This document shows, in pieces, positions 1 to 42,230 of a stretch of DNA of 42,230 nucleotides (its first letter is position 1; every line of letters begins with the position of its first letter). Position numbers and translations under genes: made by a program. The notes beneath the pieces are model-generated. The model saw only the letters and a list, made by a program, of their open reading frames with translations, did no database searches and had not been told where the DNA came from. The DNA comes from a virus, in IMG/VR virus record IMGVR_UViG_3300043773_001842, positions 1-42,230 of that record; one strand, written 5' to 3'.

Positions 1-189
1 TGGGTCGGCCAAACTAAGTCTCTTTGCCTCCGAGAACGACTCGCCGGTGTCCACCTTCGATTGAGACGGCGGCGGGTTGTTGTCCTTGTTGCTCACTCCC
101 TGATCACCGAGGTACGGCAGTGCGGGTGCCATGACCATCGCGTCAAGTTCGTGAGGTGCGGAGCGATTCCAGCGAGTCGATGTTCTCAT
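1..189 (-). CDS. Hypothetical protein, N-terminal part only (runs off left edge)
   Basis: An ATG at 189 opens a frame of 63 codons that reaches base 1 without a stop. It begins 3 bases after the phoH stop codon (TAACTGATG), matching the tight spacing elsewhere in the window. The peptide starts MRTSTRWNRSAPHELDAM, then has a Pro/Asn-rich, polar stretch (around residues 34-45) that looks disordered. No family is recognised from this fragment. No Shine-Dalgarno is visible, as for most genes here. The position right behind phoH suggests co-transcription with it. Confidence 0.6.
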   Translation of the reverse strand, partial: MRTSTRWNRSAPHELDAMVMAPALPYLGDQGVSNKDNNPPPSQSKVDTGESFSEAKRLSLADP

Positions 190-192
190 CAG

Positions 193-921
193 TTAGTCGT
201 CGTAACGGTCCAAAATGTGGGCGATGACGGAGTTGCGGACGATGTCCTCCTTGTGGAACTCCAGAATACCCACGTCTTGGAGGTGGCGGAGTCGGTAGAT
301 GGCGTCGACCAGACCGTTCTCACGGCGGAAGACGTCAAGGTCAGCCTGTTTGGTGTCTCCAATCAACACCATCTTACTCTCACTGCCGACACGGGTGAGG
401 CAAGTTTTTACGTGAATCGGGAGGAAGTTCTGAACCTCGTCAACGATGACGAATGATCGATTCAAAGAACGTCCACGAATATCTTCGAGGAGAAGTGGCT
501 CGACGATTCCCTTTTCCAACAGGTAGTTAGCGGCTCCATGTGACCTACAACATACTGGGATGTTGTCCATAATTGGTCCAAGGAGCGGAGCGATCTTTTC
601 GCTCATGTCACCAGGAAGTGCGCCACGTCCACGTTGGAATTCAACTCCAACATCAGAACGAATGTAAACAACCTTGTCAAAGTCGCCTTTGGCAACTAAG
701 CTGAGGCCTGTCCATAAGGCAAGGAGGGTTTTCCCCGTGCCTGCACTTCCATGTGCAATCGTGACAGTGTGGGTTTTGATGAGATGGTTAAACTCTTCCT
801 GTCTGTAGGTTTGAAACTTAACGGGAAGGACGTCCATCCCGCGTGATTCGTAACCCATCTTTGTCTCAGTCATCTCAATCTGACGACGGAGCTTTCTTTT
901 TTCTCGAGCGCTAACAGCCAT
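193..921 (-). CDS. phoH: PhoH-like P-loop ATPase
   Basis: This is a PhoH-family NTPase, a protein common in marine and cyanobacterial phages whose role in infection is unsettled (RNA metabolism or phosphate stress have been proposed). Counting from ATG 921, a Walker A motif GSAGTGKT lies at about residues 58-65 and a Walker B FVIVDEVQN at about 157-165, with an Arg-rich QRGRGALPGD segment between them. The 242-residue length fits phage PhoH proteins. The frame is open up to an ATG at 1017, which would add 32 residues. I prefer 921 because the product then begins with a Lys/Arg-rich MAVSAREKRK segment typical of phage PhoH N-termini, and because the extra segment does not look like this family and carries a perfect inverted repeat. 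Neither start has a Shine-Dalgarno. The gene lies downstream of terL, separated from it by one GGGTAAAAC copy. Confidence 0.93.
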   Translation of the reverse strand: MAVSAREKRKLRRQIEMTETKMGYESRGMDVLPVKFQTYRQEEFNHLIKTHTVTIAHGSAGTGKTLLALWTGLSLVAKGDFDKVVYIRSDVGVEFQRGRGALPGDMSEKIAPLLGPIMDNIPVCCRSHGAANYLLEKGIVEPLLLEDIRGRSLNRSFVIVDEVQNFLPIHVKTCLTRVGSESKMVLIGDTKQADLDVFRRENGLVDAIYRLRHLQDVGILEFHKEDIVRNSVIAHILDRYDD

Positions 922-950
922 ACAATAAGGGTGTGTGAAACTCTTGGGGA

Positions 951-965
951 TCTCACTAAGTGAGA
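951..965. promoter_or_regulatory. Perfect inverted repeat upstream of phoH
   Basis: TCTCACT-A-AGTGAGA is a 7-bp perfect palindrome around one central base. It lies 30 bases upstream of the preferred phoH start and downstream of the GGGTAAAAC motif, so it would be in the phoH leader. It could be an operator or a small RNA hairpin. It is coding only if the longer phoH start (1017) is used. Confidence 0.35.
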
Positions 966-1045
966 GGACTTGGGTTCTATGCCACTTACCACCTCCTGTA
1001 TGGGCGAGGTGATACATATCTCATAAAAGAGATGCGGTCGTAAGA

Positions 1046-1054
1046 GTTTTACCC
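1046..1054 (-). promoter_or_regulatory. GGGTAAAAC junction motif, copy 1 (before phoH)
   Basis: On the coding strand, TAA-C-GGGTAAAACTC follows the terL stop codon directly, and the motif is about 125 bases upstream of the preferred phoH start. It is one of seven copies in the window, all on the coding strand and all at gene junctions. Its role as a promoter or processing site is inferred. Confidence 0.5.
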
Positions 1055-1055
1055 G

Positions 1056-2780
1056 TTAGCCGTCCCACCCAACACTTCTAGTACGACCTCGGCGTCCTCT
1101 CATTATCCGTTCAGCCGTAGTTTCAATAGCATCTCCAGATTCCACATTCCATCCATCCGCTCCCAATGAGCGACGCCCTGTTTTGTTCAGTGTGGAGAAC
1201 ACATTGCTCTCGTCAACACCTTCCCTGCGTGTGGAACCAAGGAATTTACGGTGCGTGATGATGGATTCCGCCAACATACGGTTACCGGCATCTAGGCTAT
1301 TTAGATAGTAATGAAGCGCCCACACCACTGAGTCAGTTCGGTCATCATGGGCCACATATGGGAACTGTGTGAGTTCTTTAATGAACGGGTCACACCAAGG
1401 CCCTTTGACAAAGGTAACTCGGCCTTGCTCGAAGAGTGGCGACACAGCCTGCAAGCGAGTCGTCTTCGACTTTAGTGGCTTGAACTCCTCGATGGGGATC
1501 TTCGCCTCACGTCGCAACACTTGAATCAGGGACTGACCCGACGCCGCCTTCTCGATGCAGAGTACTCTCGCGCTGTAAAGTCGATAGAGGTGTTTCACGG
1601 CCTCGATGAGATCGGGGAACGCCCAGCGTCCGGTGACGATCTCGATAATGTAAGCCCGGCTTGGGTCCTCTTTGTTGATTCCAGCCACGCATACAGCTGT
1701 TTCGTCAGCCATCTCTCTTTCAGAGAATGCACAGTCAACTGCAAGCCATGTCACATCAAACTCAGGCGCCTCTTCCTCCTCAACACAGTGTATCCAGCCA
1801 GGTCTGATAATTTGCCCTTCATCTGCAGTTGGCACTCCCTGATAGAGAGCAGCAAATTTGAAGCTCCCCATCGCCCTTTTCTGCGATAGAAGCATGTCGA
1901 CAGTGAAAGCCGTGTTAGTGGGCCAGTGTGATTCGCCTTGTTTGCGGCCTAGGGGGTCATTGGCAACATCTTCACACAAACCTTGAATGTTAATCCATCG
2001 CCAACCAAACTTATTTTCCTCCTCATCATACAGCCCATCTTTCTCCATGAGGATACCATGAAGGTCCTTTTCGTGGAACCGGGTGGCGATTACCATTTGG
2101 CACCAATGGTTGGTACGACGGGTGGATGCTTGCTCTTCCCACCAACTGGCAAGCGTGTCCATCATCGTTTTTGAGTCAGACGACTTCAGAGGGTCGTCAA
2201 TCACCATGGCTCCCACGCCCGCCGATTCCATATCAGTGGTGCCAGCTGTAAAACCGGTCAACACCCCACCAACTGACGTGGCGAGGATGTAACCTCCGCC
2301 CATGAGGTCATACTTAGAGTCGGGGTTGAATCCGAGGAACTCGGGGAACACCTTTTTGAACCCCGGACTCCTCATCATCAAACACACCTCTCTATGGAAC
2401 TTGCTAGAGAGTTGTGAGCCGTAAGATGCAATAACATGCTGCGTTTTCTGATCGCGACCTAACAGCCATGCCACAAACATGGTCGCCAACATTGACTTTC
2501 CTGAACGTGGAGGGCAGGAAACGATAAGTCGACGCTGGCGGCGTGTGGCTAGATCCTCAAATGCCGCGCCAATGATCTCATGGAAGGGCGCAACCTGAAG
2601 GTCACCCGCTTTCATAATATCACAAAAGGCAAGGAAACAATCCCTTGCCGCTTTATGCTTGAATTCATGAATGACGCTTTTTGGCGCCTCTAACAGCTCA
2701 AGTTCATGAAGGCCACGTTGATAGTGGCGCCAGGATGAGTGCTCTTCAAGTTGGTCAACGTGGGTTAGGATTGGCCTCAT
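1056..2780 (-). CDS. terL: Terminase large subunit (DNA packaging ATPase/nuclease)
   Basis: This is the motor that cuts concatemeric DNA and drives it into the prohead through the portal. The ATPase half shows Walker A CPPRSGKS (about 89-96), Walker B MVIDDP (about 192-197) and a coupling-motif-like ATRFHEKDL (about 232-240). The C-terminal RNase H-like nuclease half shows AVDCAFSE (first acidic residue D349), CIEKAASG (E410) and HDDRTDSVVWAL (D480/D483), the expected acidic cluster. The 574-residue length is normal. The Arg-rich C-terminus (RGRRGRTR) may contact DNA or the portal. Its ATG overlaps the stop of the upstream 92-residue gene by 4 bases, suggesting translational coupling. It is the last packaging gene in the cluster, far from the portal at the other end of the window. 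Confidence 0.97.
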   Translation of the reverse strand: MRPILTHVDQLEEHSSWRHYQRGLHELELLEAPKSVIHEFKHKAARDCFLAFCDIMKAGDLQVAPFHEIIGAAFEDLATRRQRRLIVSCPPRSGKSMLATMFVAWLLGRDQKTQHVIASYGSQLSSKFHREVCLMMRSPGFKKVFPEFLGFNPDSKYDLMGGGYILATSVGGVLTGFTAGTTDMESAGVGAMVIDDPLKSSDSKTMMDTLASWWEEQASTRRTNHWCQMVIATRFHEKDLHGILMEKDGLYDEEENKFGWRWINIQGLCEDVANDPLGRKQGESHWPTNTAFTVDMLLSQKRAMGSFKFAALYQGVPTADEGQIIRPGWIHCVEEEEAPEFDVTWLAVDCAFSEREMADETAVCVAGINKEDPSRAYIIEIVTGRWAFPDLIEAVKHLYRLYSARVLCIEKAASGQSLIQVLRREAKIPIEEFKPLKSKTTRLQAVSPLFEQGRVTFVKGPWCDPFIKELTQFPYVAHDDRTDSVVWALHYYLNSLDAGNRMLAESIITHRKFLGSTRREGVDESNVFSTLNKTGRRSLGADGWNVESGDAIETTAERIMRGRRGRTRSVGWDG

Positions 2781-3055
2781 GACGATAATTTCTTCAGCAG
2801 ATCATCAACTTTAGATGAATACTCCTTAGCCAACTCTTTCTCAGAAGCTCCCTCTTTTGGAGCAGTGAGGTCAACGATGTCACTCACAAGATCACGGTGG
2901 GTCTTGATAGCAGAGTTGAAAATAGTAATAAGGTCGCGGATACCTGCATCAGGCATCGCATCCTCAATGTAGCTTAAAGCCTCAGTGGCAACCTTTAAGG
3001 CATCCTGGGCTAGAACTTCTTTGGTCCGAATGATGTCTTCGTGTGATTTTTTCAT
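2777..3055 (-). CDS. Candidate terminase small subunit
   Basis: A 92-residue, strongly helical, charged protein (MKKSHEDIIRTKEVLAQ...) ending in a Lys/Glu-rich helix (SKVDDLLKKLSS). Small terminase subunits are short helical proteins usually encoded directly upstream of terL, and this gene overlaps the terL start by 4 bases. I see no clear helix-turn-helix, so the assignment rests mainly on position, size and predicted helicity. Its own ATG overlaps the stop of the 53-residue ORF upstream (ATGA), so the three genes look translationally coupled. It could instead be another small packaging accessory. Confidence 0.5.
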   Translation of the reverse strand: MKKSHEDIIRTKEVLAQDALKVATEALSYIEDAMPDAGIRDLITIFNSAIKTHRDLVSDIVDLTAPKEGASEKELAKEYSSKVDDLLKKLSS

Positions 3056-3213
3056 CGTGGGAATCGGCGGTTACAGCAACCACCCGCACCCGGAAGTGGG
3101 TGGGAATTCGAAGGCCGCTGATTGATCATGGCCAAGATTTGCCTAGCGCGAGTAGGGTCTCCTTGGGCAAGTGCTTGGTAGTACTGTGCCCAAAGTTTGG
3201 GATTCTCTTGCAT
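3052..3213 (-). CDS. Small hypothetical protein (53 aa) upstream of terminase
   Basis: ATG 3213 opens a 53-codon frame. The product starts with a helical, aromatic-rich segment (MQENPKLWAQYYQALAQGD) and ends in a Gly/Cys/Arg tail (GAGGCCNRRFPR). A GGAG four bases before the ATG is one of the few Shine-Dalgarno-like elements in the window. The TGA stop overlaps the next ATG (ATGA). The composition looks like a genuine protein rather than a random frame. No family is recognised. It overlaps the 57-codon ORF upstream in a different frame. Confidence 0.55.
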   Translation of the reverse strand: MQENPKLWAQYYQALAQGDPTRARQILAMINQRPSNSHPLPGAGGCCNRRFPR

Positions 3214-3316
3214 AGTTCTCCGACTCTAGTAGAGCCTCGTACGTTTCGTCCCACTCCTCTGCTCCGCTATCAGCGAAGAAGAATGAGAAGCACAGCGGCG
3301 GTTTCTGCTTTTTCAT
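3143..3316 (-). CDS. Small hypothetical ORF (57 aa) overlapping the next gene
   Basis: ATG 3316 lies three bases after the GGGTAAAAC motif (CTC then ATG). The frame encodes 57 residues: a basic start (MKKQKPP), a hydrophobic patch (LCFSFFFA, about 8-15) and an acidic middle (GAEEWDETYEALLESE, about 18-33). The last 24 codons overlap the 53-residue ORF in the +1 frame and look less protein-like (TCPRRPYSR). The first two thirds may be real coding with the start of the next ORF nested inside it. No family is recognised. Confidence 0.4.
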   Translation of the reverse strand: MKKQKPPLCFSFFFADSGAEEWDETYEALLESENYARESQTLGTVLPSTCPRRPYSR

Positions 3317-3319
3317 AGA

Positions 3320-3328
3320 GTTTTACCC
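3320..3328 (-). promoter_or_regulatory. GGGTAAAAC junction motif, copy 2 (before terminase cluster)
   Basis: It has the same context as copy 1: TAA-C-GGGTAAAACTCT directly behind the stop codon of the 412-residue gene, followed at once by an ATG. The 12-base core CGGGTAAAACTC plus the preceding TAA is identical in both copies although the flanking genes are unrelated. Confidence 0.5.
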
Positions 3329-3329
3329 G

Positions 3330-4568
3330 TTAGGGGCAGATCTCGGGTCGACATGTCGGGCACCCAAGCTTCCACAGTTCGTTGATGGAGGTGTATTGGA
3401 TATCCGTTTCCTTCACCCAGCCTCGACCGGCTGGGGACTGCTGGACGAGGACGTAACGGTCGGCGTCCACCTGAATGTAGACATTGGGGAGCACACCGAT
3501 CACGATCCCTCCATCGATCATTCTCTGATTCGACTGAGGGTTGGTGGGGTCTGTGTAAAGGACCACCGCGTTACTCAGCGTGACGGCGAGTTGACCGGTC
3601 ATCGTGCTGAAGGTGAAAGTTCCCTCGAGAGCGGACTTACCGTAGTTCTCGTTGGTGATGTTGCCTATGGAACTCCTCCAGAGTCCCCAAGCGTAGCGCA
3701 TAAGGTACTGTGGGAAGCCATCCTCGTCGCTCAGTCCACAGTAGATGACTTCGGCGATCGTCTCATTGGTCTCGATCTCGGTGATAGCGACCATGATCTT
3801 GTTCTTGTCCTCACCCAGGTACTGTCCGGTCCAAGTCAAACGGACACGGTCGATCAGCTCTGCGGGCAGGAAGACGGTGGTCGGGTCACAACAGTAGACC
3901 ATATTGCCCGACCGAGTGATGGCGTTCTCCCACGTGATACTTCCACCGTTGCCGTTGTCGCATCCAGGAGTGTCGGCGCAGGTTCCGTCAGGAAGGGCCG
4001 GCACAAAGATTCGACCCTCATTGTCGATGACTCCTGCGAGTGGGAGACTCGTGCGAGTGTAACGACCTGGGAAGATCTGCGAGCAGTCCCCACGCTGAAC
4101 ACACGGGTCAAGAGCGACATAGGGAACGGTCTCGGAGATGGTAATCTGCCAGACCTGGGTGTACGTGTACTGGGAGTTGTCGGTGATTCCGGTGAAGGAC
4201 TCCGACTGGAGGGTGAACGACTCGGCGACAGCGACACCCGCGTCACCTGGCACACCGTTCACGAGAGTGTTGAGAGCGCCGGCCAGCAGTTGTGTGGCGA
4301 AGTCGTGGCCGGAGCTCGAGAGGTAGTTCTGACACGAGAAGTTCAGCTCGAAGGTGAGCGCTCTCTCGTAGACGAGTGGGATACGTGTCTTCACATTGAA
4401 GAACGAGCTGACGTACCGCACAACGATGTTGTTGGTGTCCTGGACCACCCCTTCCTTATCGATCGCGTCGGCGAGACGGATCACGTTCACGCTCAGCGGA
4501 ATCTCTGGAGAGGCGATGAGAGCGTCGCAGATGTACTGCTCGATCCGGGAGATGGTGTATAGTTGCAT
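3330..4568 (-). CDS. gp37-like tail terminator with Cys-rich C-terminal extension
   Basis: Residues 5-155 match the pattern of Mu gp37-type tail terminator/completion proteins: a first helix (IEQYICDALIAS), then IVVRYVSSFF, then ERALTFELNFSCQNY, a helix (FATQLLAGALNTLVNG) and a final strand (TYTQVWQITI). Such proteins cap the tail tube and join tail to head. Known members are roughly 130-200 residues, whereas this one has 412. Residues 160-412 form an extra beta-rich region with many cysteines (CVQRGDC, CADTPGC, VYCCD, LGCPTCRPEIC). The function of the extension is unknown; it could decorate the neck or form whiskers. Unlike in Mu, it lies far from the gp36-like gene, beyond the fibre block. 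It is followed directly by GGGTAAAAC copy 2. Confidence 0.5.
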   Translation of the reverse strand: MQLYTISRIEQYICDALIASPEIPLSVNVIRLADAIDKEGVVQDTNNIVVRYVSSFFNVKTRIPLVYERALTFELNFSCQNYLSSSGHDFATQLLAGALNTLVNGVPGDAGVAVAESFTLQSESFTGITDNSQYTYTQVWQITISETVPYVALDPCVQRGDCSQIFPGRYTRTSLPLAGVIDNEGRIFVPALPDGTCADTPGCDNGNGGSITWENAITRSGNMVYCCDPTTVFLPAELIDRVRLTWTGQYLGEDKNKIMVAITEIETNETIAEVIYCGLSDEDGFPQYLMRYAWGLWRSSIGNITNENYGKSALEGTFTFSTMTGQLAVTLSNAVVLYTDPTNPQSNQRMIDGGIVIGVLPNVYIQVDADRYVLVQQSPAGRGWVKETDIQYTSINELWKLGCPTCRPEICP

Positions 4569-4587
4569 AGATTTATGAGGTGAAAGA

Positions 4588-4607
4588 GGGGGAGCCGAAG
4601 CTCCCCC
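4588..4607 (-). terminator. Hairpin terminator with UUCG tetraloop
   Basis: The coding strand reads GGGGGAGC-TTCG-GCTCCCCC, an 8-bp perfect GC-rich stem closed by the extra-stable C(UUCG)G loop, followed by TCTTTC. It lies 7 bases after the stop of the 54-residue gene and about 20 bases before the gp37-like gene. The U-tract is weak, so it may end transcription only partly or protect an RNA 3' end. Confidence 0.7.
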
Positions 4608-4614
4608 AACATTC

Positions 4615-4779
4615 TTAGAATGTGCCGCAGTTTACGACGCCAGGGATATTGCTGGCGTCAACTTCGATCTTTCCGTCTTCGGTGATGTAGATACCATCAC
4701 CGAGTTGCATTGGGCCGTTCTGAGTGTAGACCTCGTACTGAGCAAGAGAGGGAGCTGGTTGAACTGTAGGAACTGCCAT
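4615..4779 (-). CDS. Small fibre-associated protein (54 aa)
   Basis: ATG 4779 begins two bases after the TGA of the 545-residue fibre gene (TGATCATG) and encodes 54 residues: MAVPTVQPAPSLAQYEV, then VYTQNGPMQLGDGIYITEDG, ending in NIPGVVNCGTF. It is clearly related to the 79-residue protein at 16228-16467, sharing VYTxxGPMQ, a G(I/L)xxTxD segment and a GVxNxG ending. Both lie beside a fibre gene and a UUCG terminator. No known family is recognised. Possible roles are a fibre adaptor, a chaperone or a short tail-tip subunit. Confidence 0.72.
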   Translation of the reverse strand: MAVPTVQPAPSLAQYEVYTQNGPMQLGDGIYITEDGKIEVDASNIPGVVNCGTF

Positions 4780-4781
4780 GA

Positions 4782-6419
4782 TCAAAGAGCGCGAATGAGG
4801 TAGGTAACAGCAACGTTGACCGGATTGGTCTCGCCACCACCGGTGTTGCTCACACGGGGCAGACCAAAGTTGACGTTACCGCCACTTGTCAAACCAGAAC
4901 CACCGCCGGCGTTGATGGAGTCAGTGAGGTTACGCCAGTTGGTATTGATGTTAGCGCCATTTGCGTCAACCATGTTGTGGTTGTGCGAAGCGAAAGCATC
5001 CACTTGACTGGTGCCAACTGCACGAGTTGCCGAACCAGCTTTGACACCAGCAGCGTTGTTGATGGAGCTGTTCTGACCGTCGCCACGCAGGAACACACCT
5101 CGGTAGTCGGGCACGTTGAAGGTGGTGGTTCCATTACCAGCACCGTAAGTAGTGCCGATGATGGCGAACAGTGCAGCGTAGGTGGTGCGGTTGAGGGCGG
5201 CTCCGTCGCAGCGAACGAAACCAGGGATTGTAGGAATCGCTGAAGCGGGCCAGATGATGATGCCACCGACGGGGATCAGCTGGTTCGCCAAAACCGCGCC
5301 ATTGACTGTGGCGTTAGCGCCAGAAGACAGGTTGAACTTCCCTTGGACGTTCAGAGTTGTGGAAGCCGCAAAGGTGGTCGTCTTGACTCCAGAGAAGTTG
5401 TTGTCTGCGGAGAAGTTGGCGACGTCAGAGAAACTAGCGGGAGCGGTGAACGACGAGGTGGCTTGAACCACCATGTTGTCACCACCAGCTGTTGTGCCCA
5501 CGTTCAGGGACTGGGCCACACTGAGGATGTTGGCGGTGATAGCACCGGTGAAGTTCGAGGTGCTGGACACAGCCAGAGTTCCGAACGTGCCGGAAGCACC
5601 GCTCACAGCGCCGGTCGCGGTCACAGCGCCGGTCACGACCACGTTTCCAGCGGAGGTCACGCCGGAGCAGCTGATGGAACCACCAGTGATGATGGGACCA
5701 GTCACTGTCATGGTGCTGCCAAAGTTCGCAGCTCCGTCAGCAGACAGAGGACCCTCAATCTGAGCTCCGCCGCCGCTCTGGATCACCAGGGCGTCGATGT
5801 CAGGAAGGCCAGTGTCAATGATGACTTTGCCGCCGATGGCGCCACCAGCTTGATTGTACTTTTGGAGGTCAAGCTCGAGCAGAGCGGACTGAACGTTGGT
5901 GGAGGCGATGTCGCCTGTCGGGACCACGGTCACATTCTGTGCCGGGATGGTCACGCTGCTCTGGTTGATCAGGCTCCAACCGTTGCCGGTCGAAATGATC
6001 CAGTCGCCCACTTCAGCGGTGCCGGCGGGAGCGGGAGGAGTCAGAGTGCCGCCGACTTGGACGAGCACGTAGACGTCAGTGTTGCCAGCGCCAGAAGCGG
6101 GCAGGGGGTCACCAACAATCAGACCTGCGACAGTGCCAGCAGCAGTGACTGAGGTGACTTCGTTGATGACGGCGTCATAGAGACCGCCGAAGATGGCGGA
6201 ACCGTTGACAGGACCGGAGTTGAAGATGGCTTGTTGCCAACCTTGGCCGGGAACGGTTGCAGTGCCAATCACGTTACCCAGAGTGTCCAGGTAGCTATTA
6301 CCGCCACTGCCAAGATATACGAATCCATCAGCGAGGTTGTAGGCAACCTGGCCTGGGAGGAGGTCCCCAGGCAGGCTGCCCGCGCTCAGACTGTGGAGGT
6401 TTTGAATAGTTGTTGCCAT
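4782..6419 (-). CDS. Tail fibre with N-terminal anchor and C-terminal tail-collar domain
   Basis: A 545-residue receptor-binding type protein. Residues 1-65 carry the anchor shared by four fibres here (LHSLSAGSLPGDLLPGQVAYN, then a YLGSGG strand and a PGQGW end). The middle (about 70-375) is Gly/Ser/Thr/Ala-rich and repetitive (TVTGPIITGG, VTGAVTATGAVSGASG), as in trimeric beta fibres. Residues about 380-545 form a phage tail collar domain: IPVGGIIIWP, GFVRCDGAALNRTTYAALFAIIGTTYG, then VPDYRGVFLRG and a C-terminal SHNHN...TNPVNVAVTYLIRAL. The 1026-residue fibre has a related collar domain, but internally. Composition is typical of virion surface proteins. Specificity for a host receptor cannot be inferred. 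Confidence 0.85.
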   Translation of the reverse strand: MATTIQNLHSLSAGSLPGDLLPGQVAYNLADGFVYLGSGGNSYLDTLGNVIGTATVPGQGWQQAIFNSGPVNGSAIFGGLYDAVINEVTSVTAAGTVAGLIVGDPLPASGAGNTDVYVLVQVGGTLTPPAPAGTAEVGDWIISTGNGWSLINQSSVTIPAQNVTVVPTGDIASTNVQSALLELDLQKYNQAGGAIGGKVIIDTGLPDIDALVIQSGGGAQIEGPLSADGAANFGSTMTVTGPIITGGSISCSGVTSAGNVVVTGAVTATGAVSGASGTFGTLAVSSTSNFTGAITANILSVAQSLNVGTTAGGDNMVVQATSSFTAPASFSDVANFSADNNFSGVKTTTFAASTTLNVQGKFNLSSGANATVNGAVLANQLIPVGGIIIWPASAIPTIPGFVRCDGAALNRTTYAALFAIIGTTYGAGNGTTTFNVPDYRGVFLRGDGQNSSINNAAGVKAGSATRAVGTSQVDAFASHNHNMVDANGANINTNWRNLTDSINAGGGSGLTSGGNVNFGLPRVSNTGGGETNPVNVAVTYLIRAL

Positions 6420-6439
6420 GCTTTCTTAAGTGAAGACTA

Positions 6440-6452
6440 CTTCAATGTGAAG
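6440..6452. promoter_or_regulatory. Small inverted repeat in fibre leader
   Basis: CTTCA-ATG-TGAAG is a 5-bp perfect hairpin in the 70-base gap between the 440- and 545-residue fibre genes. It lies between the GGGTAAAAC motif and the downstream ATG at 6419, so it would be in the leader. Stability is low. Confidence 0.2.
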
Positions 6453-6477
6453 TTTTAAGTGGCTTGTTTGTAAAGGT

Positions 6478-6486
6478 GTTTTACCC
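6478..6486 (-). promoter_or_regulatory. GGGTAAAAC junction motif, copy 3 (inside fibre block)
   Basis: The coding strand reads TAATGA-GGGTAAAACAC: a double stop of the 440-residue fibre gene, then the motif, then about 58 bases of leader before the 545-residue fibre gene. This is the only sizeable intergenic gap inside the fibre run apart from the 16468-16520 spacer. Confidence 0.5.
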
Positions 6487-6489
6487 TCA

Positions 6490-7812
6490 TTAGAGTTCGG
6501 TGATTTCCGTTACCAAGCCGTACTTGATGGTGATGCGTTTGTTGTCAGCGGACACAAATGTGGCTTGGGGCCCATCGTTGTACCAGCGTGTAGGTCCATT
6601 CCCAGCCCCGGTACTTGTGGGATCCTGGATAAGAGGTGCCCCCGCTTCGCCGAAGTTGTTTGGGCCAAAAGAAACTGCGCCCATCTTGTTGATTCTAAGA
6701 CCAACATTTGTAGTTCCTATGAGAATCTCCCCGTCCAACGGTCCCAAACCTCGCACATAAAATGGATCGATGGTTCCGATCGCTACGCAATTGCTTATAT
6801 TAGAAATTGGGTTAGAATCTCCTCCCAAACAACCCGGACCGATGCAAACATTGTTTATTGAGGGTGAAAGAACACATCCGGCATTGTTTCCGATGAACAC
6901 GTTGTTTGTGAACACTCCGACCGTACTTCTATTTGCGCGGGTGTCCAAGCCGATCATTACGTTTCCGGTGGAGCCGGGTTTTAAGAACTGGCCTGCAGAA
7001 GAACCCACACAGATGTTGTCTGAGCACCCGTCTACATTTGACATGGCATTACCACCTATGGCAATGTTGTTCGAGCCAGTGGTGTTTGCTGTGAGCGCAT
7101 TAAGGCCCATTGCGATGTTATATTGCCCGGTGGTATTTGCGGCCAGAGCATTGCAGCCAACTGCGGTGTTGCCCTCTCCCTGGTTTTTCGCCAGTGTGTT
7201 TGCACCAATGGCGGTGCAGAGTGAGAGATTGGTGGCTTGAGACATGCTCAAATCGCCAATGGCAACAGCGAAGTCACCAAGAGTTGGTGAAAGAGTCGCT
7301 GAGCCGAGTGTTTGGTATCCAATGCCCACACAGTTGTTACTCGCTGTGAGAGTGCTTCCGGCATTTGAACCGAGAAGCGTGTTAAAACCGCCGGTTGTGA
7401 GACTTTTCCCTGAGTCAAAACCAACAGAGGTGTTGTCAGTACCAGTAGGTAGAGTGGGGATCGTGACACCAATGTAAGATGTACGAGTGGCGAAGTTGGT
7501 AAGACCCTCGATGGGGTTGCCCCACGAGAGTGACCAACTTGAACCAGTGTAAACTTTCAGTTGTGCTTTAAGCGGGTCGCTAATGTCGATCCAAAACTCG
7601 CCGGGGCTATTCCCGGCCGAGCCAGCCGGATTGGAATTTGGAGCCGTCACGCCCACGTATGGCGGAGCTGCTACTACAAGCGAACCATTTACGTTTTTAA
7701 AGAATAGACCAGGACTCTCCTCGGAGTTGTTCATGAGAACCTCTCCAGGAGTCATCGCCGCTGGATCTGGGCGCTTGTTAGGGGTGCTTGACCGTTTGAA
7801 GAGGTAGTTCAT
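6490..7812 (-). CDS. Fibre protein with YadA-like head repeats (440 aa)
   Basis: Residues about 105-330 hold a run of roughly 15-25-residue repeats of the form NTxxGxxAG...TTGxxN (for example NTSVGFDSGKSLTTGGFNT, NIAMGLNALTANTTGSNN). This is the pattern of trimeric YadA-like adhesin heads and of many phage fibres. The N-terminus (MNYLFKRSSTPNKRPDPAAMTPGEVLMNN) is a shorter, divergent relative of the anchors in the larger fibres. The C-terminus ends RITIKYGLVTEI, similar to the neighbour (KIYTVKNGLITSI). The gene overlaps the upstream 474-residue gene by 4 bases. Its DNA looks more AT-rich than the large fibre genes, which could reflect a different origin. Confidence 0.8.
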   Translation of the reverse strand: MNYLFKRSSTPNKRPDPAAMTPGEVLMNNSEESPGLFFKNVNGSLVVAAPPYVGVTAPNSNPAGSAGNSPGEFWIDISDPLKAQLKVYTGSSWSLSWGNPIEGLTNFATRTSYIGVTIPTLPTGTDNTSVGFDSGKSLTTGGFNTLLGSNAGSTLTASNNCVGIGYQTLGSATLSPTLGDFAVAIGDLSMSQATNLSLCTAIGANTLAKNQGEGNTAVGCNALAANTTGQYNIAMGLNALTANTTGSNNIAIGGNAMSNVDGCSDNICVGSSAGQFLKPGSTGNVMIGLDTRANRSTVGVFTNNVFIGNNAGCVLSPSINNVCIGPGCLGGDSNPISNISNCVAIGTIDPFYVRGLGPLDGEILIGTTNVGLRINKMGAVSFGPNNFGEAGAPLIQDPTSTGAGNGPTRWYNDGPQATFVSADNKRITIKYGLVTEITEL

Positions 7813-9233
7813 GCGATAGACGTGATGAGACCGTTTTTAACTGTGTAGATTTTACCTGTTGAATCTTTAAAAGACCCACTTGCCGCAGTGTAACCAGAGG
7901 CTGACACAGCGTCTCCGTACACGAACTGCTTTAAGGTTCCATTTGAAACGTACGGCCCAAAAGAATTCCTTGGCCCTCCTAATGGGGATTCCCAAGAGAA
8001 GCTCCATTGGGCGGTCGGTCGAAGCGACAGATTTTCAGTGGTGACGGTGAAGAAAGCGTAACCCCTCTCTCCAGTTCCGGGCCGACGAAAAACAATGTCT
8101 TCAGTTCTGCTGGACCCAGTAGAAATAGCTCTATTTGCAATATTGAACCCTCTTCCCGAAACAAAAAGTTCGTCGTATGCGGGTGGAGCCTCTAAAGTTG
8201 AAATAGACGTAAAATAGGAGCTACTGGCTATACTTTGTTTTCCTATGATTGTGAATTTCACCGCAGCAGAGTCTTGAGTAGAAAAGATGTTATTTCCTAT
8301 ACAAACAGACAAGTCACAACTAGCAGGGACAAAATAATCTGCTCCAAATACGAATGGATACGCATTTTGATAGTTTTTTGAACCGAGAACCACAGAGCTG
8401 CCCCACGGATTTTTGTTATCAGCAGACTTCTTAAGCCACCACGAGTTAGCACCAACAACAGTAAACTGAGCAAGAAAGTCGTAGGGGAATACATTATTAT
8501 CAGCGCTGCCTTGAAAGCCCAAACCACTTTTGTAGCCCACTACTACGGCATTCGAAGCAGTAGATTTCTCCGTAGGTGTTAAAGGCGATGCGCTCATCGA
8601 ATTAGCGCCAATCGCCACATTGAAGGAGTTTGGGAAAGTAATCGAGCCATTGGTGGCTTTAGAGAAGATCCCAGTCATGGACTTGTACCCTATAGCAATG
8701 TTCGAGTCAAGTGGTAGGGCATTTAAGACTGCTGGATTAGGCTGAGCTGAGGAGCCAATAGAGATAGATCTTTTCCCAGTAGTACCGCTGTCAGCACCCA
8801 TGGACAAAGTGTCTCCAACCAAAGATGATGTTGGTGCTGCGAAAGTCTGAGGGTTTGAATTGGGACCAATAAGGAGAATTTTGTTTGGTACCAACTGAAA
8901 TGAGCCCGCAATGATGTCAGAACTTGGCGTCAGTGAGGTTATACCAGGTTCTTGATAGAACAGCCCAGGCCCAATCCCACGATCGGTCGAGAACATGAAC
9001 TCGCAGGATTTGATCGACGCGTTGCGTGGAGCCGGAAAAACTTGACCAGTTGTGACCAAAGCCGGCCCAAAGACAGCAGTCGAGATAGTCGGTTGAGGGG
9101 CGCCATCTGTAGTTTGAAACGCCATCACCGGTCGGGCCGTATTCAGAATGAGTTGGCCGAGACGGTTAGGGGTTGTGGAAGGGAGGCCACTGCCTCCCGT
9201 CTGGCTCTGTCGAAGAAATTTGATGGTAGGCAT
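7809..9233 (-). CDS. Fibre protein with degenerate YadA-like repeats (474 aa)
   Basis: The N-terminus (MPTIKFLRQSQTGGSG, then PNRLGQLILNT) resembles the short anchors of phage fibre proteins. The middle (about 145-330) has spaced, degenerate GYKS/GANS repeat units (NIAIGYKSMTG, NVAIGANSMS, AVVVGYKSGLGF) broken by insertions. The C-terminus (DSTGKIYTVKNGLITSIA) matches the end of the 440-residue neighbour, suggesting a shared tip or trimerisation element. It overlaps both neighbours (TAATG with the upstream gene, ATGA with the downstream gene). It is visibly more AT-rich than the adjacent 1293-residue gene, consistent with faster turnover or later acquisition. Receptor-binding function is inferred from architecture and context. 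Confidence 0.72.
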   Translation of the reverse strand: MPTIKFLRQSQTGGSGLPSTTPNRLGQLILNTARPVMAFQTTDGAPQPTISTAVFGPALVTTGQVFPAPRNASIKSCEFMFSTDRGIGPGLFYQEPGITSLTPSSDIIAGSFQLVPNKILLIGPNSNPQTFAAPTSSLVGDTLSMGADSGTTGKRSISIGSSAQPNPAVLNALPLDSNIAIGYKSMTGIFSKATNGSITFPNSFNVAIGANSMSASPLTPTEKSTASNAVVVGYKSGLGFQGSADNNVFPYDFLAQFTVVGANSWWLKKSADNKNPWGSSVVLGSKNYQNAYPFVFGADYFVPASCDLSVCIGNNIFSTQDSAAVKFTIIGKQSIASSSYFTSISTLEAPPAYDELFVSGRGFNIANRAISTGSSRTEDIVFRRPGTGERGYAFFTVTTENLSLRPTAQWSFSWESPLGGPRNSFGPYVSNGTLKQFVYGDAVSASGYTAASGSFKDSTGKIYTVKNGLITSIA

Positions 9234-12200
9234 TAGTAGGTTCCGGCGTCGAGGTCAGTCACCCATGCGGGTATTCCAGTGTTGGTCATCTCGAGAACTT
9301 GACCACTTGTCCCTGCAGCGAGACGCGCTGGCACTCCAGCTGCACTTCCGTAAATCATGTCTCCTTTATTCTGAATGACCGACGTCTGAACAAACTTGGT
9401 CGAGTTCACACCAATGGTTCCCGTCCCCGTGATAGGGTTAGGTGTCATCAGAATCGTGTCGTCGGCAGGCGTTAGGTTAATTGGGCTGCTAGGACTTGGT
9501 GGATTAGACCAAATCAAAGTTCCAGTGGGGCTTACCGTCAGAACCTGACCATTGTTCCCGATGTTCAGGGCTGAGAAAGTGCCAGCACCAGTTCCATAGA
9601 GCAACTGACCCACAAGAGCAAAAGCACTCTTAGGAACGTACTGGGTGAGCGCCGTTGTACCGACGTCGAGACCGATCACTGGAGCTTGCGCAGTGCCGGT
9701 GTTGGTGATCGGAGCTGTTACTTGGACGCTTGAGACCAGGTAATCTGCGGCATTCTTCCAAGCCGGCTTCCACGCTTTGTTTGAGGTGAGGGGAAAACTC
9801 TGGAAGTCGCCGCTCAGCAGATAGAGGGCGGTAGTGCTGACCGGAGGGGGATTCAGATTGGTTGTGTAGTTGGTGTCACCTAGAGTAGTTTCAGCGGGGT
9901 AGCCATAGGCGATTTGGCCCGCTGTGATGGTTCCGGCGTTAGACCCCCACTTCAGCAACCTCTGCTCTTGATACGCAGTCGAAATCTCAAAAACAAACTC
10001 GTTTGCGTATTGTGTAGGGGCGAGAGACTTGCGGAATGTGATGCTGGCGCTGTTTTGAAATCCGCCAACATTTGGATCCCCCCAATCAACAAATGTCGCA
10101 GCGGCGGTAGTCCACCCTTGAAGAACTGCTTTGTTGATGGATGTGGAGTTTACTGGAATTCGCCCAGACCAATCGTGACCAGTAGTGTCACTGTAGAGTA
10201 TACTTCCAGGAGGCTGCCCGTCGTAATCCGGATAGCGAACAACAATGTTGTTGTCAATGGCGATGGTGCCAGAGGTCGTGATCGTGCCACCAGTCAGACC
10301 GGAGCCAGCTGTGATGCTGGTCACAGTTCCGGACCCACCTCCTCCACCACCTGTCGAAGCGATGGTGAAGTTGCCACTTCCAGGTGTCGTCTCACTGATG
10401 GTGACGTTTGCACCCGCAGTGAGGCCGAGGACGCCAGTATTCTTGACGGTGAAGTTGCCAGAGGTGTTCGTCAGATCGATGCCCGCACCCGCTGTCAGAC
10501 CCACCACGGCAGCAGAGATGCTGCGAGTGTTGCCAGTTCCTGCAACGGTGATGCCGGAGTTTCCAGCAGTGATGTTAGTGAGAACGTTGGAGCCGATGTT
10601 CAGTGTGACCGCACCAGCAGCAGAACTTGCTGTGATGTTTCCAGTCGTTCCAGCGATTGAGGTGACACCCGTATTCTGAACAATGACTGCACCAGTTGTA
10701 GGGGAGACATTGATGCCTGCTCCCTGGCCAGTGACAGAAAGGACGGGGCTTGCCGGTTGAGTGTTGACAATCGTGAACTTGCCAGGACCGTTGGGGTCAA
10801 CACGAATGCCGGTTCCTCCAGTGACCTCGAGAACGCCCGTGTTTGCGAGAGAGACAACTGGACCTGTGCCAGATGTGACAGAGATGCCGGAACCAGGGGC
10901 GGATGTGATCTGAGTGATTGAGCCACCACCGCCACCACCAGCAGCGGTGATCGTCACCTCACCCACACCGGAAGTGGGGGAAAGGGAGATGTTGGGGCCT
11001 GCGACCAGTTTTGTGACGCCAGTTCCGCCACTGACAGAAAGACTTGCAACGCCGTTTGTCACAGTGACGTCGAGTGTTCCTGGAGTTGCAGAGACGACAT
11101 TCAGAATGCCGGAGTTGGCAATTGTCGGGGAAGGGCCGCTTGGGTTTGTGATCGTGATGCCGGTTCCCTGAGTGAGTGATGTGATTCCACCACCACCGCC
11201 ACCACCTGTGGCGTTCACTTTCCACACGCCACCACCAACGTTTTCCACCGTGGTGTTGGTGCCGTTCTGAAGTTGGACGACGCCAGAGTTGGTCACCGTG
11301 CGAGAGTTGCCGGTGCCAGAGACCGTGATGCCAGTCCCCTGCTGCAAATCGCTTAGGACATTTGGAGCGGACAGTGTGATGTTTCCGCCAGCGTTTGCCG
11401 CCACAATGGGCGAGTTCGCTGTCACACTCAACACACCTTCGTTGTTGATGGTGAGAGTTGTGCCAGTGATGTCAGTCGAGATGCCCGGGCCGTCATTGAC
11501 GTCAGTGATTGGCGCGTTGATAGGGGCAATCCACCGAGGCGCTGCTCCCGCACCTTGAGATGTGAGCACTTGACCGGCTTGACCGAACTGTGCGTCACCG
11601 GAGACACTCCACGCACCCGCGGAGTTGGAGAAGAAACGAACGGAGCCACCACCAGTCGACAGTGCGACCGAGTTCGACATCCAGGGTGTGCCTTGGTAGG
11701 CGCCCACCACAGTGTTGTTTGTTCCAGCACTGATGTTCGTCCCGGCGTTCAAGCCCAGGAGGACGTTGTTGGCGCCAGTGACACCTGCTCCGCTTCCATA
11801 TCCGTAGAATGCGCTACTTGAACCAGTCGCGCCGTAGACCAAACCAAAAGTGGTTGGAGTGGCTGGAGACGAGGAGGGAACCGTCGCCCAGTTCACCACA
11901 CCGGCTTGAGAGACTTGGAGGACTTGACCCGCGGTTCCAACCGGGAGTTGTGTGGGTCCAGTTGATGACCCGAGGAGGAGAGTGCCGTTCGTGTTGTAAA
12001 GTGAGGTCGCAACAACTTTGGTGAAATCAACCTCAAGACCACCTGAAGTGATGATAGGATTGGTGCCACCACCGGAGACAAGCAGACCGTTGTTGGCTTG
12101 AATGGAGGTTACTCCGCCACCGCCACCGCCACCAGAAGCACTGATGGTCACCACGCCAGTTCCACCGGCAGGGCTGATAGTGACATTGCTGCCGGCGACG

Positions 12201-13114
12201 ATTTGAGTCACTCCGCCGGAGGGGGACAGAGCACTCCACACCGGGGGAGAGCCAGCTCCCTGACTTGTCAGAATGAAGCCGGACTGACCAAAGTTGGTGC
12301 CGTCAGTTGACCACGCGCCAGCTTGGTTGGCGAGGAACTTGAGGTCACCGAGTCCGTCCGAAAGAGCGACGTTGCCTGCCCAATCACTTCCACCAGGGTA
12401 GGCACCAACGATGACGTTTCCTCCACCAGAGCGGACGCCAGAACCAGCCTCACGACCAAGGAAGATGTTGTTGTCGCCTGACGTCAGGTTGTAACCCGAC
12501 TTGTATCCAATGGCGACGTTTCCGTTTGCAGGTCCGCCGGGCTCATTTCCAAGAGCTTCGGAGCCAATGATGACGTTCTCACCGCCGTCGACGTTCCAAC
12601 CAGCCTGATGGCCTATGACAACGTTGTCGCTAACGTCGTTCTGGTTGAGACCGGCTTGGAAACCGAGAGTGACGTTGCGAAGGCCTGTGCCAATGTTGTT
12701 TCCGGCTTGGAAGCCGAGAAACACGCTTGAGTTGCCGCCGAGGGACGTGGAGGTGAGGCCATAAACCACACCCACTTCGTCAGGCGCGGCTGGACCGAAA
12801 GTGTCGACCCAGCCTGTGACAAAGTCACCGTTGGTCAGTTTTGAAAGAACCTGACCAGTTGAACCACCAGCGGGGACGCCAGGACCCGGAGGTCCCGGTT
12901 CGTCACCACCGCCCGTGACAAACGTTCTCCAACCCAGCCCTGGAGGCGGGAGGTCAGGTAGGGGGTTACCGTAGACGTCGTAGTTGACGTCACCGCCGTA
13001 GCCAACAAACTGAAGGTTGTCGGCGACGTTGAGAGCAACCTCACCGGGGAGAAGACCGTTAGGTGGGACGTTCCCCGGCGTTAGGCTGTGAAGGAGTTGG
13101 AGCTTTGTCGTCAT
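9233..13114 (-). CDS. Large tail fibre with poly-glycine hinges (1293 aa)
   Basis: The anchor lies at residues 1-65 (LHSLTPGNVPPNGLLPGEVALN, LQFVGYGGD, PPPGLGW). Two YadA-like repeat blocks follow (about 120-245 and 435-490). From about 540 to 925 there are many copies of a roughly 30-40-residue beta unit (GTGITVSGTGNSRTVTNSGV type). Four runs of 6-7 glycines (about 326-333, 635-642, 724-730 and 922-927) separate blocks like flexible hinges. The unit GQAGQVLTSQGAGAAPRW, also found in the 1952-residue fibre, occurs twice in variant form. Residues 940-1293 are less repetitive and may form the distal tip. The product is very probably a homotrimeric virion fibre. Its start is preceded by a 12-bp palindrome, not by a Shine-Dalgarno. 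Confidence 0.83.
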   Translation of the reverse strand: MTTKLQLLHSLTPGNVPPNGLLPGEVALNVADNLQFVGYGGDVNYDVYGNPLPDLPPPGLGWRTFVTGGGDEPGPPGPGVPAGGSTGQVLSKLTNGDFVTGWVDTFGPAAPDEVGVVYGLTSTSLGGNSSVFLGFQAGNNIGTGLRNVTLGFQAGLNQNDVSDNVVIGHQAGWNVDGGENVIIGSEALGNEPGGPANGNVAIGYKSGYNLTSGDNNIFLGREAGSGVRSGGGNVIVGAYPGGSDWAGNVALSDGLGDLKFLANQAGAWSTDGTNFGQSGFILTSQGAGSPPVWSALSPSGGVTQIVAGSNVTISPAGGTGVVTISASGGGGGGGVTSIQANNGLLVSGGGTNPIITSGGLEVDFTKVVATSLYNTNGTLLLGSSTGPTQLPVGTAGQVLQVSQAGVVNWATVPSSSPATPTTFGLVYGATGSSSAFYGYGSGAGVTGANNVLLGLNAGTNISAGTNNTVVGAYQGTPWMSNSVALSTGGGSVRFFSNSAGAWSVSGDAQFGQAGQVLTSQGAGAAPRWIAPINAPITDVNDGPGISTDITGTTLTINNEGVLSVTANSPIVAANAGGNITLSAPNVLSDLQQGTGITVSGTGNSRTVTNSGVVQLQNGTNTTVENVGGGVWKVNATGGGGGGGITSLTQGTGITITNPSGPSPTIANSGILNVVSATPGTLDVTVTNGVASLSVSGGTGVTKLVAGPNISLSPTSGVGEVTITAAGGGGGGSITQITSAPGSGISVTSGTGPVVSLANTGVLEVTGGTGIRVDPNGPGKFTIVNTQPASPVLSVTGQGAGINVSPTTGAVIVQNTGVTSIAGTTGNITASSAAGAVTLNIGSNVLTNITAGNSGITVAGTGNTRSISAAVVGLTAGAGIDLTNTSGNFTVKNTGVLGLTAGANVTISETTPGSGNFTIASTGGGGGGSGTVTSITAGSGLTGGTITTSGTIAIDNNIVVRYPDYDGQPPGSILYSDTTGHDWSGRIPVNSTSINKAVLQGWTTAAATFVDWGDPNVGGFQNSASITFRKSLAPTQYANEFVFEISTAYQEQRLLKWGSNAGTITAGQIAYGYPAETTLGDTNYTTNLNPPPVSTTALYLLSGDFQSFPLTSNKAWKPAWKNAADYLVSSVQVTAPITNTGTAQAPVIGLDVGTTALTQYVPKSAFALVGQLLYGTGAGTFSALNIGNNGQVLTVSPTGTLIWSNPPSPSSPINLTPADDTILMTPNPITGTGTIGVNSTKFVQTSVIQNKGDMIYGSAAGVPARLAAGTSGQVLEMTNTGIPAWVTDLDAGTY

Positions 13115-13116
13115 TT

Positions 13117-13128
13117 ATCAGGCCTGAT
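13117..13128. promoter_or_regulatory. 12-bp palindrome just upstream of the 1293-aa fibre start
   Basis: ATCAGGCCTGAT is a perfect 12-bp palindrome 2 bases before the ATG at 13114, in the 30-base gap between two fibre genes. With no loop it is more likely a protein-binding site than an RNA hairpin. It would cover the ribosome-binding region. It may be a chance event. Confidence 0.3.
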
Positions 13129-13144
13129 TTATGATTGGGGGATG

Positions 13145-16100
13145 TCAGTTACCAACGTAGAACGCGGAGAAGTAAGAGGAGGTCTGAGGGTTTGTTGCAG
13201 CAGTCGCAGTAGTAACGCGCACTACGACATAGTCGGTTGTTCCGTTGAAGTAAACAGTAGCGGCAACATTACCTGCCACTTGACCGAAAGATCCGCAAAT
13301 GCCCATTTGAGTGGTGCCGTTTTTCACAAGCGTGATATTGGACTCCAAAACATTATCATCGAAACAACGTGCGGACGCTTGAATCGTCCAGAAACCTGCC
13401 AAAGTGGGCTTAAACTGTCCGTTGCTGAGGTTGTATTGAGCGTAGATGTTTGTTACTTCTGGAACGTCGTAGATGACAGGCACAGAGGAGAAGGTACCTG
13501 TGTTGACTGTCGAAAGGGTGCTTCTGCGAGAGGTCGGGTAGGTTTGGAACCCACCGGCATTCACCCAAGTTGGGCGAGCGGCAGGGCCGTTAGACTGGAG
13601 GACTTGGCCGGCAGCACCGTAGTCCGCACCTGTGTAAACATCGGAGAACGAGAGTGCTCCGCTGGAGTTTAGAATCAGCTTCGAAGAGGGGTCACCGCCA
13701 GACGACAAGATAATGGCGTTGTTCGGATCTGAAGTGTCAGTCTGTCCAGAGTAGTCGCCAATGACTACAAGTCCTGAGACTTGCAAGAAAGAGCTCCCTG
13801 AACCATTTCCAATGGCGACGTTTTGCTTCCCAGTCATGAGACTGGCGAGTGAGTTCACACCTACGGCAACGTTGTACGAGCCATTTTCTCCACCTCTGAC
13901 GCCGTTGAGCGCATTCGTACCAATAGCAACGTTGGAATTCGTTAGGCTTCCTGGGAAGTCCAGGGTTCCGGTGCCGATCGCAATGTTGTCTAAGCCTGTT
14001 GTGATTCCGCCACCCGCACTCATACCGAGTATCACGTTTCTAGCGGCTCCCGTAAGTACATTCTCTCCGGAAGAACGGCCAAAGATGGCGTTGTTCGGAT
14101 TGGAACCATCGCCGTACACGGCTCCCAGATTATTGGGCAGAGCCGCGTTCTCCACCAGCACGCCCGGAGTGGGAGCGGCGCAGATGCAGGGGAGGAGAGC
14201 AACGTTGACCGGGCGAGTTTCTGTGCCGCCGTTGTTGTAAATTGAGATGTTAGCGGTGGTCTTATTGGCCTTCCAACCACTGAGAGTAGTCGCTGGCTGG
14301 TCGGCATTAGTTGTAGCCAATGTGTAGCTTCCGCCTACAACGGAACCACCTTTTCCAACAATGCTGTGCTGGTGACCACCGTCGTTAACGCCATGGTTGT
14401 GGGACTTGAAATCATCCAGCTGGGGGGTGCCGAAAGCGCGGTTCGGGTCGTTGCCGCCGGGCCCGGGGTTCCACCCACGAAGGAACATGCCCATGAGGTT
14501 GGGAACTCGGAATGAGCTGGGGCTGTTTGTCCCGTAGCTTGTCCCGATGACCGCAAACAGCTGAGCGTAGGTGGTGCGAGAGAGAGACTGACCGTTGCAA
14601 ACAACCCACCCGTCTGGGGGAGTTGGTGTGGAAAAGTAGATGATGGTGCCAACTGGAGCGCCTTGACCAGTGAGTCCAGTGGCGCCTGTTGCACCCGTGA
14701 GACCTTGAGGTCCTGTGAGACCCTGAGGGCCCGTTGGACCAGCGGGACCTGTGGCCCCGACGGGACCTTGGTCGCCCGTGTCACCCTTCGGTCCGACAAG
14801 ACCTTGTGGACCTTGAGGACCCTGCACTCCTATTTCTCCTTGGGGACCTTGGGCACCAGTTGGTCCTGGAGCTCCGGTGGCTCCGTGCGGACCTTGGGGA
14901 CCTTCGGGACCGACTGGACCTTGGGGACCTGTGGCACCGGTCTCGCCTTGAGGACCCGTGGGACCGACAGCGCCTGTGGCTCCCGTGGCTCCTGTGGGAC
15001 CTTGTTCACCTTGGGGACCCGTTGCGCCTGTAGCTCCAGTGGCTCCTGTCTCACCTTGGGGGCCTACTGCGCCCGCAGGTCCTTGCTCACCTTGAATGCC
15101 TTGGGGACCTTGAATGGAACCACCGTCGATCCAGGTGTTAGTTGCGTCGTAGATCCACAGCGAACTGGTGCTGTCAACGAGATAGGCGAAACCTTGAGTG
15201 GAAGGGGTTGGCAAAGCGGCGGGAGTGGCAACCTCGCCCTGAAACACGATGCCAGGACCAACACCACCTTGTGGACCCGCCACCCCTTGCTCACCTTGGA
15301 GACCCTGCGGACCTGTGGCTCCGTCAGCTCCGGCTGGACCAGCGGGGCCTGTGGCTCCAGTAGGTCCGGCAGCGCCTGCTGGACCCTGAGGACCTGTCGC
15401 ACCGTCGGCGCCGTCTGCACCAGCGGGACCTGCAGCTCCAGGAGCTCCAGTCGCACCAGCGGGACCTTGCGCTCCAGTCGCACCTGCGGCCCCTGCGGGA
15501 CCAGCAGCACCTGCAACACCTTGAAGACCTTGTGGGCCAGCGGGACCCTGAGCTCCAGTCGTCCCGGTCGCTCCCTGTGGACCAGCAACACCCGCGGGAC
15601 CTTGAGGACCTTGCGGACCAGCGGGACCTACTGCCCCAGCGGCTCCGTTTGTTCCGGGGAGACCTTGAACTCCTTGAGCACCTGCTGGACCTTGAGCACC
15701 AGTGAGACCTTGCAGACCTTGCTCACCTTGAATTCCTTGAATCCCATCAACACCCTGTGGACCTTGAATGGGACCGAGGTTTTCCCAAACTCCGCCAGCG
15801 CTATAGACGTAGAGTGTCTCCTCGTCTTGAACAAAGTAGGCAAAAGCTTGAGTGGAGGGCTCAGGAAGGTCCGCGGCTGTGGCGACAGCACCCTGGTAGT
15901 CAAAGCCCGCACCAGGAGTGCCCTGAGGTCCAGCTGGACCTGCGGGGCCTGTGTTACCAGTGGGACCTTGGGGACCAGACTCACCTTGTGGCCCCTCTGG
16001 GCCAACAACGCCCTGGTACCCGTTCAGAAGAATGGTGTAGAAACCTTCTCCGGCAGGTGGGGGAGGAAGGATGGGGTCTCCGTACTGGTCGAGACGCTCG

Positions 16101-16225
16101 TCCGAACCATTACCGATGAAGAGAAGCTTGTCGGGAAGGTTGATGGCGAACTGACCGGGCGCCAAGAGGTCCGGGACCTCTCCGGAGACAAAACTACGAC
16201 GGTTTTGAAGAACAACGAAAGACAT
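13145..16225 (-). CDS. Collagen-like tail fibre with internal collar and C1q-like tip (1026 aa)
   Basis: Order of modules: shared anchor (1-65); collagen block 1 (about 71-107); a roughly 45-residue globular module starting [21 protein letters not shown]; collagen block 2 (about 152-325); a second copy of that module ([21 protein letters not shown]); collagen block 3 (about 372-521). A phage tail-collar domain follows (about 523-680: [50 protein letters not shown]). YadA-like repeats come next (about 700-850), and finally a C1q/TNF-like beta-sandwich (about 890-1026; [19 protein letters not shown]). Gly-X-Y tracts imply a trimer. A collar domain in the middle of a fibre is unusual, since it normally ends the chain. 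The start follows the 79-residue gene after TAATC. Confidence 0.88.
14663..15112 (-). repeat. Collagen-like Gly-X-Y repeat block 3
   Basis: About 50 consecutive Gly-X-Y triplets ([19 protein letters not shown] type) encode the longest uninterrupted approach to the collar domain. Codons vary between triplets, so the tract is conserved as protein rather than as identical DNA. Confidence 0.9.
15251..15772 (-). repeat. Collagen-like Gly-X-Y repeat block 2
   Basis: About 58 Gly-X-Y triplets, starting [12 protein letters not shown] and ending [15 protein letters not shown]. The block lies between the two related globular modules of the 1026-residue fibre. Confidence 0.9.
15905..16015 (-). repeat. 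Collagen-like Gly-X-Y repeat block 1
   Basis: About 12 Gly-X-Y triplets ([15 protein letters not shown]...) directly follow the N-terminal anchor. This short triple helix would lead from the virion-bound end to the first globular module. Confidence 0.85.
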
Positions 16226-16227
16226 GA

Positions 16228-16467
16228 TTAGTTAGCCTCAGAGCCGTAAATGCCACCGTTGAGAACGCCAATGATGAGCGCTGTGTCAAGGACAAGGGCG
16301 TCTTTGGTAAAGGCGAGACCTCCAGCTACTTGCATGGGTCCAGTTGTGGTGTACACTAGTGGTTCTTCTGCGTTGGTAAGGACTTCAGCAAGTCCGGGCG
16401 TGGCGGTCGGAGTGTTGTAGAGAGGTGTGCCAGGAATTGGCACGGGGAAACCGGGGATGTTGGGCAT
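16228..16467 (-). CDS. Small fibre-associated protein (79 aa), paralogue of the 54-aa protein
   Basis: I use ATG 16467 ([13 protein letters not shown]). The frame extends to an ATG at 16521, but that would place a terminator hairpin inside the coding region. The product has a Pro-rich N-terminus, then [21 protein letters not shown] and an ending [15 protein letters not shown]. The second half aligns with the 54-residue protein at 4615-4779. The gene lies between the 1952-residue and 1026-residue fibres and ends TAATC just before the latter's ATG. Function is unknown; pairing with fibres suggests a fibre adaptor or assembly factor. Confidence 0.7.
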
Positions 16468-16491
16468 TTTCGTATGGGGGATTAGAAGAGA

Positions 16492-16513
16492 GGGGTGAGC
16501 CGAAGCCCACCCC
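16492..16513 (-). terminator. Hairpin terminator with UUCG tetraloop after the 1952-aa fibre
   Basis: The coding strand reads GGGGTGGGC-TTCG-GCTCACCCC, a 9-bp stem with one G-U pair closed by C(UUCG)G, then TCTCTTCT. It begins 7 bases past the stop codon. It has the same design as the hairpin at 4588-4607. The T-tract is interrupted, so read-through is possible. Confidence 0.68.
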
Positions 16514-16520
16514 GGAGTCA

Positions 16521-19500
16521 TCAGGCGCCCACAGGGACGACGGTGGCGATGATGGACGGGATGGCGGGGTAAGGAGCAACTGCGTTCTCTGCGAGCAGGA
16601 TGACGTTTGCGTCAACAGACCACCACCAGATCTCGACGTAGTCACCAGCGGCCATGGTCATGATAAAGTTAACAGTGGCAAGCTGAGGAGTGTTGTTGCC
16701 AACCAGGGTGATGTTAGATGCCGAGTTAGCGACGTTAACCCCATTCTTCTTGAACCAGATGTTGATGTCGTCGCTGCCGGCATCCGTCTTGGTGACCTGA
16801 GCCGAGAACTGGATGTTGTAGGTTCCAGCGGAGGCCACTGTGAGTTTGGTTCCGTCAACGATGCTGACGTTGCGGCTCTCGGTGGTGGTGTTGAAGGTGG
16901 CGGCGTTTCCGTTGGTGGTGTCGACGTTGTTCTGAGGAATCGTGCTGAGGAAGGAACCGTAGTTAGGCAGCAGGGCGGCGGAACTGTTCCAAGTCGGAGC
17001 GGCGCCAGTGCCGTTCGACATCAGGATCTGACCCGCTGTGCCAAAGTTAGTCAGGCCACCGAAGCTGACAGCGTCGGTGTTGTTGATGACCAACTTGATG
17101 TCAGACGCACCGGCGGAGATGATGACGTTGTTGCTTAACGCCGGGTCGCCTCCCCCAGTGTAGCGGCCAATGATGGTGTTGTTGGATCCGGTGGTGATTG
17201 TCCGGCCTGCACCATTACCAACGAAGGTGTTCGACGCACCGGAAGAGATTTCAGAACCAGCGCTAGCGCCTACGGCAGTGTTGAAGTTACCAGTCGCTTT
17301 AGCGGCAGATCCGGAACCGATACCGACGTTGGAGTTGCCCGACGCTATGTTCCCGGCACCTGCGCCAACGAACGTGCTGTTGGTTGCCCCTCCAATTGGG
17401 CCTGCGGCGGAGCCGATGCCAACGTTTCCTTCACCGGTAAGTGAGACACCGGCTTGGTGGCCCATTAGAACGTTGGCGGAATTAACAGTCAGGGCCTGAC
17501 CAGCTTGATAACCAACTAAGGTGTTTTGGTCGCCGGTCGTGATGGCGGTACCTGCATCGATACCAACCGCAGTGTTGAGGACAGCTGGGTCGGTGATCGA
17601 GTCGAGTGCGTTGTTGCCCAGGGCGGTTGTGACAGCGCTGGTGATACCAGTGAGACCACCGCCGCTTACCGTAGTCCAAGTTGGTGCGGCTGCGGTTCCA
17701 CCAGAGGTGAGAACCTGACCGGCGGTACCGTAGTCCGGGGTCGTGCCAACACCAACAGCACCGTTCTCGTTGACTTGCAGCTTGATGTCAGTGCCGGCTG
17801 CGAGGATGAGGTTGTTGGCCAGAGCAGCAGTTCCAGCAACATCACCAATGATGGTGTTGCTTGATCCGGTTGTGATGGCATCGCCAGCGGTATCACCTAT
17901 GAAGATGTTTTGCTGACCGGTAGTCATCGCTCCACCAGCGTCAGCACCGATGATCACGTTGGAGTTACCAGTTGTGGCGATGTCGCCAGCACTGTGACCG
18001 ATGAAAACACTTCGTGATCCAGTGTAAACCGCTCCGGTATTGTAACCGACTGCTGTGTTTGCAGTGCCAGTGGTCAGGGACTGGAGAGACTGCCATCCGA
18101 TTGCGGTGACAAGAGCCGTGCTGTTTAGAGCAGCTCTGTGCCCAACGCCTACAGCTCCAGTTGAACTGTTTGATTGCAACGCCGATCTTCCGACAGCGAC
18201 TTGCTCTTGGGGAAGTGTTGCACTGCCGTGAGCGCTGTATCCGATGGAAACGTTGTTGGATCCGGTGGTGTTAAGGTCCTGAGCGATTGAACCAACAGCG
18301 ACGTTGAAGGAACCGGTGGCAACAGCCAGTGCATCGTTACCGACAGCAGTGTTATCCGTTCCAGTGACGTTCGCTCCAAGTGAGTTGTAGCCAAGAGCAG
18401 TGTTGTTGGAGCCGGTGGTCAAAGCATCCAGAGAGGCATATCCAACTGCGGTCGTACGAGCGGCAGTTGTAGCCGCGAGCATGGAGTTGAGGCCAATCGC
18501 AACGGCGCCGGTTTGGTTGTAAGCAGCCCCGAGAGCGTCTTTACCAATGGCAACAGAACCTGAGCTAACAGTGGTGATATCACCAGCGCCCGAACCGACA
18601 AATGTGTTATCGCTTCCGGTCGTAAGCTGAGCACCTGCATTACCACCAACCACAGTGTTGTGGCTGGCCCCGTTTTGAGCCGTCAGAGCATTATGACCGA
18701 TGGCAGTATTGAAGTCACCGGAAGTCTCAGAATCCAAAGCGTTGTAACCAATAGCCGTATTAGCTACAGAGTTAGCAGTGAGTGCTCCACCCGCGTTGGA
18801 TCCGAGCGCGGTGGTGAATGGAGTGGAGCTTAGAGTGATCCCCGACAGAGAGGCGGCTGGGGCTGCCCAAGTGGGGACACCGCCAGCAACAGTCAGAACC
18901 TGACCTGTGGTGCCGATGCCCAGGCGAGCAGGGGTGTTGGCCGCAGAGGCGTAGATGATGTCGCCAGTGGTTGTCAGCAGCGTTGGGGCGATGACAGCGT
19001 TGGGGTCAAGAGCGATAGTTCCACTTGTGGTGATCGTTCCGCCGGTCAACCCGGAGCCAGCAGTGATCGAGGTCACTGTACCGGAACCGTTATCGCTCCA
19101 CACAGGAGCAGCACCAGAACCTTGCGATGTCAGGACTTGACCAGCAGTTCCGTAGTTGGTACCGTCAGGCGACCAAGCACCGGAGGAGTTCGACTGGAAG
19201 CGGATGTTTCCGGCGCCGGTAGCGAGGACGACGTTACCCGACAGAGCAGCTATGCCGTTGTAGTTACCGAGGATGGTGTTGTTGGCCCCTGTCGTAACAG
19301 ATGAACCAGCTCCGTTACCAACAAAGGTGTTCTGACCGCCAGTGGTGGTGCCATTACCAGCCTGATAACCAATCAGGGTGTTTCCGCTAACGCTAGTGGC
19401 GACGTTCGTTCCAGCTTGGAATCCGACGGCGGTATTGTTTGCGCCTGTAATAAGCGTGTCAAGGACTTGATAGCCAATGCCGACGTTTCCGGCACCGGAT

Positions 19501-22379
19501 GTCAGGGAGGCAAGGGCACCGGAGCCAATGGCGACAGTTCCGTTTGCGGTAGCAGCGCCAGTCAAAGCATTGAAGCCGACGCCAACCGAGTTGTCAGCTG
19601 TGATAGCGGAATCACCAGCACCAGAACCCACGAAGGTGTTACCACCACCACTGGTCAGTGCTGTACCTGCGTTATAGCCGACGTTGGTGTTGTTAGTACC
19701 CGTAAGGATACTATCACCAGCGTTGCCACCAAGAGCGGTGTTGAACGGAGTCGCAATGTTGGTGTAACCTTGCAGGGAAGCTCCCCAGGCGATTGCGCCA
19801 CTGGAAACGATCAGTGATTGGCCATTGGTGCCAATCGGGAGAACGTCGTAGGTTCCAGCGCCAGTTCCGTAGAGGAGTTGGCCGGCTGTGGTGAAGGTTG
19901 CGTCAGGAATTGCAGCGTCAGCGGTGGCTTGAGCGGCGGCGGCATCCAGAACTGCTTGGTCGGCTGTGCTTTGGGCAGCGGCGGCGTCCAGAAGAGCTTG
20001 GTCAGCGTCGGACTGAGCTGCAGCCGCGTCGGTCTGACCTTGAACGCCAGCATCGTAAGCAGCCTTGACAGCAGTTGCGGAAGCGGCAGTTGTGGAAGAG
20101 GTGGTCGAGGTGGAGTCGCTGATAGCGAACACCTGGGAGCCGCCATTGAAGACCACACCTTCACCTGCATCTTGGAAGGTGATGTTGCCAGTCATGGTGC
20201 CACCTGCTTTGGGCAGCGCGGCGCTTGCTGTCGTCTGTGCAGCACCAGCAGCGTCAGCAGCGGCCTTAACAGCGGTTGCGGAAGCAGCAGTCGTGCTGGA
20301 GGTGACGTTGGTGAGGTCAGTGACAGCGTTTAGGCTGCCGTTGGTTCCACCAGCAAACTGTAGGGAGTAAGTGTTCTGAACGTTGACGTTCTGACCTGTG
20401 AGAGTGCCGGTCATCGTACCGCCAGCTTTTGGCAGAGCAGCGTCGGCAGTAGCCTGGGCGTTGTTGGCGGCGGTCTGAGCGGTTGTCGCAGCGACGTAGG
20501 CGGTGTTGACAGCGGTGGCAGAAGCCATCTGGCTGCTGTTGACTGTGGTCACCGAATCGATGATGTTGTCTTGCAGCGCCTGGGGAGTGATCGCCAGGGT
20601 ATCAGATGTGCCAGCGAGAACCGCAGCGGCATTAGCAAGCTGAACGATACCTGCTGTGGTATACGAAGCAGAGGCAGGACGAGCACCAACACCGAGGACT
20701 TGATAGTTGTAAACACCTGGAGCCGTCTCCACTGACAGCAGCCAGTCTCCGTTCTGCATCGCAGACGGAATGTTGCCGGCGACAATACAAATCAGGTAGT
20801 GATCAACGTTTCCAGAGGCTGCTGTAGGAGGAGCCGAACCGTCAACGAAACCAGCCAGAGTACCTTGAGAAGTAACACCGTCGACTAAACCAGTGTCAGC
20901 GTCATAGCCACCAGCCAGGATCACACTATTTGACAGAGTCAGGGCGTCGATTTGACCTTGCAGAACGGCACCTTGGGCGGCAGTCAGAGCCTCGGTGGTA
21001 GAACCGGATCCCAGAGTGTTGTTGAGCTGAACGGCACCTTTGACAGTGGTGGAGGCGTCAGGCACGTCGATAACACCAGCCACCAGAGTCAGGTTGCCAG
21101 TCAGTTCGACCTGAACCACACCAGGTGTTGCAGTTGTTGCGAGATCCACACCGACAATCGGATTCTCGGGATCGGTGTTGTCGACAGTGATCGGAGCAGT
21201 TCCGGTCACACCGCTCACATCGCCAGGAGCGTCATCCTCCCACTGAACACTGCCACCAGGACCCACGGCCAGGATCTGACCTTGAGTTCCAACACCCAGG
21301 GCTCCGAAAGTTCCAGCACCGGTTCCCACGAGCATATCGCCCTGGGCGGTGTAGGAAGCACGGGGGACAGCTGCGGAGGCGAGGTCGTAGGTGGTCTTGA
21401 CGGCGTTGGCAGTCGCAGCCTGAAGAGTCGAAGTGCTGTTGACCGTGTCGTTCAGCTGAACTGCGCCAGGAGCGACAGTGCTAGCACCGTTGATGCCGAT
21501 GGTGGGTTGCTGAGGGTCGGTGTTGTCGACAGTGATTGGGAATGTCGCATTGACTCCGGTCACGTCACCTTGGGCATCATCAACCCACAGTTGGCCAGTG
21601 CCGTCGAAGCTGAGAATCTGGCCGGCAGTGGGGACGTTGCTCGCCTTGTCCAGTTTGCCAATCTCGAGGTTGTTGATGTCCGTCTGAGCAGTCGCCATCT
21701 GACCTTGCAAGGTCGCGATGTTGCCGGTGTTGGTGGTGACTTGTGACTGCAGTCCGTCATCGACCACTTTCAGAGCGTTCAAAACACCCTGAGTGCTGCC
21801 CGAAGCACTTGTCATCGGGTTCACAGCCGGCACTTGAGAGGCTGTGTTGAAGGCGAAGTGAGCTGCAAAGTTCCACTGAGTGCCGCCCCAGATGTAGAGA
21901 CCTTCGTAGGTGGTCCCTGGGTCACCGGTGACGATGCAGGTGGCGTTCTGGCCAATGTAGGAGGGGTTGCCAATCGCAGCGGAGATTTTCGCGCTGGTGG
22001 TGGCCCCAGTTGCAGCAGCAACAGCGGCGTTGTTAGTCTGATAGGAGAAGCCGGTACCGGCATCCTGCCACTCGGACACACCAAGTGTGGCGTTCCAAGT
22101 CAGAACTTGTTCGTTGGTGGGAGCTGGACGGCCGTTGGACTCAGGATTGGAGACGAAGAAGTCGTTGAGAACGGCACGCTCAAGCAGCACCTGGATCCAA
22201 CCTTTACCTGCGGGAGGGTTGGGGAGGACGGTGGTACCGGAGAAGTCGATGCGGACGTCAGAGCCAGTGCCGAGGTACATCGTACCGTCGGACACGTTGA
22301 AGGCTACCTGTCCCGGATCGAGTTGGGAAGGCTGGGCTCCAGGAATGGCGGAGCGGAGTTGTTGAACGGAGATTGTCAT
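16521..22379 (-). CDS. Giant mosaic tail fibre (1952 aa)
   Basis: This is the largest gene in the window. The anchor lies at about 1-65 (LRSAIPGAQPSQLDPGQVAFN, MYLGTGSDVRID, PPAGKGW). Beta-repeat modules follow (SGVTGTAPITVDNTDPENP type), then a phage-fibre repeat GIVQLANAAAVLAGTSDTLAITPQAL near 570-600. An Ala/Gln/Asp heptad-like coiled coil lies near 770-823 (AAAAQSDADQALLDAAAAQ). Three long arrays of YadA-like NTAVGYNAG repeats (about 870-1055, 1180-1540 and 1585-1765) alternate with copies of a YGTAGQVLTSQGSGAAPVW spacer. The C-terminus (about 1805-1952) is a C1q-like beta-sandwich (NIWFKKNGVNVANS, GDYVEIWWWS, IPSIIATVVPVGA) of a kind I associate with cyanophage structural proteins. The product is probably a very long trimeric fibre. 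A UUCG hairpin follows the stop. Confidence 0.88.
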   Translation of the reverse strand: MTISVQQLRSAIPGAQPSQLDPGQVAFNVSDGTMYLGTGSDVRIDFSGTTVLPNPPAGKGWIQVLLERAVLNDFFVSNPESNGRPAPTNEQVLTWNATLGVSEWQDAGTGFSYQTNNAAVAAATGATTSAKISAAIGNPSYIGQNATCIVTGDPGTTYEGLYIWGGTQWNFAAHFAFNTASQVPAVNPMTSASGSTQGVLNALKVVDDGLQSQVTTNTGNIATLQGQMATAQTDINNLEIGKLDKASNVPTAGQILSFDGTGQLWVDDAQGDVTGVNATFPITVDNTDPQQPTIGINGASTVAPGAVQLNDTVNSTSTLQAATANAVKTTYDLASAAVPRASYTAQGDMLVGTGAGTFGALGVGTQGQILAVGPGGSVQWEDDAPGDVSGVTGTAPITVDNTDPENPIVGVDLATTATPGVVQVELTGNLTLVAGVIDVPDASTTVKGAVQLNNTLGSGSTTEALTAAQGAVLQGQIDALTLSNSVILAGGYDADTGLVDGVTSQGTLAGFVDGSAPPTAASGNVDHYLICIVAGNIPSAMQNGDWLLSVETAPGVYNYQVLGVGARPASASYTTAGIVQLANAAAVLAGTSDTLAITPQALQDNIIDSVTTVNSSQMASATAVNTAYVAATTAQTAANNAQATADAALPKAGGTMTGTLTGQNVNVQNTYSLQFAGGTNGSLNAVTDLTNVTSSTTAASATAVKAAADAAGAAQTTASAALPKAGGTMTGNITFQDAGEGVVFNGGSQVFAISDSTSTTSSTTAASATAVKAAYDAGVQGQTDAAAAQSDADQALLDAAAAQSTADQAVLDAAAAQATADAAIPDATFTTAGQLLYGTGAGTYDVLPIGTNGQSLIVSSGAIAWGASLQGYTNIATPFNTALGGNAGDSILTGTNNTNVGYNAGTALTSGGGNTFVGSGAGDSAITADNSVGVGFNALTGAATANGTVAIGSGALASLTSGAGNVGIGYQVLDTLITGANNTAVGFQAGTNVATSVSGNTLIGYQAGNGTTTGGQNTFVGNGAGSSVTTGANNTILGNYNGIAALSGNVVLATGAGNIRFQSNSSGAWSPDGTNYGTAGQVLTSQGSGAAPVWSDNGSGTVTSITAGSGLTGGTITTSGTIALDPNAVIAPTLLTTTGDIIYASAANTPARLGIGTTGQVLTVAGGVPTWAAPAASLSGITLSSTPFTTALGSNAGGALTANSVANTAIGYNALDSETSGDFNTAIGHNALTAQNGASHNTVVGGNAGAQLTTGSDNTFVGSGAGDITTVSSGSVAIGKDALGAAYNQTGAVAIGLNSMLAATTAARTTAVGYASLDALTTGSNNTALGYNSLGANVTGTDNTAVGNDALAVATGSFNVAVGSIAQDLNTTGSNNVSIGYSAHGSATLPQEQVAVGRSALQSNSSTGAVGVGHRAALNSTALVTAIGWQSLQSLTTGTANTAVGYNTGAVYTGSRSVFIGHSAGDIATTGNSNVIIGADAGGAMTTGQQNIFIGDTAGDAITTGSSNTIIGDVAGTAALANNLILAAGTDIKLQVNENGAVGVGTTPDYGTAGQVLTSGGTAAAPTWTTVSGGGLTGITSAVTTALGNNALDSITDPAVLNTAVGIDAGTAITTGDQNTLVGYQAGQALTVNSANVLMGHQAGVSLTGEGNVGIGSAAGPIGGATNSTFVGAGAGNIASGNSNVGIGSGSAAKATGNFNTAVGASAGSEISSGASNTFVGNGAGRTITTGSNNTIIGRYTGGGDPALSNNVIISAGASDIKLVINNTDAVSFGGLTNFGTAGQILMSNGTGAAPTWNSSAALLPNYGSFLSTIPQNNVDTTNGNAATFNTTTESRNVSIVDGTKLTVASAGTYNIQFSAQVTKTDAGSDDINIWFKKNGVNVANSASNITLVGNNTPQLATVNFIMTMAAGDYVEIWWWSVDANVILLAENAVAPYPAIPSIIATVVPVGA
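17080..19760 (-). repeat. YadA-like adhesin head repeat arrays
   Basis: Within the 1952-residue fibre, three blocks of roughly 13-25-residue units follow the pattern (N)TxxGxxAG/ALxxxTTGxxN, with two non-repeat spacers of GQVLTSQG type between them. Units are diverged at DNA level. The motif predicts a left-handed trimeric beta-roll, as in YadA-type heads. Confidence 0.8.
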
Positions 22380-22382
22380 GGA

Positions 22383-22940
22383 TCAGGCAGGGAGGTAGGA
22401 ACCGCAATCGATATTGGTGACGGTGTTGTTGCCGCTGGCGATAGCCACTCCGTTTCCGGCACGGAGAACGTTGGAGACGAATCCCACGTTGATGGCCTGC
22501 TGTGGGGCGTTGGGGTTGATAGGAGCTGTCAGGAACAGTGGACCGTTGACGGTACCACCGAGATCGCTGATGGTGTGCTGCAGGAAGTAGCCCAGTGTGA
22601 CAGGCTGGTTATCCTCCAGGATTGGTGCTTCGAAGTAGGCCGGACCGACAACGTTCCAGTTGCCAGCTTCGGTGAGCACGCCGTCTGGAAGTGGCATCGT
22701 TGTGACCCACTGGCCACCACCGACGTCAACGTAAAACATCCAGAGGGTTCCGGTGCTGGCCTGATACCAGAGATCACCTTGCTTTGGGCGGTTGGGCGGG
22801 CAGTCCGACACGTACACCGGAGAGTCGTCCGGAGTCGGCAGTGCCTGTGGAGCCCAACCATACCCGTTAAACACGTAGGATACGTTCTTGTAGAGGTACG
22901 TATCCCCGATTTGCGGATTTGCGGGGAAGTTCAATGCCAT
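22383..22940 (-). CDS. Fibre- or baseplate-associated protein (185 aa)
   Basis: The N-terminus shows FPANPQIGDTYLYKNVSYVFNG, and residues 48-80 show PPNRPKQGDLWYQASTGTLW. Both patterns (P..P..GD.Y/LW, then a short beta hairpin with an aromatic tip) are common in phage fibre and tail proteins. The rest (TLGYFLQHTISDLGGTVNGPLFL) resembles fibre beta-repeat sequence. The gene lies just upstream of the giant fibre (TGATCC then ATG), so it may be an adaptor or an accessory fibre. It is too short to be a stand-alone long fibre. No enzymatic motif is visible. Confidence 0.62.
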   Translation of the reverse strand: MALNFPANPQIGDTYLYKNVSYVFNGYGWAPQALPTPDDSPVYVSDCPPNRPKQGDLWYQASTGTLWMFYVDVGGGQWVTTMPLPDGVLTEAGNWNVVGPAYFEAPILEDNQPVTLGYFLQHTISDLGGTVNGPLFLTAPINPNAPQQAINVGFVSNVLRAGNGVAIASGNNTVTNIDCGSYLPA

Positions 22941-22975
22941 GTTACATGACCCATCTCAGTAGAGAGCTAAACAGG

Positions 22976-23004
22976 GGTTGGCTCTTGCTTATTCGTTTCC
23001 AACC
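22976..23004 (-). other. 96-base gap with a long-loop inverted repeat
   Basis: The gap 22941-23036 between the gp36-like gene and the 185-residue gene holds GGTTGG...CCAACC (6-bp stem, 17-base loop). It lacks the exact GGGTAAAAC motif but has GTGGCAAAACTG just behind the gp36-like stop, a possible degenerate copy. No small ORF or Shine-Dalgarno is evident. Confidence 0.2.
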
Positions 23005-23036
23005 TCGAGTGGCGTGTTTACAGTTTTGCCACGATA

Positions 23037-24206
23037 TTACAGTTGGCCTGGGCAACGAGGCATCCCGTCGTAGAAGACGGGGCCGTCAATGTTGTTGGGT
23101 GCGCCACCAGCCCACGCTCCCGGACCACCAAATGTTTGGTCGGAACCGGAGAGTCTCCAACCGCCGGCGTCAGTCGGCTGTAAGGTTACGCCCGTGTTAC
23201 CATCGAGGCGCTCCATGGCGTAGGGATCTCCCCAAGTGGCTGTGTAGCCGTTAGGTTGATCGTTGTTCTGGCCGATAGCGCCCCACCCGATTCGATAATC
23301 CGGTGCGAGGTCGCCCGCTGCGTCGGTTTGCCAGCCACTGAAGCCCTTGCCTGTGACGCCGTTGTAGCGTTGTGGGATGCGCCACGAACGCATGATCCCC
23401 TGCGGGGTATCGACGGCGGAGTCCTGGTTGCCCGCACGGATGTTGGTCATCCGCATCTGGGCGTCCAGAAGTTTCAGGCAATTCTCGTAGTCACGGTAGA
23501 CGTCATCACGACGACGGACCGTGTCGAGGTAGTAACGTGCGATGATGAGGGCGGTCCGCTTCCTGTTTGAGGAGATGATGACCTGTCCCGCCTTGCCCGC
23601 TTGCTCGATGTGTGAGTCGATCAGGGAGTTGGCGTCCTGGATAGCCATCCAGAGCTTGGCCTGATTGACCGAAGTCGCTGACGCATCATCGATATTGGTG
23701 AGTTGAATCGCCTCCTTAAGTCCGTACGCCAGAATGAAGTCGTCCGGAGTGGCGTTGCGAGGGTCAGGGTTCCGGTTCTGATATGGGAATCCGTAGCCAC
23801 CAATAGTGTGGCCGAGGTTGGACTGTTGGACCCACCCATTAGCATTCTCATCATACGCGACTTTGTTGATTGCGTTGACACGGTGAAAGGCACGAACGCT
23901 GGCTCTCTTCAGAGTCGTAGCGGTCGCGCCTGCCGGTGTCGGTCCGCGAAGACACACGTTGAGGTTGGTCGGTGGCTCGTAGGAGACGAACACACCGTCG
24001 AGTTGACTGAGATTCTCGGCGAGACCCAGAGCGACCACCGTGTCGCTCGAATACAGCATCGTGCTGATCACCACCTGACCGTAGTTCACGGTCCAAGACG
24101 TGATGGGAACGATGACGTTGGTGTCGAGGGGCTCTGTGAAGTAGATTAGGAGGGTGCGTTGGTTAGTTATCTCGATCTGCTTTACTTGTGGCGTGAGCAC
24201 GGGCAC
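23037..24206 (-). CDS. gp36-like neck/head-completion protein fused to a beta domain
   Basis: Residues about 150-250 fit the Mu gp36-type (DUF1320) pattern: ATPDDFILAYGLKEAIQLTN, then VNQAKLWMAIQDANSLIDSHI and a closing helix RTALIIARYYLDTVRRRDDVYRDYENCLKLL. Such proteins sit at the head-tail connector. Residues 6-75 form a separate beta/Ig-like domain (QIEITNQRTLLIYFTEPLD), and residues 260-389 are a Gly/Trp/Pro-rich extension. At 389 residues it is more than twice the usual gp36 length (about 140-150). The start is GTG 24206. The in-frame upstream stop is the same TAA that ends the previous gene, so no longer start is possible. Confidence 0.55.
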   Translation of the reverse strand: MPVLTPQVKQIEITNQRTLLIYFTEPLDTNVIVPITSWTVNYGQVVISTMLYSSDTVVALGLAENLSQLDGVFVSYEPPTNLNVCLRGPTPAGATATTLKRASVRAFHRVNAINKVAYDENANGWVQQSNLGHTIGGYGFPYQNRNPDPRNATPDDFILAYGLKEAIQLTNIDDASATSVNQAKLWMAIQDANSLIDSHIEQAGKAGQVIISSNRKRTALIIARYYLDTVRRRDDVYRDYENCLKLLDAQMRMTNIRAGNQDSAVDTPQGIMRSWRIPQRYNGVTGKGFSGWQTDAAGDLAPDYRIGWGAIGQNNDQPNGYTATWGDPYAMERLDGNTGVTLQPTDAGGWRLSGSDQTFGGPGAWAGGAPNNIDGPVFYDGMPRCPGQL

Positions 24207-24221
24207 ACTCTCTTTGGGAGT

Positions 24222-24230
24222 GTTTTACCC
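24222..24230 (-). promoter_or_regulatory. GGGTAAAAC junction motif, copy 4 (before gp36-like gene)
   Basis: The stop codon of the 191-residue gene (TAA) lies inside the motif: GGA-GGG-TAA-AAC-ACT. The downstream GTG start is only 15 bases away, so a promoter here would give a nearly leaderless transcript. Confidence 0.45.
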
Positions 24231-24800
24231 TCCCAGACGGCCACCGCCCACCCACTGTGAGCTTCTGACGAGGTACGGATCGTAGTGTCCGCCGAGAGGC
24301 AGGAAACGCTCAGACTGCCAGAAGGCAATCGGGTCCTTCTCCACACGGAAAACGGTGCCTTGTCCGGGACGATTCAGACAGTTTGTGAGGTAATTCAGAC
24401 CTAAACGAATGGGCCACTCGTCCCTCCAAGTGTGCTGCCACCCCACTATTGTGACGATTTTGCCTCTGCCCAAGCCCCCGCCTGGAGCCAGTTGGACTTC
24501 ATACTCAATGGACGCCACTTCGTTGTTAAAGAGCTCGCGTTTTGTAGTTGGTGGCTCGTCAAACAACTTGATTTTCAAAGATCGGAACTGGATGGGAACT
24601 CCAGTGTCAGGTCCCTTGGAGTAGAAACCTGCAAGTATCCCTTGAGTCACCAAGGGGAAATCATGAACGTATGTGTAAGCGGGGATATATGCGTCTGGGT
24701 CATACACCGCGAACCCAGACGGGAAGTCCGTGACTTCGTACTCGAGGACGTCCTCGTAGTACCACTGTTGAGTGTAGCGGCTGGGTCTGCGAATTGCCAT
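24225..24800 (-). CDS. Hypothetical tail/baseplate protein (191 aa)
   Basis: Not recognised. The protein is rich in Tyr, Pro and Trp, with alternating beta-type stretches (VASIEYEVQLAPGGGLGRGK, IVTIVGWQHTWRDEWPIRLG) and a Gly-rich C-terminus (WVGGGRLGG). There is no signal peptide or membrane segment. It lies between the OB-fold hub-like gene (3-base gap) and the neck gene, so a baseplate or tail-completion role is likely. The C-terminal codons GGG-TAA form part of motif copy 4. Confidence 0.6.
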   Translation of the reverse strand: MAIRRPSRYTQQWYYEDVLEYEVTDFPSGFAVYDPDAYIPAYTYVHDFPLVTQGILAGFYSKGPDTGVPIQFRSLKIKLFDEPPTTKRELFNNEVASIEYEVQLAPGGGLGRGKIVTIVGWQHTWRDEWPIRLGLNYLTNCLNRPGQGTVFRVEKDPIAFWQSERFLPLGGHYDPYLVRSSQWVGGGRLGG

Positions 24801-24803
24801 GAC

Positions 24804-25592
24804 TTATTTCGGAGGATCGTGCCAGGTGGCTTGGCCACCAAATGGATTCGGACGTGGGCTCGTGCCGTAACCTGAGGACTTGGGCATCTCCTTCTGGGAC
24901 GTCGGGAAAGCGTAATCCCAGATGGTGGTCTGATTGGTCGGGACCTCGCCGTCACCCGCGGAGTCGGGTGGCTGGGGGTTGTCCTGTCCACCGGCGTGAC
25001 CGTGCTGAAGGTCGATGTGGCGGACCCAAATGTATTGGCCTCGACGTTTGAGGACCACACAGAGCCAGTCGGAGTTCATCGGTCCGTTCAGCTCTACGGC
25101 CATTAAGCCCACGTTTTCCTTCGTCGCTGGTGGAAACTCCCCACTTGCGTAGCACGGGAGACGAACCATTGTGCCAGTGTTTGGTTGCTCGGTCTTTTCG
25201 GTGAGAGTCTTCTCGTCCCAAATGACATCACGAACGACACCGTATTGGTACTGACCGTCGGTCATGTCAATGGTGACCCTCTTTCCGACCAATCTCTTGG
25301 GCTGCTTGCCCTTGAATGCTGGACTGAAGTCCACCCATTGACTTTGAGTGTCCTTCCCCTGACGTTTACCGAACTCGTTTGAACCCTCAACCTGGGGTTT
25401 CTTTGTGTTCATGTCGTCGAAGATGACCTTGACACGTCCACGTTCCTCAGGATCATTCACACTGACGATGGTAGCACGAACTGAACCCTTGGGTCCACCT
25501 GCAATCGCATCGATGGCATCACGTTGGGTGGAGTAGTGAGCAAGCGCGAGAAGAAGGGGGTTTGTTTCAAGGCGTGGCTCAAACTGGTTCAT
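24804..25592 (-). CDS. OB-fold baseplate hub/spike-like protein
   Basis: Residues about 38-130 show the gp5/gpV-type OB pattern: VRATIVSVNDPEERGRVKVIF, then QWVDFSPAF, then GKRVTIDMTDGQYQYGVVRDV. In contractile-tail phages this fold is found in the central hub or spike that caps the tube. No lysozyme catalytic motif and no long beta-helix follow; residues 195-262 are Pro/Gly-rich and probably disordered. At 262 residues it is shorter than T4 gp5 (575). A purine-rich AGGAAAAACTAAAG precedes the ATG, weakly Shine-Dalgarno-like. Assignment rests on motif and on its location in the baseplate block. Confidence 0.5.
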   Translation of the reverse strand: MNQFEPRLETNPLLLALAHYSTQRDAIDAIAGGPKGSVRATIVSVNDPEERGRVKVIFDDMNTKKPQVEGSNEFGKRQGKDTQSQWVDFSPAFKGKQPKRLVGKRVTIDMTDGQYQYGVVRDVIWDEKTLTEKTEQPNTGTMVRLPCYASGEFPPATKENVGLMAVELNGPMNSDWLCVVLKRRGQYIWVRHIDLQHGHAGGQDNPQPPDSAGDGEVPTNQTTIWDYAFPTSQKEMPKSSGYGTSPRPNPFGGQATWHDPPK

Positions 25593-25594
25593 CT

Positions 25595-26080
25595 TTAGTT
25601 TTTCCTACGACGATGGTCGGTGCGAAGGTGAACGTGGTTTGGCCTAAAGCGGAGTTGTTTCTGCTCCACAGGCACGGAAACTGTTGGGACGGGCGTGATG
25701 ACTGGCGTTGGTTCGAAGAAGTCTTGTTCCCCAAGGTTGGAAAAAGCGTCTTCCGCCATCACCTCGAGGAACTGAGCAACTTCCTCACGTTCTGCCGCCT
25801 CAATTTCGGCCAATCTTTTCATGCCTTCCGCGTTGTGCTCCATTAGCCCGTCGAGGGCTTGCATGGCGGCCGCTTCACGTTCGGCGGCTTCTTCGAGCAT
25901 CTCCTCGTGAGTTGGCTCTGGGGCTTCGGCACCAACCTTGCGAGCGATGTCGATAGTATTGTCTATTTGACTCTTCTCCCAGTCGTGGAATTTTTTGGCG
26001 TCTTCCTGTGTTGTCCCGACTTCCACTGTTTCAAGTGCGGGCTTGGGAGCTGTTGGTTTTCGGGGGCGGCGAGTAGACAT
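25595..26080 (-). CDS. Acidic helical hypothetical protein (161 aa)
   Basis: A basic N-terminus (MSTRRPRKPTAPKP), then a long Glu/Ala-rich helix predicted to form a coiled coil (about 55-105; EEMLEEAAEREAAAMQALDG, KRLAEIEAAEREEVAQFLEV), a Pro-rich linker, and a very basic end (HLRTDHRRRKN). No family is recognised. The gene starts one base after the TGA of the upstream 1129-residue gene and ends two bases before the hub-like start, so it is co-translated with baseplate proteins. It could be an assembly factor or chaperone rather than a virion part. Confidence 0.6.
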   Translation of the reverse strand: MSTRRPRKPTAPKPALETVEVGTTQEDAKKFHDWEKSQIDNTIDIARKVGAEAPEPTHEEMLEEAAEREAAAMQALDGLMEHNAEGMKRLAEIEAAEREEVAQFLEVMAEDAFSNLGEQDFFEPTPVITPVPTVSVPVEQKQLRFRPNHVHLRTDHRRRKN

Positions 26081-26081
26081 T

Positions 26082-29000
26082 TCAGTTCAGCATGTAGAGT
26101 GTTTGGTCCTTCACGAGCGGCTCACGCCAAGCGACGTCTTTCTGCTGGTCAAAGAAGCCGTCCTCCGCTGCGGCAAGATCCGCGGCGAAGTAGGCGTAGT
26201 TTACCTTGCAGTTGTTAGGGTCCTCGGCGAAAGTTTCGGGAGCTTCTGGACAGAGCGGAGCATACTTATAGATGCTCGCGTCCCACACAGGTGCGGGCAC
26301 TGTTATAGCTGATCTTACCCGGAGGTCTTTGTTGACGAAGCCGCTGAGCGGACGATTTCCTGTAGGCTCGACGTATATTCCCTCCCAATCGCCGTTAATT
26401 GCCGCTTTGCGGAAGTGGAGGGGCTGGTAATCCTCAAGGTTCGCCTCCAGCCACTCGTCGTAGATCGCTTCGGGAATATAGTCAAACTCGGCAAGAAAGT
26501 ACTCGCCGTCCTCTGAAGTTGGTTGAGCAAAGTACTCGCTGAGATTGTAGAAACCCAGCACGTCGGAGAAGAGGTAAGGCTCACTGTAGAGAAGGGTGCC
26601 CACTGCGGGATTTCTTCCGTAGAAGAACACTTCCTCGTAAATCTGGGGCTCCTCCACCAGGTTTGGGCAGCGCATGGGTTTGAGAGACCCGTTGGTGCCA
26701 GCGTAGGTGAAGTTTTGAACGGCAAGTTTTGCCTTCTTCCACGCTTCGTTCCCCCTGCCGTACTCGGAAGGCAGGCGGATGAAGGAACGGTCCCAATTCT
26801 CGTCACCAGGACCACGGTTGAGGTCAGCAACGAGTGGATTTTGGTAGATGTCCTCGTCGAGTGTCTGTTCGGTGGCCACTTCGAGAGACTTCGTTTTCCA
26901 CGGACGCAAGGTGGAGCTGGCGTTCTGCACAGCGGGAGCAAGGAAGAACCTCGCCTCAGAGAACACGAGGTCCGTGATGGAAACTGGAGGGAAGTCCTCG
27001 GAGGCTGGACCAACCCACAGTGGAGGGAAGGCTTGAACCCCGGCGTCTGTGAGCGCTTCATACTTAAACCTGTAGGCACACAGGAAGGGCTCAATGAAGT
27101 AGGAGATTCGGAAGTCGTTGGTCTCATACTCTTCAGTTGGTGTGAGGCGCACGAAGTCGTTTCCAACGTAGATGGTCACCGAGTCGAAAGCGGGAAGCGG
27201 GTTAGGAGACTGGGAGAACTCCCAACCGACGTCTGTCCCCCCACCAGAAAGGTCCCAGTTGGTCTCCACCCACGCGTCCACACCGTTTGGCGACTCGAAG
27301 AACATGGCCACACCCGGTGTCACAGGGTCCTGCCACAGGTCGCCGTTGTCCAACGCGCACGAGCCAGTGCTCAAAATGGGCTTCAGTGGGAAGAAGTCGC
27401 AGTTTGGTGTGCCAATTTGACACGGGGAGACTGGGTAGTCCACCTCAACCCAAACTGGGTTCCTGTCGCGATCGATGTAGAGAGTGGCGAACGCTCCGGT
27501 CTCGTTGTTCCAATAGTAGTCAGCGACTTGAGCATTCGTCGGTGGCTGGTCAGCGATGAACGCTTTCTTTCCAGTGACGTCACTGAGAAGCTTGTCGTAG
27601 CTGATGAGTGTGTCAAGTGGTTCGAGGTAAAGCGCTTCGCGCTCGTCGAAACCGTGCACGTCGAGTGCGTCGAACACGAAGTCGAGCGGACGAGCTCCAC
27701 CCTTGTTGCCCCAAACACCAATGAAGTTGTTAAGTGGACCGCGTTCGTTGTAGGGAACGGAGGTTACTTCCTCACGACGCCCAACAAAGTCTTCGCTGAC
27801 ATCAATGACTTGGTCGTTCGCTTGGAACGAGGAGGAGATGGTGATGGCTGGAACGTACACCTGACCGTCAACTGTGGTGGCAGTGTAGGTGATGTAGAGA
27901 TAGTCACCTAAAACTTCCCACGAGACGTTGTAGTTTGACGATGAGTAAAGGTTAGGAACAGCAACTCCATCGACGTTGACTGACAGATATGAGCCGTATG
28001 TTGGGGTGAAGACACTACTTTCGAGGTCCTCGCCGAAGAACTCAATCGCGTACCAGTCGGGTTCTGTTACGTTGGGATAGTTGACGTAGAAGCCCTCATC
28101 GTTCAGAGAGCAGTTGAAGAAGACGAAACCCTCACTTGTGACCCCATCTGGGTAGTGAATGAAGAAGTTATCTGGGTCAAAGTACCACAGTCCCTGAACA
28201 CTCTGAAAGTCAGGATCGATGTAAACGAACCCGTCGGTGAACGACGTTGGGAAGATGTAATAGAAGTCAGGTTCGTACGGTTGTGCGTCCCAAATGAACG
28301 TGCTCCCCGTTGGCGACCGCCAAATTGTGCCTGGAACCAGGTCGTAGGTGTAAGGCGGCGGAGCAAACTCCCCTTGCAGAGTTGTGACACCAACTGCGGA
28401 GCCAAGCTCAATCTGGTTTTCGTTGAAGAAGCCGTACAGAACGTTGTTACTTTGGTCGAACCACAGCGGGTTGTCACCAACTGGTGTACTACTTCCCAAG
28501 TGCAGGAACGTTCCCAGACTGAAGTTCAGACCGGAAACATTATACGATTTTTTGATCGAGTAGACGTCAAGAACTGGGTTGAAGCCCTGCCCGCCTTTCC
28601 CCCAGTCGGAAGGGTCAGTCCACGCAATGACTTGAACGGATTTTGAAGCGAGGGACTTCTTCCCCAGCGCCGTGTAACCCCAAACGAGTTGAATGTTGTT
28701 GCCGACCGCCTCTGGCGGAACATAGAGTTGCCACAGTCCCTTCGACTGTATCCACTGACTGTCTATCCACGGGGTTAGGTTTTTGTCGTTGACTGAGAGG
28801 TAAACAGCTCGGTCAAAGTAGTAATATGAGCCGCCGTAGAACTGCAGGTTGACGTAGTCAAGTACGAGGTCGTCTTGACTGAAGGGACTGACAATGAGTT
28901 CGTAGTAGTTGTAAAACTGTGTCTCCTTTGTCAAGACTCCTGTTGAACAACGGAAGTCAGCGTCGCCGCTGGCGAGAGGTTCTGGTCTGTAGAAGGGAAA

Positions 29001-29471
29001 CGGTCGGTTTTCGGGACAGTCCACCTTGATGACTGCACCAGCCTCGAGCAGGGCCAAAATCTCCGCCGAGATTGAACCAATGTTCAGTTCGAGGTAGTCT
29101 TCACCGTAGACAAGGTCGTAGATATACGCTTGCTGATCGCCAATGATCACACGCTGACCGATGGCAATATTGGGCTTCTTCTCAGTGATCAGCGCTGGCT
29201 TCCACGTCTGAACCTCCTTCAGTCTCAGGAGAGTGTAGCCATTGTAGACACCAAACGTCCCGCCAAGAAGGGCTCTCTTCTCCCCAACCGTCGTGGGAAA
29301 GTCGGTCCAATAACTCGGTCCAGACCAGCCCAGCATCTGGGCAACGAAGTTGAGTTGGACGTTAACGCGTTCCGTCGCCTGAGTGATCTGTGTCAGCTGT
29401 TCGGCCGACACCACAGACGGCAGCTCGTTCCGAAGCTCAAACTGCGTTGGATTGAAGACGGGTTTGGCCAT
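26082..29471 (-). CDS. Large aromatic-rich structural protein (1129 aa)
   Basis: Not recognised. Residues 1-55 look helical (LPSVVSAEQLTQITQATERVN); the rest is beta-rich and unusually loaded with Tyr, Phe, Trp, Asp and Pro (YGGSYYYFDRAVYLSV, WDAQPYEPDFYYIFP, VQGLWYFDPDNFFIHYPDG). There is no signal peptide, transmembrane helix or catalytic motif. It lies between the 310-residue gene (1-base overlap, TAATG) and the coiled-coil gene, within the baseplate block. Size and position would suit a baseplate wedge or peripheral baseplate protein, analogous to the big wedge subunits of T4, but there is no sequence evidence for homology. Confidence 0.6.
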   Translation of the reverse strand: MAKPVFNPTQFELRNELPSVVSAEQLTQITQATERVNVQLNFVAQMLGWSGPSYWTDFPTTVGEKRALLGGTFGVYNGYTLLRLKEVQTWKPALITEKKPNIAIGQRVIIGDQQAYIYDLVYGEDYLELNIGSISAEILALLEAGAVIKVDCPENRPFPFYRPEPLASGDADFRCSTGVLTKETQFYNYYELIVSPFSQDDLVLDYVNLQFYGGSYYYFDRAVYLSVNDKNLTPWIDSQWIQSKGLWQLYVPPEAVGNNIQLVWGYTALGKKSLASKSVQVIAWTDPSDWGKGGQGFNPVLDVYSIKKSYNVSGLNFSLGTFLHLGSSTPVGDNPLWFDQSNNVLYGFFNENQIELGSAVGVTTLQGEFAPPPYTYDLVPGTIWRSPTGSTFIWDAQPYEPDFYYIFPTSFTDGFVYIDPDFQSVQGLWYFDPDNFFIHYPDGVTSEGFVFFNCSLNDEGFYVNYPNVTEPDWYAIEFFGEDLESSVFTPTYGSYLSVNVDGVAVPNLYSSSNYNVSWEVLGDYLYITYTATTVDGQVYVPAITISSSFQANDQVIDVSEDFVGRREEVTSVPYNERGPLNNFIGVWGNKGGARPLDFVFDALDVHGFDEREALYLEPLDTLISYDKLLSDVTGKKAFIADQPPTNAQVADYYWNNETGAFATLYIDRDRNPVWVEVDYPVSPCQIGTPNCDFFPLKPILSTGSCALDNGDLWQDPVTPGVAMFFESPNGVDAWVETNWDLSGGGTDVGWEFSQSPNPLPAFDSVTIYVGNDFVRLTPTEEYETNDFRISYFIEPFLCAYRFKYEALTDAGVQAFPPLWVGPASEDFPPVSITDLVFSEARFFLAPAVQNASSTLRPWKTKSLEVATEQTLDEDIYQNPLVADLNRGPGDENWDRSFIRLPSEYGRGNEAWKKAKLAVQNFTYAGTNGSLKPMRCPNLVEEPQIYEEVFFYGRNPAVGTLLYSEPYLFSDVLGFYNLSEYFAQPTSEDGEYFLAEFDYIPEAIYDEWLEANLEDYQPLHFRKAAINGDWEGIYVEPTGNRPLSGFVNKDLRVRSAITVPAPVWDASIYKYAPLCPEAPETFAEDPNNCKVNYAYFAADLAAAEDGFFDQQKDVAWREPLVKDQTLYMLN

Positions 29472-30403
29472 TAAATCGAGTTGTAAACGAACGACTTTTC
29501 AGCCGTACACTGAAGTTGGGCGTCTGCTGGGAAACCGAGCTGAGCGAAAGGGCTAAGATCTCCGGTTGGGCTTGCAACTCCCGGAAACTGCCACGGAACA
29601 ACACCGTCGGCGAAGAAGTTGTTTCCAAAGAGCCACAACTGCACTCTTCCTCTCCAGTTTGGGTACTGGTCCAACCAGCCACCGCAGGTGTCCCAGCCGT
29701 TTTGTGTTCCCGCCGAAATGACGTTGTTCAGGATGGACTCAGGTTGTGTGGGGAACGGCGGAAAGAACGGGCTCTTGGTGTTGTTGAAAGGGATGCCAAA
29801 CTGACTGAAGGAGTAATAGAAGGGTGGCTCCCAAACGAAAGGAATTCCTTCAGACTCGCGGTCAGGCAGCCATGCGTAGTTCACCCACATGTAGAAGTCT
29901 CCACCGCTCCACAGTCCGGGCGGAATCACCATCGGTGAGATGCCAGGTCCTGAGTAGAGAGCCACTTGAGGTGCAACGTTACCTGGACAAATCGCTGTGT
30001 CAGGAACTACGTCTATATTGTCCCACCCTTGAGACCTCAAGTTAGGGTTCGAGAGGTACCAATTGAAAGTGGTGTTGTAGATATCGAAGTCATCACCTAT
30101 TTTCAGGTCAACCGCATTGCCGTAGAGGTCCTGAATGGACCCGATCATGCGTTTGACTCCAAGTCTTCCGTACGCGAACGGACTTATTTGAATGGTGTAG
30201 GTTAACTGAGTCGGGAGTTCTTGGATTGGAGCCACTGCCATCTCGGCGGGCACTCGCGGCCGGTCAATACTGCGGGAGTAGAAAACAAGTTTGAAGTCGT
30301 CAGTAACGATGACCGGGGCGTCGAACTGCTGGACAATGGTCATCACCTGTGGCCAGGTTCCCGTCTGGGGCGCAGTTACATTTGAGGAGACGAGTGTAGC
30401 CAT
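29471..30403 (-). CDS. Hypothetical baseplate-block structural protein (310 aa)
   Basis: Not recognised. It starts MATLVSSNVTAPQTGTWPQ and has beta-type stretches (VIVTDDFKLVFYSRSIDRP) and many Trp/Phe/Pro/Asn residues (FVWEPPFYYSFSQFGIPFNN). Its composition is like that of the 1129- and 482-residue neighbours, suggesting the three are parts of one structure. It overlaps the 1129-residue gene by one base and follows the 482-residue gene by 7 bases. Confidence 0.58.
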   Translation of the reverse strand: MATLVSSNVTAPQTGTWPQVMTIVQQFDAPVIVTDDFKLVFYSRSIDRPRVPAEMAVAPIQELPTQLTYTIQISPFAYGRLGVKRMIGSIQDLYGNAVDLKIGDDFDIYNTTFNWYLSNPNLRSQGWDNIDVVPDTAICPGNVAPQVALYSGPGISPMVIPPGLWSGGDFYMWVNYAWLPDRESEGIPFVWEPPFYYSFSQFGIPFNNTKSPFFPPFPTQPESILNNVISAGTQNGWDTCGGWLDQYPNWRGRVQLWLFGNNFFADGVVPWQFPGVASPTGDLSPFAQLGFPADAQLQCTAEKSFVYNSI

Positions 30404-30410
30404 GGGGGAG

Positions 30411-31859
30411 TTAAGTGATCGTGACAGTGACGTTTATGAGTTGAGCCGGTGTAGCAGGGGGAAATATGGAAACAGATGCGCCGATGAGGAGAGTTTCAGT
30501 GGGGGTTTCCGGTGGTGGAGTGTACGGTGGTGGTGAGGGGTCCACATCTATGCCGTAAAGTTCCAGTCCCGTGTAAGACTGCTTGAGTAGAGTCTGCGGC
30601 GCCATAAATCCCGGCGCGTAAGTGCTAACATCCTCCCAGAGACGGATAAGTTGTGAGTCCCAGTACTGTGTCAACCAGTCGGCTACAGGCTCGTAGTCAC
30701 GGTTGATGATTTCTCGGACGTCATCCTTGAAAAGTTCCCCGTTCGGCTTGTAGGGGATCTGGTAGTTGTCGACACTGATAATGGCGAGCCTGCAGAGTGA
30801 CTCGTCCTCCGGTATCAAGTTTGTGGGGTAGATTGCCAGTTGTGCACGAGCACGTGGAGTGGAGGGTTTCGCGAAAAGGTAAATTTGGCCGGACACCGTG
30901 AGTCGTGTCGCGCTCACTTTCTTCCCGTAGCCCCAGTCCAGTTTCCATTTGCTCTGTGGAAGCATGTCGGTCTGGAACAACCAGTAGTAACCCTCGTCGT
31001 CCTTCAGTGGTGCATTTGTCTGTACGAGATCCCACTCATTGGGAACACTTTGAGAGGCAATAAGGAATGAGCATGATGGCACGTTTTCAGTCAGAGTGGT
31101 TCTGACCTTGATCACGTCCAGTTTCCAGGGAACGCTCGAACTCCAGTTGACCCAACTTTGGACAGGTTGCTCGTAGTCTGGGAACCCGGGTTTCACACCC
31201 GCCTGTTCGCCCGGTGATCTGTTCACAAAGTCAATGAAGTTCTTCCACTCAAGGTCGTCCTCCGCGGTAGCAAACAAGTTGATGCCCGGGAAGGGCCACG
31301 GGTTGAACTCGTCCGCGCTGCGCTCGAAAGCCTCCGATGAGCTATCAAACACATCAAAGTCGAGACCCGCCAAACAGTAGTCCTCCACTTGGAATGGCAG
31401 AACTTCAGGCTCGTCGTCGTACAGAAGCTGGTAGCAGACAAGGTAGCGCCCGTCTTCCACTTCGAGCTCACGGAGGTCGACGAAAGTTTTCAGGACTGGT
31501 GTGGTTCCCTCCTCCCAGACAACTGCACCGTTCTCAATGAGAAGGACCTCCCTATTTTCAGACTGGTTGACGTAAAGAGACCCAGCACCAAATAAGTCGC
31601 CACCGCGTGGGATTCGAACGTAACCGCGCCCTCCCTGTTCAAAGAACTCGAACTGATACTGCTCCGAGGCGGCAGGAAGGCGGCGGTAAATGGGGCGTCC
31701 GCCAGGCGCCCACTGAGTTGGCTCGGGAAATAGTCCCTTCGAAGCTTTGTACTCCTCGGAGAGAACCTTCAGACGAATCGGGGTCAGCGATGTGTTAAGC
31801 TGTGGGTTGACGCCGACCACACCCTCGGAGTTTGGGACTGGAGTGAGATTCTGACTCAT
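30411..31859 (-). CDS. Hypothetical baseplate-block structural protein (482 aa)
   Basis: Not recognised. A mixed protein rich in Pro, Trp and Tyr, with an N-terminal MSQNLTPVPNSEGVVGVNPQ and a Pro-rich segment near 445-455 (DPSPPPYTPPPETPTE) before a short beta end (LINVTVTIT). The Pro tract could link a C-terminal beta domain. Its ATG overlaps the stop of the baseplate J-like gene by 4 bases, so the two are likely made in fixed ratio and function together in the wedge. No enzymatic motif is seen. Confidence 0.6.
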   Translation of the reverse strand: MSQNLTPVPNSEGVVGVNPQLNTSLTPIRLKVLSEEYKASKGLFPEPTQWAPGGRPIYRRLPAASEQYQFEFFEQGGRGYVRIPRGGDLFGAGSLYVNQSENREVLLIENGAVVWEEGTTPVLKTFVDLRELEVEDGRYLVCYQLLYDDEPEVLPFQVEDYCLAGLDFDVFDSSSEAFERSADEFNPWPFPGINLFATAEDDLEWKNFIDFVNRSPGEQAGVKPGFPDYEQPVQSWVNWSSSVPWKLDVIKVRTTLTENVPSCSFLIASQSVPNEWDLVQTNAPLKDDEGYYWLFQTDMLPQSKWKLDWGYGKKVSATRLTVSGQIYLFAKPSTPRARAQLAIYPTNLIPEDESLCRLAIISVDNYQIPYKPNGELFKDDVREIINRDYEPVADWLTQYWDSQLIRLWEDVSTYAPGFMAPQTLLKQSYTGLELYGIDVDPSPPPYTPPPETPTETLLIGASVSIFPPATPAQLINVTVTIT

Positions 31860-34693
31860 AACGCCAAAGTGCCGTTTCCGTAGGAGACCGGATCAAATAC
31901 TTCCTTGCCGCCTGTCGCGTACGACAGGGCTGGAACTTGAGTGCTGAACTGTGTGTTCTCCCACACAAACACTGTCTTCTGCCCAAGAGCATTCTTCGAA
32001 CGAAGAGTGATTTGGGCGACACCGAGTTTGAGGCCTGACGTGTCAGGTCCGTTGGGAGCCGCGATACGCTCTTCACAATCGTAGCGTGTGACAATGCGAA
32101 TGAGGTTTCCACTCAGCTCCTCAATTCGCGCCGTGTCAGTGACTTCCTCACCGTCCCAGTTGAACACGGGAGACCTCGCCGTGAAGTAGCTCGTCACGCG
32201 GTAGATGTTCTTCCCGTCCTCAGAAAGAATGAAGTCCTCGCTTGGACGTTGCACAGAGGAGAAAAACGGAATTGCGGTGCCGTAGGCCTCATTCGTGGGA
32301 ATGAGGATTCCGCCATTGACGTACACACCAGGTGTGAATGACGGACTGAAGTGTTGTGTCGCCATGTAGGAAACAACTGTCCCTTGCTGACGGAAGAGTG
32401 TCATGTCTCCAGGAGAGAAGACAAACATCGCCGACGGTGGACAGAGAACGGAGACACCCGTCACCGGGTTTGGCAGCAACTGCGCTTCAAGAGCGGCACG
32501 AAGCGCTGGGTTGGTGTCCACCCTCTCAACGTAACCGCGAGCTATCAACTCATTAGGGTTGGAACTGGTCGGAGTGAAGCCAGTGAGAGCGAAGTAGTAC
32601 TCAGCGGGTGACTTGGACGTCGCACGGTAGGTCAGAAGGGTCTGAGGTGCGAACCTGGGAATGTACTGGAACAGCGGCTGAGGTTGAGTACCGTCAACGG
32701 CGTTTACCACCTTGAGCAGACCCTTGTTCACAAGTTGTTCAAAACTCTCGTTCAAGGTTTCGCCCGCGGCGGGGAGAAACGTGAAAGTTTTGTTGACGTA
32801 GGCGTACTTTACGATGGCACCACGTGAGCGGTCGACGTAGTTGAAGTAGGGGTCAACAACCGGGTCCGGACCACTCGAAACAGCGGGAGTCTTAACCCAC
32901 GTTCCGCCCTCGTAAGTTCCTCCGCTCTTTAGCAGCGGGAGTGAAACCTGAAGGTTCGACACAAGACCACTGTTTTGCGCACCAGTAGCAGTGTTAGTGG
33001 AAGGGCCAAGAATGAAGTCGGCTGAGGCAACAAAGCAGTACCAGTTGACCTTGTAGTAGAGATTGTCGTTTCCAGGCGGTTCAAATATCAGTTTTTGGCA
33101 CGCCTCGCTGTTAGACAGGACCTGGTCCATCGCGACGACGTCCGGATCGTAGAAGCCTGTGCTCTGGTTGTTAGCATAGTATTCAGACCCAACAGACCAC
33201 GGTTTGAAGTCTTTTGGCGCGCTGAGAACACCATCAAGGATAAACTTTTCAGGTGAAAGTGCGGCGTTTGAGAACTGAAAGTTCCTCAAGACGACCAAGA
33301 TTGAATTCTCTACCTCAGGGTTTCGAAATACCTGACCCTGAGTGTACACGCCTGGCTGCCAGGAGCGGATCTTCTGCAGAGACAGATTTTTGTACAGAAC
33401 TTGGTCAACAGTCTCAGAGCTATACGGTGTGTAAGCCTCTTCCACTGGCCACGCCAATTCGGTGGTCACATCAGAAGGGTCACCAATGGTGAGTAGGTCG
33501 TTCACCGCAAAAGTGTTCTCCTGGGTCACAAAGTCAAGGACTTTATTGGTGAGCACCGTGGAGGGGTTCACAGCGAGAGGTGTGTTGTAGGCTCTCGACT
33601 CGATGATGTCAGGCTCAGAGTAACGCGTGTCAGTGGGGAATGTCTGAATCAGAGCAGAGTTGACATCAGCCACACTCGGGTCATAGCCCGAGGGAAACGT
33701 GTTTCCAGGTGTCAAAACCGTGAACAGGTCGTCGCGAATGCCCAGAGAGAAGTTCTTCAGGAACCCCGCATAGTCAGCGGTGGGATCATAAGACAGGTCG
33801 AGCTCATACTGAACTTGACTCAGCTCGATCGGGTAGACGTGACCCTCCATCTCCAGTGGCATGGAGAAGTCCACAACGTTCTGAGCGCGGCTGATCTGCT
33901 CGGACGTGGGCTCAGTGCCGTCGGGGTTGAGGAAGAAGAAGGAAATATGTCCGTTGGCCTGAATGTAGTCATTCAGCCAAATGTAGTTGTACTGTGCCGA
34001 ACGGTTGGGCAGCACCGCGGTGAAAGTCCCGGCTCCGAAGAGATCCTCGAAAAGATCCTGCCAATCCTGCGCGGAGACCGGATTGCGGCGGCGGATGAGT
34101 GTGAAGAAGCGCTCCTGAGTCTGGTCAAGAGACTCGACATCTGAACCACCAACGGCAGCGATGGGGTTGATGACACTCTCAACGACGACGTCCAGAGAGG
34201 TGGCGTCAGTGATGGTGTTCGGTGCCACGTTGTTGAACGTGCCCACCAGAACTGAGGAAGCCGGCACCTGACCAGTCGACTCGTTCGCACCGAAAACCAA
34301 GTCAGCAGTCGTGACAAACTCGATGGACTCACCATCAGTGAGGTTGGCGTTGGTCGAGAAGATGGTGCCGGCAGAGATCAGAGACTGAAATCCCTGGGGC
34401 TGAATTGTGACAGTCAGACGAGTGGTGGACGGCGTCCCAAGACGGCGCATCGCACCCAAAAACGGTCCGATCCACTCCAACAGAATGGACTGCGGGAGCT
34501 GATTCGCCCAGAAGAGAAACTCACCCTGAGCGAAAGCCTGACCCTCAAGGAGGGCCATCATCGGGTTGCCTGCGCTGAAGTCATTCAGCTTGGCATTCGA
34601 CGCATCGTAAACCCTCTGCGCAGCCGCGTTGACAAGCTGCGCCTCAGTCCGAGGATCAAGATCTACCGCGGGAAGCGGGGCGTAGCGAGGCAT
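31856..34693 (-). CDS. Baseplate J-like wedge protein
   Basis: This fits the baseplate J/gp47 (T4 gp6-like) pattern: an N-terminal helical part (AQLVNAAAQRVYDASN, SAGNPMMALLEGQAFAQGEFLFWANQ), a beta part with an early LISAGTIFSTN, and the family signature at about 175-207 (VINPIAAVGGSDVESLDQTQERF, then RRRNPVSAQDW). These proteins form the wedge ring that holds the fibres in contractile tails. At 945 residues it is much longer than Mu gp47 (about 360) or T4 gp6 (660); the C-terminal half (about 450-945) is additional and unrecognised. Downstream genes are coupled to it by overlap. Confidence 0.75.
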   Translation of the reverse strand: MPRYAPLPAVDLDPRTEAQLVNAAAQRVYDASNAKLNDFSAGNPMMALLEGQAFAQGEFLFWANQLPQSILLEWIGPFLGAMRRLGTPSTTRLTVTIQPQGFQSLISAGTIFSTNANLTDGESIEFVTTADLVFGANESTGQVPASSVLVGTFNNVAPNTITDATSLDVVVESVINPIAAVGGSDVESLDQTQERFFTLIRRRNPVSAQDWQDLFEDLFGAGTFTAVLPNRSAQYNYIWLNDYIQANGHISFFFLNPDGTEPTSEQISRAQNVVDFSMPLEMEGHVYPIELSQVQYELDLSYDPTADYAGFLKNFSLGIRDDLFTVLTPGNTFPSGYDPSVADVNSALIQTFPTDTRYSEPDIIESRAYNTPLAVNPSTVLTNKVLDFVTQENTFAVNDLLTIGDPSDVTTELAWPVEEAYTPYSSETVDQVLYKNLSLQKIRSWQPGVYTQGQVFRNPEVENSILVVLRNFQFSNAALSPEKFILDGVLSAPKDFKPWSVGSEYYANNQSTGFYDPDVVAMDQVLSNSEACQKLIFEPPGNDNLYYKVNWYCFVASADFILGPSTNTATGAQNSGLVSNLQVSLPLLKSGGTYEGGTWVKTPAVSSGPDPVVDPYFNYVDRSRGAIVKYAYVNKTFTFLPAAGETLNESFEQLVNKGLLKVVNAVDGTQPQPLFQYIPRFAPQTLLTYRATSKSPAEYYFALTGFTPTSSNPNELIARGYVERVDTNPALRAALEAQLLPNPVTGVSVLCPPSAMFVFSPGDMTLFRQQGTVVSYMATQHFSPSFTPGVYVNGGILIPTNEAYGTAIPFFSSVQRPSEDFILSEDGKNIYRVTSYFTARSPVFNWDGEEVTDTARIEELSGNLIRIVTRYDCEERIAAPNGPDTSGLKLGVAQITLRSKNALGQKTVFVWENTQFSTQVPALSYATGGKEVFDPVSYGNGTLAL

Positions 34694-34699
34694 GTGTTA

Positions 34700-35242
34700 T
34701 CAACCAACGGGGCACTGGTTGCTGGCGGGTGTGCCAGCATAGTTATTGCAGGTGGAGTCTGCGCGAGCGTAGAAACCGTTATCGATGAAAAGGTTAGCGA
34801 GTCGCTCCTTCAGCATAAGGACCGTCACGAGGTCCGCATTGTTCATCGAGCTGAACTTCTGGTCAAAGCTAGGGTTGGGAGCTCCGCCAGCGTAGGCGAA
34901 CTTACTATTAGTGGTGAAGGAGAGGGGAGCGTTAAACGGGTCATTTGGTGGGATACCCACGTCGAAACAACCTGACCCAGAAACCTGTTCGAAACCAAAG
35001 TTCCACGGTCCGGTGATCGTCTTGGGTCCCGAGATTGGCGGTGTGTTGTAGCAGCCCGACTGCTCACCCGCAAGTGTCACATAGCGAGAGTCGACGCCAT
35101 TGGGACCGCTGAATTGCAGTGAGTCCAAACCCAATTGGGGATAGTGCCAATCCAAATCGGCACCGTCGAAATATATTTGCTTCGCCCCGTTCAGCCACTG
35201 ACTCGTAACGATCACGCCCGAGCTGAAAGTAGTCTTCGCCAT
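34700..35242 (-). CDS. Hypothetical tail structural protein (180 aa)
   Basis: The N-terminus MAKTTFSSGVIVTSQWLNGAKQ resembles the start of phage fibre or tail accessory proteins. The middle has Gly/Pro/Asn-rich loops with cysteines (SGCYNTPP, GSGCFDVG), and a helix near 130-150 (NNADLVTVLMLKERLANLF) precedes a Cys-containing tail. No family is assigned. It is the first gene after the strong terminator at 35282-35312 and after motif copy 5, so it leads the baseplate unit. Confidence 0.6.
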   Translation of the reverse strand: MAKTTFSSGVIVTSQWLNGAKQIYFDGADLDWHYPQLGLDSLQFSGPNGVDSRYVTLAGEQSGCYNTPPISGPKTITGPWNFGFEQVSGSGCFDVGIPPNDPFNAPLSFTTNSKFAYAGGAPNPSFDQKFSSMNNADLVTVLMLKERLANLFIDNGFYARADSTCNNYAGTPASNQCPVG

Positions 35243-35269
35243 CCGAAGGTGTACAGTTCTGTTGGTCGA

Positions 35270-35278
35270 GTTTTACCC
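35270..35278 (-). promoter_or_regulatory. GGGTAAAAC junction motif, copy 5 (before baseplate unit)
   Basis: This copy lies 3 bases after the T-tract of the strong terminator and 28 bases before the ATG at 35242. It is not attached to a stop codon, so it cannot be explained by C-terminal coding constraints. A terminator followed by the motif and then a gene is the arrangement expected of a promoter. Confidence 0.55.
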
Positions 35279-35281
35279 ATG

Positions 35282-35312
35282 AAAAAGCCCCCGAACGGAG
35301 ACCGTCGGGGGC
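35282..35312 (-). terminator. Rho-independent terminator after the tail tube gene
   Basis: The coding strand reads GCCCCCGACGG-TCT-CCGTTCGGGGGC followed by TTTTT. The stem has 8 bp plus 3 bp with a single bulged T, and a true U-tract. This is the strongest terminator in the window. It separates highly expressed head/tube genes from the baseplate unit. Confidence 0.88.
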
Positions 35313-35329
35313 AGAATGTGAGAATCGGA

Positions 35330-35773
35330 TCAGTTCCTTTCCCAGTAGTTAACGGTCATTGAAACTTCTATTGTTTGAACATCCCCGCTGTCGCGAGCCA
35401 CCTCAGCGGTGGTGATGGATGTCAGCAGGCACTCATAGAGAATGTACTGACCGCCACCAGGACCGGACTGGAGACCGTCGCAGGAGCGAGGTGTCACAGT
35501 CACGGTGATCTTTTGACAGTTGTAGTCGATCCAAAACTGCTCCAAGGGTTTGAAAACCGCCGGATCGTATGGAGCGCCAAGTGTGATGTCGTCAGCGGTA
35601 CGGGGACCGACAACGTGGTAGATCCGGTTACCTGTGCCGTTGGCGTAGGTGGACGAGTCGCTGGAGTCCTGAACTCCCGAGAACTCGGTGAAGACCGCAG
35701 TGAAGGTCGGACCGCCGGCGGCGGTGAAGGACACTTCGTACTGGGCCTTTGTCAGTGGACGCAGAATAGCCAT
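35330..35773 (-). CDS. Tail tube protein (gp19-like)
   Basis: A 147-residue protein with the features of T4 gp19-type tube proteins: a first strand (AQYEVSFTAAG), FTAVFTEFSGVQDSSDSSTY, then RIYHVVGPRTADDITLGAPYDP, and closing strands (YILYECLLTSITTAEVARD, QTIEVSMTVNYWERN). Tube proteins stack as hexamers and serve as the conduit for DNA. The length is typical. It has the only canonical Shine-Dalgarno in the window (35776-35787), fitting a subunit needed in large amounts. It lies directly downstream of the major capsid gene and just before a strong terminator. No sheath gene is adjacent, which is unusual. Confidence 0.72.
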   Translation of the reverse strand: MAILRPLTKAQYEVSFTAAGGPTFTAVFTEFSGVQDSSDSSTYANGTGNRIYHVVGPRTADDITLGAPYDPAVFKPLEQFWIDYNCQKITVTVTPRSCDGLQSGPGGGQYILYECLLTSITTAEVARDSGDVQTIEVSMTVNYWERN

Positions 35774-35775
35774 GG

Positions 35776-35787
35776 GATCACCTCCTT
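35776..35787 (-). promoter_or_regulatory. Full-length Shine-Dalgarno for the tail tube gene
   Basis: AAGGAGGTGATC on the coding strand is complementary over all 12 bases to the usual 3' end of bacterial 16S rRNA, with 7 bases between GGAGG and ATG. Almost no other gene in the window has even a partial Shine-Dalgarno. Confidence 0.88.
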
Positions 35788-35801
35788 ATTACTAGCCTAA
35801 A

Positions 35802-36857
35802 TCAGGCCAGGATGTCGGTGATCATCGCGCCAGAACCGATGAGACCGGTGGTGCCGAGGCCCACAGGGTGCACAGCACGCTCGACGGTGATCTCAGCGCG
35901 GACCACACGACGCTCGCGGATGTAGTACTCAGGACGAACGGCGGGAGTGCCGGTCAGCTGGTAGGTGTAAGCGAATGCCGGAGTAGCAGCGTTGGCGCCA
36001 CCAGCAGGCATCACGGCATCAGAAGGACCGTTCGGGCTGTAGAACAGCAGGACGCCGTTCTCAGGGAACACGGGCAGCAGCTGACCGTTCTCGGCCAGAT
36101 AACGACCCTCAGCCACACGAATACCGCGCTCCAGGCCGAAGTAGCGAGCAAGCATGTCCACGTCGATCGAGTCGGCGGTGGTGTACTTGATACGCTCAAG
36201 GATGGACTGGTTGGTCAGCAGTTGGTCGAAGATCGCGGTGCCCACGATCATCGAGTTCGGGCGAATACCGATCTGGTAGGAAACGCTACGCTTCAAGGTC
36301 AGCACAGCCTCGATCGGATTCGAAGCGGGGTCACCCCAAGCAGCGGCACCAGCAGCAGCGCCGTAAGCGGTCTGGAACTGGGTGAAGGTTTCGAAGCCGA
36401 GGCCAGTTTGGGAGCCAGGCACGCCGTTGTAAGGCTCGTAAGGGTTGAAGGAACCGGTCACGGTCACCACTTCAGCCACGGTCTTCTCGTAGGCGTTCAT
36501 CAGGCGGGACATTGCGTTGCGAGTTTCAATCGCACGCAGGTCAACCTGGGCAGGACCTTCGCCGGCGTTCTCAATGACTTCTTCCGGCAGTTCCCAAGCC
36601 ACCACTTCCTGTTCCAGGGCGTAGGGCTCGCTGTCGTAACGAGTCTGCACGTACGGAATGTTGGTTCCGTATGCACGACGGAAGTCGTTGATGGCGAACT
36701 GTTCCTTGCCGAAGCGCAGGATACGGCCAGCACGAGTTGGGGTATCCACCACAGGCGCGATGAAGTTCGCGATATTGGTGGAGGGGAGCATGAAACCTTG
36801 TGCAAGCGTCGTCAGAATAGGATCGACGCCCGCATAGGTTTGGGCTAGGTTCATCAT
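35802..36857 (-). CDS. Major capsid protein (HK97-fold type)
   Basis: A 351-residue protein with features of HK97-fold capsid proteins: an N-arm (FIAPVVDTPTRAGRILRFGKEQF), an acidic helix (ELPEEVIENAGEG), a spine-helix region (RLMNAYEKTVAEVV), and the signature block NPIEAVLTLKRSVSYQIGIRPNSMIVG, then ILERIKYT and ARYFGLERGIRVAEGRYL. The beta C-terminus has YYIRERRVVRAEITVERAVHP. Closest in style to lambda E or Mu T type capsids; the exact family is not certain. Upstream are the decoration protein and protease/scaffold, and downstream the tail tube. The ATG lies behind a GGAGTACTCC palindrome, with no Shine-Dalgarno. Codon use is strongly biased, as expected for an abundant product. Confidence 0.85.
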   Translation of the reverse strand: MMNLAQTYAGVDPILTTLAQGFMLPSTNIANFIAPVVDTPTRAGRILRFGKEQFAINDFRRAYGTNIPYVQTRYDSEPYALEQEVVAWELPEEVIENAGEGPAQVDLRAIETRNAMSRLMNAYEKTVAEVVTVTGSFNPYEPYNGVPGSQTGLGFETFTQFQTAYGAAAGAAAWGDPASNPIEAVLTLKRSVSYQIGIRPNSMIVGTAIFDQLLTNQSILERIKYTTADSIDVDMLARYFGLERGIRVAEGRYLAENGQLLPVFPENGVLLFYSPNGPSDAVMPAGGANAATPAFAYTYQLTGTPAVRPEYYIRERRVVRAEITVERAVHPVGLGTTGLIGSGAMITDILA

Positions 36858-36862
36858 GGGAG

Positions 36863-36909
36863 GGAGTACTCCGTAATTTTGATGTAGATGATTTCAACGG
36901 GTTGCAACC
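36863..36909. promoter_or_regulatory. Capsid gene leader with two perfect palindromes
   Basis: The 105-base gap upstream of the capsid gene contains GGAGTACTCC (36863-36872) and GGTTGCAACC (36900-36909), each a 10-bp perfect palindrome, plus a short GGGTGTAAGCCC hairpin further upstream. They could be operators or leader structures that control capsid translation. The exact GGGTAAAA motif is absent here. Confidence 0.35.
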
Positions 36910-36962
36910 GCTTGGGCTTACACCCTTGAAAAAGAGCAGCCAAGCAGTCAACAACCAGATTA

Positions 36963-37391
36963 TCAGCTGAAGGACACTGTCACCATGCGGCGACCACCAA
37001 TGTTGATGATGTCGCGGATGGTGGGCACGGTACCGTCAGCTTGAACAGCGGTGCCAGCAGCGGAAGCCTGACCGATGGCATTTACCAGCAGTGGGCTATT
37101 GTAGGCAATAGGAGCGGAAGCGGGATCCACTTCGATCAGCAGCAGACCGGAGGTAGCCACGGTTGCCAGACGAGGGGAAGCGGGAGCGTCAGCGAACAGG
37201 GGGATGAAGGCTTGGTTCACACCCAGGATTGTGGTGGGAGTTGCGCCTGGCAGGGTGCAGGTGCCCACTTGGGTACCAGCGCTCACAGCACGGAATTCGC
37301 CGATGGCCACAGAAGGATCTGCAGTGAAGGTTTCAGCGAAACGGATGTACTGCTTGCCGTAAGCAGGAGCAGCATTAGTCGATGTAAACAT
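36963..37391 (-). CDS. Capsid decoration/stabilising protein
   Basis: A 142-residue small-residue-rich beta protein. The pattern TILGVNQAFIPLFADAPASPRLATVATSGLLLIEVDPASAPIAYNSPLLVNAIGQAS resembles DUF2190-type or D-like head decoration proteins, in which a G(I/L)LL..E.D strand is followed by G.PL....G.A. The C-terminal NIGGRRMVTVSFS is a plausible last strand. It lies immediately upstream of the capsid gene, where decoration or stabilising genes usually occur. The evidence is pattern and context, without an invariant catalytic feature. Confidence 0.62.
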   Translation of the reverse strand: MFTSTNAAPAYGKQYIRFAETFTADPSVAIGEFRAVSAGTQVGTCTLPGATPTTILGVNQAFIPLFADAPASPRLATVATSGLLLIEVDPASAPIAYNSPLLVNAIGQASAAGTAVQADGTVPTIRDIINIGGRRMVTVSFS

Positions 37392-37447
37392 GTCTCAAAA
37401 TCGTTGGGACTTTAACAATGGCAAACACTGGTTTACCAATTGGTGAG

Positions 37448-37456
37448 GTTTTACCC
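37448..37456 (-). promoter_or_regulatory. GGGTAAAAC junction motif, copy 6 (before decoration/capsid unit)
   Basis: The coding strand reads TAA-GGGTAAAACCTC: the stop codon of the Mu F-like gene, then the motif with no spacer, then 57 bases of leader before ATG 37391. A promoter here would drive decoration, capsid and tube genes as one unit ending at the terminator 35282-35312. Confidence 0.5.
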
Positions 37457-38251
37457 TTAACGGTATTCTATGCGGCAACGACAACGATCGTAGCATCTAC
37501 AACCATGGCCTGGCATTGGCAAAGAGCCCATAGGTTGCCAACCAGCCTTATCGTAGCTGATGCAATCAGGGCATACCCGGGAATCATGCTTGGCAATCCG
37601 ACGCATTTCTTTATGGCCTTCTTGCTTGCGCTTCATGAAAAGCCCAGTATTAAAAAAGCCATATGCAGGAGATACGACATACCGAAGCACACGCCCGAGT
37701 AAAGCGGGCCAATTACGGCCAACTGCGCTTCTTTTTGCCGTTTCAATAGCAGCTTGCTCACCGGGCGATGTATCAAGCCATTGCTCTGGAAACTCGGGGT
37801 CAAGCTCAGTATTTGGAGATAGGATGCTCATGAGAGTTTGTTTTTCCATCTCTTCATTCTCCTCTGCAAAATCAACAGAGTCGTCGTCGTATCTTAATAC
37901 GCCTTCGTCGAGATAATCTTTGGTCTCTTTCAAAAAGACGTTTAAAGGGGGCAGCATATCACCAACAATAGCTGGCCATGCTGTCTCCATTTTTTGTTTA
38001 GGCTGACTGTCGCCTGCACCCAAATAGAGAGCCGCAAGAGCGGAAGTGAGGGTTTTGTCAATCAGAGCACGTTCATACTCCTCAAATTTCATCTGCCGGT
38101 CACGAAGACCTTTGACGATAACTTTAGCCTCAGCTTCCATTCTTTGCTCAAGTTGGCTGAGCTCTGGGAATTGCTTCGCCAGACGCTCAGCTTGCTTGAA
38201 ATAGGTCTCTCTTTGACGGGTGACTAGACCAATCATAGAGAGCGTATCCAT
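37457..38251 (-). CDS. Mu F-like minor head protein
   Basis: A 264-residue protein. The N-terminal half is helical and charged (ETYFKQAERLAKQFPELSQLEQRMEAEAK). The C-terminus carries the characteristic block of the Phage_Mu_F family: HDSRVCPDC, AGWQPMGSLPMPGHGCRCYDRCRCRIEYR, i.e. CxxC plus a GCRCxxRCRC ending that could bind a metal. Mu F is a minor head protein needed for morphogenesis and lies near the portal and protease genes, as here. It is shorter than Mu F (about 430), with the N-terminal region reduced. Its DNA looks more AT-rich than the flanking head genes. Confidence 0.65.
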   Translation of the reverse strand: MDTLSMIGLVTRQRETYFKQAERLAKQFPELSQLEQRMEAEAKVIVKGLRDRQMKFEEYERALIDKTLTSALAALYLGAGDSQPKQKMETAWPAIVGDMLPPLNVFLKETKDYLDEGVLRYDDDSVDFAEENEEMEKQTLMSILSPNTELDPEFPEQWLDTSPGEQAAIETAKRSAVGRNWPALLGRVLRYVVSPAYGFFNTGLFMKRKQEGHKEMRRIAKHDSRVCPDCISYDKAGWQPMGSLPMPGHGCRCYDRCRCRIEYR

Positions 38252-38252
38252 C

Positions 38253-40793
38253 TCAGGAGTACATCGCCTTCTTCAGGGCTTCGACGTAATCCATCTCTCC
38301 ACCGCTCTTCTCCACCATCTGGAGTGCGCGTTGGTGAGGATCGAGGTCGGCCTCCTCCACGAACTTCATGGAACCACCAGCGTACTCGCTGAAGTCCACG
38401 AGGTTGGGCAGGTTGTTGAGGATGCTGAACAGCAGACCAGTGGCGGTCTCACCTTCGGAGAATTCCAGCACACCAAACTCCAGACCTTCGGCGAACTCGA
38501 CGAGTTTACGCTCGGGAATGATGGAGTCCACCATTTGGCCGCGCTCGTACAGACCTTCCACGAAGCTGTGGATCTGCTCACGGCGGTGAGAGATCTGAGC
38601 CTCACGGTACTCCTGCTTGATGCGGGCATTCTCGGCCTTGAGAGCTTGAAGTTCGGCGTAGAACTCGGCGAATTCCATCTCCTCTTTGTCGTCCCCGTCC
38701 TTCTCCTTGTAGGAGCGGGACATCTTCTTGGGCTCCATGTCGCAGAACTCCTCATCCATCTCATCCTCGTCCTCCTTGTAGGTGGAACCGAAGCCGGTCT
38801 TGGTATAAGGATTGTCGTCCTCGTCATGTTCAGCATAGCCAGTGGTGACTCCGGAAGGTCCGGTCTCCTCACCAACTCCACCGTCGTACTCACCGCTGAG
38901 CATGTCCTTCTTGGACTTGGGAACGCCCATCTGACGATTGGCTTCCTCAGAGTGGTCCTCGGCGAAGTGACCCTGCTCCTTCACTTCCTGAGCGCGCTTC
39001 TTCAGAGCGGGAGGAAGTTCACGGTGATCAGCACCACCGGTCACACCAGAAGGACCGGTGATCTCTGCGGGCTCGTCGTCCTCGTCGGAGTCGAAGGCGC
39101 CGGGGGTGAGGGCTTTCTTGCTGGACTTGGGCTCGCCACGGTAGGATTCGCCGTGCTCCTCAGAGAACACGCCACCGGACTTCTTGCTCATTTCGTTCGG
39201 GCCACCCTCGAACTCACCAGACAGGATTTTCTTCTTGCCTTTCTCTGAGTAGACACCTTCCTTACCTGTCACCTCAGCAGGCTGGGGTTCAGCATGATCC
39301 ATCACGGAACCAGGGATGCCGCCGCCATGCGACTTGGGCATCTTCTCGCCGCCTTTGATGTACATCACGCGGGCTTCCTTGGCTCCCTTGACGTTCTTCA
39401 CCTTGGTGGCGAAGATCTCGTCATCGGGCATCTCCTCGGTCTCAGTGGGGACCTTGGTCTCACCGTCAGCACGGCCAGCGGGGTTGCTGCCGGAAGCGGT
39501 CTCTGCATCGTTGACGCCGTAATCCACGTCGTCATCGTACATGTCGTTGTTGTACATTTGGTCGCGACTCATTTCGTCGTACCTTCCTTCATCGTCGGGG
39601 TCAACATAACGACCGGTCTTGCGGCGGTCTTCTTCGATGGCATTGTTTTTGGCGGGAGGACGACCTGCGTCGTGCTGCTCTTTGCCAGTGGAGATCTTGT
39701 CACGACCAAAGGTCGATTTCTCTGGGGTGGTCTTTCCGGTCTTATAGCGATCGGCCTGCTGCTCGCCGCTCTTGGCGGTCTCGTAGCGGTCTTCGCCTAC
39801 GCCACGGCCCTTAGGACCATGACTATCGTAAGAACCACCGCGGTTTTCAGCGTAGTTCACTTTGCCCGGCTCCATGCGGGGATTCCGCATCTTCGGGTTG
39901 TCGGCACTACGCTCTTCGTGATCAGTGTGCATTTCGTCCTCGTCTTCACGATAGACGTTCTCCACCACCTGAGACACTTGACCGTGCTTGGTGCTTTTCC
40001 TTTTACGGCTGATGCCTGCTTCTTCCATGTAATTAAAGTCCTCTTCTGGGAACTGGTCTTCAAGATCCGCAACAGACCGAGCGTTATCCCCACGACGAGG
40101 GCGTTCGGAAAAGTTTGCAGGGTTTGAGGGATTTTCGATTTCAGAGGCGTTTTCCTCTGCCTCAGCGGTCTCCGCGGAGGTGTCCTCCTCCGCCTGCTCT
40201 TCCTGTGTTCCCACAGCGTCCGCGACTGCGGCGCTCATCTCACTCCTAGCGAGGTCGAGTTTCTCTTTGAGCATTTCAAGAGGACTCAAATCACGAATGA
40301 GAGTGGGACCGAGGTCCTTATCAAACACAGCCATCGGGTCAAGTGCTACGGCAAAATCGTAGACTCCGACACGTTGGTCCCACTCGGCGAAGTTGAAAGG
40401 TTCGAGGCCCTTCACAGCTGGTGGAGCGGCACCGAGCAACGCCAGGTGGCGTGCGGTCCACTGACCGGGATGGGGATTGATTTGGGAATCGGGAGAGTAG
40501 AAAGAGATGGAACACTTGCGGTAGTGTCCGTCCTTAACCAGATCCTTGGCGACGTCAGTGAAGGCGACATTCGCGTACAGGTTATCACCCACACGCTCGA
40601 AGCCCTTGATCCACCCGTAGGATGGTAGGCTATCGGAGTCACCCTGATGTCCAAGCACCAAAGGTGCTTCGTGGATCATGGGGTCGTAAGACTTTACGAC
40701 TTCGTCAAGGTCTTTTGCGCTGAAGCTTCGGGCCACACCCTGCGCCGACGTTTGGTCGCCGGCTTTGAAAACGTGGATACGTTTTTGGAACAT
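38253..40793 (-). CDS. Head maturation protease fused to scaffold (Mu I-like)
   Basis: Residues 1-140 match the Mu gpI-type protease pattern: RIHVFKAGDQTSAQG, FSAKDLDEVVKSYDP, APLVLGHQGDSDSLPSYGWIKG, then GHYRKCSISFYSPDS and RHLALLGAAPPAVKGL. H49 and S95/S97 are candidate catalytic residues by analogy with S78-type proteases. Residues about 180-700 are very acidic, polar and repetitive, probably disordered. Residues about 705-760 form a coiled coil (EFYAELQALKAENARIKQEYREAQ) and the C-terminus is a scaffold-like helical end. Mu I is about 360 residues, so the 846 here reflect a very long insert. In Mu the scaffold is also made separately from an internal start, which might happen here. Confidence 0.72.
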   Translation of the reverse strand: MFQKRIHVFKAGDQTSAQGVARSFSAKDLDEVVKSYDPMIHEAPLVLGHQGDSDSLPSYGWIKGFERVGDNLYANVAFTDVAKDLVKDGHYRKCSISFYSPDSQINPHPGQWTARHLALLGAAPPAVKGLEPFNFAEWDQRVGVYDFAVALDPMAVFDKDLGPTLIRDLSPLEMLKEKLDLARSEMSAAVADAVGTQEEQAEEDTSAETAEAEENASEIENPSNPANFSERPRRGDNARSVADLEDQFPEEDFNYMEEAGISRKRKSTKHGQVSQVVENVYREDEDEMHTDHEERSADNPKMRNPRMEPGKVNYAENRGGSYDSHGPKGRGVGEDRYETAKSGEQQADRYKTGKTTPEKSTFGRDKISTGKEQHDAGRPPAKNNAIEEDRRKTGRYVDPDDEGRYDEMSRDQMYNNDMYDDDVDYGVNDAETASGSNPAGRADGETKVPTETEEMPDDEIFATKVKNVKGAKEARVMYIKGGEKMPKSHGGGIPGSVMDHAEPQPAEVTGKEGVYSEKGKKKILSGEFEGGPNEMSKKSGGVFSEEHGESYRGEPKSSKKALTPGAFDSDEDDEPAEITGPSGVTGGADHRELPPALKKRAQEVKEQGHFAEDHSEEANRQMGVPKSKKDMLSGEYDGGVGEETGPSGVTTGYAEHDEDDNPYTKTGFGSTYKEDEDEMDEEFCDMEPKKMSRSYKEKDGDDKEEMEFAEFYAELQALKAENARIKQEYREAQISHRREQIHSFVEGLYERGQMVDSIIPERKLVEFAEGLEFGVLEFSEGETATGLLFSILNNLPNLVDFSEYAGGSMKFVEEADLDPHQRALQMVEKSGGEMDYVEALKKAMYS
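38838..39245 (-). repeat. Degenerate internal repeats in protease/scaffold linker
   Basis: Two pairs of related segments occur in the disordered region: KKKILSGEFEGG (about 518-530) with KSKKDMLSGEYDGG (about 624-638), and EITGPSGVTGGADH (about 574-588) with EETGPSGVTTGYAEH (about 641-655). A weaker third copy is SSKKALTPGAFDSDE. The segments are similar as protein and diverged as DNA. Confidence 0.7.
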
Positions 40794-40875
40794 GGCTCTG
40801 ACTTAACAACGACGGTTTTATTGGGGGTGAAGAACTTTGACTCCCCTGGTGGTTTCCGTCGAAAAGATCTAAGGA

Positions 40876-40884
40876 CTTTTACCC
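40876..40884 (-). promoter_or_regulatory. GGGTAAAA junction motif, copy 7 (before protease/scaffold)
   Basis: The coding strand reads GAA-GGG-TAA-AAG-TCC: the portal stop codon is inside the motif, and the ninth base is G instead of C. It is followed by an 85-base leader before ATG 40793. The leader contains GGGGAGT...ACCCCC, a weak hairpin with one bulge. Confidence 0.42.
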
Positions 40885-42230
40885 TTCCTCATCAGCCATT
40901 GTGACGGCCTCATCCTCCGTGATCTCCTCGTCACCAAAAGGTTTTTCGCCATCTTCGGAACCAAAGATCTTATCGTAGAGGTCACCGTCGGCTTCGGGAT
41001 CGTAGGATTCGGGCGCGCCTTCAACTTCAGACTGCGGTGCCGCCGCCTGGAAATCCTCCTCCTCAGCGAGATCAACTTTGAAGTGGTTCGAGATCCACTC
41101 CTTTTTGGGCTTATAGCCGGACTGAATCAGGAGAGACACGTCAGCCATCGTGAGCTGCGACTCCTCGAGTCGGAACTGACGGCTGATCGTCGGCGCCTCA
41201 ACGTTCACACCGAAATTCAGATCGACGATCCAACGGATCAGTGTGTCACTGAGAGTCTGTGAGATGAGCTGTGAGAGTTCCGAAGCGCGGACGACACGTA
41301 CCATGTTCGCCACCTGGGAGGAGGCACGGCTTCCAGCTTCAGCCTCACCCGCCTCGTCCTCACCGCAGATGAGGAGGGAGATCTCCTTGTCGATGTACTC
41401 GATGAGGTTCATGAAGATGTCCGCTGAGCCCGATGGGTTCAGGAACTCCAGCTCGTAACCCTCGGGGAGAATCATCGCCGTTTCCTGACTCAGGTTCGAC
41501 AGGTGATCATAGAGGGTGTCGATTTCAACGTTTGAGGCCGATAGTGGGGCTTTGGCGATCGCCGTCGGTGTGGCGTATCGGTCACCGTACAGCACGTAAG
41601 ATTCAATAGCGCGGCGACGGAACTTAACAATCGGATACAAGATCCTACCGAGGCCTGTTCCATACGGATCACCAGTATGCGAGAGCCAGTAACGCTGGAT
41701 GATGAATTTCCGCGCTGGCAATTCAATACCCTCAAACATGCGGTTGAAGGTCAACACACGCATGGTGAATCCGGTGTCGGCATTCTCCGACTCCTGGAAC
41801 ACGAAGCGGCGCTGGTCACGGATGCGGACGTCGAACGGGATGATGCCCTGCTTCGTCTTCTTCCACATCACCTCACCCACGGAGAAACCGCAGACGAGAG
41901 CTTCACCGAGACCCTTGTAGAGATCATCGACGTCGAGTGAGGATAGAGCCTCCTCAACGTAATCCTTCACGGCGAGATCACCAGGCTTCTCTGATGCTGG
42001 GGTCAGCAACCAATCACGTGCCGTGATCTCCTGCATCAGTTTCATGAACGACGCCTGGACCGACGAGTCCCACAGCAGTCGTTTGTAGATGACGAGGGCG
42101 CGATTGCCACCTTTCTGGATAATGAGGTCGTCGTCGGGACGGACGATGGTGTTGCCCTGTCCCGTGAATGGGGACGAACTCCCGAACATGTAGATGCTCG
42201 AGAGATTGTACGGGTCAGTGGTATATTTTG
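40879..42230 (-). CDS. Portal protein, Mu gp29-like (DUF935), open at right edge
   Basis: This matches the DUF935/Mu gp29 portal family: IQKGGNRALVIYKRLLWDSSV, TARDWLLTPAS, DDLYKGLGEALVCGFSVGEVMWKK, FIIQRYWLSHTGDPYGTGLGRILYPIVKFRRRAIESYVLYGDRYATP, and a late ASSQVANMVRVVRASELSQLISQTLSD. Portals form the dodecameric channel for DNA entry and the base for neck proteins. An ATG lies at 42189, but the frame stays open to base 42230 with protein-like codons (ending YNLSSIY before that Met) and no ribosome site, so the true N-terminus is probably outside the window. The C-terminus is very acidic (EEEDFQAAAPQSEVEGAPES...). At least 449 residues are present. Confidence 0.85.
   Translation of the reverse strand, partial: KYTTDPYNLSSIYMFGSSSPFTGQGNTIVRPDDDLIIQKGGNRALVIYKRLLWDSSVQASFMKLMQEITARDWLLTPASEKPGDLAVKDYVEEALSSLDVDDLYKGLGEALVCGFSVGEVMWKKTKQGIIPFDVRIRDQRRFVFQESENADTGFTMRVLTFNRMFEGIELPARKFIIQRYWLSHTGDPYGTGLGRILYPIVKFRRRAIESYVLYGDRYATPTAIAKAPLSASNVEIDTLYDHLSNLSQETAMILPEGYELEFLNPSGSADIFMNLIEYIDKEISLLICGEDEAGEAEAGSRASSQVANMVRVVRASELSQLISQTLSDTLIRWIVDLNFGVNVEAPTISRQFRLEESQLTMADVSLLIQSGYKPKKEWISNHFKVDLAEEEDFQAAAPQSEVEGAPESYDPEADGDLYDKIFGSEDGEKPFGDEEITEDEAVTMADEEG

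Follow-up and report, generated by a model that had tools for sequence, protein, structure and literature searches.

An enlarged Mu-type protease-scaffold fusion of aquatic viruses and its probable cleavage motif

Results

Layout of the fusion protein

The ORF at 38253-40793 (minus strand, ATG start, 846 aa) of the window, the whole 42,230-nucleotide stretch of viral DNA analyzed here, raises the question of what a head protease fused to a scaffold does with a long insert lying between the two. The original prediction of both functions in one ORF was borne out with these exact coordinates: the N-terminus matches the head maturation protease family phrog_976 in a profile search (E 1.6e-61) and Pfam Mu-like_Pro (PF10123) with 28.2 bits (cut-off 25.2), and a coiled coil is present. 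In an AlphaFold2 model of the 846-aa protein, built on a 42-sequence alignment, residues 1-120 are folded; helices follow at 171-193, at 704-750 (the coiled coil) and from there to the C-terminus. The pLDDT is mostly below 50 across 193-701 apart from short helices, a low confidence that is partly an effect of the shallow alignment, and this agrees with the predicted insert of roughly 500 residues. Charge and hydropathy also predict disorder, over about 181-760, and no ordered domains were found in the insert by AlphaFold2 on the 42-sequence alignment. The description of the insert as acidic holds for its overall pI (4.6 for residues 138-705), but the charge is mixed and acidic only in net terms. 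We conclude that the ORF is a genuine Mu-type protease-scaffold fusion with an enlarged scaffold half (Table 1).

In other phages the scaffold contacts the capsid protein through one end (PMC12749128), and because of this we assign the conserved helical C-terminus of the 846-aa protein as the probable capsid-binding end. Candidate internal ATGs at residues 679, 686 and 691, which could start a protease-free scaffold as in Mu I/Z, are present in 10-12 of 13 relatives together with a Shine-Dalgarno-like sequence. Glu and Asp codons themselves resemble Shine-Dalgarno sequences, and in the wider clade no ATG is kept.

A structure search with the protease domain of the window protein gave T4 gp21 as the best match (Z 7.2 over 105 residues), followed by the pseudorabies (PRV, 6.1) and cytomegalovirus (HCMV, 5.0) proteases; at Z values below 8 chance similarity is possible, yet a single family tops the list. 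A PDB sequence search with the profile of the short family gave no match, and Foldseek against the PDB with the model of a short relative found nothing significant. Residues His-49, Ser-95 and His-116 are invariant in 42 long relatives, as are His-47, Ser-92 and His-113 in 30 short relatives, and with the His-Ser-(His) order kept, His49-Ser95-His116 are the candidate catalytic residues.

Table 1. Positions of the protease-scaffold ORF, its parts and motif copies, and the neighboring genes in the window
Feature	Position	Strand	Basis or remark
Protease-scaffold ORF	38253..40793	-	846 aa, 93.9 kDa, pI 4.7
Prohead protease domain, residues 1-120	40434..40793	-	Profile matches, predicted fold, candidate His49-Ser95-His116
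Disordered net-acidic insert, residues 194-703 (~510 aa)	38685..40214	-	AlphaFold2, charge/hydropathy, dN/dS
Scaffold coiled coil, residues 704-750	38544..38684	-	AlphaFold2
Helical conserved C-terminus, residues 751-846	38256..38543	-	Alignment and AlphaFold2; putative capsid-binding role
Motif copy 1, FAE 135-137, just past protease domain	40383..40391	-	Predicted self-release site
Motif copy 2, FSE 228	40104..40112	-	Motif scan
Motif copy 3, YAE 314	39846..39854	-	Motif scan
Motif copy 4, HAE 500	39288..39296	-	Motif scan
Motif copy 5, YSE 515	39243..39251	-	Motif scan
Motif copy 6, FSE 543	39159..39167	-	Motif scan
Motif copies 7 and 8, FAE 610 and HSE 614	38946..38966	-	Motif scan
Motif copy 9, YAE 653	38829..38837	-	Motif scan
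Motif copies 10 and 11, FAE 708 and YAE 712, coiled-coil start	38652..38672	-	Motif scan
Motif copy 12, FAE 767	38487..38495	-	Motif scan
Motif copy 13, FSE 778	38454..38462	-	Motif scan
Motif copy 14, FSE 801	38385..38393	-	Motif scan
Portal protein, upstream	40879..42189	-	Portal_Mu match
264-aa protein, downstream, putative MuF-like C-terminus	37457..38251	-	phrog_24776 match to C-terminus; Cys/His-rich end
142-aa protein, DUF2190/decoration position	36963..37391	-	RcapMu and KS10 have the same gene order
Major capsid protein, without motif	35802..36857	-	Phage_cap_E; 66% identical to that of S-CBWM1

The surrounding genes keep the order portal, protease-scaffold, decoration and capsid protein, with the MuF-like gene added after the protease. 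The Cys/His-rich C-terminus of the MuF-like protein reads CPDC...HGCRCYDRCRC, and the same protein has an FAE in an acidic loop that is found only in a few close relatives. The decoration-like protein carries QYIR(F/Y)AE near its N-terminus in nearly all of the homologues listed, which could be either a strand of the fold or a site of N-terminal cleavage.

Relatives and selection on the insert

Relatives were gathered from viral contigs, species genomes and named phages, giving 251 nonredundant proteins, 231 of them with a closed 3' end; 229 remained after the shortest were left out. These fall into 157 proteins below 450 aa, 67 of at least 650 aa and 5 between. The claim that the linker more than doubles the usual length stands against the Mu-like relatives (361-423 aa) and the short majority; it holds less well when the comparison is with the closest relatives in culture, S-CBWM1 (480 aa) and S-TIM5 (608 aa), both of intermediate length. 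The long class comprises at least 67 distinct proteins of aquatic viruses (712-1130 aa), all of which retain an insert, and judged from this collection one aquatic lineage has the expanded design as its norm.

Along the insert we obtained dN/dS ratios of 0.07-0.15, against 0.03 in the protease (13 close relatives), values that are approximate because synonymous sites are near saturation; by this measure the insert is under purifying selection in the closest set of relatives. A design common to at least 67 proteins with an insert under such selection is therefore a lineage trait and not a single oddity. Neutral growth of low-complexity sequence through duplicated modules, harmless since the scaffold is discarded, is a very improbable explanation of the insert: the copy number of modules does vary among relatives and near relatives drift in length between 844 and 929 aa, but the low ratios, even with near-saturated synonymous sites, extend over the whole insert, and no long relative has lost it. 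Modules differ between relatives, an ERxAADR helix module being present in 22 of the 67 long ones. An EF-hand-like calcium-binding loop (DKNKNGKIDGED) lies in the insert of three relatives only (L022 at residue 365; L025 and L032 at residue 345).

The internal repeats reported for the insert are present but minor. LSGE(F/Y)xGG occurs at residues 524-531 and 632-639 and TGPSGVT at 579-585 and 644-650, a two-copy local duplication, and the best ungapped self-match of the protein scores 60, where the 95th percentile of shuffles is 57. At the DNA level no significant tandem array was found in the ORF. With two copies only, and present in 12 but missing from 55 of the 67 long relatives, LSGE(F/Y) was ruled out as a cleavage repeat.

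A recurring tripeptide motif

The statistically dominant repeat of the protein, though overlooked in the original prediction, is the tripeptide [FYH][AS]E, present in 14 copies against 1.5 expected; none of 2000 composition-preserving shuffles reached 14. The suggestion that the insert is cleaved at repeated sites thus fits a repeated motif, but a different one from LSGE(Y/F). In the scaffold halves of the 157 short and the 67 long nonredundant relatives the observed/expected ratio is 8.9 and 8.5, respectively, and that of the reversed tripeptide 0.7 and 1.1. Because the sequences are related, these pooled ratios overstate independence, and the weight lies in the recurrence at many sites per protein. 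About 165 short relatives have F-small-E/D/A sites at seven homologous places, the first immediately after the protease domain, and none of 42 long relatives departs from the Phe and Glu of copy 1. Mapped onto the model of a short relative, most sites fall within or border on low-confidence joints between helices (121-145, 196-214, 291-294 and 319-340), and one of the seven (258) is inside a confident helix. Column by column, motif residues in the insert are no more conserved than neighboring residues, and conservation of this kind was set aside as a proof of the motif.

The cleavage motif of T4 gp21 is L/I-X-E. This generic T4 motif, [LI]xE, was rejected as the repeat, as was [AS]xE, since both are at expectation in the 846-aa protein. 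Capsid proteins contain 6 copies of [FYH][AS]E against 65 expected, as would be the case if the capsid protein is a non-substrate; because permutations of the tripeptide range from 0.4 to 1.2, this depletion is supporting only. The start of Mu T is confirmed by protein sequencing. That head proteins avoid the motif in general was discarded as a rule, as it holds for capsid proteins but not for Mu-like portals. The tripeptide is also conserved as a single copy in Mu-like portals, in the decoration-like protein and, among short relatives, within the protease domain; it is therefore insufficient alone for cutting, and exposure must matter. Taken together, the recurrence of the motif and the analogy with other head proteases suggest that [FYH][AS]E is probably the site where the protease cuts the scaffold.

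Does the motif follow the protease or the capsid protein?

A motif repeated along a disordered chain would also suit multivalent binding, with [FYH][AS]E as a docking motif through which the scaffold holds the capsid protein at many points and the insert spacing these stickers. We regard this as unlikely. Copy 1 sits at the boundary of the protease domain, where no docking is needed, and the motif changes between phages more in line with the protease than with the capsid protein. In Lsp-JY19, a Leptolyngbya phage, FAA stands at most of the corresponding places; its capsid protein is 73% identical to that of phiSHP3 and its protease 55%, and the motifs are different. Conversely, phiSHP3 and B3 share the same motif with proteases that are 63% identical and capsid proteins that are only 27% identical. 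In the scaffold half of Mu, [FYH][AS]E is absent and LSA occurs six times against 0.2 expected, several of these copies at corresponding places. In partial Mantel tests over 88 representatives, the motif correlated with the protease given the capsid protein at 0.29 (p 0.006) and, more weakly, with the capsid protein given the protease at 0.16 (p 0.003), the latter in the direction that docking would require. The two correlations together with the phage pairs make it more probable that the motif is read by the protease, and less probable that it is read by the capsid protein, in a comparison that rests on few independent motif switches; as far as these sequences go, the motif tracks the protease better than it tracks the capsid protein.

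In phiSHP3 (L047:3480-5057) the annotated 525-aa "protease" continues into DUF2190/decoration-like sequence, and an internal start is annotated as scaffold; this ORF may be a gene fusion, a frameshift or an annotation error.

Discussion

A probable disposable core within one polypeptide

On the evidence of the motif, the structural model and the analogy with known phages, we think it likely that [FYH][AS]E marks the sites at which this protease cuts and that the insert serves as a disposable head core of enlarged size, comparable with that of T4, within a Mu-type fusion. The head proteases of T4, phiKZ, 201phi2-1 and SPN3US all cleave after Glu (PMC5694885, PMC10052503). That of SPN3US acts at A-X-E sites and trims its own C-terminus, and several SPN3US propeptides have extra sites, which the authors suggest yield smaller and more easily cleared fragments (PMC5694885, PMC10052503). 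In T4, gp22, gp67 and gp68 are reduced to small peptides by gp21 (PMC9958956).

By analogy, each copy of the window protein would build part of the inner core of the prohead, with the coiled coil and helical C-terminus oligomerizing and contacting the capsid protein, as other phages suggest, and with the insert occupying the interior. On completion of the prohead, the protease would cleave the polypeptide it is part of, each time behind the Glu of a (Phe/Tyr/His)-(Ala/Ser)-Glu motif. The first cut would presumably be the self-release at residue 137, and later cuts would reduce the insert and C-terminus to peptides of about 4-186 residues. These small acidic peptides might then leave or stay, and space would be freed for the DNA.

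Length of the insert and size of the head

It is also conceivable, if rather unlikely, that the insert is mainly a ruler or volume filler for a larger capsid and cleavage is incidental, an explanation compatible with self-cleavage. Protein length does rise loosely with genome size, from ~370 aa at 33-40 kb (Mu-like) through 480-608 aa at 139-172 kb (S-CBWM1, S-TIM5 and Nodularia phages) to roughly 850 aa on contigs that measure 190-279 kb and are not necessarily whole genomes. However, on the two longest contigs (277 and 279 kb) the protein does not exceed the length of versions on fragments of tens of kb, phages of 139 kb carry versions of both 480 and 570 aa, and the sizes are those of contigs, the window included, and not necessarily of full genomes. 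From the 66% identity between the capsid proteins of the window and S-CBWM1 it follows that a similar shell protein works with a scaffold ~365 residues shorter. Four contigs of 190-279 kb with the long version (L217, L251, L225 and L223) suggest that the lineage has jumbo-size members.

Returning to the disposable core, a wider picture is possible but doubtful, namely that one widespread aquatic lineage has a T4-style disposable core in a single self-digesting polypeptide (protease, long disordered acidic filler and capsid-binding end), with the motif changing together at all sites as the protease evolves and the length of the filler tuned to larger heads. A motif predicted from sequence, with apparent lineage-specific codes across hundreds of phages, makes it testable in laboratory phages such as Mu and B3 what the head protease recognizes and how this coevolves with the scaffold, and in the enlarged version a single gene would serve for relating the size of a disposable core to the size of the capsid.

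Comparison with known systems

In Mu, gpI/gpZ likewise place protease and scaffold in one reading frame and repeat a short motif at corresponding places, but the protein has 361 aa and no insert, the motif is LSA, and the scaffold is also made from an annotated internal start. We found no cleavage motif described for the Mu-type protease-scaffold family in the open-access literature; subscription papers on Mu head assembly may describe one. The S-CBWM1 protease shares the homologous protease domain, acidic linker, coiled coil and C-terminus and has six copies of the motif, whereas its insert is shorter by the difference given above, Glu-rich and without the modules of the window protein. The S-TIM5 protease has the same architecture and ten copies, but its linker is Glu/Lys-rich with DHAE/DHSE copies, and it is 38% identical over 31% of the query.

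The SPN3US and phiKZ proteases resemble what is predicted for the window protein in cutting after Glu, in C-terminal self-cleavage and in several sites per propeptide (PMC5694885, PMC10052503), but they use another motif, act on many head proteins and have no comparable fused scaffold described there. With the T4 core (gp21; gp22, gp67 and gp68) the window protein would share a protease of the T4/herpes fold and, as a prediction, cleavage after Glu and reduction of the core to small peptides; in contrast, the T4 components are separate genes, and T4 trims its capsid protein, whereas the capsid protein of the window has no motif. By this analogy, the enlarged Mu-type fusion is probably a self-digesting protease-scaffold that works like the T4 core.
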